Assembly: GCA_024644405.1 (NCBI GenBank)
Contig: JAHELC010000002.1
Coordinates: 62,001 to 126,000, forward strand
DNA from: Nitrospinaceae bacterium
Lineage (GTDB): Bacteria > Nitrospinota > Nitrospinia > Nitrospinales > Nitrospinaceae
Direction: 5' to 3'
DNA: 64,000 nt
In this document: piece by piece, positions 1-64,000 of the stretch
Position numbering within the stretch: position 1 is the first letter of the stretch
Layout: each line of letters opens with the position of its first letter
The notes under the pieces: model-generated
The model's input: only the letters and a program-made list of their open reading frames with translations
Told to the model about the DNA's origin: nothing
Database searches by the model: none
Program-made: the position numbers and the translations under genes

Positions 1-1
1 C

Positions 2-1066
2 GATCAACACAAATCCTCAGAAAATTTTTCCGTGGTGGACTTGCTGCAGGCATTGGAGAACCGGGCGACGCAACAGACCCAAACCGCCGGGACCGATGCG
101 GAAGCCTGGGATGAAGTCAGTTTGTTTTTCAACGAACAGAAAGTCAATTACCAGCCTTTTAAAAATCCTGAAACGCTGCAAACCCTGGAGCATCTGGAAG
201 AAGCGTTGATGAGTTCCGGCGCCGTTGGCAAGGTCAACTCCGTTGTCGATGTGATCAAGAAAGTGCATTATGAACTCATGGAAGGCAACCGGGAGTACAA
301 CATCATTCCCAAAACGTCCGCGGCGGTGGCGCAGACTCTGCTTTCGTACCAGAACAGCCACGATCCGGACGACCTCTGGCATCTGGTGACTCCGGACTAC
401 CAAAAGGCTAATCTATGGATACAACTGAAGAGCGGCGACAACAAGGATATGGAACCGGTCCTGAATACCGTGACCGAGTTTTTCAAAAATAATAACGACG
501 GCAGACCTCTGTTAGCGCAATGGGCCGGCCTGACCTATCTGAATGTGGTGTGGCAGGACAAAATGGTGCACGGCATGTTAAAGTCCCTGCTGGGAAGTTT
601 TGTCATGGTGTTTCTGATGGCCGCATTGTTATTCCGGTCTCCGCTGTGGGGTATCCTCTGCATGGTGCCGCTTACCGTCACCATCACTTTGATTTACGGA
701 CTGATCGGTTTTATCGGAAAAGATTACGATATGCCGGTGGCGGTGCTGTCCGCCATGACGCTGGGGCTTTCGGTGGACTTTGCCATTCACTTTCTGCAAC
801 GGTCGCGCTCGGTATATCCGCGGGCCGGCTGCAACTGGCTGAAAACTTCGGAAACCATGTACGGCGAACCGGCGCGGGCCATCTCGCGGAACATCCTGGT
901 CATTGCCGTGGGATTCACACCCCTGCTCATTTCGCCGCTGGTGCCCTACCAGACCGTAGGGTTTCTGTTGGCCAGCATCATGGTCGTGTCGGGCATCGCA
1001 ACGCTTCTGATTCTTCCGGCATTGATTCGCATGACAGAACCCTGGTTGTTCAAAAAAACGGAATAG
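2..1066 (+). CDS. MMPL/RND-family exporter, C-terminal part (5' end outside window)
   Basis: The frame is open from base 2, so the gene begins upstream of the window and only its C-terminal portion is visible. The visible part starts in a soluble periplasmic loop and then has a block of hydrophobic helices typical of the second membrane half of MMPL/RND transporters. It includes the motif GLSVDFAIHFLQR, which carries the membrane-embedded Asp conserved in proton-driven RND pumps, and ends with two more helices. The family exports lipids or other hydrophobic molecules from the inner membrane. The LolA-like and barrel genes follow directly, which suggests one export route to the outer membrane. 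The substrate is unknown. A hopanoid-type (HpnN-like) transporter is one possible relative. Confidence 0.85.
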   Translation, partial: DQHKSSENFSVVDLLQALENRATQQTQTAGTDAEAWDEVSLFFNEQKVNYQPFKNPETLQTLEHLEEALMSSGAVGKVNSVVDVIKKVHYELMEGNREYNIIPKTSAAVAQTLLSYQNSHDPDDLWHLVTPDYQKANLWIQLKSGDNKDMEPVLNTVTEFFKNNNDGRPLLAQWAGLTYLNVVWQDKMVHGMLKSLLGSFVMVFLMAALLFRSPLWGILCMVPLTVTITLIYGLIGFIGKDYDMPVAVLSAMTLGLSVDFAIHFLQRSRSVYPRAGCNWLKTSETMYGEPARAISRNILVIAVGFTPLLISPLVPYQTVGFLLASIMVVSGIATLLILPALIRMTEPWLFKKTE

Positions 1067-1111
1067 AAGAATACAAACGCCTACCATCGAACTTTTATAA
1101 GGAATTTCTTT

Positions 1112-1918
1112 ATGCGTAAACTATTTTTAATACTGGGATGGATGACACTTGGATGGATCGGAGGGCAGGCGGCGGAAAGCCCGGCTGGGGAACAATCGCT
1201 TTCGGTGCAGGAAATCGTCGATCGATCCAACCTGGCGGCGTACTACGAAGGCAAGGACGGACGGTCGCACGTCAACATGACCATTACCGATTCGCAGGGA
1301 CGCACCCGCGAACGCCGTTTTATCATTTTGCGGCGCGACGACAAAGACGGCGGCGAGCAGAAATTTTACGTCAACTTCTCAAGGCCGTCGGATGTCCGCA
1401 ATACGGTGTTCATGGTGTGGAAACATATCGGCAAAAATGACGACCGGTGGCTGTATCTGCCCGCCCTCGACCTGGTGAAGCGGATCGCCGCCAGCGACAA
1501 GCGCACCAGTTTTGTCGGGTCCCATTTCTTTTATGAGGATGTCTCCGGAAGAAATCCTGCGGACGATACACATGAGTTGACCGAAACCACCGCCCAGTAT
1601 TATGTTCTCAAGAACACCCCAAAAAATCCGGATGAAGTGGAGTTTGCCTATTACATGCTGTGGATCGACAAAACCCACTTTCTTCCGATCAAGGCGGAAT
1701 ACTACGACAACAATAAAAACAAATACCGCATGGTGGAGGCATTGGAAGTGAAGACGATTCAAGGCCACCCGACCGTGACCCAGGCGCGGGTGACGGATCT
1801 CAAATCCGGAGGCCATACGGTGAGCGTCTTTTCCAAAATCCAATACGACCTGGAAATCCCGGAGTCCATTTTCACAGAGCGTTATCTGAGACGTGCCCCC
1901 AGGAGATGGCTCAAGTGA
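1112..1918 (+). CDS. LolA-like periplasmic outer-membrane lipoprotein-sorting protein
   Basis: A 268-aa protein with an N-terminal signal peptide (MRKLFLILGWMTLG, then AAE). It contains the pattern of the LolA-like family found beside MMPL exporters: a run of beta strands with a conserved WLYLPALDLVKRIAASD segment and an SHFFYEDV segment. These proteins are thought to form an open beta-barrel that carries acyl chains across the periplasm. The start is supported by an AAGGAA box 7 bases upstream. It lies 45 bases after the exporter gene and overlaps the barrel gene by 13 bases, so the three are probably cotranscribed. It is not canonical LolA, because it lacks the usual lolA genome context; the cargo is unknown. 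Confidence 0.8.
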   Translation: MRKLFLILGWMTLGWIGGQAAESPAGEQSLSVQEIVDRSNLAAYYEGKDGRSHVNMTITDSQGRTRERRFIILRRDDKDGGEQKFYVNFSRPSDVRNTVFMVWKHIGKNDDRWLYLPALDLVKRIAASDKRTSFVGSHFFYEDVSGRNPADDTHELTETTAQYYVLKNTPKNPDEVEFAYYMLWIDKTHFLPIKAEYYDNNKNKYRMVEALEVKTIQGHPTVTQARVTDLKSGGHTVSVFSKIQYDLEIPESIFTERYLRRAPRRWLK

Positions 1919-3171
1919 GGAAAATTGTTTTTGTATTGTGCCTTCTTTTTACAACTGCGGTTGAATCCCATGCGAAGGATTGGCGGGACGGCCTGCCGTT
2001 CAATCTGCACGGGTTTGTGGAGGGAGGTTTCGGCATCCGCACGCAGAACGATCCCAACCAGTCCCACGACGTCAATTACGCTGAGCTGAGGCTCCAGTTG
2101 GAAGCCTCGAAGGCTCTGGATTGGGCTGAATTCAAATTTCGTCTCGACCTGTTTCGGGACGAAGCCCTGCACGAATTCAATGCCGATCTGCGGGAAGCCC
2201 ATGTGTTGTTCACGCCCGGAGATTTCGTCGATTTGAAAATCGGCCGTCAAATCCTGACCTGGGGCACCGGTGACCTGGTTTTTTTAAACGATCTGTTTCC
2301 GAAAGATTTTCAATCTTTTTTCATCGGGCGTGAAGAGAGTTACCTGAAGGCCCCTTCGAACTCGGTCAAATCCAGTTTTTATTTTGATTTCTTCAATCTC
2401 GATCTGGTGTGGAATCCGTTGTTCAATTCCGACCGGTTTGTAAACGGCGAACGCCTCTCCTTTTTCAATCCCTTTCTGGGACGCAAAACCGGAGAGCGGG
2501 AGGAGCTGAGCTCGCGCGAACCGGAGGGGATATTAAAAGATTCCGAGATTCATTTGCGTGCGTTTAAAAATGTGAAGGGCTATGAGTTGGCATTGTACGG
2601 TTATTATGGGTTTTTCAAAAATCCGGGGGGCTTCAACCTGGCCGGCGAGGCAACCTTTCCCCGCCTGGCGGTATACGGGGCCAGCGTCCGGGGCAACGTG
2701 ATGAAAGGCATCGGTAACATCGAAATCGCCTATTACGATTCCCTGAAGGATCAGAGCGGCACGAATCCTCTCATCAACAACAGCCAGTTCCGCTTTTTGG
2801 CGGGGTATGCCCAGGAGCTGGCGACAGACTTCAACATTGGTCTCCAGTATTATCTGGAGCACATGATTCACCACGACCGCTTCATGCAAAATTTACCCCC
2901 CGGCGCGTTTGCGCAGGATGAAAACCGCCATACGCTGACCGTACGCCTGACCCAGCTGCTCCTGCAACAGAATCTGAGCCTCTCTTTGTTTACCTTTTAT
3001 GTGCCTTCCGACGGCGATGCCTACCTGAGACCCATCGTCCATTACAAGGTGAGCGATTCCTGGTCGGCCACCGTGGGTGCCAATATTTTCACGGGCGACA
3101 ATCAAACCACCTTCTTCGGCCAGCTGGAGGATAATTCCAACGTGTATGCCCGCGTACGTTACAGCTACTGA
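1906..3171 (+). CDS. Outer-membrane beta-barrel protein (DUF1302/alginate-export-like)
   Basis: A 421-aa protein with a signal peptide (about residues 1-22, ending SHA) followed by alternating strands rich in aromatic residues. It closes with a C-terminal Tyr (RVRYSY), the usual signal for outer-membrane barrel assembly. The segment GRQILTWGTGDLVFLND resembles the conserved GRQ-x-L-x-WG block of DUF1302-type outer-membrane proteins. The ATG lies inside the end of the upstream gene (13-base overlap), implying translational coupling. Together with the exporter and the LolA-like protein it would complete an inner membrane-periplasm-outer membrane path. The barrel prediction is firm; the family name is less certain. 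Confidence 0.78.
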   Translation: MAQVRKIVFVLCLLFTTAVESHAKDWRDGLPFNLHGFVEGGFGIRTQNDPNQSHDVNYAELRLQLEASKALDWAEFKFRLDLFRDEALHEFNADLREAHVLFTPGDFVDLKIGRQILTWGTGDLVFLNDLFPKDFQSFFIGREESYLKAPSNSVKSSFYFDFFNLDLVWNPLFNSDRFVNGERLSFFNPFLGRKTGEREELSSREPEGILKDSEIHLRAFKNVKGYELALYGYYGFFKNPGGFNLAGEATFPRLAVYGASVRGNVMKGIGNIEIAYYDSLKDQSGTNPLINNSQFRFLAGYAQELATDFNIGLQYYLEHMIHHDRFMQNLPPGAFAQDENRHTLTVRLTQLLLQQNLSLSLFTFYVPSDGDAYLRPIVHYKVSDSWSATVGANIFTGDNQTTFFGQLEDNSNVYARVRYSY

Positions 3172-3239
3172 TTTTCTTCCTGTTTTTCACATTTTGCCTT
3201 ATCCTGATAGTTCTGATTCGAAACTAACCTCTACCTTTC

Positions 3240-4745
3240 ATGCCCTTGAAATCACAATACAGCCTTCTCGCACGGATTCTGGTTTACTGCTACGCGATCA
3301 ACGCCTTTTCTTATACCGGCTCTGATTTCGACCTGTGGGGCCATATCAAATTTGGCGAAGATATCTGGCAAGCGGGAGCGGTTCCCCGCACAGATCCCTA
3401 CAACTATGTTTTCCCAAACCACGCATGGTTCAATCATGAATGGTTGACGGAAGTCCTGTTTTTCCTGTTGTATAAAGTTTTTGGATCCACCGGCATCCTG
3501 ATATTCAAACTGGGGCTCGGCCTGACCATTGTGCATTTGCTGTCCCAGTTATATTTTGAGCGCTCCAAGAATATACCCGTGTACTGCCTCTTTTTCGTCT
3601 TGTGGACGCACGTGATCGCCATCGGCTTTGCCAGCCGGCCTCACCTGATGACCTTCCTGTTCCTCACGGTTCTGCTGGTGATTCTGTACCGCTACTCAGA
3701 AGGCAAACGCCGGGCGATCTGGTGGGTGCCCCCCTTGATGGTGCTCTGGGTGAATTGTCACGGCGGCTTTGTGGCAGGATTTGGAATTTTCGTGATGTTT
3801 GTTTTTGTCGAGGCGATCACCCGCATTCGGGAACAGGGTAAACCCGACATCCTTTTGTTTTATTCCCTGGGAGTTTCCTTTCTGGCACTTTTGGTCAATC
3901 CCTACGGCTACCATTTGTTAACCTTTCTCCTGGAAACCATTCCCCGTGAACGGCAGGTGCAGGAGTGGTGGCCCATCCCCCTGTGGAGCACACAGTTTAT
4001 TCATTATAAAATTCTGGTGGTTCTGTTAATCGCCTCCCTGTTTTCGCCGGCGCGCAAGCGGCCCTGGGAGCTGGCGATTATCGCCTTCAGTGTGTTTTAT
4101 GGATTCAAGCACCAGCGACACTCGGTCCTGGCCGTGATCGTCATGCTACCCATGGCGGCCGCCTGCTTCGCCGCACTGATTGATTCCCGGACGGCTTTTC
4201 GCAGCAACCGGACCTGGCCGCGCTGGGTCCATGTGGGAGTTCTGGTCTCCATGGGATTGTTCGCGGGTTTCCAGCTGACTCATAACTTTTTGAAATGGCA
4301 GCGACACGGGTTTCAGATCCACGTCGACCCGGTGACCAACCCGGTATACGCGGTGCGGTTTCTCAACGAGAATGAAATTCAGGGCAACATTCTAACGACT
4401 TCGGATTGGGGGGAATATGTGATATGGAAATCACCGGAGTCGAAGGTAGCCATCGATGGCCGTTTTTGGACGGTGTACCCACCGGACTCCATTATTCAGA
4501 ATATGGTATTTCAAGCGGGCTGGGAGGGATGGCAGTATTACCTGGATCTCTATCCACACGAGATCATTTTAACGATACTGGCAAACCAGGCTTTGGAAAC
4601 CCACGCCGGATGGGTCAAAATTTACCAGGACCATAATTCGCGGATTTTTGTACGCAAGACCGATCCACCCAACGCGGCTCACCAGAAATTTATCGACCGC
4701 ACGTTGCTCTACAACAAACGCCCTCCCTCGCTGGCTTTTCCCTGA
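3240..4745 (+). CDS. Polytopic membrane protein, GT-C glycosyltransferase-like
   Basis: A 501-aa integral membrane protein with about ten hydrophobic helices. A first loop carries acidic residues (SDFDLWGHIKFGEDI), as in GT-C transferases that use lipid-linked sugars and place an Asp in the first periplasmic loop. The C-terminus is a soluble periplasmic segment with a TSDWGEYVIW motif. It starts 68 bases after the barrel gene, on the same strand, and may be cotranscribed with it. It ends 9 bases before the convergent nucleoside phosphorylase stop with no visible terminator. I cannot assign a substrate. It is not clearly one of the named PMT or ArnT groups. Confidence 0.55.
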   Translation: MPLKSQYSLLARILVYCYAINAFSYTGSDFDLWGHIKFGEDIWQAGAVPRTDPYNYVFPNHAWFNHEWLTEVLFFLLYKVFGSTGILIFKLGLGLTIVHLLSQLYFERSKNIPVYCLFFVLWTHVIAIGFASRPHLMTFLFLTVLLVILYRYSEGKRRAIWWVPPLMVLWVNCHGGFVAGFGIFVMFVFVEAITRIREQGKPDILLFYSLGVSFLALLVNPYGYHLLTFLLETIPRERQVQEWWPIPLWSTQFIHYKILVVLLIASLFSPARKRPWELAIIAFSVFYGFKHQRHSVLAVIVMLPMAAACFAALIDSRTAFRSNRTWPRWVHVGVLVSMGLFAGFQLTHNFLKWQRHGFQIHVDPVTNPVYAVRFLNENEIQGNILTTSDWGEYVIWKSPESKVAIDGRFWTVYPPDSIIQNMVFQAGWEGWQYYLDLYPHEIILTILANQALETHAGWVKIYQDHNSRIFVRKTDPPNAAHQKFIDRTLLYNKRPPSLAFP

Positions 4746-4754
4746 TCCAACCGT

Positions 4755-5630
4755 TTACGGCGGGCCGATCCAGGTTCGCCAATCGTCACCAATCATGCCC
4801 TTGTTCCGGTAACGTTGCAGGGCATCCTTGCAGTGACAGTTGCGCTCCAGATCGCTTAACAAGGTCAGGCCTGCGCCAAGAAGGGTGGGGAATTGCAGCA
4901 CGGATTGTTCAACAGCGGATTTCTCCTGATCTGTTTGCATGCCTTCGAATAATTGTCCGGTTTTGAATTCGCGGTCGGTCACTCCCTCCGCGTAATTGGT
5001 CAGATAGCACACCGGCGCATAGCACATCTCCAACTCCCGCGCGAGAAAAGTTTCCGGCACGAGCGTCATACCCACCAGGTCGGCGCCAATGATTCTGAAT
5101 TTTTTGATTTCCGCCGGTGACTCCAGGCGCGGTCCTTCCGTGCACACATACACGCCTTGCTCATGATGGGGAATGCCGGAGTGATGCACCGCATCGTGCA
5201 GGACTTGCCGCACTTCCGGGCAAAACGGATGGCTTTGCCGGATGAAGCCGACGCCGCTGTTTTTAAAAAAGGTGGATTCCCGGCTGCGGGTTTCGTCGAT
5301 GATGTCGTGGGGAACAACCAGATCGCCCGGTTTGAACGCAGTGTTGATGATGCCGGGTCCCGACCAGGAAATAATACGCTCCACTCCACATTCCTTGAGT
5401 GCGTAAATATTGGCGCGGTAATTGACAAAGGGTGCGGTGATCGAATAATCGGTTTCGCCGTGGCGGGACAAAAATAGAAACGCCAGGTCGCCAACCTGAA
5501 ACCGGTGAATGGGAGCGCTGGCTCCGAAGGGAGTTTCGAGGGTCAGGCATTCGGTCTCTTCTCCCAGGCGGTTCTGGGTTAGCAAATGGTAGGCTCCGCT
5601 TCCTCCGATGACGGCCAGACGTTCTTTCAT
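4755..5630 (-). CDS. Purine nucleoside / methylthio-nucleoside phosphorylase (MTAP/MTIP family)
   Basis: A 291-aa enzyme of the PNP/MTAP family, which splits purine nucleosides with phosphate in methylthioadenosine salvage or purine recycling. The N-terminal phosphate loop (AVIGGSGAY), LSRHGE near residue 55, CTEGPRLESPAE near 163-174 and MTLVPE near 188 are all present. At the base-binding site the protein reads TNYAEG (residues 211-216), where adenine-specific MTAPs have TDYDCW. Asn there is associated with 6-oxopurines, so methylthioinosine or inosine/guanosine is a more likely substrate than MTA. The gene follows the gamma carbonic anhydrase by 12 bases, suggesting a two-gene operon. The symbol mtnP is withheld because of the specificity doubt. 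Confidence 0.85.
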   Translation of the reverse strand: MKERLAVIGGSGAYHLLTQNRLGEETECLTLETPFGASAPIHRFQVGDLAFLFLSRHGETDYSITAPFVNYRANIYALKECGVERIISWSGPGIINTAFKPGDLVVPHDIIDETRSRESTFFKNSGVGFIRQSHPFCPEVRQVLHDAVHHSGIPHHEQGVYVCTEGPRLESPAEIKKFRIIGADLVGMTLVPETFLARELEMCYAPVCYLTNYAEGVTDREFKTGQLFEGMQTDQEKSAVEQSVLQFPTLLGAGLTLLSDLERNCHCKDALQRYRNKGMIGDDWRTWIGPP

Positions 5631-5642
5631 AACACGAGGGAG

Positions 5643-6149
5643 TTAATCCAGGTAGGTTTCGATATCGCCGACATAATGCGCGGCGGATTCGCGGATACTT
5701 CGGGCTTCCATTTCAGTGAGCGGCCGTTTGACCCGCGCCGGCGAGCCCAGAACCATACTGCCCGGCGGAATTTTCGTCCCCGGCGTCACCAGGGATCCGG
5801 CGCCCACGATGCAGTTTTCCCCCACTTCGGCGCCATCCATCACCACGGCGCCCATGCCGATCAGACACCGGTTGCCGATGGTGCAGGCGTGCAGGGTGAC
5901 ATTATGTCCAACGGTAACTTCGTCACCGATCATCAGCGGTAACGTCCGGCGGGCAACGTGTAAAACACATCCGTCCTGGATGTTGGTTCGTTTGCCGATA
6001 CGAATGTAATTGACGTCTCCGCGGATCACCGCATTGAACCAGACACTGCTTTCTTCGCCGATGACCACGTCACCGATCACCTGCGCGCTTTCGGTCACCC
6101 AGGCGGAAGAATGAATTTGAGGTGACGTGTCTTTAAATGAATGGATCAT
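5643..6149 (-). CDS. Gamma-class carbonic anhydrase family hexapeptide-repeat protein
   Basis: A 168-aa left-handed beta-helix protein of the YrdA/PaaY/gamma-CA group, full length for the family. Repeating [IV]-G-x-x hexapeptides run from about residue 25 to 145. The three zinc-ligand histidines are kept: H64 (GCVLHVA), H82 (VGHN) and H87 (VTLHAC). The family is trimeric and cytoplasmic; some members hydrate CO2 and others have no known activity. It is the first gene of a probable operon with the phosphorylase downstream and is divergent from the membrane protein at 6338. With the metal ligands intact, an active carbonic anhydrase is plausible but unproven. Confidence 0.88.
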   Translation of the reverse strand: MIHSFKDTSPQIHSSAWVTESAQVIGDVVIGEESSVWFNAVIRGDVNYIRIGKRTNIQDGCVLHVARRTLPLMIGDEVTVGHNVTLHACTIGNRCLIGMGAVVMDGAEVGENCIVGAGSLVTPGTKIPPGSMVLGSPARVKRPLTEMEARSIRESAAHYVGDIETYLD

Positions 6150-6274
6150 TTGGGTTAGCTTCTTCCTGATTAGAAAATGATTCTCCAGGTTATTCAGCGC
6201 CAGGAACTGAATACGGAAACCCAGCTTTCAATTGCAATTTTGGGGGCATACCCTTAATCTTAAATAGGGGACAT

Positions 6275-6280
6275 TATAAT
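6275..6280 (+). promoter_or_regulatory. Possible -10 box for the 6338 gene
   Basis: A perfect TATAAT lies 58 bases before the start codon, in the 188-base divergent gap between 6149 and 6338. No good -35 hexamer is present at 16-18 bases. A short palindrome, ATGCT-TC-AGCAT (6279-6290), overlaps the end of the box and could bind a regulator. Weak evidence. Confidence 0.3.
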
Positions 6281-6337
6281 GCTTCAGCATAGTTTTTGGC
6301 GTTAATTTTTTAGAAAACTTCATCCTTTTAAGGCCCC

Positions 6338-8227
6338 ATGTCCGCCGATCCTGCCGCCATTCCCGATCCAAATCCAGCGTCCGATTCCTTCCAGAATATT
6401 AAAATCGACCGCTGGGGTCCCATCCTGCTGTTGCTGGCTTTGCTGGTCATGGCTGTGATCAGTTGGGGAAGGTGGATGGATATTCTTGTGGATTTTGGCC
6501 TGCAGGTATACACTCCGTGGCAACTGTCCCAGGGACAAGTCCTGTACAAGGATATTATCTATATTCATGGCCCCCTATCGGCCTACATACACAGTTTTGT
6601 GTTTATGTTATTTGGACCGGGGATTTCCGTACTCGCCTGGTTTAATATCGGCCTGATCATCATACTGACGGTCATTATCCACCAATTGTTTCGCAATTTA
6701 TTCAACCCCCTGACCGGGTTTCTTGCTGCATTATCGTTTATCGTTGTCTTCGCATTTGGAAATTATCTCCAAACAAGCAACTATAATTTTGTTTGCGCTT
6801 ACGAGTACACCTTGCCGCATGGAGTTTTTCTGAGTTTCGTCGCGATCCATCAATTCGTCAACTACCTCAGAACCCCCCTGCCCCGAACCTTATTTTGGAT
6901 TGGCCTGCTTTCCGGTTTAATCCTGTTGACCAAACCCGAGGTGTTTTTAGCGGAGATGGTCGCTATCGGAACAGGCCTGCTGCTGGCGTTTCAAACCCAC
7001 GAAACATCTATTAAAAACAATCTGCAAAAAATTTTAATTTTCTGTTCGGCTTTTTTCATTCCTTCTCTGGTATTTATATTTTATTTTTCATTGCATATGC
7101 CGATAGAGCAAGCTTTGGAGAGCCCTTTCACCCACCTGACTTATATTTTTAATTCTGAAATCAAAACCTCGCCCTTTTACAAAGGCGTTACGGGCACCGG
7201 TTTTTTCTGGGAGAATCTACGCAATCTCTTCATCATCCTGGGGAGTTACCTGTTTATATATACAGTCCTGACAACACTCAACAAGGGAATAGTGCGCCGT
7301 TATGGAAATACCCGGGCGATCTATTGGATATGTTTTTCAGGTTTCCTGGCCCTATTGATCATTTTCAAGGATTTTATTTTTTGGATGGATTTGATGCGTC
7401 CACTTCCCTTAATCCTGATCGCGTACATAGGCATGCTTGTTTACCGGTGGCTGTATCGTTCTCAAACTCCCCAGGAAAAAAAGCGGCTGATATCCATTCT
7501 CATCGTGACCCTGTTTTCATTGATTCTGGTAGTTAAAATTTTCCTGAACGTACATGTCCAGCATTACGGGTTTGCCCTGACTCTACCGGGTTTCCTTATT
7601 TTTGCCGCGCTTTTGATTTATGAGTTACCGTTGGCATTCAAAACTATCCAGGGCTCCTCACTGATGCCTTCAGCATTTGGCCTGGCCCTGTTGCTGGCTC
7701 ACACGGTCATGATGGGCTGGGCTTCCTTCAATATGTACGAGATGAAGGATTTCCCCATTGGAGAAGGGAGGGACCGGGTTTATGATTTTTCTCCTCACCG
7801 TATGGGAACACCTGCCCAACCGTACGTGCGCGGGATTCTATTCAACTATGCTCTTGAGTGGATTGACCAGAAAATGGGGCCGGAGGAGGAGTTTGTCGCT
7901 TTTCCCGCGGCCAACATGCTGAATTACATGTCACGGCGAAGGAGCCCCATCATCGCCGGAATTTTCAATCCGGGAGTATTGGTTTTGACTGGAGAAGGCC
8001 CCCTGCTCAATTCCCTGAAGAAAAACGCTCCCGATCATATTGTGCTGGTGGACCAGGAGTTCCCACATTTTGGGGCACGCTTCTTTGGAAGAGATTACGC
8101 CCGGGACACCTTCCATTGGATCGTTCAACATTACCAGGTGGCACAACAGATCGGAGCAAGACCTTTTTCCCACCAGGGTTTTGGTATTCAAATACTCAAA
8201 AGAAAATCACTCGATACCGATCAATGA
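6338..8227 (+). CDS. Polytopic membrane protein, GT-C glycosyltransferase-like
   Basis: A 629-aa membrane protein with roughly a dozen hydrophobic helices. The first extracytoplasmic loop contains DFGLQVYTPWQLSQG and LYKDIIYIHGP, an arrangement typical of GT-C (PMT_2/RgtA-like) transferases: an acidic residue after TM1 and a YKD...GP segment. The C-terminal 130 residues are soluble. The start has an AAGG box 6 bases upstream. It stands alone on this strand, convergent with plsC 17 bases away. It resembles the 501-aa protein at 3240 only in general architecture. It probably transfers a sugar from a polyprenyl-phosphate donor outside the cytoplasmic membrane; donor and acceptor are unknown. Confidence 0.55.
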   Translation: MSADPAAIPDPNPASDSFQNIKIDRWGPILLLLALLVMAVISWGRWMDILVDFGLQVYTPWQLSQGQVLYKDIIYIHGPLSAYIHSFVFMLFGPGISVLAWFNIGLIIILTVIIHQLFRNLFNPLTGFLAALSFIVVFAFGNYLQTSNYNFVCAYEYTLPHGVFLSFVAIHQFVNYLRTPLPRTLFWIGLLSGLILLTKPEVFLAEMVAIGTGLLLAFQTHETSIKNNLQKILIFCSAFFIPSLVFIFYFSLHMPIEQALESPFTHLTYIFNSEIKTSPFYKGVTGTGFFWENLRNLFIILGSYLFIYTVLTTLNKGIVRRYGNTRAIYWICFSGFLALLIIFKDFIFWMDLMRPLPLILIAYIGMLVYRWLYRSQTPQEKKRLISILIVTLFSLILVVKIFLNVHVQHYGFALTLPGFLIFAALLIYELPLAFKTIQGSSLMPSAFGLALLLAHTVMMGWASFNMYEMKDFPIGEGRDRVYDFSPHRMGTPAQPYVRGILFNYALEWIDQKMGPEEEFVAFPAANMLNYMSRRRSPIIAGIFNPGVLVLTGEGPLLNSLKKNAPDHIVLVDQEFPHFGARFFGRDYARDTFHWIVQHYQVAQQIGARPFSHQGFGIQILKRKSLDTDQ

Positions 8228-8244
8228 AAAAGATGTTTTGAAAT

Positions 8245-9021
8245 TCACGCCCTGGCAACCGGCGCGCCACCCGTTTCCTGATATTTTTCGCTGATGAGGG
8301 CCCGGCTTTTTTCGGCAAAGACCCGGCGGTCGGTTTCTCCCGTTACTTCAGGCAAAACCCATACTTTGGCATTCAAGCGAGGGTGCATTAACAAACGCGT
8401 TATATTTGCCATGAATGATTCCCCCCTGGGCCAGCAGGCCACCGAAGGTTCTCCGCCGTCATAATAACGGATGGTGACCGGGATCACAGAGCTTTCCGCC
8501 TGCACCACCGCTTCGAATGCGGAAGATTTGAATCGTTCCACCTGATGTCCCAACGTGGCGCCCCCTTCCGGAAATACAACCACGGAATACCCGGAGCGCA
8601 ATCGATCGGTTATGGTTTGCACCATGCCCGCCAACTCCGTTCGCCGGGTTCGGTCGATATAAATTGTATTCGCAATTCGGGTCAGGTATCCGATTAAAGG
8701 CCATGCTCGAATATCACTTTTGGAGACAAAAGACATCTTGAAGCACGCCGCCAGCACAAAAATATCCACTGAGCCAATGTGGTTGGAAACAATCAGCGCT
8801 CCGTGGTCGGGCCGTTCGACCGAACCCACCTGGTGAATGCTGATGTTCATCATCCAACAACATAATTTGCCCCAAACCTGCACAACGTGGGCAATCATCG
8901 TATAGCGGGCGTTCCGGAAAGGGCTCAATACAATCACCGTCACCAACCCCGCCAACCCCGACATTAACTGAATAAGTAACAGGCCGGCCAGCCTGTAAAC
9001 CAAACGAAAATAACCCCTCAT
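8245..9021 (-). CDS. plsC: 1-acyl-sn-glycerol-3-phosphate acyltransferase (PlsC family)
   Basis: A 258-aa acyltransferase making phosphatidic acid from lysophosphatidic acid, or a related transfer to another acceptor. The catalytic NHx4D box is present (NHIGSVD, H81 and D86). The substrate-binding block reads VVFPEGGATLG near residue 150, with Gly-Gly where many members have Gly-Thr. A hydrophobic helix at residues 11-33 anchors it to the membrane. Its start lies 12 bases after the stop of the SGNH-type gene, so the two are likely cotranscribed. Several PlsC paralogues often coexist in one genome, so this need not be the housekeeping copy. Confidence 0.85.
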   Translation of the reverse strand: MRGYFRLVYRLAGLLLIQLMSGLAGLVTVIVLSPFRNARYTMIAHVVQVWGKLCCWMMNISIHQVGSVERPDHGALIVSNHIGSVDIFVLAACFKMSFVSKSDIRAWPLIGYLTRIANTIYIDRTRRTELAGMVQTITDRLRSGYSVVVFPEGGATLGHQVERFKSSAFEAVVQAESSVIPVTIRYYDGGEPSVACWPRGESFMANITRLLMHPRLNAKVWVLPEVTGETDRRVFAEKSRALISEKYQETGGAPVARA

Positions 9022-9033
9022 CTCTCGCTTTCC

Positions 9034-9834
9034 TTAAAAATATTCCGGTTTCTTTTTTTTGAATCCCAACATGTCGCTCCCAATCACCTGCCGGAACTCC
9101 TCCCAATAGGATTTTAACATTCCGGACAGAGGGATCCAGCTCTTCATTTCGATACCCATCGTTCCCAGCATCCCCTTCGCCACGTGAGACCAGGCGTGGT
9201 GCGCGCGTAACCACCCGTAGTGGATTTCATCAAAACCCAGGTAGCGGTCCATATCGGGAATCAAATGGCAATGCCTCGAAGCGAACTCCCTTAAAAACTG
9301 ATTGACCTTGATGATTCCCGCGGTTGCTTCATTATAAGAAACCCGTGAATGGGGAAACAAGAGTGAACGAAGCATATAAAAGATGAAGGGGTGCACCCCT
9401 TTTTCGAAGATGGCGGGGAGAGTGGTGTAAAAAATCTCCGCATTCATCGATTGCAGTCGGGTGAAAATCTGTTGGATAGTTTCAATCACCTGCTCAGGCG
9501 GCACGTCATACATAATATCGTTGCCGACGTCGGTGACCAGAGCGACCACATGGTAGCCCGATTCCGATTTTTTGTGTGCCGTCTCAAAAATATCACTGGA
9601 ATGAATCGGAGGATAAACCACATTCAACAATCCTCCGGAGGTGCAGTACGCCCGCCCGGGACCGCAGGCAATCACCACATCGACCTTCCGGGGATGCAGG
9701 CAGGCTTTCATGTGCCGGGCCAGGGCGAAGCACCCGCGGGAAAGGTTACTGGCTCCCAGTAAAACCAGCAGCACGGGAGGATCGGGATTCAAGGGAGAAC
9801 CCGTCGTCGGTTTTTCATCAGGTTTAACCGTCAT
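9034..9834 (-). CDS. SGNH-type hydrolase-like protein
   Basis: A 266-aa protein without a signal peptide that shows the four SGNH blocks in order. These are LLGASN (Ser29, nucleophile position), GPGRAY as a possible block II, TDVGND (Gly104, Asn105) and DEIHYGW (Asp202, His205). SGNH enzymes are esterases or acyl hydrolases. Its partner downstream is a PlsC acyltransferase, 12 bases away, which suggests a role in acyl-lipid editing. The block I sequence is GASN rather than GDSL, so it is a divergent member and could act on an unusual ester. Assignment rests on motifs only. Confidence 0.6.
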   Translation of the reverse strand: MTVKPDEKPTTGSPLNPDPPVLLVLLGASNLSRGCFALARHMKACLHPRKVDVVIACGPGRAYCTSGGLLNVVYPPIHSSDIFETAHKKSESGYHVVALVTDVGNDIMYDVPPEQVIETIQQIFTRLQSMNAEIFYTTLPAIFEKGVHPFIFYMLRSLLFPHSRVSYNEATAGIIKVNQFLREFASRHCHLIPDMDRYLGFDEIHYGWLRAHHAWSHVAKGMLGTMGIEMKSWIPLSGMLKSYWEEFRQVIGSDMLGFKKKKPEYF

Positions 9835-9914
9835 GCGGCCTCATTAGAAAAGGCTGAAGAGAGTGGCGTCTGTTTCAATAATACCGGTGCTTCAAGGAGG
9901 GTTGATTGGGGTGC

Positions 9915-10817
9915 TCAAGGGTAATATCTGTATTCCATCGGAAGGCCCGCTATGTTTGCCCGCTCTTCCAGGGCGTTGTGGAGTTTTCGGTAATGCCGGA
10001 TCAGTTTTTTAACTCGTTTTAATACTTTATAATTACTGCGTACTTGTTTTGCAGCCTTCTGCAGTTCACGCAAATTATCCGCATAGGTTTTATATTTATT
10101 CTTCCACCACTTTTCGTTCTTGCCGTCCCAATACTCATCCTCCGGATTGCCAAGAGGTTTCAGAATCAGTTCGGAATTTTCCTGGTTCATTTCCATTCTA
10201 AATTCACCAAGAAACGCCATCCCCAAAAGACCGTCCATGCCCCCCATATATGGATTAATGCTGGCTTCCAGATTCAGTGCTTCGGCGCTGCCGACTTTTA
10301 ACGAATCCAGCACAAACAGGGGAGCTTCAATGGTGCCGCCGGCAGTATTGAACCCGACTTTGGGGAGGCCGTTTCTTTTCCTGATTCCCAATCGTTTTCC
10401 CACACTGTCGGACAGAATAATCATCGTGGCACCGGTATCCACCACCAGGTCCGCCCTGACCGTGCCGTTCAGGACCACCTCCACCACATAATGGCCGCCC
10501 TGTCGAGACTTGGCTTTGATCACATGATTGACCGGCTTTGCCTTCGGCCCCGGATCCTCCACCGGATTCTTGTTGGATGTCGGCGCCGGCTTGGAAGATT
10601 GGGCCGGTTTCCCGTCCATGGTCTTCAGCTTGCCTTTTTCGCGGTACTGGGGAGGGATTTTGGAAAGGCTGTCGGTAAAATGAGTTTTGCCATTTTCGTC
10701 TTTCCATTTGAAAATGGCGGATTGGGAAGGAACCGCAAACGTCAGAACAACCAATACACCCAAGGCGCAGGAAAATTTAATCCATGGACTCAAAGGATAT
10801 CGGTTTGACATAGACAT
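9915..10817 (-). CDS. Secreted retropepsin-like aspartic protease with DUF4124 domain
   Basis: The recommended ATG at 10817 gives MSMSNRY followed by a signal peptide ending SQSA. An in-frame ATG at 10874 would add 19 residues but spoil the signal peptide. A DUF4124-like segment follows (IFKWKDENGKTHFTD), then a Pro/Lys-rich linker. Next is a retropepsin-type domain with the catalytic motif VVDTGATMIILS and a second LLGMAFLGEF block, as in clan AA single-domain proteases. A Lys/Arg-rich helical tail ends the protein. The start lies about 40 bases inside the end of ftsK, so the genes are translationally linked. It probably acts in the periplasm as a dimer; the target is unknown. Confidence 0.75.
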   Translation of the reverse strand: MSMSNRYPLSPWIKFSCALGVLVVLTFAVPSQSAIFKWKDENGKTHFTDSLSKIPPQYREKGKLKTMDGKPAQSSKPAPTSNKNPVEDPGPKAKPVNHVIKAKSRQGGHYVVEVVLNGTVRADLVVDTGATMIILSDSVGKRLGIRKRNGLPKVGFNTAGGTIEAPLFVLDSLKVGSAEALNLEASINPYMGGMDGLLGMAFLGEFRMEMNQENSELILKPLGNPEDEYWDGKNEKWWKNKYKTYADNLRELQKAAKQVRSNYKVLKRVKKLIRHYRKLHNALEERANIAGLPMEYRYYP

Positions 10818-13191
10818 CTCGCGGCTTGATCCCATCTGAAGGCCCAACCACGCCTTCACGTTCCATAATTTCAACCATGCGTGCCGCCCGGTTGTAGCCG
10901 ACCCGCAGTTTTCTCTGAATCATCGATATCGAAGCCTGCCGCTCCCGGGCAACGAGGGCGACCGCTTCATCGTATTTTTCGTCAAATTCCTCTTCGTCCT
11001 CTTCCGCGCGGGTCGCCTCGACGACCTGCTCAAACACGTCGTCTTCGTATTCCGGCTTTTTCTCCTGATCCTTAATGAACTTGAGGATCCGGTTGATTTC
11101 CTCGTCACTCACCATGGCCCCGTGGATTCTGTGGATCTTGGAAGTTCCTGGCGGGAGAAACAGCATGTCGCCTTTGCCCAACAGCTTCTCTGCACCGGCA
11201 CAGTCCAGAATCGTCCGGGAGTCCACGCGCGAGGTGACCTGGTAGGAAATCCGCGCTGGAAAATTGGCTTTAATGATCCCCGTCAATACATCCACCGACG
11301 GCCTCTGAGTGGCCACAATCAAGTGAATTCCCGCGGCCCGGGCCATTTGCGCCAGGCGGGTCAGCGAGTCTTCCACGCCCTTACAGGCCACCATCATCAA
11401 ATCCGCTAACTCATCGATTACTATTACAATGTAAGGGAGTTTCGTGGGAATTTCCATCTCTGATTTTTCGGTTGTAAACTCCTCATTCAGCCCGTCCGCA
11501 GCCTCAGGTTCCACCACTGGGTCTTTTACTTTGTATTTTGGGATTTTAGGCTTTCGTTTCCGGTTGTGCTCCAGTTGCAGTTTATCCACTTTCTGATTGA
11601 AACCGGAAATATTGCGCACGGAACTTTCGGCCATCAATTTGTAGCGCCGTTCCATTTCCGAAACCGCCCATTGCAGAGCCGCCGCCGCCTTTTTGGGATT
11701 GGTCACGACAGGCGCAATCAAATGCGGAATACCATCGTACATGTTCAGCTCCAGCATTTTGGGATCGATCATGATCATCTTGACCTCTTCCGGGGTCGCG
11801 TTGAGCAGCAGACTGCAGATCATGGTGTTGATGCCGACCGATTTGCCGGAGCCGGTGGACCCCGCCATCAACAGATGCGGTACCTGCGCCAGATCTTCCG
11901 CGACCGGTCGGCCGATGTGGTCCTTGCCCACCGCCAGGGCGATCTTGGAATGGGTTTCCTGAAACGACTCCGAGCAGATGATTTCCTTGAAGGAGACGGT
12001 TTCACGTTTGGGATTGGGGAGCTCGATGCCCACCACCGACTTGCCGGGTACCGGCGCCAGAATCCGTACGCTCGGGGCACGCATGGCCAACGCCAGATCG
12101 TCCGTCAACGACAGAATGCGGCTGACCTTGATCCCCGACCCCGGTTCAAATTCATACAAGGTGATCACCGGACCCGGCAACACCTGAACCACCCGCCCTT
12201 CCACTCCGAAATCCGCCAGTTTCTTTTCCAGAATGGTGGAATTGAGCATCAACTCTTCCCGCATCTTTCCCGCGTCCCGGATTTCAGTGGGGTCGTTCAA
12301 CAGGGTCACCGGAGGCACCTGGTAATCTCCCGATTCGTTCGCAAAAGGAAAATTTTTCTGAACGGCAAACTCTTCTTTCTTTTCCGGCTCTTTGTCTTTT
12401 TTCTGCATCCTCGGAAAATCGTCCAGGGTTTTCGGTGACGGACTCAATAATTCACGCGAGACGATCACGGGCTCGCTCAATTTCCGGAACTTGCCCTTTT
12501 CCCTGCGGGCCGATCGCCAGATGCGTACGGTCTCCCGCATCCAGTCCTTGAATTCCCCAAGGACCCGCACCAGCAAGGTTGCCACGGCGCGGATGCTTTT
12601 TAATCCCCACCGAAATAAAACCACGAAGGCGAGGCCGGTGGTTTGAAGCAATCTGTTGGCCGGCACTCCGGACATGGCCAGCGTGGACACAAACAAGGTC
12701 ATGACCAACACAAGATGAGCGCCGACAACGCTCAACCAGAGAACCAGCCAGCTGGAAGTCTGCGCTCCGACCACACCCCCCGTTTCAACATCTTTACCAA
12801 AAAAGGGATCGTGGGCGAACTGTAGAGCCAGCAAAGCACACAAAGCAATCAGAAATACCGAACCGAAAAACAACACCAGCGGCCAGCGGCGAAACTGTTG
12901 CCCGCGAATGACCGCCCAACCCACCAGGATCGCGACGAGCGGAAACACAAACGCTCCAGTACCGAATATCCGGACGAGGCCGTCCGCCAGATAGGAACCC
13001 ACCAGGCCCCCGTAATTCTGTATCTCGTTCTCTTGCGAAGAAAACTGATGGAACGAGGGATCGTGAGGTGAATAGGAAATCATTGATATCAACGCCAAGA
13101 CGGCGAACCCGGAGATTCCGATCCCCAGAAAATCACGGGTCAGGGTATGGTCACGGGTCAATGCAGGGTCGGGAGATTTTTTTCCGCTCAT
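10777..13191 (-). CDS. ftsK: DNA translocase FtsK
   Basis: An 804-aa FtsK/SpoIIIE DNA pump that moves chromosome ends through the closing septum. About four N-terminal membrane helices (residues 20-195) are followed by a charged linker. The motor has Walker A GSTGSGKS at 444-451 and Walker B IVIDELADLMM near 589-600. A C-terminal gamma winged helix (about 730-800; RKLRVGYNRAARMVE) reads KOPS-type DNA signs. The segment between the motor strands (about 536-583) carries an extra Lys/Glu-rich stretch not usual in FtsK. Its ATG shares one base with the nadB stop (TAATG), so the two are coupled. Confidence 0.96.
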   Translation of the reverse strand: MSGKKSPDPALTRDHTLTRDFLGIGISGFAVLALISMISYSPHDPSFHQFSSQENEIQNYGGLVGSYLADGLVRIFGTGAFVFPLVAILVGWAVIRGQQFRRWPLVLFFGSVFLIALCALLALQFAHDPFFGKDVETGGVVGAQTSSWLVLWLSVVGAHLVLVMTLFVSTLAMSGVPANRLLQTTGLAFVVLFRWGLKSIRAVATLLVRVLGEFKDWMRETVRIWRSARREKGKFRKLSEPVIVSRELLSPSPKTLDDFPRMQKKDKEPEKKEEFAVQKNFPFANESGDYQVPPVTLLNDPTEIRDAGKMREELMLNSTILEKKLADFGVEGRVVQVLPGPVITLYEFEPGSGIKVSRILSLTDDLALAMRAPSVRILAPVPGKSVVGIELPNPKRETVSFKEIICSESFQETHSKIALAVGKDHIGRPVAEDLAQVPHLLMAGSTGSGKSVGINTMICSLLLNATPEEVKMIMIDPKMLELNMYDGIPHLIAPVVTNPKKAAAALQWAVSEMERRYKLMAESSVRNISGFNQKVDKLQLEHNRKRKPKIPKYKVKDPVVEPEAADGLNEEFTTEKSEMEIPTKLPYIVIVIDELADLMMVACKGVEDSLTRLAQMARAAGIHLIVATQRPSVDVLTGIIKANFPARISYQVTSRVDSRTILDCAGAEKLLGKGDMLFLPPGTSKIHRIHGAMVSDEEINRILKFIKDQEKKPEYEDDVFEQVVEATRAEEDEEEFDEKYDEAVALVARERQASISMIQRKLRVGYNRAARMVEIMEREGVVGPSDGIKPRDVYVKPISFESMD

Positions 13192-14858
13192 TATTTTGAA
13201 CTCGCATCTTTTTGAGGGGTTATCAATCGTTGAACAGTGTCCTGCAAAACCGTGTTCTGCACTTCCCGAGCCTCGTCCGGCCGGGGATAATCCAGGTTGT
13301 AATGCAGGCCACGGCTTTCTTTGCGTTCGAGGGCACCGTTGATGATCAACTGTCCAGTGAGCGCGATGTTGCGCAGCTCCAAAGTATCGCGCGTGATTTT
13401 AAAACTCCAGTAATACTCCTTAATCTCTTCCAGCAGCATTTCGATCCGGCGGCGCGCCCGGATCAACCGTTTGTCGGAACGCACGATGCCGACGTAATTC
13501 CACATCAGCCGCCGGATTTCGTCCCAGTTGTGGGAAACGACGACCGACTCGTCGCTTTCCACCGCATCGCCGCTGTCCCATTCCGGCAGGCGTTCCTGAA
13601 GTTGCAGGAGCGCCCGGGAAGTCCGGTTCAATTCCGCGGCTTTGGCAGCGGCCCGGTGCGACAGCACCAGACCTTCCAGCAATGAGTTGCTGGCCAGCCG
13701 GTTGGCCCCGTGCAATCCTGAATAACACACTTCGCCCGAAGCAAACAAACGGGGGATGTTGGTCTGGCCGTTCAAATCCACCATCACACCACCGCACATG
13801 TAATGCGCCGCGGGAACGACGGGGATCGGCTGCTCGGTCATATCGAAACCAAACTCCTTGCAGGTTTTAAAAATATTCGGGAAGCGTTCCCGCGTGCGGT
13901 ACCCTTCCAGATGCGTGACGTCGAGGTACACGCAAACGTCGCCGCTTTTTTTCATTTCGTAGTCGATCGCGCGGGCCACCACGTCGCGCGGCGCCAGGCA
14001 TCCCAGCGAATGATAATTTTCCATGAACGTGTCGCCGTTTTTCAAACGGAGGACGCCGCCTTCCCCGCGCACCGCTTCCGAAATCAAAAACGATTTCGCC
14101 TGCGGGTGGTACAGGCAGGTGGGATGGAACTGGAAAAACTCCATGTTGGCGATCTTCGCACCGGCGCGATAAGCCAGCGCAATGCCGTCGCCGGTGGCGG
14201 TATCGGGGTTGGACGTATACAGGTAAACTTTACCCGCACCACCGGTGGCCAGCAAAACGGCCTTGCCGGTAAAAGTGACGACCTCGCCGGTTTGTTCGTC
14301 CAGGGCGTACAATCCGAGGGCTTCGTCTCCCTTGCTTCCGGGCTGGATCCTGGGATCGATGTTGGAACGGGTGATGATATCGATCCCCATATGATAGGGA
14401 TAAATTTCGATATTCGGTTTGGTGCGGACGGCTTCGATCAGGGCGCGTTCGATTTCCCAGCCGGTGAGATCGTCGGCGTGCAGGATGCGGCGTTTGGAAT
14501 GTCCCCCTTCTTGAGTCAGATCAAAACTGTCCGCCCCCTGAGTGCGGGTGAATTTGGTTCCGAGTTGAATCAATTCCCGGACCCGGGCGGGTCCTTCGCG
14601 GACAATACAACGAACGACGTCTTCCTGGCACAGGCCGCGGCCGGCTTCGATGGTATCGGACACATGGAGGTCGACCGAATCATCTTCCGCCATGACCGAA
14701 GCGATCCCTCCCTGGGCGTAGCGGGTGGCCGACTCTTCGACGGCATCCTTGGTAATCAGGGCCACGGAGCCAAATTCGGCAATTTTCAGAGCGAAAGTGA
14801 GGCCGGCAAGGCCGCTGCCAATAACGATGTAATCCCGAGCGACTTTCATACCCGCCAT
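13191..14858 (-). CDS. nadB: L-aspartate oxidase
   Basis: A 555-aa flavoprotein that oxidises L-aspartate to iminoaspartate, the first step of bacterial NAD synthesis. The FAD-binding N-terminus reads IVIGSGLAGLTFALK. The fumarate-reductase-like region includes ARYAQGGIASVM, FHPTCLY and SEAVRGEGG, and the C-terminus has the helical domain of the family. The length is normal. The ATG at 14858 and one nine bases later are both possible. nadD for the same pathway lies at 29682 on the other strand, while nadA and nadC are not in the window. It is followed without a gap by ftsK. Confidence 0.95.
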   Translation of the reverse strand: MAGMKVARDYIVIGSGLAGLTFALKIAEFGSVALITKDAVEESATRYAQGGIASVMAEDDSVDLHVSDTIEAGRGLCQEDVVRCIVREGPARVRELIQLGTKFTRTQGADSFDLTQEGGHSKRRILHADDLTGWEIERALIEAVRTKPNIEIYPYHMGIDIITRSNIDPRIQPGSKGDEALGLYALDEQTGEVVTFTGKAVLLATGGAGKVYLYTSNPDTATGDGIALAYRAGAKIANMEFFQFHPTCLYHPQAKSFLISEAVRGEGGVLRLKNGDTFMENYHSLGCLAPRDVVARAIDYEMKKSGDVCVYLDVTHLEGYRTRERFPNIFKTCKEFGFDMTEQPIPVVPAAHYMCGGVMVDLNGQTNIPRLFASGEVCYSGLHGANRLASNSLLEGLVLSHRAAAKAAELNRTSRALLQLQERLPEWDSGDAVESDESVVVSHNWDEIRRLMWNYVGIVRSDKRLIRARRRIEMLLEEIKEYYWSFKITRDTLELRNIALTGQLIINGALERKESRGLHYNLDYPRPDEAREVQNTVLQDTVQRLITPQKDASSK

Positions 14859-14898
14859 TATATGGATTTAGGCCTTTAAAATCAATAAGATATTGATA

Positions 14899-14937
14899 AA
14901 CCGCCGGTTATGGGGAAAACCGGGGCCGCGGGCGGTT
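14899..14937 (-). terminator. Possible hairpin after the YfhO array
   Basis: An inverted repeat AACCGCC...GGCGGTT (7-bp outer arms) encloses a second CCGGTT/AACCGG pairing. It lies in the 109 bases between the last YfhO stop and nadB. Only three T follow on the minus strand, so it would be a weak terminator or simply an RNA structure. It separates the glycosyltransferase array from nadB-ftsK. Confidence 0.35.
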
Positions 14938-14967
14938 CCGGAGAATCCTTTGAGCCGCAAAATGCCT

Positions 14968-17322
14968 TTATTTATCAGGTGTTGTGCCGGATTCAGGGGA
15001 GTTTTCAGGACCCGAATCCGCAGGGAGGGATGACTTAAACCGGAGTCTTTTGATCGGCTTGCAGAGCGGTAGAGCGATCAGGACGAGCAGGAAAATAGAG
15101 CTGACGATCAGCCCTTCCTTGAACCCTTCGGGGAAGTAATCAAATTCGAGAGTATGATCGCCCGGTCCCAATTGTACCGCCCGGTAATAATGATTGGCTT
15201 GCAGGATTGTTGCCTCTTTGCCATCAACGGTCACCGTCCAGCCGGGAAAATAGATGTCATTCAATACCAGAAAGCCGTTGCCATCCTGACGGGTCTTGAT
15301 GGTGACCTGGTTGGGACGGTAACTCACTTCTTCCACCATTCCCTCAAAATGATCGGAAGGCTGGAATTCCACCGGATGGCTCAGCAGAACTTCCTTGAGG
15401 GGGTCGAACGATGTGGCATAGTAAGTGTTAAGCACCGCTCTTTCTGCCAGGACCCGCATATTGGGAGCGAGGTAAGCCCGGGGCAAAGCGTCTTTCAAAA
15501 AATACATTCGGTTGGGCAGAATCACCGGTTCTCCATCCGGTTTAAAATGGGTCTCCTGATCCAGGTTGATCCAATAGCCGACGTTACTGCGTCCCAGGAT
15601 ACGCAACCGCGTTTCGGGGCTGGATTTTCTCAACACCGACATCCAAATCAACTGGTATTTCAACCCCAATCCCAAACCCGGCCGTCCCACAACGTTTTCC
15701 ACTCCATAAACCATTCCGGTATAAGGCGTCAAATATTGTTTCAACGCCTTGACACTATGCAGCGCGGAAGGAGCGTTGGGAAACTCCACGGTACCTGGGT
15801 CTTTTTGAATGCTTCCCGAAAAAACCCGGTATTTGCCGAAGGTGTTCTGCAGGTATTTCATGTAAACCGGTTTTTCGTCATAAAAACTTCTGTCGATGAG
15901 CGGCAGCAATTTAAACTCCTTGATGCTCAAATCAATAAAAATAAGCAGAAAGACAACAACCGTAAAAAATGTTTTTTTGAGTTTGCCGAAATAAAACAGG
16001 ATGTAAACGAGCCCAAAGACAAACAGAAGGACCATGGAGTTTTCAATACCAAGAGTCGGCTGCCATATTCCGAGAAAAGCCACCAATCCAAAAATAATAA
16101 TTAAAACGGACAAAACCGGAACAAGTTTGAGGTAACGGCTTTCGGTATGCTTCACCACATAATCCAAAACGTATCCGGTAAGAAAAATTGCGGCAAACGA
16201 AGACACATAAAAATATTTGGATGGAAACCGAAACAGTTTTAACAGGGGAACCGAGTTATAGAGATATTCATAGAAGGGGTTGTATTTTCCCAACGCAAAC
16301 CATAGTCCAAATAAAAAGACCACCAACCAGAAACCGATGGGTTTCTCCCTGCGAACGAAGAACCCGATCAAGATAAAAACCAGTGCCAGGAGTCCCATAT
16401 GAACGGTGTGCAGAAACCCGTACAAAAAATCGCCTGTACTCGAATCCCCGATATAGCCTGGGGACAACACGAGAGTGGCCAGCTTGGGTAATTCCAGAGA
16501 CCAGGTGGCATGGGTTTCGTAGTCCATCCCCAGGGCTCTGGGTGAATGGGGCATAAGTTTGGCCGAGGGCCATAACTGCAGGGCCGAAAGCCCCAGTGCC
16601 AGTACCACCGCCAGGCCGAGGGAAACGGTGATACGGAGATAGGCCGAAAGTCCCTCCCCTTTGGGAGTAAACCAAAGTTGGTGGACAAACAGCAGCACCA
16701 CGGTCATCACACTGATTTCAGGACAAGACGCCAGCGTCTGGGTGGCAATGGCCAGCACGGTTCCAACAAAGTAGCCGATGTGCTTTTCCTGTCGGTATTT
16801 TTGGAACAACCAGAAAATCATCGGGAGCCACACGGCGGCCATAAAATAATTACTGAGAAGTACCGATCCGACAATAAATCCGCTCAACATCCCGGTGACG
16901 CTGGAACATAACCGGGCGGCAAAGGAAAGCCCCCAGAGTTTTCCCAACAGAAATAAAAAAATCCCCAATACCAGAAAATGGAAAAAGTAAAAAAGGTTGG
17001 TCGCTAAGACTGCGTCCTGCAAAAAGAAAAAGATACTGGGAGGATAAAAAACTCCCGGATGAAACAGGGACATGAACGGCATGCCACCGTAAACATGAGG
17101 GGACCAGTAAGGAATCACTCCCTGCTGGTAGGACTGACCGAGAAAATATCTGAACGGGTACGTAATAAAATGGAAGTCCCTGTGGAAAATAGCTTTTCCC
17201 GAAAAGAACAGCGGTGAAAAAACATTCAGCGCTATCAGGAACAACAACAGGAAGCCGGATCCTTCCCGCACCCACTCAGGCCCCGGATGGAAGTTTTTAA
17301 TGTTTACTTTGAAGTTTGACAT
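14968..17322 (-). CDS. YfhO-family GT-C membrane glycosyltransferase (copy 1)
   Basis: A 784-aa protein with about twelve membrane helices and a C-terminal periplasmic domain. The first loop holds HRDFHFITYP (Asp49 in the position of the GT-C catalytic acid), then IPYWSPHVYGGMPF and FHPGVFYPP. The C-terminal domain ends with the YfhO signature FPGWTVTVDG and a final membrane helix. YfhO of Bacillus subtilis takes sugars from undecaprenyl phosphate to decorate lipoteichoic acid. Here no teichoic acid is expected, so the acceptor must differ. It is last of four tandem paralogues, 46 bases after copy 2. The tail beyond the last helix is acidic and Ser/Pro-rich. Confidence 0.85.
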   Translation of the reverse strand: MSNFKVNIKNFHPGPEWVREGSGFLLLFLIALNVFSPLFFSGKAIFHRDFHFITYPFRYFLGQSYQQGVIPYWSPHVYGGMPFMSLFHPGVFYPPSIFFFLQDAVLATNLFYFFHFLVLGIFLFLLGKLWGLSFAARLCSSVTGMLSGFIVGSVLLSNYFMAAVWLPMIFWLFQKYRQEKHIGYFVGTVLAIATQTLASCPEISVMTVVLLFVHQLWFTPKGEGLSAYLRITVSLGLAVVLALGLSALQLWPSAKLMPHSPRALGMDYETHATWSLELPKLATLVLSPGYIGDSSTGDFLYGFLHTVHMGLLALVFILIGFFVRREKPIGFWLVVFLFGLWFALGKYNPFYEYLYNSVPLLKLFRFPSKYFYVSSFAAIFLTGYVLDYVVKHTESRYLKLVPVLSVLIIIFGLVAFLGIWQPTLGIENSMVLLFVFGLVYILFYFGKLKKTFFTVVVFLLIFIDLSIKEFKLLPLIDRSFYDEKPVYMKYLQNTFGKYRVFSGSIQKDPGTVEFPNAPSALHSVKALKQYLTPYTGMVYGVENVVGRPGLGLGLKYQLIWMSVLRKSSPETRLRILGRSNVGYWINLDQETHFKPDGEPVILPNRMYFLKDALPRAYLAPNMRVLAERAVLNTYYATSFDPLKEVLLSHPVEFQPSDHFEGMVEEVSYRPNQVTIKTRQDGNGFLVLNDIYFPGWTVTVDGKEATILQANHYYRAVQLGPGDHTLEFDYFPEGFKEGLIVSSIFLLVLIALPLCKPIKRLRFKSSLPADSGPENSPESGTTPDK

Positions 17323-17368
17323 GGATCAGTTGATGTTTTAAGTCGCGATCACAAGAGTTGTTATTTCA

Positions 17369-19666
17369 TTAGGAACGCTTCGCACGTCTTCGCCAAAACA
17401 CATAGCCCACGAGGCCCAGCACGGGCGTCACTCCGGTGACGATCAAGCCTGCCGTGAATCCTTCCGGAAAGTAATCGAATTCCAGAGTATGCTCGCCCGG
17501 TCCCAGCTGCACCGCCCGGTAAAAGCCATAAGCCTTCAAAATCTTTTGTTCCCGGCCATCCACGGTCACCGTCCAGCCGGGAAGGTAAGAATCCAGCAAG
17601 ACCAGAAACCCATTGCCCTCCTGCACGGTTTGTATCGTCACATGGTTGGGCCTGTAGGTGATCTTTTTAACTTCTCCTTTGAAATGAGCGGACTCCTGAA
17701 ACTCTACGGGTTCGCTTAACAGGACTGCCGTCAGAGGATCGAAGGTTTCATCGTAATAATCAAAAATCACCCGGCCTTTTTCCGGCACCCGCATCCTGGG
17801 CACTAAAAACGCCCGGGGCAATGCATCTTGAAAAACCTTCACCCGATCCGGAAATATGATCGGAAATCCTCCCTTGGCATGATACGTCGTGGAATCCCCA
17901 TCGACCCAATATTTGACATTACTTCTTTTCAGGATCACCCTTCTGCGCTCGGGCTCGGATTGAATGAGAAATTGGTACCAGATCAAATGATTCTGAATGT
18001 CCAGGGCGAGACCGGGAATGCCGCCCACATGCTCTATTCCAAACACCATTCCCTGCAAGGGATACAATTGCTGCTTCGCCGCCCGCACCCCCGCGACACG
18101 ATTCGGGCCATTGGGATACAACATGGGATCCGGCTTCTTATCGATGCGTCCGGTGTAGGTCCTATATTTCCCGGCGGAGCCGCCTACAATATCCATCAAA
18201 AACGGTTTCTCCTCATAAAATTTGCGATCAATCAAAGGAAGCAGATGAATATCTTTGATGAACAAATCCAAGATAATCATAATGAGCAGAAGTGCAACGA
18301 ACCCGTTTCTTTTTAACTTTCCGAAGTAAAAAAATACATAGGCCACACTGAATATCATTAGAAAAGTTATGGGAAACTGGGCTTCCAGATTGCGATCGAA
18401 TACCGCCAGGATGACCGTCGTTCCAAAAATCAGGAATAAAAAAATCAAAATGGTGGAAATCCTGATTTTCCGTTCGCGGGTCACACGGACCAATGCATCC
18501 AGACAAAAGCCCACCAGAAAAATTACGGCTATCGAAGAAGCAAAAATATATTTCTCCGGGTACCGGAAGAAGCTCAAAAACGGGGTCGCGTGATAGACCA
18601 ACTGGTAAAAAGGGTTGTATCCTCCCAAAGCGAAGAATATCCCGAAAAAGAAAACCACCAACCAGAATCCCACGGCCTTGTCCCTGCGAAACAGGAATCC
18701 CAGGAAGACAAACAGAAAACCGAATATACCCATGTAAAGAGTATGGAACAGCCCTGAAAAATTCGAATACTTGCCCTGCACCGTTGTATTCAGGAAATCG
18801 TCATAGTCGGGAGTCAAAATAAATGTGGTTAGCTTGGAAGGCGCCAAGGACCAATTCACATGAACCGCATAATCCAGCCCTCCCTCCCGAAACGTATGTT
18901 TCAGCAGTTGTGCCGTCGGTGCCAACTGAAACGCGGTAAGACCCAATGCCAAAATAACCGCCAACCCGAGTGTCACCGTGATGCGCACATACTCCGATTT
19001 CCCCCGCGCTTTTGTTGTAAACACGATGGCATGAAGATACAGCAGTATCATGGTCATCACACTGATTTCCGGACAGGCCGCAAGCGTTTGGGTGGCGATC
19101 ACCAACACCAGCCCCACAAACCAGCCAACATGTTTCCGCTCTTCAAACTGGTGATACAACCAGAAAATCAAAGGCAGCCAGACCGACGACAGGAAGTAGT
19201 TGCTGGTCAGGGTGGAAGCGACTACCAAACCGCCCAACATGCCCGTGACCCCACAGCACATTGCCGCTGTCCAGGAAAGATTCCATTTGCGTCCCAGCAG
19301 AAAGGTAAAAACTCCCATGACCAGAAAATGAAATACATAATATAAATTGAGGGCCAGGGTGGCATCATTCAGGAAAAGGAAAACACTGGGAGGATAAAAC
19401 ACACCGGGATGCAGGGTGGCCATGAAAGGTGCGCCCCCAAACGTGTTGGTTGTCCAATAAGGGATCACCCCCTGATGATAGGCCTGGGCTAGGAAGTAGC
19501 GTATGGGATAGGTGACAAATTGAAAATCGCGGTAAAAAATGACTTTCCCGTCGAACAGCAACGGATAAAAAAAGGCTACGGCGATCAACAATAATATAGA
19601 AACGCCGATGGCATTTTTTGCGGGTTCTGAAATTTCCCGATTTGTTTGAATTTCAGCAGGTTGCAT
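17369..19666 (-). CDS. YfhO-family GT-C membrane glycosyltransferase (copy 2)
   Basis: A 765-aa paralogue of its neighbours. The first-loop motif is YRDFQFVTYP (Asp47), with IPYWTTNTFGGAPF following. The soluble C-terminal part has YRPNHVTIQT and LPGWTVTVDG, then a last helix and a short basic tail. It begins 9 bases after the stop of copy 3, so the two are almost certainly cotranslated. No strong ribosome site is seen beyond GAAAGTGA in the end of copy 3. This is the shortest copy. Its mid-region substrate loop (YDDFLNTTVQGKYSNFS) differs from the other copies, consistent with a different sugar or acceptor. Confidence 0.85.
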   Translation of the reverse strand: MQPAEIQTNREISEPAKNAIGVSILLLIAVAFFYPLLFDGKVIFYRDFQFVTYPIRYFLAQAYHQGVIPYWTTNTFGGAPFMATLHPGVFYPPSVFLFLNDATLALNLYYVFHFLVMGVFTFLLGRKWNLSWTAAMCCGVTGMLGGLVVASTLTSNYFLSSVWLPLIFWLYHQFEERKHVGWFVGLVLVIATQTLAACPEISVMTMILLYLHAIVFTTKARGKSEYVRITVTLGLAVILALGLTAFQLAPTAQLLKHTFREGGLDYAVHVNWSLAPSKLTTFILTPDYDDFLNTTVQGKYSNFSGLFHTLYMGIFGFLFVFLGFLFRRDKAVGFWLVVFFFGIFFALGGYNPFYQLVYHATPFLSFFRYPEKYIFASSIAVIFLVGFCLDALVRVTRERKIRISTILIFLFLIFGTTVILAVFDRNLEAQFPITFLMIFSVAYVFFYFGKLKRNGFVALLLIMIILDLFIKDIHLLPLIDRKFYEEKPFLMDIVGGSAGKYRTYTGRIDKKPDPMLYPNGPNRVAGVRAAKQQLYPLQGMVFGIEHVGGIPGLALDIQNHLIWYQFLIQSEPERRRVILKRSNVKYWVDGDSTTYHAKGGFPIIFPDRVKVFQDALPRAFLVPRMRVPEKGRVIFDYYDETFDPLTAVLLSEPVEFQESAHFKGEVKKITYRPNHVTIQTVQEGNGFLVLLDSYLPGWTVTVDGREQKILKAYGFYRAVQLGPGEHTLEFDYFPEGFTAGLIVTGVTPVLGLVGYVFWRRRAKRS

Positions 19667-19675
19667 TTTTCACTT

Positions 19676-22069
19676 TCAAATCAATCTTTTGATAAGTTTT
19701 CCACAAAACAGGCTCCCGAAGGCAACTAGGAACAAGCTCAGACCACTGATCATCAAGCCGGTTTTCAACCCTTCCGGAAAGTAGTCAAATTCCAGAGTAT
19801 GTTGACCCGAATCCAGTTGAACCGCGCGGTAATAATGATTGGCCTTGAGTATCGGGCGCTCCTGCCCGTCCACTGTGACCGTCCAGCCGGGAAAAAATGA
19901 ATCCATCAACACCAGAAATCCATTGCCCTCCTGGCGGGTTTTTACGGTGACCTGGTTGGGCCGGTAACTCACCTGCTCCACCTCTCCTTGAAAATGTTCC
20001 GATTCATCGAAAGCGACCGCTTCATTCAACAGGACTTCCCTGCGGGGGTCGAAGGCTTCGTCGTAGTAGGTATTGAGCACATGGCCGCCTGCTACCGGCA
20101 CCCTCATGCCGGGAACCAGATAGGCGCGCGGCAAAGCATCATTCAGAATTTTCAAACGGTCCGGCAGGATCAATGGATAGCCGTCTTTGTAGGCAATCGG
20201 CCGGTCGCCATCGATCCAGTATTTGACGTTGCTTCGGTTCAAAATGCGCTGTCGTCTCTCGGGCGGGCTTTTAACAAACACCGACCACCAGATCATACTG
20301 TTTTTCAATTCAAGCGCCAGCCCGGAAAAACCATTCACGTGCTCCAACCCGTATACCATTCCCAGATAAGGATACAAATATTCTTTCGTCGTAATAGCTG
20401 CCGCCAGCCGGGTCGGCCCATTGGGATAATCGAGAGGATCCGGTTGCTGTTGAAGCTGCCCGGTATAGATCCGGTGCTTTCCGAAAGAGTCACCTACGAT
20501 ATCAGTCAATAAGGGGGGTTCCTCGTAGTATTTTCTATCGATCAGGGGCAGAAATTCCATACCCTTGACCGACAAATCCATACAGATGATTATGAGTACC
20601 GAAGCGGCAAACCAGGTTTGTTTGATTTTTCTGAAGTAAAACATCACATAGGCAAAACTGAAGACCATCAGGAGTATTAAAGAATGTCCCGGGTTGAGAA
20701 AAGGCTTCCACAAGGAAATCATCCCTATCACTCCAAACAGCACAATTAAAACCGTTAGCACCTGAAAAATTTTTATTTGACGTTCGCGAGTGGAGCGAAT
20801 CAGATAATCCAAGCCATATCCGGAAAGGAAAACGACGGCAAACGCAGATATATAAAAATACTTTTCCGGGTAACGGAACAGATCCAGGAAAGGAATCACA
20901 GTATAGACGGCTTTGTAGAAAGGATTATATTCCCCAAGAGCCAGCAAGGCTCCCAACAAAAAAACCGCCCACCAGAAAATCACCGCTTTTTCGCGGCGAA
21001 AAAAAAAGCATAAAAGTGCCAGAACCAGGCTGATCAAACCCATATAAACGGTATGCAATAATCCAGATATCTCCTGAGCGTCCGTATTCGAATCTGCACC
21101 GGAATGATCTTTGGAAACGGTGCCGTGTGGAACCTTTTGATCCGATGATTTCGCATGCATCTCGGGAACGGGTTTTGAGGGCGAAGAACTGTCCAGATAT
21201 TTTCTGTAATCGGGCGGGATGGCGAGGAAAAGCAATTTGGAGGGCTTCATGGACCAGCGGGTATGCTTCTCGTAGCTCAGCCCGCCATCTCTGAAAGAAT
21301 GCTGGATGAGATGGGCTGTGGGAACCAGCTGCAATGCGGACAACCCCAAAGCCAGGATCACAGCCAGCCCGAGAGAGGCTGTCATGCGCGCAATGCCGGG
21401 AAATCCCGGCGCCCTGGGCTGGAAGCAGAGTGAGTGGGCAAACAACAGCAACATGGTCAGTATATTGATTTCCGGACAGGCCGCCAGTGTCTGGATAGCG
21501 ATCGCCGCGACCAGCCCGACAAAATAGCCGATGTGCTTTCGTACCCAGAATTGGTGAAACATCCAGAAAACCATCGGCAACCAGACCGCAGAAATAAAAA
21601 AATTGCTGACCAGGGTGGAAGCCACGATAAATCCGCTCAACATCCCTGTCACCCCGCAACACAACGCCGCCGCAAACGTAAGGTGCCAGCTGCGTGCCAG
21701 CAGGTAAGCAAAAACACCCAGAACCATGAAGTGCAAAACATAAAACAAATTCAGAGCGTAAGTGGTGTCGTCCAGCAAAAATAAAAGGCTGGGGGGATAA
21801 AACACCCCCGGGTGAAAGCTGGCCATGAAGGGCATTCCGCCGTGGGCATTCGGTACCCAGTAGGGAATGGCGCCTTGACTGAACGTTTGACCCAGAAAGT
21901 ACCGGATGGGATAGGTGATCAGGTTGTAGTCGCGGTAAAAAATGACCTTGCCGTCAAACAGCATGGGATAAAAAAAACCCGTCGCTATCAACAACACAAT
22001 GACAACACCGTAGATTTCCATTCGAGCTCTGGAGGTGTCATCAATGGTGGGGTTATCGGGAGGCAGCAT
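19676..22069 (-). CDS. YfhO-family GT-C membrane glycosyltransferase (copy 3, with insert)
   Basis: A 797-aa paralogue, the longest of the array. The first loop reads YRDYNLITYP (Asp47), followed by IPYWVPNAHGGMPF. It has an extra Ser/Lys/Asp-rich stretch of about 30 residues around 290-330 (including MHAKSSDQKVPHG), in the periplasmic loop before a TVYMG helix; the other copies lack it. The C-terminal signature FPGWTVTVDG is intact. The start codon lacks a clear Shine-Dalgarno site. A second in-frame ATG 16 codons later, just before the first helix, is an alternative. It lies 91 bases after the GT2 gene, its likely supplier of lipid-linked sugar. Confidence 0.83.
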   Translation of the reverse strand: MLPPDNPTIDDTSRARMEIYGVVIVLLIATGFFYPMLFDGKVIFYRDYNLITYPIRYFLGQTFSQGAIPYWVPNAHGGMPFMASFHPGVFYPPSLLFLLDDTTYALNLFYVLHFMVLGVFAYLLARSWHLTFAAALCCGVTGMLSGFIVASTLVSNFFISAVWLPMVFWMFHQFWVRKHIGYFVGLVAAIAIQTLAACPEINILTMLLLFAHSLCFQPRAPGFPGIARMTASLGLAVILALGLSALQLVPTAHLIQHSFRDGGLSYEKHTRWSMKPSKLLFLAIPPDYRKYLDSSSPSKPVPEMHAKSSDQKVPHGTVSKDHSGADSNTDAQEISGLLHTVYMGLISLVLALLCFFFRREKAVIFWWAVFLLGALLALGEYNPFYKAVYTVIPFLDLFRYPEKYFYISAFAVVFLSGYGLDYLIRSTRERQIKIFQVLTVLIVLFGVIGMISLWKPFLNPGHSLILLMVFSFAYVMFYFRKIKQTWFAASVLIIICMDLSVKGMEFLPLIDRKYYEEPPLLTDIVGDSFGKHRIYTGQLQQQPDPLDYPNGPTRLAAAITTKEYLYPYLGMVYGLEHVNGFSGLALELKNSMIWWSVFVKSPPERRQRILNRSNVKYWIDGDRPIAYKDGYPLILPDRLKILNDALPRAYLVPGMRVPVAGGHVLNTYYDEAFDPRREVLLNEAVAFDESEHFQGEVEQVSYRPNQVTVKTRQEGNGFLVLMDSFFPGWTVTVDGQERPILKANHYYRAVQLDSGQHTLEFDYFPEGLKTGLMISGLSLFLVAFGSLFCGKLIKRLI

Positions 22070-22160
22070 ATTTTATACATTCCGGAAGGTACCGGTTCAT
22101 CCGCAGATTTTGAATTCATCTTCGACGGGCCGCGGCGGGTCCACCGGACACCCTGGCAAT

Positions 22161-23111
22161 TTATTCTTTGAGATCGCGGTTGTATTCCATGTCAAACAGC
22201 ATGGCAAACAACAGGAACATCAAACCCATCAAGGTCAGGAAGGCAGCGAACAGCGCCGTTATGGGAGTCACCTGCCCGACAAAAATCCGGTAGAAGAAAT
22301 AATACATTCCCATCGCGGATCCTATGGGGAAAGCGATAAAACCCATGACATAGAAAAATACCAGAGGATGAAAATCCCGAATGACGTACTTTCCAAACAT
22401 CCTGCTGAAAAATCCTTTAAAGAGCAAAAACGAAATATCGGGAATGACTTTATACAATCGTATACCGGACTGTTCCCCCACCCCGTAGACCGGACGAATA
22501 GGGACATCCACCACGCGCATGTTCTCAATATTGAGTTTCACCAGGATATCGTTGGGCACCCCGTAGCGCGGAAAAATTTTATCGATATTGATACATTGCA
22601 AGGCCTTCAAAGACATGGCGGTATACCCGCATTGAGAATCGGCCACATGCCAATATCCGCCGGCGATTTTTGTCATGAGTGAAAGAATGGCGTTGCCGAT
22701 ATAACGGTGGCGCGGAATCAATTCCCACGCCTGACCATGAAACAGGCGGTTGCCCTTCGAGTAGTCAGCGATGTCTGCGGCAATGGGGTCAACAATGTGC
22801 GGCAGGTCGTTGGGATCCATCTGGGCGTCACCGTTCATGACCACGGTGATATCCATCTTGTTTTCCAGACACGCCCGATAACCCGACTGAATGGCCGCAC
22901 CCACTCCGCGGTTCTCAGCATGACGGATCAGATCCACCCTGCTGTCCACTTTCAGATGTTGTTCAACGATTTCGGCTGTTTTATCATCACTGCAGTCGTC
23001 GATCACAAACACCTTGTCGACCCAATGCGGCAAGGTCTCGAGCACCTTGATGATCAGCTTCTCTTCGTTATGCGCCGTTACCACGACAGCAACCGATTTA
23101 TTTTTATACAT
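22161..23111 (-). CDS. Membrane-anchored family 2 glycosyltransferase (polyprenyl-phosphate sugar synthase type)
   Basis: A 316-aa GT2 from the ATG at 23111; an upstream in-frame ATG at 23195 would add 28 residues unlike the family. The GT-A fold shows VVVTAHNEE at the N-terminus, IDDCSDD (38-43) and NGDAQMDP (94-100) as the metal/nucleotide site. Two C-terminal membrane helices (FFYVMGFIAFPIG and a second) match DPM1/GtrB/CsbB-type enzymes. These load a sugar onto undecaprenyl phosphate on the cytoplasmic face. In Bacillus such an enzyme (CsbB) works with YfhO, and here it sits between YfhO copies 3 and 4. A GtcA-like flippase is not visible nearby. Confidence 0.85.
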   Translation of the reverse strand: MYKNKSVAVVVTAHNEEKLIIKVLETLPHWVDKVFVIDDCSDDKTAEIVEQHLKVDSRVDLIRHAENRGVGAAIQSGYRACLENKMDITVVMNGDAQMDPNDLPHIVDPIAADIADYSKGNRLFHGQAWELIPRHRYIGNAILSLMTKIAGGYWHVADSQCGYTAMSLKALQCINIDKIFPRYGVPNDILVKLNIENMRVVDVPIRPVYGVGEQSGIRLYKVIPDISFLLFKGFFSRMFGKYVIRDFHPLVFFYVMGFIAFPIGSAMGMYYFFYRIFVGQVTPITALFAAFLTLMGLMFLLFAMLFDMEYNRDLKE

Positions 23112-23249
23112 GGATCTTTGGATTTCTAAAGAGGTTAGAGACAGGCTGAAAAATGCAGAACCCTTCCTTATTATGGTAACGAATCCACGGAACAAGAAAA
23201 GGGTTTTTTAATGATAAATATGGATCCACGCCCGCTTGGAGCCATTCTT

Positions 23250-25562
23250 CTAGGGGTTGTGAACCGGACCGGCCCGCCGCCATCTCCACAAGGGCAAAGC
23301 CATCAGCAGAACACATGCAATTGAGCTGACGATCAGCCCCGTTTTGAATCCCTCCGGGAAATATTCGAACTCCAGAGTATGTTCGCCCGGTCCCAGCTCA
23401 ACCGCCCGGTAAAAATAATTGGCCCTTAAAATTGATTTTTCTTCTCCGTCTACCTTGACGGTCCAGCCCGGGAAATAAGAGTCCATCAGCACCAGAAACC
23501 CGTTGCCTTGCTGAACGGTATTAACCGTCACATGGTTGGGGCGGTAGGTTACCGCTTCAACCGTGCCCTTGAAGTGAGCGGACGGCTCAAAATTCACCGG
23601 CTGGCTGAATAGAACTTCCGCCAGTGGATCAAAAGATTCATCATAATAAGCGTTGAGCACTTCGGTTTGTTTCTCAATTTTAGTGCGCCCCACCATGTAG
23701 GCCCGGGGAAGAGCATCTTCCCATATCTTTACCCGGTCCGGAAGAATCAACGGGACGCCCCGGGCACTGAAGCGGGTTAACGAGTCCCAGTCAACCCAGT
23801 ATTTGACATTGCTTCGTTTTAAAATCCGCAACCGCTTGTCCGGCGGTGCATCGATCAATGCGTAAAACCACACCAGGTGTTTTCTTAATTCCAGGCCCAA
23901 TCCCGGGTGTCCGCCCGCATGTTCCACTCCCACAACCATTCCTGTAAAGGGGCGCAGATATTGCTTGGCTAAAAACAATTCGTCCATCCAGGTCGGTCCG
24001 GGAGGATTCATATCGGGATTTGGCGTCTGGGCAATCCGTCCTGAATAGATCCTGTACTTTCCAAACGAATCTCCCACGATGTCCGTGACCAACGGCTTTT
24101 CTTCATAAAACTTCCGGTCGATCATGGGCAAGAGCTGCAAGTCCTTGGCACCCAGATCCAATACAATCAGAAAACAAACCACGGCCGCAAACACCGGTTG
24201 GCTGAATTTTCTGTAATAAAACATCACCAGGGAGCCACCAAAGATCACCAGAACAGCCACAGGAAGTCTGGCATCCAGATTCGAAAACATATGAGCAAGA
24301 CCCAAGGTCGCTCCAAGCAATCCAACCAGAACGGTGATTACCGGAATAATTTTCAACTGGCGTTTGCCGACACCCTGGATGAGAGCATCCAGCACATAAC
24401 CCGAAAGAAAAACCGCCGCGAAGGAGGAGATAAAAAAATACTTTTCAGGATAACGAAACAAATTCAGAAAAGGAACCCAGGGATAAATTGTTTCATAGAT
24501 GGGATTGAATTTTCCTAACGACAGAAACAGTCCCAATAAAAAAACCACCAGCCAGAATCCGATGGATTTCTGCCGGCGGAAAATAAACCCAAGCACAACC
24601 AGGGCGAAAGCCAATGCCCCCATGTAAATCGTGTGAAGAAAACCCGGAAACCAGGACGGATAATCCCTCGAGTCCAAAAGCCCTCCATAATCAGGCGACA
24701 AAATTAAGGTAGACAGTTTGGCAGGCCCCAAAGAACTCTGGGCATGCACTTCAAAGGTCATCCCGTTATCTCTTAAAGAGTGCTCCATGAGATGGGCGGT
24801 GGGAATCAACTGCAGGGCGGCAAGGCCCAGAGCCAGAATTACGGCCAATCCCAGCGAAGCCGTCATGCGAACCGCTCCGGGAATCCCCGGCGCCCTGGGC
24901 AGGAAGTAAAGCGAATGGGCATACAGCAGCAGCAGGGTCATAATACTGATTTCCGGGGACGCCGCCAAGGTCTGGGCGGCAATAGCCAATACCAATCCGA
25001 CAAAGGCACCGAAATGGTTGCGCATCCAGTATTGGTGGAACAACCAGAACACCAGGGGCAACCAAACCGCAGCCATAAATAAATTGCTGAGCAGGGCGGA
25101 AGCCACAATAAATCCGCTCAACATACCTGTGATCCCGCAACACAACGCCGATGCAAAAGATATCCCCCAGCTGCGAGCCAGCAGAAATGAAAAACAACCA
25201 AGAATCAAAAAATGAAAAACATAGAACAGGTTTAGCGCCAGAACGGTATCCTTTAAAAGGAACAGAATTCCAGGAGGATAAAACACCCCCGCATGAAACC
25301 CCGCCATAAACGGCATGCCGCCGTACACATTGGTATTCCAGTAGGGGATCGCCCCTGCTTGAAACGTCTGGGCAAGGAAAAATTTAAACGGGAAGGTTAC
25401 AAAGGTGAAATCGCGGTAGAAAATCACCTTATCCCCTAACAGCAGAGGGGAAAAAAAAGTTATCGCGATCGCAAACAATATGAAAAGGCCAAGACCATTT
25501 TCTCCAGGCCTGAAATTTTTCAGTTTCAACTGAGCGAAAATATCTCTCATATTACTGGTCAA
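23250..25562 (-). CDS. YfhO-family GT-C membrane glycosyltransferase (copy 4)
   Basis: A 770-aa paralogue, first of the four in transcription order. The first loop is YRDFTFVTFP (Asp51), with IPYWNTNVYGGMPF and FHAGVFYPP after it; the usual His-Pro is His-Ala here. The periplasmic C-terminus carries YRPNHVTVNT and FPGWTVKVDG, then a last helix. It lies 138 bases before the GT2 gene and 197 bases after the DUF2723 gene. That upstream gap is AT-rich and could hold a promoter, but I see no convincing pair of hexamers. Like the other copies it should use a polyprenyl-phosphate sugar outside the membrane. Confidence 0.85.
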   Translation of the reverse strand: MTSNMRDIFAQLKLKNFRPGENGLGLFILFAIAITFFSPLLLGDKVIFYRDFTFVTFPFKFFLAQTFQAGAIPYWNTNVYGGMPFMAGFHAGVFYPPGILFLLKDTVLALNLFYVFHFLILGCFSFLLARSWGISFASALCCGITGMLSGFIVASALLSNLFMAAVWLPLVFWLFHQYWMRNHFGAFVGLVLAIAAQTLAASPEISIMTLLLLYAHSLYFLPRAPGIPGAVRMTASLGLAVILALGLAALQLIPTAHLMEHSLRDNGMTFEVHAQSSLGPAKLSTLILSPDYGGLLDSRDYPSWFPGFLHTIYMGALAFALVVLGFIFRRQKSIGFWLVVFLLGLFLSLGKFNPIYETIYPWVPFLNLFRYPEKYFFISSFAAVFLSGYVLDALIQGVGKRQLKIIPVITVLVGLLGATLGLAHMFSNLDARLPVAVLVIFGGSLVMFYYRKFSQPVFAAVVCFLIVLDLGAKDLQLLPMIDRKFYEEKPLVTDIVGDSFGKYRIYSGRIAQTPNPDMNPPGPTWMDELFLAKQYLRPFTGMVVGVEHAGGHPGLGLELRKHLVWFYALIDAPPDKRLRILKRSNVKYWVDWDSLTRFSARGVPLILPDRVKIWEDALPRAYMVGRTKIEKQTEVLNAYYDESFDPLAEVLFSQPVNFEPSAHFKGTVEAVTYRPNHVTVNTVQQGNGFLVLMDSYFPGWTVKVDGEEKSILRANYFYRAVELGPGEHTLEFEYFPEGFKTGLIVSSIACVLLMALPLWRWRRAGPVHNP

Positions 25563-25759
25563 CCTGAGCTTTTAGTATTGGCTCCAGCGCAGTCACCCGA
25601 GGGTGTACGGTCTTTCAGCTTTTTTTTGGCGGGATTTCTGAAAACGCCTGAACAGGGGGAAATTATCCCTCTAACTATTGTAACGAATATAGAGAGAATG
25701 TTATAAAAACACTCATCCACTCATAAAATTGAATTTTTTTTGATTTGAGAAGCTATGTT

Positions 25760-28027
25760 CTATTTGTTGCGATTCAACTCCTGAGTGACGAGCATCAGTT
25801 GCCGGACATTGGAGACATGGCTTTGCGTTTTCAGGAAAGCGGCGTGGGCCGATGGTTCCATTTTCAAGTCCCTCAGAGTTTTAGCGATTTCCAGTTGCAC
25901 CCGAAAGGATCGCGGTTGAAGGCGATCCGCCTGCCGGAAAGCCTCCAATGCCGCCTGAAATCGTCCGTGCGCTCTATGCAGCAACCCCTCTCCCAACCTT
26001 GTTAAATTATTTTCCGGAAATCTTTTCTTCATCCCTTCCAAAAGGTTTTCCGCCTGTCCCAATCGGCGATCGGCAATTAAATTATCCAGATACTGAAATG
26101 CCCATTGGGGACTGCCACTTTGTCCCAGAAACGTCCCTATCATTGTGAGCACTTCCCGCTCCAGTTCATACCTGCCCGTGTCATGAAAATAATCTCTCAT
26201 TGAATATATCCAGACTTTCGGGTTATTGAGCCAGTCCATATCACGGCCGCTGTTCGGCCTTGATAGCTCGGATTCCAATAAACGTTTGAATTCCTCCCAG
26301 GACCGTTGGTGTGAATACTCGTTCACCGGGAGAGTGGAATCCGGGGAATCATATTGAAGCAAAACATTGCGATACGGTTGCCAGTGGGAAGTGAATTTTG
26401 TCTGTTGATACATGATTGAAATATGCTCCAGGACGACTGGAGTGAAAACCGCGTTTTTCTCAATAAATTCCTGGGCGTAATCCGAGATGCCCACGAGGGA
26501 TTTGAAATCCTGTTTCTTCTCATCGGGTAAAACAAGATTCGGATATCTTTTTGCCGTCAGGAGACCGGTGCGGTGCGGTGAAATCAGGTCCCACACCGTC
26601 ACGGCAGTTACGTCGTCCCTGAGGCGCCGCACGTCCTGATTGTAATTGTAAAAAAACCAGGACAGACCGCTGACGAACACCGCCCGGTCGGGAAGGGTCA
26701 AGTACACCTGCCGCGTCAGCGTTTCCGAAAGATGGTTCCAGGAGTGGTCCACCCTCAAATAATTTTTATGGATCATCGTCCAGGGAATCGCCAGAGCGAT
26801 CAAAACCATAATCACTCTTCCCCAACGGATCCCAAGAGGGCCGGGTTTATGGAGAATGATTTTTTCGAGGGGTTCGCCGGCACTCACCTGACTCCGGGGT
26901 TTCCACCACCGGACAAACAGTACCTGATAAAGAAACAGCGCTGTAAACAGGGAAACAATAATATAAGAAGGCAAAAAAGCTTCTCCCCGCCAGGAGGTAA
27001 AAAAAACGATATTGATCCCCGTCATCACCGCGCAAAAGAGAAAAAAAGGCAAACTTTTTCTGAAACATATCACCGCTCCCCCCAAAAATCCGACTGCGGA
27101 CACCAGGGAAAGGTTCTGGTAGATATCCATAATGAATACGGATCCGATATGCTTGATTTTTGTAAACAACCCAACGGTCCAACCCACCGCCGGTTCCCCG
27201 GTTCCCGTTATGGCGGCAGAAGACGCCGTCGCCTGGTTCAATATCTCAAAATGCGTGTGAGAATCCTTCTGATCCGTAATCTGAAATAAAAATCCCTGTA
27301 AAGTCTCCGGGTTCCCCCAGTCAAAGGTCGGTTCCGTCAAGGAGCGGATTGGCAAATACAGATAAACAGAAAAACCCAAAAGAAAAAACAGGACGCATAC
27401 CGAGAGGTGTCTCCACCATTTGTACCGGCACCAGAAAAAGAACAAAACAAAAATCCCGGGAAGGTAAAATGCCACCGTTCCATGGTTCCCGGCGCTCAAA
27501 CCATACATCAGCGCCGCACAATACAGATAACGGATGTCCTCCTTTTCTTTCCATTTCAAGAGTGCCAGGATGACTAAAACCGTAAACAGGGTATGCAGCG
27601 TGTACACTTCCGCCAGCATGGTATTTCCCCAGAAGGGGATACAAAATGCCATGAAACCGATCGGCAATAAAGAGGGCCATAAAAAAGCCGAGTCCGAATT
27701 CTCCTCCGAACCGGCCAGCACTCTCAAAAATGTAATTGAAGTCATATAAAGGGCCAGTAAAGCCAGGCACGCCATCAGGCTGGAAAATAGATTGACCTTG
27801 AAGGGTATGGCCCCCATCGGGAAAAAAGTCACCGCCTTGGCCATCAAATTATAGATGGGGAATCCTGCCGGGTGACTGATACCCAGCGAAAACGCTGTAT
27901 TGGCAAACTCCGGGGCATCCCGGTAGAAAACAGTCGGAGAAAGAGTCGATAAATAAACAAACCAGGCAAGGAATAACAAACAAACGATGGGAATATATTT
28001 TGAATTGGCGGGTTGATCAGAGATCAT
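25760..28027 (-). CDS. DUF2723-family GT-C membrane protein with C-terminal TPRs
   Basis: A 755-aa protein. The N-terminal half is the DUF2723 membrane domain, with the diagnostic YRDAPEF (Asp37, Glu40), GISHPAGFPIYN and a VNLFSS stretch. About ten helices end near residue 420. The C-terminal half is soluble, and its last 110 residues form TPR-like helices (AFQYLDNL, AALEAFRQADRLQP), a layout common in this family. DUF2723 proteins are GT-C enzymes related to protein O-mannosyltransferases. The gene starts 88 bases after the first pilin and just past that pilin's terminator, on the same strand, which makes pilin a candidate acceptor. No good ribosome site is visible. Confidence 0.8.
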   Translation of the reverse strand: MISDQPANSKYIPIVCLLFLAWFVYLSTLSPTVFYRDAPEFANTAFSLGISHPAGFPIYNLMAKAVTFFPMGAIPFKVNLFSSLMACLALLALYMTSITFLRVLAGSEENSDSAFLWPSLLPIGFMAFCIPFWGNTMLAEVYTLHTLFTVLVILALLKWKEKEDIRYLYCAALMYGLSAGNHGTVAFYLPGIFVLFFFWCRYKWWRHLSVCVLFFLLGFSVYLYLPIRSLTEPTFDWGNPETLQGFLFQITDQKDSHTHFEILNQATASSAAITGTGEPAVGWTVGLFTKIKHIGSVFIMDIYQNLSLVSAVGFLGGAVICFRKSLPFFLFCAVMTGINIVFFTSWRGEAFLPSYIIVSLFTALFLYQVLFVRWWKPRSQVSAGEPLEKIILHKPGPLGIRWGRVIMVLIALAIPWTMIHKNYLRVDHSWNHLSETLTRQVYLTLPDRAVFVSGLSWFFYNYNQDVRRLRDDVTAVTVWDLISPHRTGLLTAKRYPNLVLPDEKKQDFKSLVGISDYAQEFIEKNAVFTPVVLEHISIMYQQTKFTSHWQPYRNVLLQYDSPDSTLPVNEYSHQRSWEEFKRLLESELSRPNSGRDMDWLNNPKVWIYSMRDYFHDTGRYELEREVLTMIGTFLGQSGSPQWAFQYLDNLIADRRLGQAENLLEGMKKRFPENNLTRLGEGLLHRAHGRFQAALEAFRQADRLQPRSFRVQLEIAKTLRDLKMEPSAHAAFLKTQSHVSNVRQLMLVTQELNRNK

Positions 28028-28036
28028 GAAATGAAC

Positions 28037-28076
28037 TCAAAAAAGAAACTCTCCCCACCCCAGAGGGTGGGAAGAG
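28037..28076 (-). terminator. Intrinsic terminator downstream of the first pilin
   Basis: On the minus strand a 12-bp stem (CTCTTCCCACCC paired with GGGTGGGGAGAG, one G-U pair) closes a 4-base loop. It is followed by TTTCTTTTTT. It lies 40 bases past the pilin stop and only about 10 bases before the DUF2723 start. Pilin transcripts should mostly end here, with read-through feeding the glycosyltransferase genes. Confidence 0.85.
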
Positions 28077-28115
28077 TATCATTGCAATCAAAACTAAACT
28101 CCAAACAATCTTGTA

Positions 28116-28478
28116 TTAACTGATTGTACCAAGAGAGTTAATAGTATAAGAATTGGTAGAGTTAGTATTTTGTGCGGTACCAGCAAACGCAGTTTCAGTA
28201 CCTACACCAACAATACTTACGTCACCAGACTGAATGTAACCATAAGTCGTCAGGGTGTACTGAGACGAGTTACAGGTAGACTGAGAACCGTTATCCGCCC
28301 AGTAAGCCTTACAGGCCAGATAAACGTTATGCAAGTTGGATTTGGCGTCAGAATCATACGCACGCGATTTATACTGGTTGAACTGCGGAATAGCGATAGC
28401 TGCCAGAATACCAATGATGGCAATTACGATCAGCAGTTCGATCAAGGTAAAACCTTTTTGATTTCTAATTTTAGACAT
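28116..28478 (-). CDS. pilA: Type IVa major-type pilin (copy A)
   Basis: A 120-aa prepilin. The ATG at 28478 is fixed by a strong AGGAGG 8 bases upstream; the longer frame to 28505 is not needed. The leader MSKIRNQKG is cut by a prepilin peptidase before [20 protein letters not shown], and Glu5 is kept. The mature part is about 111 residues, with one Cys pair (LACKAYW and STCNSS) and a Ser/Thr/Asn-rich tail ([10 protein letters not shown]) suitable for O-glycosylation. Aromatic residues fall at mature positions 1, 24, 27, 32, 44, 50 and 51. It has its own RpoN-type promoter and an intrinsic terminator, as expected for an abundant subunit. Confidence 0.95.
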
Positions 28479-28994
28479 GCTGTTAACTCCTCCTAAAAAC
28501 ATCAATAATATTTACCAAGTTAAAACCAAAATCTTTTTGGGACTCTCCCCAAAGTCTGATCTAGTATTCGGTTTTGCTATTTACAGTGCAATACCAATGC
28601 CAGACCTCACATACCCCGCGAAAAATTATTATTTCCATTATTTTTCATATAGTTAGGATGATCCCCTTTAATCTCCTGCCGTACCCTCATCCTGTCAAAA
28701 CCCTCCCAGGAGACAAATTGTGTCACTTTTGAAGACAAAAATTGTGCAACCCCATTCAGTAAAAGGAGTTTCTCAGAACCCTCCAGACTCATTGTGCAAA
28801 TCGCCTGGCATTTATGAATCCTCATAGGGTCTAGCCGGTTTGATGCCATGATTGGGGTTTTGTTGGAACGTTCCAGGAAAGTTAGAGGGGGAATTGACTC
28901 CCCCATCAAGAGCAAGCTATTTGACTTGTTGAGGATCGAAAGAATATAAATCTTGGCGACAACCACTCAAACTTTTATAAACCGGGATACACCC
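28479..28994 (-). other. 516-base gap between pilin genes: leader, RpoN promoter, no gene
   Basis: The gap holds the ribosome site and about 100-base leader of pilin A, its -24/-12 promoter, and then roughly 390 bases with no convincing gene. A 12-base perfect palindrome TGGAACGTTCCA lies at 28864-28875, and a GGGGGA/TCCCCC hairpin follows near 28888-28905. Enhancer-binding sites for an NtrC/PilR-type activator would be expected upstream of the RpoN promoter, in the 28620-28900 part. Confidence 0.5.
28587..28602 (-). promoter_or_regulatory. RpoN (sigma-54) -24/-12 promoter of pilin A
   Basis: Minus-strand TGGCATTGGTATTGCA matches the consensus TGGCAC-N5-TTGCA at all fixed positions except the sixth. 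GG and GC elements are exactly 12 bases apart. Transcription would start near 28576 and give a leader of about 98 bases. Pilin genes of Pseudomonas, Geobacter and others are also RpoN-dependent, usually through PilR. Confidence 0.8.
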
Positions 28995-29396
28995 TTAAAG
29001 CGGGGTGATGGTCCCTTTCTGGTCGATACTGTACGAGTTGGTGCTGTTGGTGTTTTGAGCTATAGCAATAAAAGCCCAATCGACACCCGAGCCGCTGATG
29101 CTGACATCCGCCGACTGAATGTAGCCGTAGGTCGTAGACGTATAGTCAGTCGAGTTACAAGTCGAATTTGATCCTGTATCGGCCCAGTACGCTTTGCACG
29201 CAATATAAACATTGTGCAGATTCGACTTGGCGTCACTATCGTAAGAGCGGGCTTTATAACGTTCGAATTGCGGTATGGCAATCGCCGCCAAAATCCCAAT
29301 GATGGCGATCACAATCAACAATTCAATGAGGGTAAACCCGCCCACAGAACTGGAAAATTTTCTATTGGAGTCTTTCAATTTGGCCACACCTTTCAT
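28995..29396 (-). CDS. Type IVa pilin (copy B)
   Basis: A 133-aa prepilin. The ATG at 29396 has a GAGGAGAGAGG site just upstream; a start at 29411 is possible. The leader is long (MKGVAKLKDSN...SSSVGG, 20 residues) and is cleaved before [14 protein letters not shown] with Glu5 present. The mature part is the same as pilin A at about three quarters of positions, including both Cys, the [18 protein letters not shown] stretch and the [10 protein letters not shown] tail, so this is a recent duplicate. Differences cluster in the 70-95 region (SISGSGVDWAF) and the C-terminus. Its leader is twice as long as that of pilin A, which may change sorting or processing. Confidence 0.93.
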   Translation of the reverse strand: MKGVAKLKDSNRKFSSSVGGFTLIELLIVIAIIGILAAIAIPQFERYKARSYDSDAKSNLHNVYIACKAYWADTGSNSTCNSTDYTSTTYGYIQSADVSISGSGVDWAFIAIAQNTNSTNSYSIDQKGTITPL

Positions 29397-29455
29397 TACC
29401 TCTCTCCTCATCTCTCTCTACAAAACAAAATTTATCCCTCACGAGCCTTAGAATA

Positions 29456-29471
29456 TGCAAAGAAAATGCCA
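29456..29471 (-). promoter_or_regulatory. RpoN (sigma-54) -24/-12 promoter of pilin B
   Basis: Minus-strand TGGCATTTTCTTTGCA matches TGGCAC-N5-TTGCA except at position six, the same deviation as in pilin A's promoter. Transcription should start near 29445, giving a leader of about 50 bases. The gap to nadD is 285 bases, enough for activator sites. Confidence 0.8.
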
Positions 29472-29561
29472 TCTCAGCTCCGTTTTCCAGTATAAGCAAT
29501 AACCTGCGGCTTATCAATCGGTTAAAAGCTGATTATTTGTATTCCTATATTCAATATTGGG

Positions 29562-29567
29562 TATAAT
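29562..29567 (+). promoter_or_regulatory. Possible -10 box for the nadD operon
   Basis: A perfect TATAAT lies 115 bases before the nadD start, in the divergent gap with pilin B. The region upstream is AT-rich, but no good -35 hexamer is found at the right spacing. Confidence 0.35.
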
Positions 29568-29681
29568 CCAAAGCCTGACCGCATAAACTGACAAAAATGG
29601 GAACTGCGATAGGGTCAATGGCCCTAAATTGTTTTGACTCCGCTCTATTTCAGGGTAAGGTTTTGGAACAAGGATAAATTG

Positions 29682-30389
29682 ATGACGCAAAACTCGCCCC
29701 AACAAAAATCAGGCATTCTTGGAGGCACCTTTGACCCGGTCACCTTGGGGCATTTGGGCCTGGCACGGGATATCCTGGAGAAGATGAATCTGGATCAGGT
29801 GTGGTTTGTTCCCGCCTGGCTGTCTCCACACAAACAGGACCAACTCCCCACCAACGCCAGTCACCGGTTGAATATGCTGAAGGAAGCCCTGGCTTCACAT
29901 CCAAATTTTGAAATTTCGGAATTCGAACTCAAACAAAAGGGGATTTCTTATACCGTCAATACCCTGGCCGCGCTCCAAGAGCAGCACCCGGACACCGAAT
30001 GGTATCTGATCCTGGGAATGGATACTTTCCGTGACTTTCCTTCCTGGAAAAATGTCCGGGAAATTTTGGAGAAAGCTCACCTGGCGGTCGCCACCCGGCC
30101 GGGCTACTCGAACGACCTCTCCTCAAAATCCCTGCAAGTTCTGATCAACAAACTGCCCGTTTCATATCAGCTGCAACAGCAGGTAAACGGGATACAAACC
30201 TACGCCTGTCGGGAAACCGGCAAAACCCTAATTATGTGTGACATCGAACCTCACGACATCTCTTCCAGCGAAATCCGGGAGCGGGTAAAGAGCGGTTTAT
30301 CAGTCAAAAAGATGTTGCCACCTGAAGTTGAACGGTATATTATGACCCATCATTTATACCAAGCAAATCCCCGGCCGCAACCTGAATGA
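29682..30389 (+). CDS. nadD: Nicotinate-nucleotide adenylyltransferase
   Basis: A 235-aa enzyme joining nicotinate mononucleotide to ATP in NAD synthesis. The ATG at 29682 is preferred because of AAGGA 8 bases upstream; the frame extends 16 codons further without support. The nucleotide-binding block reads GILGGTFDPVTLGH, with Thr21 and His24 as a variant TxGH in place of HxGH. The C-terminal ISSSEIRERV-type motif is DISSSEIRE. The stop overlaps the rsfS start (ATGA), the common nadD-rsfS pairing. Together with dksA-like and the LapA-LapB fusion it forms a run of four genes on this strand. Confidence 0.95.
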   Translation: MTQNSPQQKSGILGGTFDPVTLGHLGLARDILEKMNLDQVWFVPAWLSPHKQDQLPTNASHRLNMLKEALASHPNFEISEFELKQKGISYTVNTLAALQEQHPDTEWYLILGMDTFRDFPSWKNVREILEKAHLAVATRPGYSNDLSSKSLQVLINKLPVSYQLQQQVNGIQTYACRETGKTLIMCDIEPHDISSSEIRERVKSGLSVKKMLPPEVERYIMTHHLYQANPRPQPE

Positions 30390-30742
30390 AAGCACCTTTA
30401 AGCGAGCTTCAACAATTGGTGGTGGATGCCGCTACCGAGAAAAAAGCTTCCGACATTATCATTCTTGACCTGAGAACCCGAACCGATTTAACGGACTACT
30501 TTTTGATTTGCAGTGGCCGGTCCAAGGTTCAGGTCCAGGCCATTGCGGATAATATACTGGAACGATCCTATCAAAGCCCCTACCGGGTGCATACTGTGGA
30601 AGGCCGTTCCACGGGCAACTGGATCATCCTGGATCTGGGAGATTTGATGGTTCATGTGTTTCATCAGGAAACCAGAAGTCATTACGATTTGGAACGGTTG
30701 TGGGGAGATGTTCCCGTTATCGCTGAAATGAGTGGTTCATAG
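30386..30742 (+). CDS. rsfS: Ribosomal silencing factor RsfS
   Basis: A 118-aa protein that binds ribosomal protein uL14 and blocks subunit joining when nutrients are short. The family motifs are present: DYFLICSGRSKVQVQAIADN in the middle, then VEGRSTGNWIILDLGD and VHVFHQETRSHYDLERLWGD. The length is normal. Its ATG lies within the nadD stop, so translation is coupled. The next gene begins 20 bases after its stop, so the operon probably continues into the DksA-type regulator. Confidence 0.95.
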   Translation: MKAPLSELQQLVVDAATEKKASDIIILDLRTRTDLTDYFLICSGRSKVQVQAIADNILERSYQSPYRVHTVEGRSTGNWIILDLGDLMVHVFHQETRSHYDLERLWGDVPVIAEMSGS

Positions 30743-30762
30743 AATGTGGAGAATTCTAAAAC

Positions 30763-31158
30763 ATGAAGTACAAAAGTCTTCCGAAAATGAAATCCAAATT
30801 GCAGGATATCCGCTCCCAATTGCTGGGCGGAATCGAAAAAACCATCAAAACGAGCCAGGATGAGGAATTCACCCAGCTCATTCCCGATATCACAGACGAG
30901 GCGTCCCGTTCCTTTTCACGGCAAATGCTACTCAACCTCGGGGAACAGGACCGCGAAAAATTGATTCAGGTGGAGGAAGCTCTCTATCAAATGGAAAACG
31001 GCGGTTATGGAATCTGCAAGTTATGTGAGAAGCCGATTCCCGAAGCCCGGTTGAAAGTGGTCCCGTTTGCCCAGCATTGCGTATCCTGCCTGAATGCCAT
31101 CGAGCAGGATCAGAAAAACAACGGACATAACGGAACGGATCAATTGGAATCCTTTTAA
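30763..31158 (+). CDS. DksA/TraR-family zinc-finger regulator
   Basis: A 131-aa protein with an N-terminal coiled coil and a four-Cys zinc finger (C85-x2-C88, C106-x2-C109; ICKLCEK and HCVSC). The coiled-coil tip carries Asp42 and Asp45 in PDITDEAS, the acidic pair that lets DksA act on the RNA polymerase active site with ppGpp. The size is between TraR and full DksA. It is probably a transcription factor of the stringent response; the coiled coil is shorter than in E. coli DksA, so I leave out a symbol. It lies 20 bases after rsfS, which links two starvation-response genes. Confidence 0.88.
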   Translation: MKYKSLPKMKSKLQDIRSQLLGGIEKTIKTSQDEEFTQLIPDITDEASRSFSRQMLLNLGEQDREKLIQVEEALYQMENGGYGICKLCEKPIPEARLKVVPFAQHCVSCLNAIEQDQKNNGHNGTDQLESF

Positions 31159-31255
31159 ACCCGTAGGTCTGGACCTCGCGCCGGCCAAATCCCACCTGAA
31201 GGGCAAAATTAGGTATACTGTCATGAATCAATCCCTATAGAGGCTCTGTCGCCGC

Positions 31256-32572
31256 GTGTCATTACGACTGATAATAATTTTCGTTTTTTTCGCTCTCCTG
31301 ACCGTATATTTCACTTTGCTGAATCCGGGAGATATTGAAATACACCTGACCCAGAACACCTCTTTCCCCCTGCCGGCGGTGCTGTTTCTGTTAATTTCCA
31401 TTTTAATCGGGGTCATGCTGACTTCCATTCTCACCGGTTACAGCCAGATCAAAAGTGCCTTCAAACATTTTCTGGAAACCCGGTCCCTGGAAAGCAAAAA
31501 CCGCCTGCATGAGAAGTGGGACAAATTGTACCAAAAAGCCGAAAATGCCCTGAAGGGCGGGCACAGTGACCGGGCGCTCTCACTCTTCAATAAAATTCTG
31601 AATGGCAACCCGGAGCACATCGCTTCGCTGGTTCAACTGGGCAACCTTTACCGGCAAACGGGAAAAATCCCGCAAGCCGTCGACGCCCACCAGAAAGCGG
31701 TCGCTGCCGACCGGGACAACCCTCAGGCATTGCAATCCCTGGCGGAAGATTTCGTCGCCGCGGGACAACTGGACGAAGCCATCGACGCTTTGAAACAGGC
31801 CCGCCATCTGGAATCCGATTCCCTGTACACTCTGCGTCAACTGCGAGAAGCTTACCGGAAGCAGGGCAACTGGAATCAGGTCCTGCAAATTCAAAAATCC
31901 ATTTTGTCGCATGTCTCGAACGCCAGGGAACGTAAACAGGAAAAAGAAGTTTCCAGTCAGGTGGCCTACCTCCGGGGATGCGAGCTGAGCGATCAAAAGC
32001 AAATCGAACCGGCTATTTCCGAAATGAAACGGGCTATCAAGGAAAATCCGATGTCGCTTCCCCCTTACATCAAATTGGGAGACCTGCACCAGCAAAACGG
32101 CAACTCGAAAGCGGCGATCAAAATCTGGAAATCCGGCTTCGAAACCACCGGATCCCACATTTGCCTGCTGCGCCTGCGGGCAGCCTATGAACAGGCGGAA
32201 AAACCGGGTGAAGTGATCAAACTGTATCAGGAAGCCGTGAGCGCTTCCCAGAATTCCAAAAAGGAATCGCTGGTCCTCACCCTGGCCGGGCTGTATCTGG
32301 ATCAGGGTAAACTGGAAGAAGCCATGCAAACCTTGTGGAGTGTCTCATCCCCTTCCATCTCGGCGCACCTTCTCCTCATCAAGGCGCACCAGGACAAACA
32401 CGAAGCGGACAAAGCGGATCAGGTCATCCGCGCCGCCTTGAAAAAATTGACGACCTCTCTTTCCAAGTTCGTCTGCCGGCAATGCAATAAGGATTTCGAT
32501 CAATGGTCCGGGATATGCCCGGAGTGTCAGGCGTGGGACAGCCTCGATTCCGCCATACAACACACCCTCTGA
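31256..32572 (+). CDS. LapA-LapB-like fusion: membrane domain, TPRs and C-terminal zinc ribbon
   Basis: A 438-aa protein starting at a GTG; no ATG is near. Residues 1-65 hold two hydrophobic helices separated by a short loop (LNPGDIEIHLTQN), the layout of the LapA/DUF1049 domain. Residues 85-395 are TPR repeats. The end is a rubredoxin-like metal site with C407-x2-C410 and C421-x2-C424 (CRQC, CPEC), as in LapB/YciM. In E. coli LapA and LapB are separate neighbouring proteins that control LpxC breakdown and so LPS amount. Here they are one chain. The role in lipid A control is inferred from architecture. It lies 97 bases after the DksA-like gene. Confidence 0.8.
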   Translation: MSLRLIIIFVFFALLTVYFTLLNPGDIEIHLTQNTSFPLPAVLFLLISILIGVMLTSILTGYSQIKSAFKHFLETRSLESKNRLHEKWDKLYQKAENALKGGHSDRALSLFNKILNGNPEHIASLVQLGNLYRQTGKIPQAVDAHQKAVAADRDNPQALQSLAEDFVAAGQLDEAIDALKQARHLESDSLYTLRQLREAYRKQGNWNQVLQIQKSILSHVSNARERKQEKEVSSQVAYLRGCELSDQKQIEPAISEMKRAIKENPMSLPPYIKLGDLHQQNGNSKAAIKIWKSGFETTGSHICLLRLRAAYEQAEKPGEVIKLYQEAVSASQNSKKESLVLTLAGLYLDQGKLEEAMQTLWSVSSPSISAHLLLIKAHQDKHEADKADQVIRAALKKLTTSLSKFVCRQCNKDFDQWSGICPECQAWDSLDSAIQHTL

Positions 32573-32616
32573 TTGTCATCAGGGCCTGGCAGTAACAAGG
32601 CGGGGTGACCGCTCCC

Positions 32617-32640
32617 GGGAAGGCACGCAGGTGCCGTCCC
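32617..32640. repeat. Inverted repeat between convergent genes
   Basis: GGGAAGGCAC-GCAG-GTGCCGTCCC pairs at nine of ten positions around a 4-base loop. It lies in the 101 bases between the convergent stops at 32572 and 32674. No T-run follows on either strand, so it is a structured spacer or possibly a factor-dependent or bidirectional terminator. Confidence 0.5.
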
Positions 32641-32673
32641 GCAGGGTGTCATCAAGACAACTTGAAGGTCGTC

Positions 32674-33201
32674 TCAGGGATTCATCAAGTTGGCATCCAG
32701 CAACTTGGTGCCATTGACATAGGTCTTCGCCGAAAGCAAGCGGTCATTGTTCAATTGAAAATACAGACCGCGCTGGGGGTACCGCATCACCTGCGCCGTC
32801 AAAGAAGTGGGCAGACCGTATTCGCCGATCAGCATCTCGTACTTCACTCCCAGCTTGATCCCGCTTTCGGACTTGAATGTTCCTTTAAAGGTCGGCCCCA
32901 CTTCAATTCCTTCGATATTGGATCCGCCGGACATGGCCCGCACCACCAAACCGTGCTTGGCATAGGTGATCTCGATACTGTCGCGGTCCGCCGACGTGCC
33001 ACGAATCACTTTGACTTTGTCGGGAATTCCCAGCAACACAATGGTATCGCTCAAAGGCATTCCGGGCTTCAGGTTGTCACCGATCACAATTTGACCCGGA
33101 GTCAGGGTCGCCCCTGGAACCGTCGATTTCTCCTCGGCAAATGCCACGCTGGCTATCAAGCTCATTAACAAGACCCAAAACATCGTTTTTCCGGTTCTCA
33201 C
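32674..33201 (-). CDS. Secreted protein of unknown function
   Basis: A 175-aa protein. A GTG at 33201 is chosen because GAAGGAGAA lies 6 bases upstream, and because it yields a clean signal peptide (MRTGKTMFWVLLMSLIASVAFA, cut before EEKS). The mature part has a segment that resembles the repeat of SmpA/OmlA- or YjgD-like periplasmic proteins (IVIGDNLKPGMPLSDTIVLLGIPDKV), then beta strands. That fold is often found in small outer-membrane or periplasmic helper proteins; this is a resemblance only. It is flanked by a convergent gene downstream and a 208-base gap upstream, and seems to be a single-gene unit. Confidence 0.7.
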   Translation of the reverse strand: MRTGKTMFWVLLMSLIASVAFAEEKSTVPGATLTPGQIVIGDNLKPGMPLSDTIVLLGIPDKVKVIRGTSADRDSIEITYAKHGLVVRAMSGGSNIEGIEVGPTFKGTFKSESGIKLGVKYEMLIGEYGLPTSLTAQVMRYPQRGLYFQLNNDRLLSAKTYVNGTKLLDANLMNP

Positions 33202-33409
33202 AATGTTCTCCTTCAAATGGATTGAATAGAAACAGGTAACCCAATCCCGATTGCTCTTCACTGCGGTCCGGGATCGCATAACTTTTTAGGTTTCAATGTA
33301 TTAAATCCAGTATAAGGGATTTGGCATGGATTGGTAGGACTTTTTGCCCTTTATCCCTAAAATTTCAAGGACTTCGGCTGATTTTACGTCAGCCTGAGGA
33401 ACCCCGGAC

Positions 33410-34732
33410 TCACGGCTCCATGGGCGGCACATTCCGTCTCCGGTCTCGTTTTTTACGGGTTTTATCACGCTCAAACTCCCGCCAGCGCCGGGGATCTTCC
33501 TTCAGCTGGGGCAAGGTGTCCTCGGCCTCCTCCTCCAGCCACAAATCCTCCAGAACAGAGCCTTTTTTCGCCGATTTCGAGGGCTCTTTCGGCAGGTATT
33601 TGCGGCGCTCCTCAGCCTCTTTCTGGGTCAGGCCCAGTTCCATCTCCAGCAGATCTTTGCCCACCACCCCCTTTTTTTTCTTGGACAGGGCCTCGCCCCG
33701 GAGCTTGATTTCCCTGGCATTGACCAACCCTGATTGCCAAGCCTGCGGGATACCGGACAATCCGTGAACGGCTCCCGCCCAGCAACCGGTCAACGCGCCC
33801 AGCTTGTCCGCCTCGCGACCCAGATTGAGCGTCCCCGTCAACGCTCCCGCAAAATCCGAACCCGCCGTCAACAACCGCACCAGCGCCAGTGGCAGTATCG
33901 TCAGCGTATGCCCCTGCGTCGCGTGTACGATTTTCGTGCCGATATAAGAAGACGCGTTGTCGCTAATCCACGCAGGCAAATTTTCCAAATTCCCTTGCGA
34001 ATACTGGCCCGCCAGACCGCTCAACGTTTTGCTCATCGCTTCCGGATTTTTTTCCGCCAGCGTAAAGCGGTCCGGATAATTTTCGCGATACCATGTTTCA
34101 ACTGTGGCACAAAATTCCGCCGCTTCGTTCAGCAACGTGGCGCCCTCAGGCAATTCCTCTTCATTCAAAAGACGCACGGTGATAAATCCGGTCACTGCCG
34201 CACCCGCGACCTCCCACGGGTGGCGGCTCAACAGCAACGCCGCCTCGATGCAATACTGCATCAACGTTTTGGACGGCCTCTGCTGATACAGAGAAAGCGG
34301 TACGGCCATCGAAAAATAACAGGCATAAGCCGACGCCTGATCTGCCAGCAAAGGCTCGGACCGGTTGGGAAGGTCTTGCACGCTTTTGTAAAAACATCCT
34401 TCAGGACGGCGGAATACGCCAAAATAATTTTCCGGGCCATGGGCGCTCAACCGCACCAGCAGATCGGACAAATCTTCGCTATCCGGTTTTTTGGTTTTCA
34501 ACAGCGAGTCGCATACCGCCAGTGCGCGTTGCGTCTGCACGCCATACAGTCCGGCCATGCGGTATTGCTTGATGCCTTTGCCTATATAGGGCCGCACGTC
34601 GTGGTAGCGGTCGACCTGTTTGAAATACTGCTTCACCGTCTCCGGCTTGAGACCCTTCACCGACTGCCCCAGCGCATCTCCAATCGCCATGCCCATCCAA
34701 CTGCCTATGATTTTGTCCTTCAAATCGCTCAT
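33410..34732 (-). CDS. ADP-ribosylglycohydrolase-fold protein with altered metal site
   Basis: A 440-aa protein whose first 325 residues follow the ARH/DraG fold: MGMAIGDALGQ at 14-23, a helical core, and GREADKLGALTGCWAGA at 305-321. Active family members have TDDT near residue 65 and GGDTDT in the later block to hold two Mg ions. Here these read GVQT (64-67) and GREADK, so most metal ligands are gone. It may bind ADP-ribose or another ligand without cleaving it, or use a different chemistry. The last 90 residues are a charged Lys/Arg/Glu tail. It lies 20 bases after the metallo-hydrolase and is likely cotranscribed with it. Confidence 0.75.
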   Translation of the reverse strand: MSDLKDKIIGSWMGMAIGDALGQSVKGLKPETVKQYFKQVDRYHDVRPYIGKGIKQYRMAGLYGVQTQRALAVCDSLLKTKKPDSEDLSDLLVRLSAHGPENYFGVFRRPEGCFYKSVQDLPNRSEPLLADQASAYACYFSMAVPLSLYQQRPSKTLMQYCIEAALLLSRHPWEVAGAAVTGFITVRLLNEEELPEGATLLNEAAEFCATVETWYRENYPDRFTLAEKNPEAMSKTLSGLAGQYSQGNLENLPAWISDNASSYIGTKIVHATQGHTLTILPLALVRLLTAGSDFAGALTGTLNLGREADKLGALTGCWAGAVHGLSGIPQAWQSGLVNAREIKLRGEALSKKKKGVVGKDLLEMELGLTQKEAEERRKYLPKEPSKSAKKGSVLEDLWLEEEAEDTLPQLKEDPRRWREFERDKTRKKRDRRRNVPPMEP

Positions 34733-34752
34733 GATTTTTTACCAAGAAGATT

Positions 34753-35523
34753 TTATTCCACCGGGATGAGGACGGAGGGGGTGCTCTGGCGGGCGGGGAA
34801 GAGTGTGGCGGGGTGGTCGCCCAGGACCCGGCGGGCGGAGTCCATCGCGATTTCCGGATGGTTGTTGGATTCGCTCAAGTGCATCAGCACCACGGTTTTC
34901 AGCGCATCGTGTTTCACCTGCGCCAGCAAATCCGCGCAGGCTTCGTTCGACAAATGCCCGACGTCGCTTTGGATCCTCTGCTTGAGCGGCCACGGGTAAT
35001 GCCCGTCCACCAGCATGCGCTCGTCGTGATTCGATTCCACCAAAAGAGTGTCGCAGCCTTTTAATTTTTCTACGATTTGCAGGGTGATTTTTCCGAGGTC
35101 TGTGATATGCCCGAGTTTCTTCGAGCCGCAGCGCACCACGTAGGCCACCGACTCCGCCGCGTCGTGCGGGGTGGCGAACGATTCGACCGTCAAATCCCCC
35201 ACTACGGCTTCGTCTTCCTGCTCGATCGTTCGCCAGTCGACGTCGGGGTGGACATGCCGCCGCATCGCTTCGCGCGTACCGCGCGTGCCATAAACAGGGA
35301 TACCGTGTTTTTTGGTGAGGGCGCCGGCGCCACTGATATGGTCGGAATGTTCGTGGGTGAGGAACAGGGCGGTCACCTCCTGCGGCTCGCGCCGGATGTG
35401 TTCCAGGCGTTTTTTGAGGACGCGCGGTCCGATGCCGATGTCGATCAGGAGGCTCGCCTGTTCGCTTTCGATATAGACGGCGTTGCCCTTACTGCCACTG
35501 GCTAGTACGGAAAATTGAAAAAT
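34753..35523 (-). CDS. WalJ/YycJ-type metallo-beta-lactamase-fold hydrolase, start displaced by apparent frameshift
   Basis: Homology extends well past the first GTG at 35376. The same frame upstream encodes FSVLASGSKGNAVYIESE, the classic N-terminus of this family, and reaches an in-frame stop with no ATG, GTG or TTG before it. Two readings are possible. One is an ATT start at 35523, with AAAGGA 7 bases upstream. The other is an ATG at 35530 in the next frame, joined by loss of one T from the T5 run at 35518-35522; it would give MDYFQFSVLAS. The zinc motif HEHSDH is at 57-62. The family processes nucleic acids or cell-wall signals; WalJ acts with WalK/WalR in Firmicutes. The ARH-like gene follows 20 bases on. 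Confidence 0.8.
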   Translation of the reverse strand: MFQFSVLASGSKGNAVYIESEQASLLIDIGIGPRVLKKRLEHIRREPQEVTALFLTHEHSDHISGAGALTKKHGIPVYGTRGTREAMRRHVHPDVDWRTIEQEDEAVVGDLTVESFATPHDAAESVAYVVRCGSKKLGHITDLGKITLQIVEKLKGCDTLLVESNHDERMLVDGHYPWPLKQRIQSDVGHLSNEACADLLAQVKHDALKTVVLMHLSESNNHPEIAMDSARRVLGDHPATLFPARQSTPSVLIPVE

Positions 35524-35537
35524 AGTCCATTCCTTTC

Positions 35538-35574
35538 TTTGTGTCGCCCTTCGACAGGCTCAGGATGACACAAA
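35538..35574. repeat. Palindromic REP-like element
   Basis: Perfect 8-base arms TTTGTGTC and GACACAAA enclose CCTTCGACAGGCTCAGGAT. That core, or its complement with CCTGAGCCTGTCGAAGG, is a sequence I recognise as recurring in intergenic repeats of many bacteria. It lies between the aldehyde dehydrogenase stop and the metallo-hydrolase start. It could act as a transcript stabiliser or terminator. I find only this copy in the window. Confidence 0.6.
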
Positions 35575-35577
35575 CAA

Positions 35578-37065
35578 TTAATCGTGCTCGATCTGGGCTT
35601 TCTGCAGGGTTCCGCTGTAATCGACGTATACCGATTTCCATTCGGAAAAAATTTCGAGCGCCGCGGTGCCCGCTTCGCGGTGGCCGTTGCCGGTGCCCTT
35701 GGTGCCGCCGAACGGCAGTTGGATTTCCGCGCCGATGGTCGACGCGTTGATGTAGGTGATGCCCGTGTCGAGGGTCTCGATGGCCTTGAAGGCCCGGTTG
35801 ACATCGCGCGTGTAGATGGCCGACGACAGGCCGAACTTCGAATCGTTGACAACCTCCACGGACTGCTCGAACGTGTTGCAGGGGATGATGGCGACCACCG
35901 GCCCGAAGATCTCCTCCTGTGCGATGCGCATTTTGGACGCCACGTCACCGAAAATCGTCGGCTGGTAAAACGATCCGTTTTTGCAGTCCTTGCCTGTTGC
36001 GTACGCACCCCCGGTGAGCAGTTTCGCGCCTTCGTTCTTGCCGATCTGCACGTAGTTGTCCACCTTGGTGCGCTGGCTTTCGTTGATCAGCGGGCCGACA
36101 TCGGTTTTGGGTTTGAGCCCGTCGCCCAGCTTCAGGGTTTTGGCACGTGCGATCAGCATCTCGGTGAATTTTTTCACGATTTTTTTATGCGCGATGACAC
36201 GGCTGCAGGCGGTGCACCGCTGGCCGGTGGTGCCGAACGCGCCGAAGATGACGCCCTCCACCGCCAGGTCCAGGTCGGCGTCGTCCATCACGATAATGGC
36301 GTTCTTGCCGCCCATCTCCAGCGAGTACTGCTTCATATTTTTCGCGCAGGACGCGGCGATCACCGCTCCGGTATCGGTCGACCCGGTGAAGGACACGAGA
36401 TCGACCCTGGGATGTTCCACCATGGGCGCGCCGACTTCGGTGCCGGACCCCTGCACCAGGTTCAACACACCGGGGGGCAGGCCCGCCTGTTCGAAGATCC
36501 TGACGAAGTTGTCCACAGACAGCGGCGTATCGGTCGCCGGTTTGATGACCACCGTGTTGCCGCAGACCAGTGCCGGCACCAGCTTCCACGACGGGATGGC
36601 GATGGGAAAATTCCACGGCGTGATGGCGGAGACAACGCCGACCGGCATGCGTACCGACATGCAGAATTTGTTTTTGAGTTCGGAGGGTACGGTTTCGCCG
36701 AGCAGACGGCGGCCTTCCCCGGCGGTGTAGTAGGTGAGGTCGATGGCTTCCTGAACGTCGCCCCGGGTTTCGCCGATGACCTTGCCCATTTCACGGGTCA
36801 TGTCCTGCGCCAGTTCTTCTTTTTGCTTGAGGAGCAGTTCAGCGACCCGGAACAGGATCTCCCCGCGCTTGGGAGCGGGAGTGGCCCGCCATTTCGGTAA
36901 CGCCTCATCGGCCGCCGCAATGGCTTCGTTCACGTCTTTTTTATTGGATTTCTGGAACCGCCCCAGGACCTCGTTGTGATTGGCGGGGTTTACATTTTCA
37001 AACGTTTTTCCGCTGGACGACGCTTTCCATTTGCCGTTGATATAGTTTTTGAACAGTTTTGCCAT
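35578..37065 (-). CDS. NAD(P)-dependent aldehyde dehydrogenase
   Basis: A 495-aa ALDH-superfamily enzyme oxidising an aldehyde to an acid in the cytoplasm. All catalytic residues are present: Asn152 (TPWNFP), Glu250 (LEMGGKN) and Cys284 (GQRCTAC). The C-terminal part has [16 protein letters not shown] and [17 protein letters not shown]. The sequence looks closest to the group that includes semialdehyde dehydrogenases (succinate, alpha-aminoadipate or 2-oxoglutarate semialdehyde types), but substrate cannot be set from motifs. It has its own good sigma-70 promoter and a 130-base leader. The metallo-hydrolase follows after a REP-like palindrome. Confidence 0.92.
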
Positions 37066-37201
37066 GGGACACCTCCGAACATTCAGGTGTTAACCGGATT
37101 TTGATGAAGATGAAGGGTCTGAACCCATCAAAGGTGCGCCGCTGCGAACCTCAAGGACCGTTGAGACGGGATCGCTCAAACGGGAAGTGATTGCTGAATC
37201 G

Positions 37202-37229
37202 AATATAACAAATGGCGGGGGGAAGTCAA
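37202..37229 (-). promoter_or_regulatory. Sigma-70 promoter of the aldehyde dehydrogenase
   Basis: Minus strand TTGACT-N16-TATATT, five of six matches in each hexamer. Transcription would begin near 37195, leaving a leader of about 130 bases with a small CTCAA/TTGAG hairpin. The -35 and following TCCCCCCG are shared with the promoter at 58439-58467. Confidence 0.6.
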
Positions 37230-37263
37230 GATGCGGCAACAGGGATGGCAGACGCCTGCACCC

Positions 37264-38340
37264 TCAGGGGGTCAGGACCTTCTGAATATCGGATTCGGCG
37301 ACGCGGTCGACGATTTCCACGGTGCCGATGTCCTTGACTAAAATAAAGCGGATGTTTTTATCGTGCGCTTTCTTGTCCCGGTACATGGTTTCGATGTACT
37401 TCCCGGAAGGAAAGTCGGGCAGGCGCGAGGGCAGGCCGTACCGTTCGACCAGGGCCTCTATTCTGGTCACCGTTTCTTTGGAACATTTACCCAGCTGGCA
37501 GGACAACTTGGCGGCGTAGACCATGCCGATGGCAATGGCTTCGCCATGCTTGAACTGGGAGTAGGCGGTCAACGCTTCGACGGCGTGCCCGATGGTATGT
37601 CCGAAATTCAGGACCATGCGGTAATTGCTTTCCCGTTCGTCGCGCTCTACGACTTTGGCTTTGATGGCGCAGGAAGTTTCGATGATCCTTTCCAGGCATT
37701 GCGTGTCCTGAGCAAGAATTTTTTCGGAGTTCTTCTCAAGAAAAGCGAACAGCTTGGGATCTTCGATGACGCCGTATTTGATGATTTCGGCCATACCCGC
37801 GCGAAATTCATCCGCCGGCAGGGAGCTCAGTGTGTCGAGGTCGATGGCGACCAGCCGGGGCTGATAGAACGCACCGATCAGGTTTTTCCCTCGAGGATGG
37901 TTGACGGCGGTTTTCCCGCCGACACTGCTGTCCACCTGAGACAGCAGTGTCGTGGGAAGCTGGATATAAGGTACCCCTCTCAAGAAAGTCGCTGCGATAA
38001 ACCCGGTCAGATCGCCGATGACTCCACCTCCCAGGGCCACCAGGAGTGTGTTGCGGTCGTATTGGTTTTCGATCAGATGATCGTATACCGTTTGGGCGTC
38101 CTGCAGGGTTTTATGTTTTTCCCCCTCCGGGATTTCTGCACATTTTACGGCCAGCCCTGCGGTTTGGAGTCCTTCGGATACAACTTCTCCGTAAAGTTTT
38201 TTGACGGCGGGATTCGTCACGATCAGGGCCCGGCGGGCCGATGGGAGATGCGAGAGATGATCGCCCAGACGGGGAAGAAGGTTCCGGCCGATCAGGATAT
38301 CGTAACTCCTGTCGGCCAGATCAATCCTCAGTTTCTTCAT
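37264..38340 (-). CDS. aroB: 3-dehydroquinate synthase
   Basis: A 358-aa enzyme of the shikimate pathway that makes 3-dehydroquinate from DAHP, using NAD and zinc. Diagnostic stretches are EIPEGEKHKTL, ALGGGVIGDLTGFIAATFLRG, QVDSSVGGKTAVNH and GHTIGHAVEA, which supplies a zinc His. The length is normal. Its ATG overlaps the pilQ stop by four bases (ATGA), so it is translated with the pilus operon, an arrangement also seen in gamma-proteobacterial pil operons. aroK, which often lies between pilQ and aroB, is missing here. A 198-base gap separates it from the next gene. Confidence 0.96.
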   Translation of the reverse strand: MKKLRIDLADRSYDILIGRNLLPRLGDHLSHLPSARRALIVTNPAVKKLYGEVVSEGLQTAGLAVKCAEIPEGEKHKTLQDAQTVYDHLIENQYDRNTLLVALGGGVIGDLTGFIAATFLRGVPYIQLPTTLLSQVDSSVGGKTAVNHPRGKNLIGAFYQPRLVAIDLDTLSSLPADEFRAGMAEIIKYGVIEDPKLFAFLEKNSEKILAQDTQCLERIIETSCAIKAKVVERDERESNYRMVLNFGHTIGHAVEALTAYSQFKHGEAIAIGMVYAAKLSCQLGKCSKETVTRIEALVERYGLPSRLPDFPSGKYIETMYRDKKAHDKNIRFILVKDIGTVEIVDRVAESDIQKVLTP

Positions 38341-40304
38341 TGGTTGGAGAACGACGATTCACTCCGCACGATGGTCGGAGTAACGAAAATCAGCAGTTCA
38401 GATATATCGTCGGCCTCGGCCCGATTTTTGAACAAGTAACCGATAAAAGGAATATCGGAAAAGAAAGGCACGTTGGTGCGGTTTTCGGACATCGTTTTCT
38501 GATAGAGGCCGCCCAGTACCGTGGTGGCACCGTTGATCACCAGGACTTCCGTAAGGGCTTCTTTGGTGAGGATGGTAGGAACGCCATTCACCGAGTTTCC
38601 GAAATCGGCAGCATTCTGGGTAGCAACAATTTTCATATAGACGTTTTCGTCCGCCGTAATATGAGGCGTGACTTTGAGCTCCAGGTTCGCGTCCACAAAC
38701 TGTATTTGCTGTCCCTGGTTAGCAGAAGATGTTTGGAATGGAATCCGCCGTCCACTCTGGATCTTGGCTTCGATGTTATCCAGAGTCGTAACTTTGGGAG
38801 TCGCAATGGTCCGGGATTTCCCCTGGGATTCCAAAGCTTCCAGTTGGATATCCAGCATATGGTCTCCGCTCAGGGTCGATAACAGGGCGCCGAACTGACC
38901 TGCAGGCTGACTGGGAATGCCCAGGTCTACTGCAAATCCAGGATCCAGCGGAACCAGCGGATTCAATGGAAATCGTGCATTCTGTTGTCGGGTTATGCGG
39001 TCCCCGCCCGTCCGGATCAACGCAGGGAATCCGTCGTTGTTGCCGAAATCCGTTCTTTCCGTAAAGATACCCCATTGAATTCCCAATTCCTGGGCGAAGT
39101 TTCGGGTGACCTCGACGATTTTAGACTCGATCATGACCTGGGGTGTTTTCACATCCAGGGTTTTGATGACTGAAATCATTTCTTCCACTTTTTCAGGGAT
39201 ATCGGTCAGGATCAGGGTATTGGTCCGGGCATCTGCGGTAATATTTCCACGGGGACTCTTCAACCCGGTAAGGTTTGTGACCATTTCAGCAATGACGGCA
39301 TAATTGATGCGAATCATCTCCGTGACCAGGGGTTCCGCCACCTGGGCGGCCAACAGGGTCGCATTCGGTACAATGCGAATGATATTGCCTGTGCAGATCC
39401 TGCCCAGAGCGTTATTATCCAGAATCAGTTCAAAAGCCTTGTTCCATGGAACATCAATGAGGCGAATATTCACCGTTCCTGCAACATCCGGAGAAAGCAC
39501 CAGGTTGAATCCACTGACTTCGGCAATAATCCGGAAAATATTTTTAATATTGGCGTTCTGGAAATCCATTGAGAGGCTGTCTTTAACGCCCCCCAACAGT
39601 TTGAAGCAGGAATCCGTCGTATCTCCCACCTCGGTCTCTTCTCCAGAACTATCCATTTGTCCCATCGGCGCGCTGTCGGCCATGGCGACCTGTTCGGGAG
39701 CTGGTTCGGCTTGTTCTTCCGGAGCCTGTGCTTCCATCGCCGGAACCTCAGTATCTTTCAGGCGAATATCCATCACATAGGAACTGGGGCGGAGAATTTC
39801 ATAAGAGGCAGCCTTAGTGAGTCCAATTTCCAGGCGCAGCACTTTCGCTTCTTCAAAGTACAAGGGTCGAATAGTATTGACCACTCCCTGATTCACTTCC
39901 ATAACCCCGCTCAAGTCACTTTTTTCCATATTGGGGAAATCGAGCACCAGGCGGAGAGGATCGACTAACTTGAAAGCGGTATATTCCAAAGCCTGAGAGG
40001 ATCGTATCTTAATGGAAACTTCGTTGTCTTCCTTTGCCGTTTGCAGATCGACAATTTTCGAAAGCGTTCCGGCTGCGGCATCCCCCGAGGCCTGAGCCAT
40101 CAGCATTCGTTCGGCTTTAGTCCCTTTAGCCGGGCTGATTCGGATCATTTTCTTGGCGACCACCTTTTTGCCGGACACAGATTTCCCAGCTTCCTTGGAG
40201 CCGATTTCTGCCTGGGCATCCGGAGCGAACGAAACAGTCACACCCGCTCCGAGGAATATGGCAATCAAACCAAACATGAATTGATTTTTAATTTTTGTAT
40301 TCAC
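38337..40304 (-). CDS. pilQ: Type IV pilus secretin PilQ
   Basis: A 655-aa outer-membrane secretin through which the pilus leaves the cell. A signal peptide (ends AQA, about 32) is followed by one AMIN domain (about 70-175; VSIKIRSSQALEYTAFKL). An acidic Gln/Glu/Pro linker follows, then an STN/N0 domain (LSMDFQNANIKNIFRIIAEV, about 242-300), one N1 domain and the secretin core with a TPKVTTLDN and VPFFSDIPFIGYLF end. Only one AMIN is clear, where many PilQs have two or three. It follows the PilP fusion gene by 15 bases and is coupled to aroB. Confidence 0.95.
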   Translation of the reverse strand: MNTKIKNQFMFGLIAIFLGAGVTVSFAPDAQAEIGSKEAGKSVSGKKVVAKKMIRISPAKGTKAERMLMAQASGDAAAGTLSKIVDLQTAKEDNEVSIKIRSSQALEYTAFKLVDPLRLVLDFPNMEKSDLSGVMEVNQGVVNTIRPLYFEEAKVLRLEIGLTKAASYEILRPSSYVMDIRLKDTEVPAMEAQAPEEQAEPAPEQVAMADSAPMGQMDSSGEETEVGDTTDSCFKLLGGVKDSLSMDFQNANIKNIFRIIAEVSGFNLVLSPDVAGTVNIRLIDVPWNKAFELILDNNALGRICTGNIIRIVPNATLLAAQVAEPLVTEMIRINYAVIAEMVTNLTGLKSPRGNITADARTNTLILTDIPEKVEEMISVIKTLDVKTPQVMIESKIVEVTRNFAQELGIQWGIFTERTDFGNNDGFPALIRTGGDRITRQQNARFPLNPLVPLDPGFAVDLGIPSQPAGQFGALLSTLSGDHMLDIQLEALESQGKSRTIATPKVTTLDNIEAKIQSGRRIPFQTSSANQGQQIQFVDANLELKVTPHITADENVYMKIVATQNAADFGNSVNGVPTILTKEALTEVLVINGATTVLGGLYQKTMSENRTNVPFFSDIPFIGYLFKNRAEADDISELLIFVTPTIVRSESSFSNQ

Positions 40305-40319
40305 GATACGTCCTCACTC

Positions 40320-41858
40320 CTATTCGTCTGAATGGGGGAATTCAATAAACTCGGTACGGGTAACAATTTTCCCGTCATATTTTCGAAGTTGTTCCAACAC
40401 GACCACTCTTTCTTCATCAATGGATTGAACCACTCCGAAATTAGGCCCGATAAAGGAACCCACTCGGATTGTATGGCCCTTGGTATCCGGTGTTTCGATC
40501 AAACCAATGGTTTCTTTTTCATCCCAAATCACACCGGCAAATGTCAAATCTTTCAGGTTGGATTGCAACGGCGTTTGAATGAGCAGTTCCGTCTCCTCCC
40601 TGGCTTTAGCAATCAACTTTTTATATTGAGCAATTTCTTCCTTCAGCTCGGAAGGTTTCATCTTGTTCAACCCTTCTTTGTTTTTGAACAGGGCTCCGTA
40701 ATATTCAAGATCCGAATACAGCCTGGGGTTGGTTTCTTTGATTCTTCGATACAACTCATAAGGGATGGCGGGCAAACCTCCCACTTCGGCATCAAAAAAC
40801 TTCTTGGTTTCTTCATTCGTATCTTTGGACTTCGGTCCAGCCGGTCCCGTCGGTTTTTCAGGTTTCTCTTCTTCGGGAACGATCAGAGGCGTAAAGGGGT
40901 CACGATCCTCCGTAAACAGATACCGCAGTCCGGGAGCAAAAACCACCCGGGTCGTTTGGATATTCTGGTGCCCCGATTCAATCACTTTCAGAATTCTTTC
41001 CATATGCCTCAGGGCTTTCCGGTTAATGGTGGCGAAACCCGCCATAGTTCCCTCGCGATCCACTTTCCGGAACCATTTTCCCGCAGATGATTCGTAAAAC
41101 TGAATCAGCTTTTTGAGCTCGCGATTCGAAAGAGAACGATAATTGTACATATACCGAAGCAAAATATGCGAGCGAAGCCGTTCCCGCAGATCGGTCCGCA
41201 GACGGTTGATCAGCGTCTCTGCATGAGGTGCATGAAACTCCTTGTTGACCGGATTGGTCAGCTGAAGCAGGGAAGACTCCAGATCAATCACCTCGTCCAC
41301 CAGTCCCATTGCTTTTTCAAGTCGATCCAGCAAGTTGATGCGGCTGTTCTCGGGAGCTTTTGCAATTATTTTTTCAAGGAACTTCTGATAAGTTTTCTGG
41401 CTTATTTTCAGCGATTTGATATTGAGACGAACCACTTTTCGCCCGACAGTTGACCGGAAAAACCGGATACTCCGGGTTATATACACCCCGTTATAATTGC
41501 TTCTGATTTTCTTCAATTTCTGGTTGTAGAAATTATTCGCGCTGAAGGTTCCTTTATAAATATCATGCACCAATTTGATATGCTCAACAGACAACCCCAG
41601 GGAATGAAGTATCCTCGGCCCGACCCAAATGTCCGTCCCTATCTTTTTCTTGGACAGAACCTTTTTTTCCTTGCCAAATCCGCTCACGTTATAAAGCTGT
41701 CGGGACAAGCTTTTTTTGCTTTTCGAGCTGGTTTTAGCCACCGCCTGACCCGCGTTCAGCCAGGGCGTGAATACCCAAACCGCGACCATCAGGACGGCAA
41801 TCAAGCTCTTTTTAATGTTTATTCGCTGATCCAAGAGTTGCATATTCGCTACTTTCAT
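40320..41858 (-). CDS. PilP-type pilus protein fused to an N-terminal DUF2059-like domain
   Basis: A 512-aa protein in the pilP slot between pilO and pilQ. A signal or anchor helix (about 18-35) precedes a helical domain (about 90-295) whose core, LSNRELKKLIQFYESSAGKW (243-262), looks like the DUF2059 motif. A Pro/Glu-rich linker follows RDPFTPLI (319-326), the usual PilP entry motif. Residues 428-508 have the PilP beta fold: LKDLTFAGVIWDE, IRVGSFIGPNFGVVQSI, TRTEFIEF. Ordinary PilP is about 170-180 residues and a lipoprotein; I see no lipobox Cys here. It should link PilNO to PilQ, with the extra domain in the periplasm. Confidence 0.8.
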   Translation of the reverse strand: MKVANMQLLDQRINIKKSLIAVLMVAVWVFTPWLNAGQAVAKTSSKSKKSLSRQLYNVSGFGKEKKVLSKKKIGTDIWVGPRILHSLGLSVEHIKLVHDIYKGTFSANNFYNQKLKKIRSNYNGVYITRSIRFFRSTVGRKVVRLNIKSLKISQKTYQKFLEKIIAKAPENSRINLLDRLEKAMGLVDEVIDLESSLLQLTNPVNKEFHAPHAETLINRLRTDLRERLRSHILLRYMYNYRSLSNRELKKLIQFYESSAGKWFRKVDREGTMAGFATINRKALRHMERILKVIESGHQNIQTTRVVFAPGLRYLFTEDRDPFTPLIVPEEEKPEKPTGPAGPKSKDTNEETKKFFDAEVGGLPAIPYELYRRIKETNPRLYSDLEYYGALFKNKEGLNKMKPSELKEEIAQYKKLIAKAREETELLIQTPLQSNLKDLTFAGVIWDEKETIGLIETPDTKGHTIRVGSFIGPNFGVVQSIDEERVVVLEQLRKYDGKIVTRTEFIEFPHSDE

Positions 41859-41868
41859 ACCTTAAAAG

Positions 41869-42510
41869 TTATTTAACTTTCTCAGAACCTTCGATATACG
41901 CAAAGGTATTGGCTGTAATATTTGTCTGAAGTGCATCGATGCTTTCCTGCTCCTTCTCACCGTCCTCATTGACTACCAGCTTCAAAGCCGGCTTCATATC
42001 CATGTTGAAGTTTTTCACATTGACCACCCGAAGCAGATTCTGCAGTGAATCAAAAAATCCCGCGGTCTGGTAATAGCTGCCGACAATGGTCACCGACACT
42101 GGAATGGATTTATAAAAATCTTTGCTTACGGCCGGCTCCATTTTAAAAGCAACAATATCCACACCCAGGAAATCCCCAATATCCGAAATCTTATGAATCA
42201 GCAATGGAATCTCCTCCGCCAAAGGCAGTTGTCTCTTTTTCTCCCCCAGGGTTCCGAAAAGCGCGGCCACCTGTTTGGTGAAGAGTTCTTTTTTTGCGCC
42301 TTCCGCCAGATACAGTGCAAGTTTTGTTTCTGTTTCCGCCAACCTCTTGTCCAGCTTGGCCTTCTCCTCCGCGTTGGGACTGAATACCAAAAAGTACATT
42401 GCGCCAAAAATGACCAGGAAGAAACCAACAGCCATCCCGATATAATGCGCGGATTTGAAATCGGCAAATGTATCGTAGGGTATTTTGTCAAATATCTTGT
42501 TCAGATTCAT
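41869..42510 (-). CDS. pilO: Type IV pilus inner-membrane protein PilO
   Basis: A 213-aa protein with one N-terminal membrane helix (about 24-46; GMAVGFFLVIFGAMYFLV). A coiled-coil (LDKRLAETETKLALYLAEG) and a ferredoxin-like periplasmic domain ending in VVNVKNFNMDMK follow. PilO pairs with PilN to form the alignment complex that joins PilM in the cytoplasm to PilP and PilQ. Position and topology identify it, since sequence conservation in the family is low. It starts 10 bases after the pilN stop. Confidence 0.88.
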   Translation of the reverse strand: MNLNKIFDKIPYDTFADFKSAHYIGMAVGFFLVIFGAMYFLVFSPNAEEKAKLDKRLAETETKLALYLAEGAKKELFTKQVAALFGTLGEKKRQLPLAEEIPLLIHKISDIGDFLGVDIVAFKMEPAVSKDFYKSIPVSVTIVGSYYQTAGFFDSLQNLLRVVNVKNFNMDMKPALKLVVNEDGEKEQESIDALQTNITANTFAYIEGSEKVK

Positions 42511-42520
42511 GCATCCAGCC

Positions 42521-43186
42521 TCATGCCGCAGGTTTGGTATTCAGAAAATGCAAGTATATTTCAAACTTCTGCACCGGTACGTTTTCCATCCATTCTCTTT
42601 TCGACGTATGGAGCACTATCGCATCAATGTAAGGCAGGGCTCTTAATTGCTCCAGGAAATGAACGATCTGTCGATCATCGATCCCCACACCCTTCAACTC
42701 AATAAATTTATCGTCAGACACTTCCTGTTGATTTTTTTTCCTGCCCCGTTTTTTTTGTTTCGATTTTTCATCATAAGAAATAAAGAGAAACGGGATTTCC
42801 TTCTCCTCAATCTTTTCCAGGTTCATTTGCTCAACCGACGTCATCCAAACGCCTTCAGGAACCGCCTGACCCATATCTTCCAGAAATTCAGTCGTCCGGG
42901 CTTGATTCGATCGTAATTTATCGATTCCCGTTATGATTTTTTGATACTGTTGCTGCTCCTTTTTCAGTTGCTGGACCGCGTTATAGTCCGGAGTTGCAGC
43001 CGCAACCTGGGTCTCGACTTCAGCCAAATTACTTTCTGTATTCCAGATCAGCATTTTTTGGAACATCCAGACCCCGCAACCCAGGAGCAGGGAGATCATG
43101 CCGACTGCCGCCACCATGGTCAGCTGTTTCTGGATTCCGACTTCCCGGATAATTCTCTTATAATCGTATAAATTGATCGTAATCAT
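42521..43186 (-). CDS. pilN: Type IV pilus inner-membrane protein PilN
   Basis: A 221-aa protein. The N-terminus MITINLYDYKR is a variant of the INLLPYR motif with which PilN binds PilM. One membrane helix (about 23-45) and a coiled-coil follow, then a periplasmic domain with a Lys/Arg-rich insert (KSKQKKRGRKKNQQ) at about 140-155. The FIELKGVGIDDRQIVHFLEQL segment is typical of the domain. Its ATG overlaps the pilM stop by four bases. The basic insert is unusual for PilN and could contact peptidoglycan or lipid. Confidence 0.88.
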   Translation of the reverse strand: MITINLYDYKRIIREVGIQKQLTMVAAVGMISLLLGCGVWMFQKMLIWNTESNLAEVETQVAAATPDYNAVQQLKKEQQQYQKIITGIDKLRSNQARTTEFLEDMGQAVPEGVWMTSVEQMNLEKIEEKEIPFLFISYDEKSKQKKRGRKKNQQEVSDDKFIELKGVGIDDRQIVHFLEQLRALPYIDAIVLHTSKREWMENVPVQKFEIYLHFLNTKPAA

Positions 43187-44262
43187 ATATAGTCAAACCT
43201 TCTTGTTGCGAGACCGATGGCCACGGTAGCCATAGGAGCCATTTGACCCAGGCTCTGCGCATCGAATTTTCTTGATCCCAATCGAACTGCTTCCATAGGA
43301 TTAAATATTTCCACCGGCACTCCCAGCCGGTCTGCCAGGAATCCATCCACCCCTGGAATCATCGCCCCACCGCCGCAAAGAAAGGCCTGTTCCACCTGAC
43401 TGTTGGAGGTGGTGCTGAAGAACTCGAATGACTTGTGGAGTTCATCCAGAATGGGCTCGAAGGATTCGATGATCGCTTCAATGATCTCTTCCTTCTCCGC
43501 TCCTTCGGGAATGGCACCGACCTTGATGTTTTCTGACTCACGGTATTCCAATTCATATTTTTCCATCAGTGTGTTGGTACAAGCGTCCTGACCGACAGGA
43601 ATGTCCCGAGTGTAAGAAGTCACACCATCCATCAGAATATTGAGATGGGTGAAAGCTCCTCCCAGATCAATAATGGCCACGGAACCCATATCCTGCAGGT
43701 TTCTGGAGATGTTAATGGCATTCACCATGGCAAAAACATCCAAATCAATAATGACCGGCTTGAGCCCCGCCGCCGTCAACACGTTGGAGCGGCTGTCGAT
43801 AATTTCATTCTGGACCGCGACCAGAAGAATTTCCTGCTTTTCCTCTTCTTCCTCCAGTTCGTGCTCTTCCAGAGTGGGAGTCCCTTCTAAAATCTGAAAG
43901 TCGATTCGAACATCATCGATGTCGAAGGGAATATATTGTTCCGCTTCCTGGGGAATAAATTCCTCCAATTCCTCTTGGTTCATCATAGGAACTTTGATTT
44001 TTTTGATCATCACCGCCTCGCCGGCCACTGAGGCCACCGCGTAGGGCGTATCCATATCCTCCGCTTTGACCAGACGGGCCAAGGCATCGACCACATGATC
44101 CTCGTCCTGCACCACCCCTTCGATGACCGACTCGGATTCCAAAGGCATCACTCCAAAATTCAATAACTCGTATTTGCCCGGAGTTCCCATCAAACGACCC
44201 ACCTTGATGGAATTTGACCCGATATCGACTGCGAGTAGTGGTGTTTTGGCTGAAAGAAACAT
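43183..44262 (-). CDS. pilM: Type IV pilus assembly ATPase-like protein PilM
   Basis: A 359-aa actin-fold protein on the cytoplasmic side of the pilus machine. The ATG at 44262 has AGGAG 7 bases upstream; a TTG one codon earlier is less likely. The nucleotide fold shows LAVDIGSNSIKVGRL at the start, VAIIDLGGAFTHLNIL in the middle and AFLCGGGAMIPGVDGFL near the end. It binds the PilN tail. First gene of pilM-N-O-P-Q-aroB, with 244 bases of upstream sequence to the XRE regulator. Confidence 0.95.
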   Translation of the reverse strand: MFLSAKTPLLAVDIGSNSIKVGRLMGTPGKYELLNFGVMPLESESVIEGVVQDEDHVVDALARLVKAEDMDTPYAVASVAGEAVMIKKIKVPMMNQEELEEFIPQEAEQYIPFDIDDVRIDFQILEGTPTLEEHELEEEEEKQEILLVAVQNEIIDSRSNVLTAAGLKPVIIDLDVFAMVNAINISRNLQDMGSVAIIDLGGAFTHLNILMDGVTSYTRDIPVGQDACTNTLMEKYELEYRESENIKVGAIPEGAEKEEIIEAIIESFEPILDELHKSFEFFSTTSNSQVEQAFLCGGGAMIPGVDGFLADRLGVPVEIFNPMEAVRLGSRKFDAQSLGQMAPMATVAIGLATRRFDYI

Positions 44263-44506
44263 CAATTAACTCCTAAATTCTGCCTTTTAAGTTCGTACTT
44301 TAAATCTGAAACTTCCATTTTTTAATGGCTCCTTTTCAGGATGCCCGCAGTGAACGGTGTTCTTCTGCATAAATAATGGATCTTCACCTACCAAATCTTT
44401 TTTGATCGCCTGGATGCTTTACTGGCCAAGTAAATAATCCACAGGGATCAAGCTGAAGCTGAATGGAATTGACTCCTCCAAGAAAACCCCAAACCGTCGT
44501 ACTTGC

Positions 44507-44752
44507 TTACTTCTTCACCCTGCTCTTTTTATTTTTAGTCCCAGTACCCGATTGGTCCAGAAATATCTTGGACCGGTCACCCAACTTGTACCCCAAGGCT
44601 AAAATTATCTTGCGCTTGGTGTCCAAACGACAATCGTTCCCCTTCTCGATCCGGTCGATGGTTTGCACGGTGACACTGGCCTTACGGGCCAGTTCCGCCT
44701 TGCTCATCATCTTGGATTCGCGAATTGTGCGAACATTGTTGAATTGGGACAC
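44507..44752 (-). CDS. Small XRE-family DNA-binding regulator
   Basis: An 81-aa protein. A GTG at 44752 is preferred because GGAGG lies 8 bases upstream; the open frame reaches 44767. The HTH runs from about 17 to 45 (KAELARKASVTVQTIDRIEKG), followed by LDTKRKIILALGY and a basic tail (KNKKSRVKK). It is the next gene upstream of pilM on the same strand, 244 bases away, so it could regulate or be cotranscribed with the pilus operon. It is not clearly related to the XRE protein at 51793. Confidence 0.82.
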   Translation of the reverse strand: MSQFNNVRTIRESKMMSKAELARKASVTVQTIDRIEKGNDCRLDTKRKIILALGYKLGDRSKIFLDQSGTGTKNKKSRVKK

Positions 44753-45153
44753 TCGACTCCCCTCCAAAATTCTTAATGGGATGTGTTGCCTAGATTCTCT
44801 AACTAACTGTTTTTGTTACTGGATATTCTCAATATAAGGGAACTCATATTAAGAGTCAATAACATTTTGAAATTTAATAATATAGAGTGTTTAATCCATC
44901 AAATTATCTGTTAATTACTATAAATTTAATTGAATGATTTTAAACAGTCAGTCTCCGTTTCCTCCTATAAAACAGGGCTGAAACGGGAGGGGCCACTGAA
45001 AAAAGTTATTTCAAAAAAAATTTCCGCTTGCAGCCCAAACAGCCCTCGATCACTCCCCGAATTAGACTCTTTCTTTCAAATATTTATAACGCAATTGGAG
45101 CTCTGTGAATTCCCGTTTGGATAATCCGGAAATTTTGGTAAAATCCAGACCTT
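44753..45153. other. 401-base AT-rich divergent gap
   Basis: This gap lies between the XRE gene and miaB. It is strongly AT-rich from about 44800 to 44940 and contains no convincing gene. It presumably holds both promoters. A TAAAAT box ends nine bases before the miaB ATG (45139-45144), which would give a nearly leaderless miaB transcript, but its -35 match (TTGGAT) is poor. Confidence 0.4.
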
Positions 45154-46485
45154 ATGAAACAAGTCTATATGGAAACCTTCGGATGCCAAATGAACGTGGC
45201 CGATACCGACCGCATGGAACTTTTATTGTTCCAGTCGGGATACCTGCGTACCGCGCATGTGGAAGACGCCGATCTGGTACTCGTAAATACTTGTTCTATA
45301 AGGGAGAAAGCCGAACAAAAGGTGTTTTCCCTGTTTGGGGGACTCAAACCCTTGAAACAAGCCAATCCCGATCTCATCCTGGGGGTGGCGGGCTGTCTGG
45401 CCCAGCAGGAACAATCCGCTTTAATGGCCCGGATGCCTTACCTGGATTTCATCATCGGACCCGACGCCGTCGAGTCCATCCAGCACATCGTCCACCGCAT
45501 CCATCAAGGGGAAGGACCGGTGGTCTGGACGGAGTTTGATGCTCGGAAAAACTATTCCATACCGGAACAACCTCTGGTTAAAGATTCGGGTCCCAGCGCT
45601 TTCGTCAACATCATCAAGGGATGCGACAAGTTTTGCAGTTTCTGCGTAGTCCCTTATACCCGGGGGCGTGAAAAGTCGCGGGAAGCCGGGGAGATTTATG
45701 CGGAAATCCGGCAGTGGGTGGATCACGGCGCGAAGGAGATCATTCTCCTCGGTCAGAACGTCAACGCCTATGGCAAACGGGGCCTGGACCATCCGGTGGC
45801 TTTTCACGAACTGCTGTACGGGATTGCGGAAATCGAAGGCGTGGAGCGCTTACGGTTCACCACCAGTCATCCGATGGATTTCACCCGCGAGTTGATCCAG
45901 GCTTACTGCGACATCGATATCCTCATGAACCATCTGCATCTCCCGGTCCAGAGTGGAAGCAACCGCATCCTGGAATTGATGCGCCGGAGCCATACCATTG
46001 AATGGTATCTGGACCTCATCGCACAGCTGAAAAGCGAAGTGCCGGATATTGCTTTATCAACGGATGTCATTGTCGGCTTTCCCGGAGAGACCCGGCAGGA
46101 GTTTGAAGACACTCTGAAACTAATGGAACAGGTGGGTTTCAACAACAGTTATATGTTCGCTTACAGTCCCCGGCCCAATACCCCGGCATTGGACATGGTG
46201 GATGATATTCCCCATGAAGAAAAGCAGGAACGCCTCCAGGAAACCATTCAGCTGCAAAACCGTCTCACCGAGGAAAACGGTCGTGCGTTTCTGGGCCGGG
46301 AGGTTGAAGTGCTGATAGAAAATGTGACCTCGCGCAAGGGCATGTCGTTCAAGGGCCGTAATCCGCATTACTGGTCGGTGGTATTTAAAGGTGGGGAGGA
46401 TTGTCTGAAGCCGGGTGACGTCACCCGCGTTCGGGTGGAAGAGATCAGCGGTCATGTGTTGCGGGGAAGCTGGGCGGGTCAGTAA
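45154..46485 (+). CDS. miaB: tRNA-2-methylthio-N6-dimethylallyladenosine synthase
   Basis: A 443-aa radical-SAM methylthiotransferase that adds ms2 to i6A37 of tRNAs reading U-starting codons. The auxiliary cluster uses C11, C47 and C81 (FGCQMN, VNTCSIREKAE, GCLAQQ). The radical-SAM cluster uses C157, C161 and C164 (GCDKFCSFCVVPYTRGREKSR region). The C-terminal TRAM domain starts near 375. The length is normal. No Shine-Dalgarno site is visible. Its 3' end overlaps the convergent unknown gene by 7 bases, so the two stop codons interlock. Confidence 0.96.
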   Translation: MKQVYMETFGCQMNVADTDRMELLLFQSGYLRTAHVEDADLVLVNTCSIREKAEQKVFSLFGGLKPLKQANPDLILGVAGCLAQQEQSALMARMPYLDFIIGPDAVESIQHIVHRIHQGEGPVVWTEFDARKNYSIPEQPLVKDSGPSAFVNIIKGCDKFCSFCVVPYTRGREKSREAGEIYAEIRQWVDHGAKEIILLGQNVNAYGKRGLDHPVAFHELLYGIAEIEGVERLRFTTSHPMDFTRELIQAYCDIDILMNHLHLPVQSGSNRILELMRRSHTIEWYLDLIAQLKSEVPDIALSTDVIVGFPGETRQEFEDTLKLMEQVGFNNSYMFAYSPRPNTPALDMVDDIPHEEKQERLQETIQLQNRLTEENGRAFLGREVEVLIENVTSRKGMSFKGRNPHYWSVVFKGGEDCLKPGDVTRVRVEEISGHVLRGSWAGQ

Positions 46486-47927
46486 ACGCCCAACCGGTAA
46501 AAGATAGTCTCTTCCAGATAATCCAGATTGGGTTGAACCATCTGCAGGGCCAGACGCAAATCATGAATGGTTTTGAGATCGGGCGGTTCGGGGCGGTCCG
46601 ACAAATGATGCAATCCTTCCATACAAAAACCATCCAGGTCCGCCATGTGTTCCAGAACTTCTTCAGGTAAATCTTCCAGACACACTTCCTGGGCTTCGAT
46701 ATACCGCAGCATCTCAATCAGGCGCAATTTCATGTAAACGATCTTGTTGCGCAGCTGGGCTATCAGCCGGGACTCCGGACCTTTCAATTCATCGCAGATG
46801 AGGTTCAACAGTTTGCGCAACATCCGATAAAAAGCCTGGTGTTGTTTCTGGTCGTAAAAACAATCCTTCTTCGCTCCGAATAACAGATCGAACACCGCTT
46901 CCAGGTCGAATTCCTCCGTGCCCATCATGGAATAGAGGATGGCCTTGAATTCCTTTTCAGAAAATGCCAGACCCATGTCCTCAAAAATTTCCTGTAGCGA
47001 TCCGGTGCGTCCCTGCGGGGTCTGATGCACGCTCTCCAGAGCATAGGGTTTGATCGGGGAATCCCCGTCCAACGCCAAATAAACGCCGGCATCTTCGTTG
47101 CGCATCACGGTTATTTTTTGCATCGATTCCACAAACGCAGTCAACGAAAATGCGGGCATTTGAAGCAAACCGGCGTCCAGATGGAACAACCCCTGCAACA
47201 TTTGTTTTTCCAAAGACAACGCCGAGTCCTCTGCGCCACCCAGCTTTTTCACCAACTCGTCTTCAAGGGCGATATGCAGGGACCGGGCCCTCAACCGGTT
47301 GGCGCTCCACAGGGCTACGGGGTACGCGTCAATGGAATAGATCCCCCGGTAATAGTCGACCAGACGCACCCGCAGCCGGTCTTCCGGGTGAAATTCCAAC
47401 TGAGCCAGCAAATCCCGGAGATCCCAGACGGTCAGTTTTAGAGTGCTTTTTCCGGGCATCCACTGGTTGACCTTGATCTGGTAAGGGAAATGTTTTTCAT
47501 GCGAGTACTGGTAATGATTGATGACCTCCTCAATAAAAAACGATTGCTTTTTTTTGGGAATTTCACGGCCACGGGGATCCAGAAAGGTCAGCTCATCCTC
47601 TTCCAGGTCCGGAGAAATGAAAGGCGCCAGGTGGTGGCCGGGAATCATCCGCTGGTGTTGCAGTTCCGCCTTCCCCAGTTGAATTTCCAGGGGAATATGT
47701 CCGATGCGATCCAACACCGCCTGATACGGCAGGTAGCTCTCGCCGGTGACCTCGATCACATGGGAATGGTTTGTCAAAGTCTGTTTCAGATGGTCCAGCG
47801 TCGCGGGCGCAATACGGCGGCGCCAGTGTTTTTGGATGGCTTCGATATACTCATCGACCGAAAACGGTTCACGGGATTCGCGGATCAGGTTTTCGGCCAG
47901 TGTTTGAAGTGTCAATTTATGGGGCAT
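46479..47927 (-). CDS. Unrecognised 482-aa protein with winged-helix-like N-terminus
   Basis: I do not recognise this family. Residues 5-75 look like a short helical DNA-binding-type domain (LAENLIRESREPFSVDEYIEAI, then TLDHLKQTLTNHSHVIEV). The centre is mixed, with ILF-type hydrophobic strands (STLKLTVWDLRDLLAQL, YRGIYSIDAYPVAL). The last 150 residues are helical and acidic, with few charged motifs that suggest catalysis. No signal peptide or membrane helix is seen, so it is cytoplasmic. Codon use looks like its neighbours. It stands alone on this strand, overlapping the miaB end by 7 bases, with 280 bases upstream. Confidence 0.7.
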   Translation of the reverse strand: MPHKLTLQTLAENLIRESREPFSVDEYIEAIQKHWRRRIAPATLDHLKQTLTNHSHVIEVTGESYLPYQAVLDRIGHIPLEIQLGKAELQHQRMIPGHHLAPFISPDLEEDELTFLDPRGREIPKKKQSFFIEEVINHYQYSHEKHFPYQIKVNQWMPGKSTLKLTVWDLRDLLAQLEFHPEDRLRVRLVDYYRGIYSIDAYPVALWSANRLRARSLHIALEDELVKKLGGAEDSALSLEKQMLQGLFHLDAGLLQMPAFSLTAFVESMQKITVMRNEDAGVYLALDGDSPIKPYALESVHQTPQGRTGSLQEIFEDMGLAFSEKEFKAILYSMMGTEEFDLEAVFDLLFGAKKDCFYDQKQHQAFYRMLRKLLNLICDELKGPESRLIAQLRNKIVYMKLRLIEMLRYIEAQEVCLEDLPEEVLEHMADLDGFCMEGLHHLSDRPEPPDLKTIHDLRLALQMVQPNLDYLEETIFYRLGVY

Positions 47928-48126
47928 GGGGACGATGGACTCGGGTCAGATTAAAAGAAATGGGTGCAAAAAAACGGGAACCGGTGTCCCCTCTGCCAGG
48001 TGGGTATAACGGTGCGCCTGGAATCAGGCTTCGAGCTCTATCTGTCGGAATCTTAACATAAACCGGCGGGGGCGCAAACCCTTTATTAAGCCTTTGTAAA
48101 ATATCCCTGGGAAGTTCGAAAGGGGC

Positions 48127-48155
48127 TTGATTTTACTCCGGCAACTCAGTAAATT
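48127..48155 (+). promoter_or_regulatory. Possible sigma-70 promoter for the 88-aa gene
   Basis: TTGATT-N17-TAAATT, four of six matches per hexamer at ideal spacing. It would start transcription near 48162, about 46 bases before the ATG at 48208. Confidence 0.4.
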
Positions 48156-48207
48156 GAGAGACAAAAATCACCCCAAAAATTCCATCGTTTTGATAAGGAG
48201 TTTAGCA

Positions 48208-48474
48208 ATGGAAAATCAGGATCATCAACACAATATTGAAATCAGCTACCGCAAAATTTTCGCCCGCCTGAACACCCGTAAAAAATTCGCCATCCAATCG
48301 ATCGAAGGCACCACCGTCACCGTCGAACAGGATGAGGAAATCTGCGGCCAGAAAGAACCGCGAGTGTTTGTGTTTAACACCGAAAAAGAGCTGGAACAGT
48401 TTGTCACGCAGGAAAATCAGTTTGAACGGGATATCAATTCGCAGTTGTCCGGCGACAGCATGCCTTATCGTTAA
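48208..48474 (+). CDS. Small hypothetical protein (88 aa)
   Basis: The ATG at 48208 has AAGGAG 7 bases upstream, which supports a real gene. The protein is soluble, acidic and rich in Glu/Gln (TVEQDEEICGQKEPRVFVF, TEKELEQFVTQENQFE). A predicted beta-rich centre is followed by a helix. A single Cys is present. I do not recognise a family. It is flanked by divergent and convergent genes, so it is a single-gene unit. Confidence 0.65.
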   Translation: MENQDHQHNIEISYRKIFARLNTRKKFAIQSIEGTTVTVEQDEEICGQKEPRVFVFNTEKELEQFVTQENQFERDINSQLSGDSMPYR

Positions 48475-48587
48475 CCCTCCTGCCCGGAGGGGGAACTGGC
48501 TCAACGTTGCCGACAATAGAATATCATTGAGCGCAAATGATAATTACCTTTGGCGATTCGCCGCCCAGTGTAACGCTGGTACTCTGG

Positions 48588-49844
48588 TTAGAGGGCGAAT
48601 TTTTTGAGGACCAGGGCCGAGTTCTTGGATCCGAATGAAATGCAGTTGCTGATCGCCACCTGAACGGCCTGTTCCCGGCTTTCGTTGGCAATGTAATCCA
48701 TATCGCAATCCGGATCCGGATTTTCCATATTGATGGTCGGCGACAACACCCCGTCCCGCAATGAAAGCGAAGTCACCACCGTTCCCAATGCTCCCGAAGC
48801 TCCCTGGGGATGCCCCACCATGGATTTGGTAGAACTGACCGGCACCTTCATGGCGTGTCCGTTCAACGCTCCCTTAACCGCCATCGTCTCGATCTTGTCG
48901 TTGATCACGGTCGAAGTGCCGTGGAAATTGATGTATTGCACCTCGTTCTCATTAATGCGAGCGTCTTTCATGGCCAGTAGCAGCGCGCGGGTGGATTGCC
49001 GGCCGTCCGGCATGATGGCCACCCGGTGATAGGCATCGCAGGTAGTTCCATATCCGATAACTTCCGCATAGATCGGAGCGTTCCGCTTTTTCGCGTGCTC
49101 CAGTTCCTCCATCACCAGCATCCAGCTGCCCTCGGCCAGCACAAAACCTTCCCGGTCGCGGTTGAAAGGCCGCGAGCCGCGCGCGGGCTCTTCGTTGAAA
49201 TTCACCGGATTGGCCCGCATGCGTTGAAAACCCGTCATCATGGCCGGAGTCACGCAGGACTCCACTCCGCCGGTCAGCATCCAATCCTCCTGCCCGGAAC
49301 GAATGGCATTGAAGGCGTATCCCATCGCATCCGTCGAGCTGGTACATCCGTTGGAGATCACATGACTGCGGCCCTGGAGTCCGAAGAACATGGATATCTC
49401 ACTGGACAGCATGCCCACCAGCGCATTTGAAATGGCATAGGGGCTGATTTTGTGGAATTCCTCGGCAAAATAATGACCAAACTGCTTTTCCGAAAAGTCG
49501 AAGCCCGAGCCGCCGGTGCCTATCAGCACACCCAGACTTTCGAAATCCTCCTCGTCGAACTCATCGAGCTCGATTCCAGCATCCTTTAACGCCTCCTTTG
49601 CCGCCGCCACGCCCAGAGGCACCGTCCGCGGAAGCTTTTTCATATCGGCCTCGGAATAATAGTCACCCGGATCAAAGTCCTGCACTTGTCCGGCGATCTG
49701 GCAGTCCAGTCCCGAAGGATCAAAACTGCTGATGCGGCGTATGCCGCTGACTCCATTACAGGTGTTTTCCCAAAATTGTTTTTTGCCCGAGCCATTGGGA
49801 CTCATCACTCCCAACCCGGTAAAGACAACTCGTCTTGTCATCAT
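48588..49844 (-). CDS. Beta-ketoacyl-ACP synthase (KAS I/II family)
   Basis: A 418-aa condensing enzyme of fatty-acid or polyketide-type chain extension. An ATG at 49844 with AGGA 6 bases upstream gives MMTRRVVFTGLG; the open frame extends further without support. The Cys-His-His triad is complete: Cys167 (SNGCTSST), His308 (NFHGTST) and His345 (SMVGHPQGASGAL). The nucleophile region reads GCTSSTDA rather than the usual ACATS of FabF, and no ACP or ketoreductase gene is adjacent. It may serve a secondary lipid or pigment pathway rather than housekeeping synthesis. Divergent from nagZ. Confidence 0.9.
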   Translation of the reverse strand: MMTRRVVFTGLGVMSPNGSGKKQFWENTCNGVSGIRRISSFDPSGLDCQIAGQVQDFDPGDYYSEADMKKLPRTVPLGVAAAKEALKDAGIELDEFDEEDFESLGVLIGTGGSGFDFSEKQFGHYFAEEFHKISPYAISNALVGMLSSEISMFFGLQGRSHVISNGCTSSTDAMGYAFNAIRSGQEDWMLTGGVESCVTPAMMTGFQRMRANPVNFNEEPARGSRPFNRDREGFVLAEGSWMLVMEELEHAKKRNAPIYAEVIGYGTTCDAYHRVAIMPDGRQSTRALLLAMKDARINENEVQYINFHGTSTVINDKIETMAVKGALNGHAMKVPVSSTKSMVGHPQGASGALGTVVTSLSLRDGVLSPTINMENPDPDCDMDYIANESREQAVQVAISNCISFGSKNSALVLKKFAL

Positions 49845-50052
49845 GCTGTGTCCTGAAAATCCTTTGCTATTACTATTTTTACAAAGTTTATCACACCGTT
49901 TTCGCGCCGGACAAAACAAAATCCAGTGGACTCCGAACAGCCCGTTGAGGCTTCCTGACGGGCGTCCGGTAACAATTTGAAAAATACCGGATTGATGCTA
50001 CCCTGTTGCGGTTGAATTTGATTTTTACTTTGCTTCCCGGAGTTATTCCCAC

Positions 50053-51147
50053 TTGAACCCACCGGCTACCATTCCCGAAATGACCGGCCAGATGATCATG
50101 GCCGGATTCGAAGGCACCGCCCTGACCCCGGAAACCGAGGACCTGGTCCGCAACCACCATGTCGGCGGGTTGATCCTGTTCAGCCGCAACTATGAAAACC
50201 CGGAGCAGTTGCACACTCTCATCCGGGACCTTCAGGACGTGGCAACTTCTACATCGACCGGACAGCCCTTGTTTATTTCAGTCGACCAGGAAGGCGGCCG
50301 GGTGGCCCGGCTGACGGAGCCATTCACAAAATATCCGCCGCTGTGTTGTTTGGGCCATGCGCAATCGGAATCGCTGGCTTACCGGTTCGGCCAATCGCTG
50401 GCGGCCGAACTGGTGGATGTGGGAATCAATATGGATTACGCTCCCGTGCTGGATGTGCATACCAATCCGGAAAATCCCATTATCGGCGACCGCGCCATTG
50501 CTTCCGATCCGGATACGGTGGCGAGGCTGGCCAACTCGTTTATCAGGGGATTTAAGGATAAAGGCATGATCCCCGTGGGAAAACATTTCCCCGGTCATGG
50601 CGATACCCATCTGGATTCGCATCTGGATCTGCCTACGGTCACAAGGGATGCCGCCACTCTGGAAGCGGTGGAACTGGTCCCTTTCCGGGAAACCATCGCC
50701 CAGGGCCTGGAGGTGATCATGACCGCACATGTGATCTATACCGCCTGGGACAAAAAAAATACCGCAACTTTTTCCAAAACGATTCTACAGGATATTTTGC
50801 GGCAGAAGTTGGGATTCCAGGGAGTGATCATGTCCGACGATCTGGAAATGAAAGCGGTAGAAAATTACTTTCCCTTCGACGCGTTTCCCCGCATGGGTGT
50901 CGAAGCCGGATTGGATATGTTTCTAATCTGCAACAGCGTGGAAAAGGTTAAGACTTTGCACGACCAGTTGATTCGGGACGTCGACAATGGAGCGATTCCC
51001 ACCGCTCCGATTCAACAATCCGTGGAGCGGATTCTCCATTTGAAGAAAAATCTTACCCCTCCTCCCACCCATCCTCCCAATCCGGCATACTGGCAGGAAA
51101 TTCATGCGCCTCTCGCCAACGAACTGCAATCTCATCTTCCGGATTGA
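50053..51147 (+). CDS. nagZ: Beta-N-acetylhexosaminidase, GH3 (NagZ type)
   Basis: A 364-aa cytoplasmic glycosidase that removes GlcNAc from recycled muropeptides. The start is a TTG at 50053, with CGGAG about 11 bases upstream; an ATG at 50080 is an alternative. The GH3 core has ISVDQEGGRVARL at 75-87, KHFPGHGDTHLDSH at 177-190 (the flexible catalytic loop with His182) and MSDDLEM with the nucleophile Asp262. It has only the first GH3 domain, as NagZ does, and no signal peptide. Confidence 0.92.
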   Translation: MNPPATIPEMTGQMIMAGFEGTALTPETEDLVRNHHVGGLILFSRNYENPEQLHTLIRDLQDVATSTSTGQPLFISVDQEGGRVARLTEPFTKYPPLCCLGHAQSESLAYRFGQSLAAELVDVGINMDYAPVLDVHTNPENPIIGDRAIASDPDTVARLANSFIRGFKDKGMIPVGKHFPGHGDTHLDSHLDLPTVTRDAATLEAVELVPFRETIAQGLEVIMTAHVIYTAWDKKNTATFSKTILQDILRQKLGFQGVIMSDDLEMKAVENYFPFDAFPRMGVEAGLDMFLICNSVEKVKTLHDQLIRDVDNGAIPTAPIQQSVERILHLKKNLTPPPTHPPNPAYWQEIHAPLANELQSHLPD

Positions 51148-51594
51148 ACTCAACTGAAAATAAAGCAGCCGCCGCGCGTAGAACCGTACAAAAAAATTCT
51201 TTTTTTTTATCCCCATAAAAAACTATATCCCCACTAGCCCAAATTCGATTAACCCAAGAAAATAAGAGTATTGCATAGTAGTCATGGTGATAAATATCCC
51301 TCGATCCCCACTGGAACCCTTGAACCGCCCAGCCAGGGATCGAATCGCCTAACCAATCTTTTATTAGGTAAAATTCCGTAGTTAAGCCACCTGTCGATCA
51401 GCAGGGATTAGATATTCAGGAGCAAAAAGTATACAAACATCTGAAAAAACACCCTAAATTAAGTATTCGAAAAGGTGAATTTTTTTCATCCCTTGATTTC
51501 GGATTACCAATTTTAAAATCAAGTTTGTTAGGGGACGGCGAACTTCCGGTGGGCCCAAGCCCTTTTTTTTTCAGAGGTTTGGAGGATTTTTAAG

Positions 51595-51623
51595 TTGACA
51601 GAGCAACCTAAAAAAACTAAAGT
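51595..51623 (+). promoter_or_regulatory. Sigma-70 promoter upstream of the XRE gene
   Basis: A perfect TTGACA, a 17-base spacer and TAAAGT (four of six). The predicted start near 51630 gives a leader of about 160 bases that runs through the palindrome at 51739. Confidence 0.5.
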
Positions 51624-51738
51624 GTGGCTCTCTTATAAAGGTCGGGAGTCGGCACTATTTGATTGACCTGGAATTTCTGTAATCAAGCCTGCGAAGAAAA
51701 CTGGCTCAAAATGCTTTGATTAAGAAGTACCTAGAATA

Positions 51739-51754
51739 TACCCTATTTAGGGTA
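51739..51754 (+). promoter_or_regulatory. Palindromic operator over a -10 region
   Basis: TACCCTA-TT-TAGGGTA is a perfect 7-base inverted repeat ending 38 bases before the XRE start. Its left arm forms the -10 of a candidate promoter (TTGATT at 51716-51721, 17-base spacer, TACCCT). Such placement is typical of autorepression by an XRE protein. Confidence 0.55.
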
Positions 51755-51792
51755 ATTTGCGACTTTTGAATCTTTTATTGGCGGACCGAACA

Positions 51793-52215
51793 ATGCTAGA
51801 CAAAAAAGGAGGGGCGGCAAAAAACCTGGGAACCCGTCTCCGACAATGGAGAAAAACCCTGCCGCTCAAGTCGTTTGAACTGGCCAAGCTGATTAAAATC
51901 TCACAAGGTTCTTTGTCTGACATCGAAAACAACAAATCCCTGCCCTCGGCGGATACCATCGCCAAATTGTATCTATACTCCGACTTGAACATCATCTGGT
52001 TGTTGCTGGGCAAAGGCTCGATGACCCGCGACCGTTCAGAAGCATCCGATCTGGATGAAGGAGCGCTGGTTCAGGAAACCATGCAGGATTATGGTGAAGA
52101 CCGTAAATTGAGGGAAGCGATCGAGAAAGTAGTTCGCATTTACCGCCGCGGCAATCAGGAAAAAAGAGCGCACTTGATTGGCTTTCTAAACGGCGCCGAC
52201 CCGGGAGAAGACTAA
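51793..52215 (+). CDS. XRE-family transcriptional regulator
   Basis: A 140-aa protein from the ATG at 51793; a TTG at 51757 would add 12 residues inside the operator region. The HTH lies at about 28-55 (FELAKLIKISQGSLSDIENN), followed by a helix that packs it (PSADTIAKLYLYSDLNIIWLLLGKG). The rest is an acidic helical C-terminal part that may dimerise or sense a ligand. This layout is like phage-type and stress-type repressors. It probably represses itself through the palindrome just upstream. The next gene is convergent, so it acts alone. Confidence 0.8.
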   Translation: MLDKKGGAAKNLGTRLRQWRKTLPLKSFELAKLIKISQGSLSDIENNKSLPSADTIAKLYLYSDLNIIWLLLGKGSMTRDRSEASDLDEGALVQETMQDYGEDRKLREAIEKVVRIYRRGNQEKRAHLIGFLNGADPGED

Positions 52216-52252
52216 CTCTGCCCGCTCTGCTATTGACTCTTCCCTTCGCCCA

Positions 52253-54403
52253 TCACAGTTTTTTTATTCCCAGACCGGCCTGAAGTTGCCGGCTGTGTCC
52301 CGGCTCCAGCTGCACCCTCCAACAGCCCGCAATGCAGGACCCCTGATAAACGCTTTCGAATCCTTCCTCGGACTGCGAAACCGTTGCCACCGGAAATCGC
52401 CACAACTCGACGGCAGGGCTGTAATTCAGTTGCAACTCGAACTGGAAAAACTCATCCCTCATGCCCAGAGTTTGAATATCGGGCAAAACACCCTCACTGG
52501 CCATTTTCGGATCTTCCAGCCCGCCTTCGGGTAAAACATAGGTCCGGTCCGCCGCATCCCCCGCCAGCAGGGTGAGGTTATGCTCTACAACCCAGATGAA
52601 ATCCAAAGGATATTCCCCCTTATTGTGCAGGGAATAGCTCACGCCCACTTTCGCTGCCTGCGGATCAAAGGTATAGGTCTTTTCTACCGCAAGACGCTTC
52701 TCCCTGGAGTGATCACCGGCGCTTTCCCGTTTCAGCCGCAACACAAAAGGAGCTTCGGGATCGACAGGCTTATTCTCGCGCTGCCACTGATACCGCTGGC
52801 CCGCAAAGGACAACAGCGCTGTATGATGATTATTTCTGAATTGCTGCAATGTGGTGCTTGAATCCAGACAATGGTCCATGAAAGAATACCGGTCCAATCG
52901 ATCATAGATCAATTTTTCCTGCAGCCCCTCTTCCTTGAACTTCACCCGGTCGTGGATGGAGTGCGGCTGATCCCCTGCGGACTCACCATGGTCCCGGGCT
53001 TCGAGAATATCCTGATGGTACACCTCGGGCCGGCGGCGCAGAACGTTGCTCACATTGAAACAGGCCGGGCGGTAATCCAACTCAATCAGCGCCCCGCCCC
53101 GGGCAGGCGCAATGAAGGCATTCATCTTCGGGTTGCTGACAATCACTTCCTCAAACCCGTCCTGATTGAAGTCCACCACCGCAATACTCAGTCCCCGGTC
53201 CGTGCCCAGCAGTAAGTCATCGGCGCTGTTTTCCGCTGCGATGAGCTGACTGTATAACGCATGCCGGAGGTAATTCAGATACAATCCGCCGAACAGGCCG
53301 TGCCAGTAGGCACAATTGCACTGGCTGCGGTACAGGGCACGCAGAGCGCCGCTGGTCTTCTGATGTCCGGCCGGCAACTGCTTCACCTTGCTCCCCGCAA
53401 CCAGCATGCGCTTGTGCAGGTGGTTGCTCTCTTCATACTTGGTCAGAAAATTATTCCACTGCCCGCCGCGCAGGAATTCACTGACACGCGCCTCATCGAC
53501 TTTGGCGACCTGCAGCTCTTTCTTGAGTTCACGGAAACGCAATCCCGCCTCGTAAGGCAGGGACCACTCCATCATCTCCTCATACGAGGCCATGGGCAGA
53601 TACACCCGCCCGGTGGGCGGATGCGCATCCAGGTATTCTCCGAAGGTCACCGTCTCCAGCCAGTCCGACTGGGCCTCCACCGCCGTAAAAAAATTGTGAA
53701 GATATTTTTCCTTATAGACCCATTGATGCGTCTCCGGCCAGCCGCCGAATTTTTCGCCGTCATCGGCGTACGTCACCGCGTCAAACCCCCACTCATCCCG
53801 ATAGCGGCGCAAATGTCCGAGCGTCACCTCGGGCAGCTCAAAGGGAATGGAATAGCGCAGGGTCCTGCTGATAGGAAATACAGCTAACGAAAACCCCTCG
53901 GTCTCTGTCAGGTAGTACCCGTGCATCTGTCGTTCCTCCAGCCCGGCATAATAAAAATGCGTGTCGTCGACAATGGTGTAACCGATGCCCGCCTGCGCGA
54001 TGATTTTCGGCAGATGGGGCGACCAGATGCGTTCGGTCAGCCAGAGCCCCTGCGGCCGGCAACCGAACTCGGCTTCCAGAAAATCGTTCATCATGCGAAT
54101 CTGCCCGATGGCATCTTCTTCCGGCAGGCTGGACAGGATGGGTTCATAAAACCCACCGCTCAGCAGTTCCAGCTGGCCGCTTTGCACCAGACCCCGGATC
54201 ATTTCCAGATACTCGGGTCGATGCGTCTTGAGCCATTCTAGCAGGCAGCCGCTGAAATGAGCGGCTGTCTTCAGTTGGGGGTATTGTTGCAGGACTTCAA
54301 AGTACGGTTGATAGCATTGACCGAACACTTCTTCAAAAACGTGATCGAAGTTGCCCAGGGGCTGGTGGTTGTGGATACCGAAGAGAAATTTCAATTTTTC
54401 CAT
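52253..54403 (-). CDS. GH57 4-alpha-glucanotransferase
   Basis: A 716-aa cytoplasmic enzyme that transfers alpha-1,4-glucan chains in starch or glycogen metabolism. The GH57 regions are HNHQP at 11-15, WLTERIWSP with the nucleophile Glu124, and YADDGEKFGGWP with the acid Asp214, close to the positions in the Thermococcus litoralis enzyme. The C-terminal 350 residues form the beta-sandwich domain of this subgroup. Alpha-amylase-type GH57 proteins are the main alternative. It begins a minus-strand run but is separated from the ABC gene by 52 bases. The storage polymer genes themselves are not in the window. Confidence 0.88.
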   Translation of the reverse strand: MEKLKFLFGIHNHQPLGNFDHVFEEVFGQCYQPYFEVLQQYPQLKTAAHFSGCLLEWLKTHRPEYLEMIRGLVQSGQLELLSGGFYEPILSSLPEEDAIGQIRMMNDFLEAEFGCRPQGLWLTERIWSPHLPKIIAQAGIGYTIVDDTHFYYAGLEERQMHGYYLTETEGFSLAVFPISRTLRYSIPFELPEVTLGHLRRYRDEWGFDAVTYADDGEKFGGWPETHQWVYKEKYLHNFFTAVEAQSDWLETVTFGEYLDAHPPTGRVYLPMASYEEMMEWSLPYEAGLRFRELKKELQVAKVDEARVSEFLRGGQWNNFLTKYEESNHLHKRMLVAGSKVKQLPAGHQKTSGALRALYRSQCNCAYWHGLFGGLYLNYLRHALYSQLIAAENSADDLLLGTDRGLSIAVVDFNQDGFEEVIVSNPKMNAFIAPARGGALIELDYRPACFNVSNVLRRRPEVYHQDILEARDHGESAGDQPHSIHDRVKFKEEGLQEKLIYDRLDRYSFMDHCLDSSTTLQQFRNNHHTALLSFAGQRYQWQRENKPVDPEAPFVLRLKRESAGDHSREKRLAVEKTYTFDPQAAKVGVSYSLHNKGEYPLDFIWVVEHNLTLLAGDAADRTYVLPEGGLEDPKMASEGVLPDIQTLGMRDEFFQFELQLNYSPAVELWRFPVATVSQSEEGFESVYQGSCIAGCWRVQLEPGHSRQLQAGLGIKKL

Positions 54404-54455
54404 AACACCTCAACGGCAAGAGTAACACATGGGTGAACGTCGAAAGCAGGGAGGA

Positions 54456-56204
54456 CTATCCTTGGCCTTCCACCGGGACGGGGTCTTCAAATGCACGCAG
54501 AGTATAGAGCTTGTAGTATAAACCCTCGTGGGCCATCAATTCCTTGTGGTTTCCCGTTTCCACCACCCGGCCCTGGTCGAGAACGATAATCCGGTCGGCA
54601 TTGTGCACCGTGCTCAACCGGTGCGCGATGATGAGCGTGGTGCGGCCCTGCATCAGGTTTTCCAGCGCTTCCTGAATCAGCATTTCCGACTGGTTGTCTA
54701 GGGACGAGGTCGCTTCGTCCAGGATCAGGATTCTGGGATTTTTCAACAGCGCGCGGGCGATGGCAATTCTCTGCCGTTCACCGCCGGACAGCTTGACCCC
54801 CTTCTCGCCCACCACGGTATTGTATCCCTGATCCAGGTTCCTGATAAAATCATAGGCGTTGGCGAACCGGGCGGCCCGGTCCAGTTCTTCGTCGGTCGCG
54901 TCGAGTTTGCCGTACAGAATGTTTTCGCGAATGGTGCCACCGAACAACAGCGTTTCCTGCGGCACCAGCGCCACATGATTTAAAAACGTTTTGAGTTCGG
55001 TGTCGCGGATGTCATGCCCATCGACCCGAATGGCCCCGGAATCCACATCGAAAAACCGGTGCACCAGCTGAATCACCGTGGACTTGCCTGCGCCGCTGGG
55101 ACCCACCAGGGCCACCTGCTCGCCAGGACGCACTTGCAGGGACACGTCTTTCAATACCGGAGTATCTTTATGGTATCCAAAACTGACCTGGTCGAACTCG
55201 ATGCCGCCCTGTATTTTGTCGAACGCCACCGGATTTTCCGGATCGACGATCAACGGGCGGGTCTCCATGATTTCGTAGACGCGGCGGATCGCGCCCAATG
55301 CTTCCTGGATCTGCGTGTACAAGCGCACAAAGGTACCGATCGGCCCCGCAATGATAATCGCATACAGAAAAAAAGCCGCCAGCTCTCCCGGCGTGGTGGT
55401 CCCGGTCATCACCTGCCGTCCGCCGTACCAGATCAACAACGCGGAAACCAGAAATGTCAGGAACAACACAAACGGACCGAAGAACGCGGAGACTTTCACT
55501 TTTTTCACTTCGGCATCGAACGCGCTTTCGATGCCTTCTTCAAACCGTTTCTTTTCGTACTCTTCACGATTGTAGGATTTGACCACCTTGATAGAGGAGA
55601 TCACTTCCTCCAACACGACCATGGTACGGGCCAGCTGGTCCTGCACCTGTCCAGCCAGATTACGCAGGCGTTTGCCGAATATGCGCGCGAACAACATCAA
55701 CGGCGGTAGCACCAGCAGAATCAATCCCGACAGTTTCCAATTCAGATAAAAGACGATAGCCAACCCGCCGACCAGAGTGATGGTCTGACGCAACACCGCT
55801 ACGGGAATCGACACCAGCGCTTTCTGTATTACCGAGATGTCGTTGCTCATCCGGGAGATGATTTCACCCACCCGCCGCGCTTGAAAAAACCGCAGGGACA
55901 AACTTTGGATGTGGTTGAACAGGTCCATCCGGAAATCAGCGGTCATGCGGTTGCCGACAAATCCCAGAATATAATTCTGGGTGATGCCGAACACCATCTG
56001 AAACGCGATCACCGCGATGATGTCCAGGGTCAGGTTGTTGAGCGCGGCGGCGTTCTTCTCCACCACCACGACATTGATCATGTTCCGCACCAGGAGAGGC
56101 AGATACAGCGTGATCACGGAAGTCACCACCAGGCACAAAAAGGCGAAGACGATGCCCTTGCGGTACGGTTTGGCGTAACGCAGAATTTTTGAAAAATCTT
56201 TCAT
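54456..56204 (-). CDS. MsbA-type ABC exporter
   Basis: A 582-aa half-transporter with membrane and ATPase parts in one chain, working as a homodimer. Six helices lie at about 15-315. The ATPase has Walker A GPSGAGKST near 375, the signature LSGGERQRIAIARALL near 480 and Walker B ILILDEATSSLDNQSE just after. This group includes lipid A flippase MsbA and drug/lipid exporters; substrate is not set by motifs. It lies 27 bases after the TPP decarboxylase beta gene, so the export substrate may belong to that pathway. I use no symbol because several paralogues are usual. Confidence 0.88.
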   Translation of the reverse strand: MKDFSKILRYAKPYRKGIVFAFLCLVVTSVITLYLPLLVRNMINVVVVEKNAAALNNLTLDIIAVIAFQMVFGITQNYILGFVGNRMTADFRMDLFNHIQSLSLRFFQARRVGEIISRMSNDISVIQKALVSIPVAVLRQTITLVGGLAIVFYLNWKLSGLILLVLPPLMLFARIFGKRLRNLAGQVQDQLARTMVVLEEVISSIKVVKSYNREEYEKKRFEEGIESAFDAEVKKVKVSAFFGPFVLFLTFLVSALLIWYGGRQVMTGTTTPGELAAFFLYAIIIAGPIGTFVRLYTQIQEALGAIRRVYEIMETRPLIVDPENPVAFDKIQGGIEFDQVSFGYHKDTPVLKDVSLQVRPGEQVALVGPSGAGKSTVIQLVHRFFDVDSGAIRVDGHDIRDTELKTFLNHVALVPQETLLFGGTIRENILYGKLDATDEELDRAARFANAYDFIRNLDQGYNTVVGEKGVKLSGGERQRIAIARALLKNPRILILDEATSSLDNQSEMLIQEALENLMQGRTTLIIAHRLSTVHNADRIIVLDQGRVVETGNHKELMAHEGLYYKLYTLRAFEDPVPVEGQG

Positions 56205-56231
56205 ATAAGAGTCATTGAAATGGACTAAGCT

Positions 56232-56792
56232 CTACCCAACTATCGATTCCATGAACCGGTCGCGGATTTCCTCGGGAGTATGCGTCACCCGGCCCTGGGA
56301 GGCATCGAACGCCGGCTCGACCTTGATGAGCAGGAACACCGGCCCCTCGGCCTGAACCAGCTTTTCATAGGCGGGTCGGATTTCCTCAGGGCGGGTCACC
56401 CGCAACGCCTGCTTGTAGCCGGCGCTTTTGGCAACCTCTTCCAATTTGATTTCGTGCGACAGGGTACGCTGGCTTCCGGTCGATTCGTACACTTCGTTGT
56501 CAATCACGATATGGATCAGGTTTTTCGGTGCGCAGGCGGCGATCATTGCCAGGGTGCCCATGGACATCAACACATTGCCGTCGCCATCGAGGATCAGCGT
56601 TTTGCGTTCCGGTTGCGCCAGCGCCACGCCCAGCCCGATGGACGACGCCAGACCCATCGACCCGATCATGTAAAAATTTTCCTTGCGGTCGGTCACGTTG
56701 AAGAATTCGCGGCTGATGTAACCGTTGGCCAGTACCGTCGGTTCGTTCTTCAATAAATGGGCCAACTCCTTGAACGCTTCAATGCCTTTCAT
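56232..56792 (-). CDS. TPP-dependent decarboxylase, beta subunit (sulfopyruvate/phosphonopyruvate type)
   Basis: A 186-aa protein with the C-terminal TPP-binding domain of the family. The cofactor motif GDGNVLMSMG...N runs from about 69 to 98 (the Asn in VIDNEVYESTG). Other conserved parts are YISREFF and GSMGLASSIGLG. The length equals a separate beta chain such as ComE of sulfopyruvate decarboxylase, rather than the fused phosphonopyruvate decarboxylase (about 380 residues). Its start overlaps the alpha gene by 14 bases. The true substrate, sulfopyruvate, phosphonopyruvate or another 2-oxo acid, cannot be told from sequence. Confidence 0.85.
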   Translation of the reverse strand: MKGIEAFKELAHLLKNEPTVLANGYISREFFNVTDRKENFYMIGSMGLASSIGLGVALAQPERKTLILDGDGNVLMSMGTLAMIAACAPKNLIHIVIDNEVYESTGSQRTLSHEIKLEEVAKSAGYKQALRVTRPEEIRPAYEKLVQAEGPVFLLIKVEPAFDASQGRVTHTPEEIRDRFMESIVG

Positions 56793-57279
56793 CGAACAAT
56801 CCTTTCTTGACCAACAGGGTGTAGGGCACTTTCTCGTCTTTTATTTTTTTGAGGGCAGTGGACAATACCTGATCCGCATTGTTCTCATCCAGCACTGCGT
56901 ACTCCATACCGGAGGTCTTGAGCAACTGCTCGTTGATGTCGCCCATGATGATATGCTCCGGCGCATCCTTGCCGCCGCAGCCGCGCCAGCTCATGATGAC
57001 CAGCACGGGAATCTTGTAGATGAGATTGAGGGAGGTGAAGGCGTTGAGGCTGTAACCGAAACCCGAGTTCTGCATCAGCAGAACCGGTCGTTTGCCGCCC
57101 ATGTAAGCGCCGGCGCACAGCCCCACTCCTGCGTCTTCGCGCACAGAAGGGATGTACCCGGCTTCCCGATCGGCTTCGAGTTCGGCGATCAGGCCGGATA
57201 ACAGCGAGCAGGGAACGCCGGTAAAAAAATCAAAACCGTGCCCCTGCAATTTGTCGACAAAGATTTTAGATGAAAGCAT
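56779..57279 (-). CDS. TPP-dependent decarboxylase, alpha subunit (sulfopyruvate/phosphonopyruvate type)
   Basis: A 166-aa protein with the N-terminal pyrimidine-binding domain. Characteristic stretches are FFTGVPCSLLSGLIAELE, REDAGVGLCAGAYMGGKRP with the cofactor-activating Glu, and MQNSGFGYSLNAFTSL. Phosphonopyruvate decarboxylases have the same TGVPDSLL/MQNSGLGN pattern, so both readings are open. It lies 71 bases after the SDR epimerase gene. PEP mutase (pepM), needed for phosphonate synthesis, and the ComA/B/C enzymes of coenzyme M synthesis are not visible nearby. Confidence 0.85.
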   Translation of the reverse strand: MLSSKIFVDKLQGHGFDFFTGVPCSLLSGLIAELEADREAGYIPSVREDAGVGLCAGAYMGGKRPVLLMQNSGFGYSLNAFTSLNLIYKIPVLVIMSWRGCGGKDAPEHIIMGDINEQLLKTSGMEYAVLDENNADQVLSTALKKIKDEKVPYTLLVKKGLFDERH

Positions 57280-57350
57280 CCGAATCAGAAAAGTGAAGTG
57301 CGGAGCCGACGCCCCGTCCTATCAAGCCGCCGGAACTCGAAAAAGGCCTG

Positions 57351-58289
57351 TTACCATTTATCGACCAGGCGTTCGCCGCCAAAAGTCGTCTGCAGTTTGT
57401 GAACCAGCTTGATATATTCCTTAATCCCCTCTTCGCCCTGAAACTCCACACCCAGGTCGCGCGCCGCCTGATTGGACATGGGCACTCCCTCTTCCCCTTT
57501 CACGCCTTCGATCTCGCCGAAGGAATCGATGAGGTCCACGATCATTTGCCCGAGGTCCAGATTATGAATATGACCGTCGATCAAATGATAGGTTTTGCCC
57601 GAGCAGTCCGGGTTGCCGATCACTTTTTCCAGCGCCTGGGTCACCGAATCAACCGAAACATACTTGGTGCTCCCCTTGAGGTCGACATTGTAATTGGTCG
57701 CCAGGTAATCGATGGTGTTGAACCATTCGGACTTGTCGATTTGCGGCTTCACGCCGTAAATGGTCACGGGACGCAGGAGGGTCACGTTGAAGGCGCGGCT
57801 GCGTTGGTAGAAGGAACAAAACGATTCGATGGACGACTTGATGGCGCCGTACAAACTGCCCGGCATCACCGGATGCGTTTCGTCAAGCGGGTGTTCCGCA
57901 TCCACGGTCGGCAGAATCTGGCCGAATACAGTGCAGGCGCTCATGAACACCACCTGCTGAACCCGCGCCTTGCGCGCCGCTTCCAACAGATCGAACGTGC
58001 CGTTGACATTCACCCGCACCAATTCATCCGCCGTTTGCACCGGTCCGGGATAATGTGCGAGATGGACCAACACGTCCATACCGTCCACCAGCTTGGCCAG
58101 CGATTCCTTGTCCTCAAGCCCGCCGATCACATAATCCACATCTTCAAACGCCTTGAGATGCTCGACCACGCTACCCTCGCGGATCAACGCCCGCACATTG
58201 GGCTTGCCACCTTCTCTATTGTCTTCACACAGTTTCTTGATCAAATGGGATCCGACCATGCCGGTGATCCCGGTGATTGCCACGTTCAT
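57351..58289 (-). CDS. NAD-dependent epimerase/dehydratase (extended SDR)
   Basis: A 312-aa enzyme. The NAD site is AITGITGMVGSHLIKKL; the active-site Tyr-x3-Lys is YGAIK near 151-155, with a Ser/Cys-rich strand MSACTVFG before it. The family acts on nucleotide sugars or related substrates. The start has GGAGG 8 bases upstream and a sigma-70 promoter 150 bases before it. The two TPP decarboxylase genes follow, then the ABC exporter, so the four probably form one unit. Specificity is unknown. Confidence 0.88.
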   Translation of the reverse strand: MNVAITGITGMVGSHLIKKLCEDNREGGKPNVRALIREGSVVEHLKAFEDVDYVIGGLEDKESLAKLVDGMDVLVHLAHYPGPVQTADELVRVNVNGTFDLLEAARKARVQQVVFMSACTVFGQILPTVDAEHPLDETHPVMPGSLYGAIKSSIESFCSFYQRSRAFNVTLLRPVTIYGVKPQIDKSEWFNTIDYLATNYNVDLKGSTKYVSVDSVTQALEKVIGNPDCSGKTYHLIDGHIHNLDLGQMIVDLIDSFGEIEGVKGEEGVPMSNQAARDLGVEFQGEEGIKEYIKLVHKLQTTFGGERLVDKW

Positions 58290-58438
58290 TCAAACCTCCA
58301 AATACTTTATTATCAAGCAGTTATGTCTGCCTTGATGAAAGTTTCCATACCCTGAAAAACCCCGGTCCGGGCGAACTCCCACATATTGAAGCACACCCGC
58401 TGGCCGGACTCATGTCAATACCTCAATTGAATGGGTCA

Positions 58439-58467
58439 ATTATGATTGCAGGCCGGGGGGAAGTCAA
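58439..58467 (-). promoter_or_regulatory. Sigma-70 promoter of the epimerase unit
   Basis: Minus strand TTGACT-N17-CATAAT, five of six in each hexamer. It lies between the PPDK stop and the epimerase start, giving a leader of about 145 bases. The sequence TTGACTTCCCCCCG is identical to the start of the aldehyde dehydrogenase promoter. Confidence 0.6.
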
Positions 58468-58503
58468 CCGGATTTTCCCTTCAAACAGAAGGAATTAGCG
58501 GCA

Positions 58504-61137
<2,634 letters not shown>

Positions 61138-61228
61138 CTGAGTGATTCAATAACATCGGTGAAACGTCTCAACGTTAAAATGGATTAGCGAATCATAACA
61201 CTAAAGATGCGATCACAGAGGGAAGAAG

Positions 61229-63304
61229 TCATTTTTTTTCAGTTTTTTTGAGCACGATCTTGGAAAAATCGGCTAACGGAGAAAACAGATCGGCGATCGA
61301 CTTGAGCAGGGCCATGCGGTTGGCCTTGATCACAGGGTCTTCCACGTTGACCATGACATGGTCGAAGAAGTCGTCGACCTCACTCTTGATCACGGCAATC
61401 TTCGCCAATGCGGAGGAATATTCACCCGCCTGGGTGTGCCTCTCCACGGTCGATTTGATCCCGGCAAATTTACGGAACAGGGCCAGCTCCGCTTGCTCTG
61501 TAAGCAATTCCTGATTCACCTCGTTCGGCACGTCCCCCTCGATGATGCGCGCCACACGCTTGAACGCCGTCGCCAGATCCTCAAAGTAATCCCGCTTTTT
61601 GAGATCGGCCAGGGCCGAGGCTTTTTCCTTGGTATCTTTCAGGGAAATGATCTCCGTCTCCAGAACGGCATCGATCACGTCGTACTCAAATCCTTCGGCA
61701 CTCAACATGGTCTTGAATCGCTGGGCGAACAGATCCTTGCAATGTCTGCGAATTTCATCCTGGGATATTCTGGCCTTGTCCCCCAGGGTCTGGATGCCCT
61801 GATCGATCAACCACCAGAGCTCAATACCATAATCGTAATGAATCAATATCTGAATGATTCCGAGGGCGTGGCGCCGCAACGCGTAGGGGTCCTCCGAACC
61901 GGACGGGATCAACCCGACGCCGATACAGCCGACGATAGTATCCAGCTTATCCGCCACTGCCACCACCGCACCCGCCTGGGTGGAGGGCACGGTATCTCCC
62001 GCAAAAGCGGGTTGGTAATGTTCTTTAATGGCCTGTGCCACCTCCGCACTTTCTCCGCTATACCCGGCGTAATACCCCCCCATGATGCCCTGCAGTTCCG
62101 GAAACTCGAATACCATCTGGGTGACCAGGTCGGCCTTCGACAACAATGCGGCGCGCTTGGCGGTTTCCTTCGCTTCGGGGCAAACCTTCTGCGCGAACGT
62201 CGAGGCCAGTGACACGATGCGCATCAATTTTTCATGCGAGGTGCCCAGATCCTTCTGGAAGACCACACCTTTCAGCTCGTCGACGAAATCTTCCAACCTG
62301 CGCTTGCGGTCCTCGTCGTAAAAGAATCGGGCATCCTCCAACCGTGCTTTCAGTACGCGCTGGTTGCCGCGCGGGATGTCCTGGCCTTTCGCCTTCATAT
62401 TGCTGATGGTGATGAAATACGGGAGCAGTTTATCGCCCTTCCACAGTGGAAAATATTTCTGGTGATGTTTCATGGTGATGACCAGCAATTCCTTGGGGAG
62501 TTCCAGGTAGGCTTTATCGAACGCGCCGCGCACCGCTACCGGGTACTCCACGAGATGGGTCACGGTGTCGAGCAGGTCGGCGTCCTCCCGTACCTTGCCC
62601 TTGACTTGTTTGGCGATGACTTTGATTTGATCTTTGATGGATTCGCGCCGCTCCGCCGGATCGACCATTACTTTGTGTTTCTTGCATTCCCGGAGATAGG
62701 TTTTGAGGCTGTCGAATTTGAATTTCTGCGGTTTGAGGAAACGGTGACCCTGCGATGTGTTACCGGCTTTGATGCCTTCGAATTCGAATTTCAGTTTTTT
62801 GCCGTCGAACAACGCGGAGATCCAATGGACCGGACGTGCGAACGGGAGTTTGTGCGAGGCCCAGCGCATTTTTTTGGGAAAGGTGATGTCGGCCATCCAC
62901 TGCGGAAGGTATTCATTGAGTATATGGACGGTGGACTCACCTTTTTTTTCGACTTGGGCGCAGATCACCTCGCCCTTGGCGGTGGTCTCGGTGGTGAGGT
63001 CGGTAATATCCACACCCTTGCCTTTGGCAAATCCGATCGCCGCTATGGTGGGATTGCCTTCGGCATCGTACGCCACCTTGACGTTGGGACCGTGGTAGGT
63101 CTCGACCGCGTCTTTTTGCCGCTTGTCGACATCCGGGATATGAACGACCAGACGGCGCGGCGTGCCCATCAGTTGCGGCGTGCCGGCAGACACACGGCCC
63201 TTTTCAAAAAATTCAGAGAGTGCGCGGCCCATGTCGGCCAGCGCCGGCTCAATATACCCGGCGGGGATTTCTTCGGTCCCTATCTCTATCAACAGGTCTG
63301 GCAT
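61229..63304 (-). CDS. glyS: Glycyl-tRNA synthetase beta subunit
   Basis: A 691-aa chain of the alpha2beta2-type glycyl-tRNA synthetase, which charges tRNA-Gly. The start MPDLLIEIGTEEIPAGYIEPAL is diagnostic. The HD-like and anticodon-binding regions follow, with VYRDEDPYALRR-type text present as SGSEDPYALRRHALGI near 530. The length is normal. glyQ, the alpha subunit, usually lies just before glyS. Here no glyQ is found in the 696 bases upstream, so it must be elsewhere. PPDK follows 91 bases downstream on the same strand. Confidence 0.96.
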   Translation of the reverse strand: MPDLLIEIGTEEIPAGYIEPALADMGRALSEFFEKGRVSAGTPQLMGTPRRLVVHIPDVDKRQKDAVETYHGPNVKVAYDAEGNPTIAAIGFAKGKGVDITDLTTETTAKGEVICAQVEKKGESTVHILNEYLPQWMADITFPKKMRWASHKLPFARPVHWISALFDGKKLKFEFEGIKAGNTSQGHRFLKPQKFKFDSLKTYLRECKKHKVMVDPAERRESIKDQIKVIAKQVKGKVREDADLLDTVTHLVEYPVAVRGAFDKAYLELPKELLVITMKHHQKYFPLWKGDKLLPYFITISNMKAKGQDIPRGNQRVLKARLEDARFFYDEDRKRRLEDFVDELKGVVFQKDLGTSHEKLMRIVSLASTFAQKVCPEAKETAKRAALLSKADLVTQMVFEFPELQGIMGGYYAGYSGESAEVAQAIKEHYQPAFAGDTVPSTQAGAVVAVADKLDTIVGCIGVGLIPSGSEDPYALRRHALGIIQILIHYDYGIELWWLIDQGIQTLGDKARISQDEIRRHCKDLFAQRFKTMLSAEGFEYDVIDAVLETEIISLKDTKEKASALADLKKRDYFEDLATAFKRVARIIEGDVPNEVNQELLTEQAELALFRKFAGIKSTVERHTQAGEYSSALAKIAVIKSEVDDFFDHVMVNVEDPVIKANRMALLKSIADLFSPLADFSKIVLKKTEKK

Positions 63305-63997
63305 GGGAACAGGATTCTCTTAAAGGCTTAATTTATTGGGTTGTAAACGTATTCAGCAGCCTTGCCGCCTCGGTATTGGAAATCCAAAAACAACATACCT
63401 CGAGCCGCGTATTTATCAGACAACGCAGACAAAGTCAAATTCTCCCTGATTTACAGGGTTTTTACGATCTTTCACCTGGGACTTTAAATGCCTGTTCCCA
63501 ACAATGTCACCTCAGGTATATTTATAAATGTGAAATTTTTGTGACTTGATAAGCCCCGCTCTCCGTCTGGAAAGGCCCGATCCTCTCCGAATTTTATAAA
63601 AAAAATTAAATCTATTGAACACTTAGGATAGTTACCAAGGGTCTTTTATTTTTTAGCGTTTTTGAGATCTCTTCCAATAAAACATCTTTTTATAAAATCC
63701 CCCTTTTGGGGGATTTGTTGGGTCTCGCTACCATTATAAATTGACCGGGTCACCAACATTGAGAAACGATTGGTCCGGTTATTTAGTTAATCGGAAAACA
63801 GGGGGTAACGTCTTCTCGAAACCACACAATTTTCAGCTCCGCTCTCAAGACCCGCAGGAGCCATTTCCAGCCGACCCTGAACACACAAGATTATTTTTTG
63901 GCTGTTTTGTTCGTCTAATAAAAAGGTAATTGTTAATCAGCGGTATTTCCAATCGTAACCCAATCCATATATTAATTTTGCGAAATAGGAGAATATA
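63305..63997. other. 693-base gap between glyS and the next gene
   Basis: This AT-rich stretch contains no convincing gene; a 62-codon frame at 63741 has no ribosome site. It holds a strong bidirectional hairpin at 63695. The rest presumably contains the glyS promoter and the promoter of the gene starting at 63998. Confidence 0.5.
63695..63716. terminator. Strong bidirectional hairpin
   Basis: AAATCCCCC-TTTT-GGGGGATTT forms a perfect 9-bp stem. On the minus strand ATTTTATAAAAAG follows, and on the plus strand the stem ends in TTT. It sits in the glyS upstream gap and would insulate the two sides. Confidence 0.55.
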
Positions 63998-64000
63998 ATG
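63998..64000 (+). CDS. Start of a gene cut off by the window end
   Basis: An ATG at the last three bases follows AGGAG with 7 bases between, as expected for a true start. Nothing of the product can be seen. Confidence 0.5.

Follow-up and report, generated by a model that had tools for sequence, protein, structure and literature searches.

Translation of the walJ/yycJ-type gene on the minus strand of the window, which is the whole analysed stretch of 64,000 nucleotides from a Nitrospinaceae bacterium, is well supported by comparison with relatives as beginning at the AUU codon at 35523 (ATT, 35521..35523). The best explanation, which we consider quite probable, is that AUU is a genuine weak start, probably discriminated against by IF3, which keeps a DNA exonuclease scarce. 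From the ATT the gene occupies 34753..35523 and has 256 codons plus a stop. Around its start the minus-strand frame reads AAG GAA TGG ACT ATT TTT CAA TTT TCC GTA CTA GCC AGT GGC AGT AAG; from stop to stop it extends over 34753..35559, and it contains no ATG, GTG or TTG until the GTG at 35376 (35374..35376, codon 50). The conserved FSVLASGSKGN lies upstream of this GTG, and no ATG, GTG or TTG of the frame is able to start the conserved protein.

A Shine-Dalgarno-like AAGGA (35531..35535, minus strand) is located 7 nt upstream of the ATT, at a distance where an AUU, AUC or AUA codon (AUH) is conserved in relatives. The same AAGGA directly abuts, with 0 nt between them, an out-of-frame ATG (35528..35530, minus strand), whose frame reaches a stop after just 13 residues. 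Because of these distances the ribosome site suits the ATT and not the ATG. The preliminary description of this DNA had placed conserved residues upstream of every in-frame ATG, GTG and TTG, which is correct, coordinates included, the first canonical codon being the GTG of codon 50. Its statement that the ribosome site serves either the ATT or the ATG holds for the former and fails for the latter, and the genuine AUU start as in infC that it listed among the possibilities has gained strong support, ATT being kept in 33 of the 57 orthologues from the order, which chance does not explain.

The window protein matches PF12706 (E 2.3e-24) and has a metallo-beta-lactamase fold with a metal motif of the HxHxDH type, THEHSDH at residues 56-62. 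Over nearly the full length it shows 38-44% identity to the aligned WalJ/YycJ-type rows from Bacillota, among which the named walJ is not fixed by annotation, and it shares its metallo-beta-lactamase-fold family with WalJ/YycJ/VicX of Bacilli (passages of PMC4801191). None of the NCBIfam models matched the window protein over the cut-off, and searches of the PDB by sequence and by fold returned general metallo-beta-lactamase-fold relatives only, the best by Foldseek being 1zkp, YhfI, PqqB and RNase Z. In the AlphaFold predictions, which were obtained for the window protein and the named-locus proteins (mean pLDDT 95.4), strand 1 spans residues 2-8, starting at residue 2, thus the ATT start yields the whole predicted fold. 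Automatic gene callers restricted to ATG, GTG and TTG would begin at the GTG of codon 50, and a start there would truncate the fold by 49 residues, among them the first beta strands of WalJ (strands 2-8, 15-20 and 24-29, and helix 33-42). Judged by these predicted features, the gene product is a complete WalJ/YycJ-type metallo-beta-lactamase-fold protein. In this organism it would act as a DNA 5'-3' exonuclease, a role that comes from Bacillus work on B. anthracis YycJ and its link to mismatch repair (cited in PMC4801191), and a B. subtilis walJ mutant was described, in part of PMC9836290, as surviving replication arrest better. The Bacillota genes that we read differ from the present one in having canonical starts, and in Nitrospinota the neighbours are an aldehyde dehydrogenase and an ADP-ribosylglycohydrolase gene, not walRK.

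The relatives of the window genome are MAGs filed as Nitrospinota. Searching 77 genomes of the phylum gave a match at E 1e-30 or better in 60, and start codons were read in 57 members of the order and in two outgroup loci (family f6), G031 being left out with a C-terminal fragment only. The same-genus set consists of the window and six readable orthologues with 88-91% protein identity (G004 gave no orthologue), and all seven have ATT at the walJ start. Besides the 33 orthologues with ATT, codon 1 is ATA in one, CTG in L026 and GTT in L080, whereas in two genera, represented by six loci, a TTG or GTG stands one codon after the ATT position. These TTG/GTG, CTG and GTT orthologues indicate that AUU is not indispensable. 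An ATG was found at the homologous start in none of the 57, and in 28 of them the walJ frame is devoid of ATG, GTG and TTG from the upstream stop as far as the core.

Outside Nitrospinota 80 named walJ loci were compared, most of them with a canonical start near the N-terminus, and 70 were scored. In 67 of the 70 at least one ATG, GTG or TTG was present in the open stretch; the three others are L173 of Bryobacteraceae and L161, which is filed under Pseudomonadota, the seeds for surveys of Bryobacteraceae and the G079 class, and L181 of candidate division B38. Among 61 Bryobacteraceae genomes 55 had walJ matches, and 30 loci were read. AUC, AUU or AUA was found in 27 of these 30; the remaining three start canonically, L248 with ATG, L256 with TTG and L266 with a GTG two codons upstream, and L248 and L256 are counted as misses. 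In the G079 class, the nine-genome class of L161, seven of nine genes have ATT, ATC or ATA and one has ATG (canonical start in L271), while L274 is cut by a contig edge; all these start counts are without the wider walJ matches in the phyla of G077, G078 and G079. No ATG, GTG or TTG precedes the core in 13 of 26 Bryobacteraceae and five of eight G079-class genes. The counts of open stretches lacking these codons, in all groups together, leave out L248, L256 and L267 as well as L138 and L158, which the motif search missed.

In a FastTree phylogeny of 116 chosen rows, which has many open forks and a weak backbone, the Nitrospinota order forms one clade (support 97), the Bryobacteraceae clade (99) adjoins ATG-using Acidobacteriaceae/Sulfotelmatobacter sequences, and the class of L161, together with L181, is placed elsewhere, among the open forks. 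Parsimony on this tree required a minimum of eight changes of start class, losses included, with L026 (CTG) unscored and the members of genus g4 scored as AUH by their inferred start. Taken at face value, the tree makes it likely that AUH starts of walJ were gained at least three times, in separate clades. Two sequences occupied unexpected positions. L170, filed as Nevskia soli, has an ATG start and sits within the Bryobacteraceae clade, and its label is probably wrong. L136, a WalJ sequence from a MAG that is labelled as a Methanophagales archaeon, clusters with Deltaproteobacteria-type sequences, which would reflect either transfer or contamination.

It is well known that infC starts at AUU, AUC or AUA and is autoregulated by IF3, and we used it as a positive control. 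Read by eye, its start was ATT in 32, ATA in five and ATC in four of 41 of these genomes, all 41 being of the AUH type, and it was mixed in nine outgroup genomes. Between close species the infC start (L103 in the window genome) varies between AUC and AUU, while that of walJ stays AUU. For a wider comparison 0.78 Mb of the 2.98 Mb of the window genome was scanned against 1.6 of the 3.9 Mb of G008, giving 210 orthologue pairs (an earlier run over 0.8 Mb had given 146); this sample is about a quarter of the genome, and the scan would overlook any gene that happens to have a canonical codon upstream. The script flagged 22 of the 210 pairs, of which only walJ and infC truly lacked a canonical start; the other 20, inspected by eye, had a normal ATG, GTG or TTG with chance upstream alignment or were leftover antisense frames. 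Upstream of the first canonical codon 60 and 41 residues were aligned for walJ, and 9 and 8 for infC. Within the 210-pair sample a lineage-wide relaxation of start choice was rejected, since walJ and infC alone remained.

With translation from the AUU at 35523 the walJ product begins with fMet-FQFSVLASGSKGN...; the initiator tRNA mispairs with AUU, and IF3 destabilises initiation complexes of this kind. A good ribosome site combined with an AUU codon should therefore give low, IF3-sensitive synthesis, and an IF3-sensitive output of WalJ is what the AUH reading predicts. The likely purpose would be a scarce DNA 5'-3' exonuclease coupled to the condition of the translation machinery, as with infC, pcnB and Streptomyces sigR. 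We infer weak initiation and discrimination by IF3 at the walJ AUU; a nuclease that may be harmful when abundant would suit a throttled start. Discrimination by IF3 against non-canonical starts was described for infC and shown for sigR (passages of PMC5472188), and in S. aureus AUU and AUA starts gave about 10% of the AUG output, ccpN reaching up to 30% in rich medium (part of PMC13009471).

The AUU could also be the start and yet represent a fixed low-expression setting, the level of IF3 varying too little to regulate walJ. We regard this as possible, if rather doubtful. It would agree with the AUU start of S. aureus cvfC1, for which passages of PMC13009471 give about 10% of AUG expression and no effect of the medium, and with the TTG or GTG that some members of the order have instead; the occurrence of AUH, rather than UUG or GUG, in separate clades would be odd if a low level alone mattered.

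Going beyond the IF3-discriminated weak start, we tentatively propose that walJ is a recurrent recruit to a cross-phylum IF3 regulon. The Nitrospinota, Bryobacteraceae and G079/L181 lineages would each have swapped a normal start for AUU, AUC or AUA, free IF3 (ribosome supply, growth state) gating a repair nuclease, and genus g4 would have re-created an AUH start once its WalJ had acquired an N-terminal extension. If this is true, a DNA-repair nuclease that was repeatedly moved to AUH constitutes a natural replicate experiment on the purpose of such starts. To our knowledge few genes start at AUU or its kin and, infC apart, each of the examples comes from one lineage.

The kind of start is already known from infC, pcnB, sigR, ccpN and cvfC1, to which walJ would be an additional case; a literature search, with subscription journals mostly outside its scope, yielded no recognisable report of a non-canonical start of walJ/yycJ, nor of one in Nitrospina. 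Both infC and walJ are present in these genomes with an AUH start over a wide bacterial range, at normal distance from the ribosome site and with no canonical alternative, but infC is autoregulated, whereas the walJ product is probably a nuclease, and AUH starts of walJ have a patchy distribution, probably with more than one origin. Like walJ, the E. coli pcnB gene, reportedly described with an AUU start by Binns and Masters in 2002, would be a case of a nucleic-acid enzyme limited by its AUU start, although the enzyme is a different one. Streptomyces sigR resembles walJ in that its non-canonical start is conserved within a clade, was misannotated and belongs to the first of a gene pair; it differs in having GTC, encoding a sigma factor and being confined to one genus, and repression by IF3, which is predicted for walJ, was demonstrated experimentally in sigR (passages of PMC5472188). 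The S. aureus cvfC1 (AUU) and ccpN (AUA) starts are likewise conserved, but they have strong ribosome sites and were found by ribosome mapping, with cvfC1 conserved among Staphylococci (part of PMC13009471), whereas walJ has an ordinary ribosome site and its AUH starts occur in several clades.

On the minus strand walJ is preceded by an aldehyde dehydrogenase gene (35578..37065, PF00171) and followed just downstream by an ADP-ribosylglycohydrolase-family gene (33410..34732, PF03747). The latter arrangement is shared by 28 of the 30 loci examined from the order (L009-L038); elsewhere the downstream gene is COX15/CtaA (L173) or adenylosuccinate lyase (L161 and L181). Because the neighbour genes differ between the clades, the AUH trait tracks walJ and not the operon. 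We know of no functional link between WalJ and the ADP-ribosylglycohydrolase. That the AUU is a stoichiometric device, lowering WalJ relative to the ADP-ribosylglycohydrolase encoded downstream on the same message as the GTC of sigR does relative to rsrA, has this frequent pairing and the sigR precedent (part of PMC5472188) in its favour, but appears improbable given that L173, L161 and L181 have AUH walJ genes with other genes downstream.

Where codon 1 is ATH, in 34 orthologues, it is ATT in 33, ATA in one and never ATC (counts from related sequences, which are not independent draws), whereas the internal isoleucine codons of the same 34 genes are 244 ATC, 176 ATT and 78 ATA. In every other column that is mostly isoleucine ATT makes up less than half, and none of these columns is as uniform as codon 1; in the window gene all 14 internal isoleucines are encoded by ATC. 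Mean pairwise nucleotide identity among the seven congeners rises from 0.28 (positions -45 to -22) through 0.50 and 0.57 to 1.0 at the codon, and is 0.94 after it. The comparison shows what is evidently selection on the AUU codon of walJ. In five orthologues (L016, L019, L021, L034 and L091) an in-frame stop lies four codons upstream of codon 1, leaving no room for another start.

These stops, the unconserved upstream sequence and the absence of ATC from codon 1 stand against the view that the ATT is an internal isoleucine codon and translation starts at an unrecognised site further upstream. Some observations do point that way: in the two f6 outgroup loci an ATG precedes the position of codon 1 by 4 to 6 codons, this position is occupied by ATT (Ile) in L094, and WalJ carries an N-terminal extension in genus g4. 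On balance we consider this view very improbable, and for most orthologues it was rejected on the grounds of the upstream stops and the lack of upstream conservation. In g4 (15 members) the extension is conserved upstream and apparently begins at ATC, ATA or ATT after CGGAGAAAAGTT or the like, as judged by eye in 13 of the 15. L082, L089 and L090 of this genus have no ATG, GTG or TTG in the whole open stretch, consequently a non-canonical start is forced; in the other members with such a codon the extension would also start at AUH. The former walJ start is now a leucine codon, TTG or TTA, in g4 (among L078-L097). Use of the TTG/TTA at codon 2 as the g4 start was set aside because the two codons interchange and the upstream extension is conserved. 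L080 (G056), with GTT where others have ATT, has an open stretch with no canonical start, and its start would be either GUU or an AUU two codons upstream.

The ATT overlaps a run of five T (35518..35522, minus strand, part of the codons ATT TTT), and this run, within ATT TTT CAA TTT TCC, is the same in the six other readable congeners. Beyond the genus ATT is found before TTT AAA, and distant orthologues keep it without the T5 run (ATT CTC CAG, ATT TTC CAG and ATT TTA AAG). Neither the joint conservation of run and out-of-frame start nor the variation in run length that would go with a programmed frameshift or a phase-variable T-run was found. That an error, a strain mutation or T-run slippage links the walJ frame to the ATG at 35530 is next to impossible. 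The window does have an ATG one frame off, but the run is identical in seven genus genomes, this ATG, which precedes the ATT by 7 nt, is private to the window (0 of 6 congeners), and AAGGA touches it while standing 7 nt from the ATT. With this the assembly error, strain mutation and slippage considered in the preliminary description drop out; the comparison with close relatives that it proposed came out in favour of the AUU, all six readable congeners sharing ATT and the five-T run, and what it treated as an anomaly of one genome is order-wide and recurrent for walJ.

Immediately before the walJ ribosome site lies a copy of a dispersed palindromic repeat (35538..35572, minus strand), which is present only once in the window but at 13 further places in the same genome; in the six congeners the leader has a different sequence. 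A search of the walJ leader against Rfam returned one sub-threshold match only. In the four congeners L010, L012, L013 and L015 short hairpins, GCGGAG..CTCCGC, end a few bases before AAAGG. The hairpin of L012, GCGGGG..CCCCGC, represents a paired change, and that of the window is different, coming from its repeat. The hairpins preceding the walJ ribosome site are possibly a leader structure.

Follow-up and report, generated by a model that had tools for sequence, protein, structure and literature searches.

The usual picture of PilP is that of a small and conserved protein linking the inner-membrane part of the pilus machine to its secretin part. In Neisseria and Pseudomonas it is a lipoprotein whose N-terminal arm is unstructured (PMC3441751, PMC5805733). 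This arm binds PilN/PilO in P. aeruginosa (PMC5805733); for Neisseria, binding of the HR domain to the N0 domain of PilQ has been described (PMC3441751). The solved PilPs of P. aeruginosa, N. meningitidis and M. xanthus (2lc4/2y4x, 2ivw and 3jc8 chain Pa) have an HR-type beta fold in common; the chains have 172 residues in M. xanthus and 181 in N. meningitidis. A similar secretin-N0-binding HR domain is found in GspC (3oss chain C), which belongs to type II secretion. GspC has a membrane helix, and we know of no DUF2059 part in it. DUF2059 (PF09832) itself is represented by P. aeruginosa PA0856 (2x3o, 3oao), a stand-alone protein to which no function has been assigned. In the open-licence literature, covered mostly by titles and abstracts, we found no description of a DUF2059-PilP fusion. 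The gonococcal protein TfpC was considered as a link between DUF2059 and pili and discarded, as it belongs to DUF4124 (PMC7593972).

The pil operon and its pilP gene

The window, meaning the whole stretch of 64,000 nucleotides that was analysed, contains the complete gene order pilM-N-O-P-Q-aroB (Table 1). The pilP position, which is the one that pilP has in the three species named above, is occupied, as the first-pass annotation had it, by a gene of 512 codons. It has an ATG start and is closely packed between pilO (stop at 41869) and pilQ (start at 40304). Each of the pil neighbours was confidently named by Pfam, and PilM and PilQ by NCBIfam as well. The ORF behind pilQ is one that we take to be aroB from our own reading of the sequence, and aroB lies downstream of pilQ also in the majority of the loci that were read from sister families.

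Table 1 Coordinates of the pil genes and PilP domains in the window, and of N0-HR paralogues of PilP in other loci
Feature	Position	Strand	Basis or remark
pilM	43183..44265	-	Pfam PilM_2, 1.8e-65
pilN	42521..43186	-	Pfam PilN, 2.8e-8
pilO	41869..42510	-	Pfam PilO, 5.3e-23
pilP fusion	40320..41858	-	signal peptide, DUF2059-like units 1 and 2, RDPF, helical insert, HR beta domain
Signal peptide, residues 1-42	41733..41858	-	AxA-type site AVA-KTSS, read from the sequence
DUF2059-like unit 1, residues 44-168	41355..41729	-	all helical; unit 1 of a relative, E 1e-6
DUF2059-like unit 2, residues 169-297	40968..41354	-	all helical, terminal helix of 37 residues; Pfam match
RDPF motif, residues 319-322	40893..40904	-	invariant in 30/30 relatives
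Helical insert, residues 345-424	40587..40826	-	length of the RDPF-to-HR gap; helices in the predicted structure
HR-type beta domain, residues 428-508	40335..40577	-	PilQ-binding by analogy; Pfam PilP, matches to PilP in the PDB
pilQ (secretin)	38337..40304	-	AMIN, N0/STN, Secretin_N and secretin domains; TIGR02515, 6.5e-114
aroB (presumed)	37264..38340	-	downstream of pilQ; named by sequence, matched in outgroup loci
N0-HR PilP paralogue	L036:4832-6478	-	without RDPF
N0-HR PilP paralogue	L037:7963-9549		without RDPF
N0-HR PilP paralogue	L038:7882-9528		without RDPF
N0-HR PilP paralogue	L035:6803-8329		without RDPF
N0-HR PilP paralogue	L039:3282-4709		without RDPF
N0-HR PilP paralogue	L040:3432-4757		without RDPF
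N0-HR PilP paralogue	L069:1204-2508		without RDPF
N0-HR PilP paralogue	L070:4688-6133	-	without RDPF

A separate pilP elsewhere in the genome had been named by the first-pass annotation as a finding that would speak against its claim, and a search of the host genome at E up to 1 found no second, ordinary pilP. Since the genome has this single PilP together with pilus/secretion-type ATPases and platform proteins, the 512-residue protein is the PilP of a seemingly complete type IV pilus system. An assembly fusion of two genes was rejected, because the same architecture is found in some 40 genomes, single-contig ones included; that the protein is an artefact of this kind, or an unrelated protein in the pilP slot, has nothing in its favour and is next to inconceivable, given also its PilP fold, its RDPF motif and its being the sole pilP of the genome.

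Two adjoining long ATPases of the T2SSE family are found in the host genome at G000:C31:100341-104474 (frames of 961 and 985 residues). A third long one is located on contig C3, and one of 564 residues on C27, beside a T2SSF gene.

Domain architecture of the enlarged PilP

The C-terminal part of the protein is recognised as PilP by Pfam (residues 434-504, E 6.2e-12), as it is in all of 30 relatives, and the HR domain matches the PilP structures in the PDB in sequence as well as in fold (best Foldseek E 1e-4), with fold Z-scores of 7.4-9.4 to the solved PilPs, the highest to 3jc8 chain Pa. The RDPF motif stands before the HR domain, within the N-terminal portion that contacts PilN/PilO in the PilP of P. 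aeruginosa, and is also present in the M. xanthus chain. The similarity to the HR domain of GspC is lower (Z 5.7), and the Pfam domain T2SSC, the mark of GspC, was not found in the 512-residue protein and only weakly in 3/30 relatives; the present gene, moreover, is part of a pilus operon. What differs from the solved PilPs, apart from the length, is the absence of a lipid anchor and the presence of a folded tandem DUF2059 module and of a helical insert. The sequence thus identifies the protein as a PilP variant and not as the classical PilP lipoprotein, having the C-terminal Pfam PilP/HR domain, preceded by RDPF, and the position between pilO and pilQ, and lacking the N-terminal lipobox cysteine.

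The first-pass annotation had limited the PilP similarity to C-terminal parts and placed RDPF and the HR domain correctly, and what it overlooked is that some 70 residues between them form a helical insert, which is absent from classical PilP. The gap from RDPF to the HR domain is 94-114 residues long in the order of Nitrospinota to which the host belongs and 91-92 in families f6 and f7; in f8 and f9, where PilP is short, it has 23-37. As the long gap is common to the order and to f6 and f7, the insert probably arose before the DUF2059 module did. In the prediction of the full-length protein (mean pLDDT 72, pTM 0.52) the linkers are of low confidence and the relative orientation of the domains is not fixed.

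The N-terminus is a signal peptide with an AxA pattern that is also present in the closest relatives. There is no cysteine in any of the 512 residues, so the lipobox is certainly missing, as had been noticed at first reading, and the protein cannot be a lipoprotein. The fusion was rejected as the cause of this loss: the short PilPs of most sister families likewise have a plain signal peptide, usually without lipobox, so that in this phylum the lipobox is not strictly diagnostic of PilP.

The DUF2059-like module

The region ahead of RDPF comprises about 250 residues (44-297), all of it helical and made of two tandem DUF2059-like units, where the first-pass annotation had described one such domain of about 200 residues; the DUF2059 similarity itself stood up, and size and number of units had to be corrected. 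Pfam DUF2059 matches residues 241-262 with E 3.8e-6 and 27.3 bits for the whole protein, above the curated cut-off of 23.6, and the motif LSNRELKKLIQFYESSAGKW is located at residues 243-262. The signature hairpin recurs as RSIRFFRSTVGRKVVR at about residues 131-146, in unit 1; this unit is weak on its own here (E 0.096), and the corresponding unit of a relative is recognised well (Table 1). The profiles of both units align over 33 columns (P 0.0008). DUF2059 was recognised in 28/30 relatives at E 0.01 or better (best 1.7e-10), in a set where all 30 have PilP, so the match is not due to chance.

Modelled alone, the module has a predicted pLDDT of 89.7 and a pTM of 0.87, which answers the suggestion made at first reading that this region be modelled. 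The structural comparisons by VIA-align gave, both on unit 2, 6f03 as the first match (Z 5.8, 3.1 A over 97 residues), with PA0856 (2x3o) as the third (Z 4.8, 4.4 A over 98). These values are low for a helical fold, and chance matches between helical bundles reach them too. Comparison of the family profile with the PDB sequences gave 6f03 at E 0.005 and 3oao/2x3o at E 0.034, again weak for a helical fold, and Foldseek gave no match of the module to the PDB under E 0.2, which is not evidence of a new fold. The DUF2059 assignment rests mainly on Pfam. The likeness to PA0856 lies in the shared sequence signature, beside which there is this weak structural match to one unit; the difference is that here two units stand in tandem ahead of PilP.

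The module is less conserved than the HR domain (mean pairwise identity 23-27% versus 46%). It is under purifying selection, with dN/dS of about 0.14-0.19 in two comparisons with this protein and 0.18-0.33 in a third pair. Invariance within it is limited to Gly and Trp; acidic residues, His and Cys are nowhere invariant. This speaks against enzymatic activity and suits a structural role.

The main alternative to a structural ring is that the module fastens PilP to the surface of the inner membrane or to the peptidoglycan in place of the lipid anchor, and we regard it as rather unlikely. The protein has no Cys and an AxA-type signal peptide, and the modules of the host genus are very basic, with a net charge of +16 to +37 (+30 in this protein, mostly in unit 1), which would suit anionic lipids or wall polymers; in addition, the module is linked with an SH3-like envelope domain in one acidobacterial protein (see below). 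However, the charge is not kept across the order, where many members have -2 to +12, and the short PilPs of most sister families lack the lipobox without having any module, so that the loss of the anchor needs no module.

Occurrence of the fusion in Nitrospinota and beyond

The first-pass annotation had suggested looking for the same fusion in relatives, and we indeed found it across the order. Among the 61 genomes surveyed (the own one and relatives) 44 match, and 41 of these have the module, 40 in full and one cut by a contig end (counted from the table). The records from the named collection are Nitrospinota/Nitrospinaceae MAGs, and the scan used a narrower alignment. In the survey of the phylum (77 genomes) the module is absent from the PilPs of those families outside the order that were read. 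The DUF2059-PilP fusion is confirmed as an observation, and its reading as a fusion is supported.

One genus within the order, g9, keeps pilMNOPQ with a short PilP, and its PilPs are nested in the module-bearing clade (94/89 with g8), a position that points to a secondary loss of the module. The PilP of family f3 is also short, and its placement in the tree is unsure. A single clade of all DUF2059 rows without any loss was rejected (p-AU 2.8e-7), since the short PilPs of g9 and the N0 copies described below nest among them. The loss in g9 is also what favours the view of the module as a tolerated passenger that does nothing for the pilus, as the pilMNOPQ set persists there; yet in the order the module is kept at 20-30% identity, at dN/dS of about 0.14-0.33 and with the same two-unit layout, and we consider a passenger quite improbable.

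In g9 (L041 and L064) there is no DUF2059 module; the short PilP of L041 is at 5122-5859 and its pilM at 2700-3836. The PilM of g9 is strongly diverged, with 34-36% identity to the members of the order, which share 48-57% among themselves.

The two-unit module was also found without PilP in two genomes of Acidobacteriota (L055/L072 and L071; E 1.2e-19 and 7e-20), in proteins that match both units of the fusion profile. Although the module is present in this phylum, no DUF2059-PilP fusion was found in 297 Acidobacteriota genomes. The module thus also lives as a separate module of envelope type. The two proteins are encoded at L071:1483-2631 (-) and L055:5800-6591; one has the module behind an SH3-like segment (weak, E 0.083) and the other adjoins a TatC-like ORF. 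The host genome has a stand-alone DUF2059 protein as well (G000:C32:139920-140093, L043:426-1166), about 37 kb from the pil operon. Such stand-alone proteins, the two-unit acidobacterial form (E about 1e-19) and the one of the host, could be taken as a sign that the module is no structural ring but serves to recruit or regulate some other periplasmic protein, such as a factor for PilQ assembly or sensing. Nevertheless, the operon consists of the standard gene set only and no partner gene was found, which makes this reading unlikely.

A possible role in the pilus machine

We are inclined, with a moderate degree of confidence, to see here an enlarged type IVa PilP, particular to the order, in which the module forms an extra collar at the level of PilN/PilO. 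This builds on the operon, the architecture, its conservation, the predicted fold of the module and the single pilP, and takes the contacts with PilNO and PilQ from the literature on relatives; the position of the module, the collar and the lack of an enzymatic role are what we infer. PilP would be secreted without a lipid anchor, its C-terminal HR domain would dock on the N0 domain of PilQ and, by analogy, the RDPF stretch on PilN/PilO. Both contacts are likely to be the same here, since RDPF and the HR domain are both kept. The tandem DUF2059 module would be a non-enzymatic helical domain with one copy per PilP, placed at the level of PilN/PilO because it is joined directly ahead of RDPF, and would act as a folded collar in the lower periplasmic ring, where classical PilP has its disordered N-terminal arm. 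The helical insert may serve as a spacer between the level of PilN/PilO and PilQ.

It follows from the architecture that the periplasmic part of this pilus machine probably differs from the textbook build. The added folded domain exceeds the whole of a classical PilP in size and is kept across most of an order. On this basis the pilus base of Nitrospinota is predicted to show additional density, the function of the PilP arm becomes open to direct tests, and DUF2059 gains a first functional setting. Counting against the collar, g9 runs the machine with a short PilP, so that the module is dispensable at least with a compensating change, PilM being strongly diverged there.

Other versions of PilP in the phylum

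The PilP slot has been rebuilt in other ways by sister families. Family f6 has a PilP of 867-890 residues (L056:5456-8128 (-) and L057:5925-8528 (-)), with DUF3352 recognised N-terminal of PilP in one of the two proteins. Two genomes of f9 (L058:4233-5375 and L061:722-1831) have an unassigned domain, some 200 residues long and with a start resembling a lipobox, in front of PilP, and the remaining members of this family a plain short PilP. In families f2 and f3 there is a second protein, in which the insert and the HR domain stand behind secretin N-domains, either AMIN-N0-N1 or N0-N0 (Table 1). This N0-HR copy is located between pilP and pilQ in g8 and f3, and in g4 pilP and the copy are on different contigs. 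The RDPF motif is missing in all eight copies read, as would suit adaptors that sit on the secretin side only. The N0-HR fusions unite two known binding partners and are in this sense natural evidence for the N0-HR contact.

The tree groups these copies by lineage and not by type, and a single origin was rejected (p-AU 1.3e-4 with all rows, 3.3e-3 without the long f3 row). The phylogeny points firmly to two origins and makes a third likely, the latter being less sure because the placement of f3 joins long branches. Tentatively, and with some doubt, we could regard the HR domain as a fixed plug on which the lineages of Nitrospinota have built differing periplasmic rings, from tandem DUF2059, DUF3352, a lipoprotein-type domain or the secretin domains AMIN/N0/N1. 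The last of these fusions would be convergent, with two origins as a minimum and three as the probable number, and is found on an extra copy of PilP without RDPF. If true, there would be extra domain rings between the inner membrane and the secretin, including an extra N0 ring.

In one of the loci with an N0-HR copy, PilN (L036:8661-9665 (-), 334 residues) is extended N-terminally, before its normal start, by a basic repeat that is doubled (KKFKLPEIKFKKPxWKLPRFGKRKAE).
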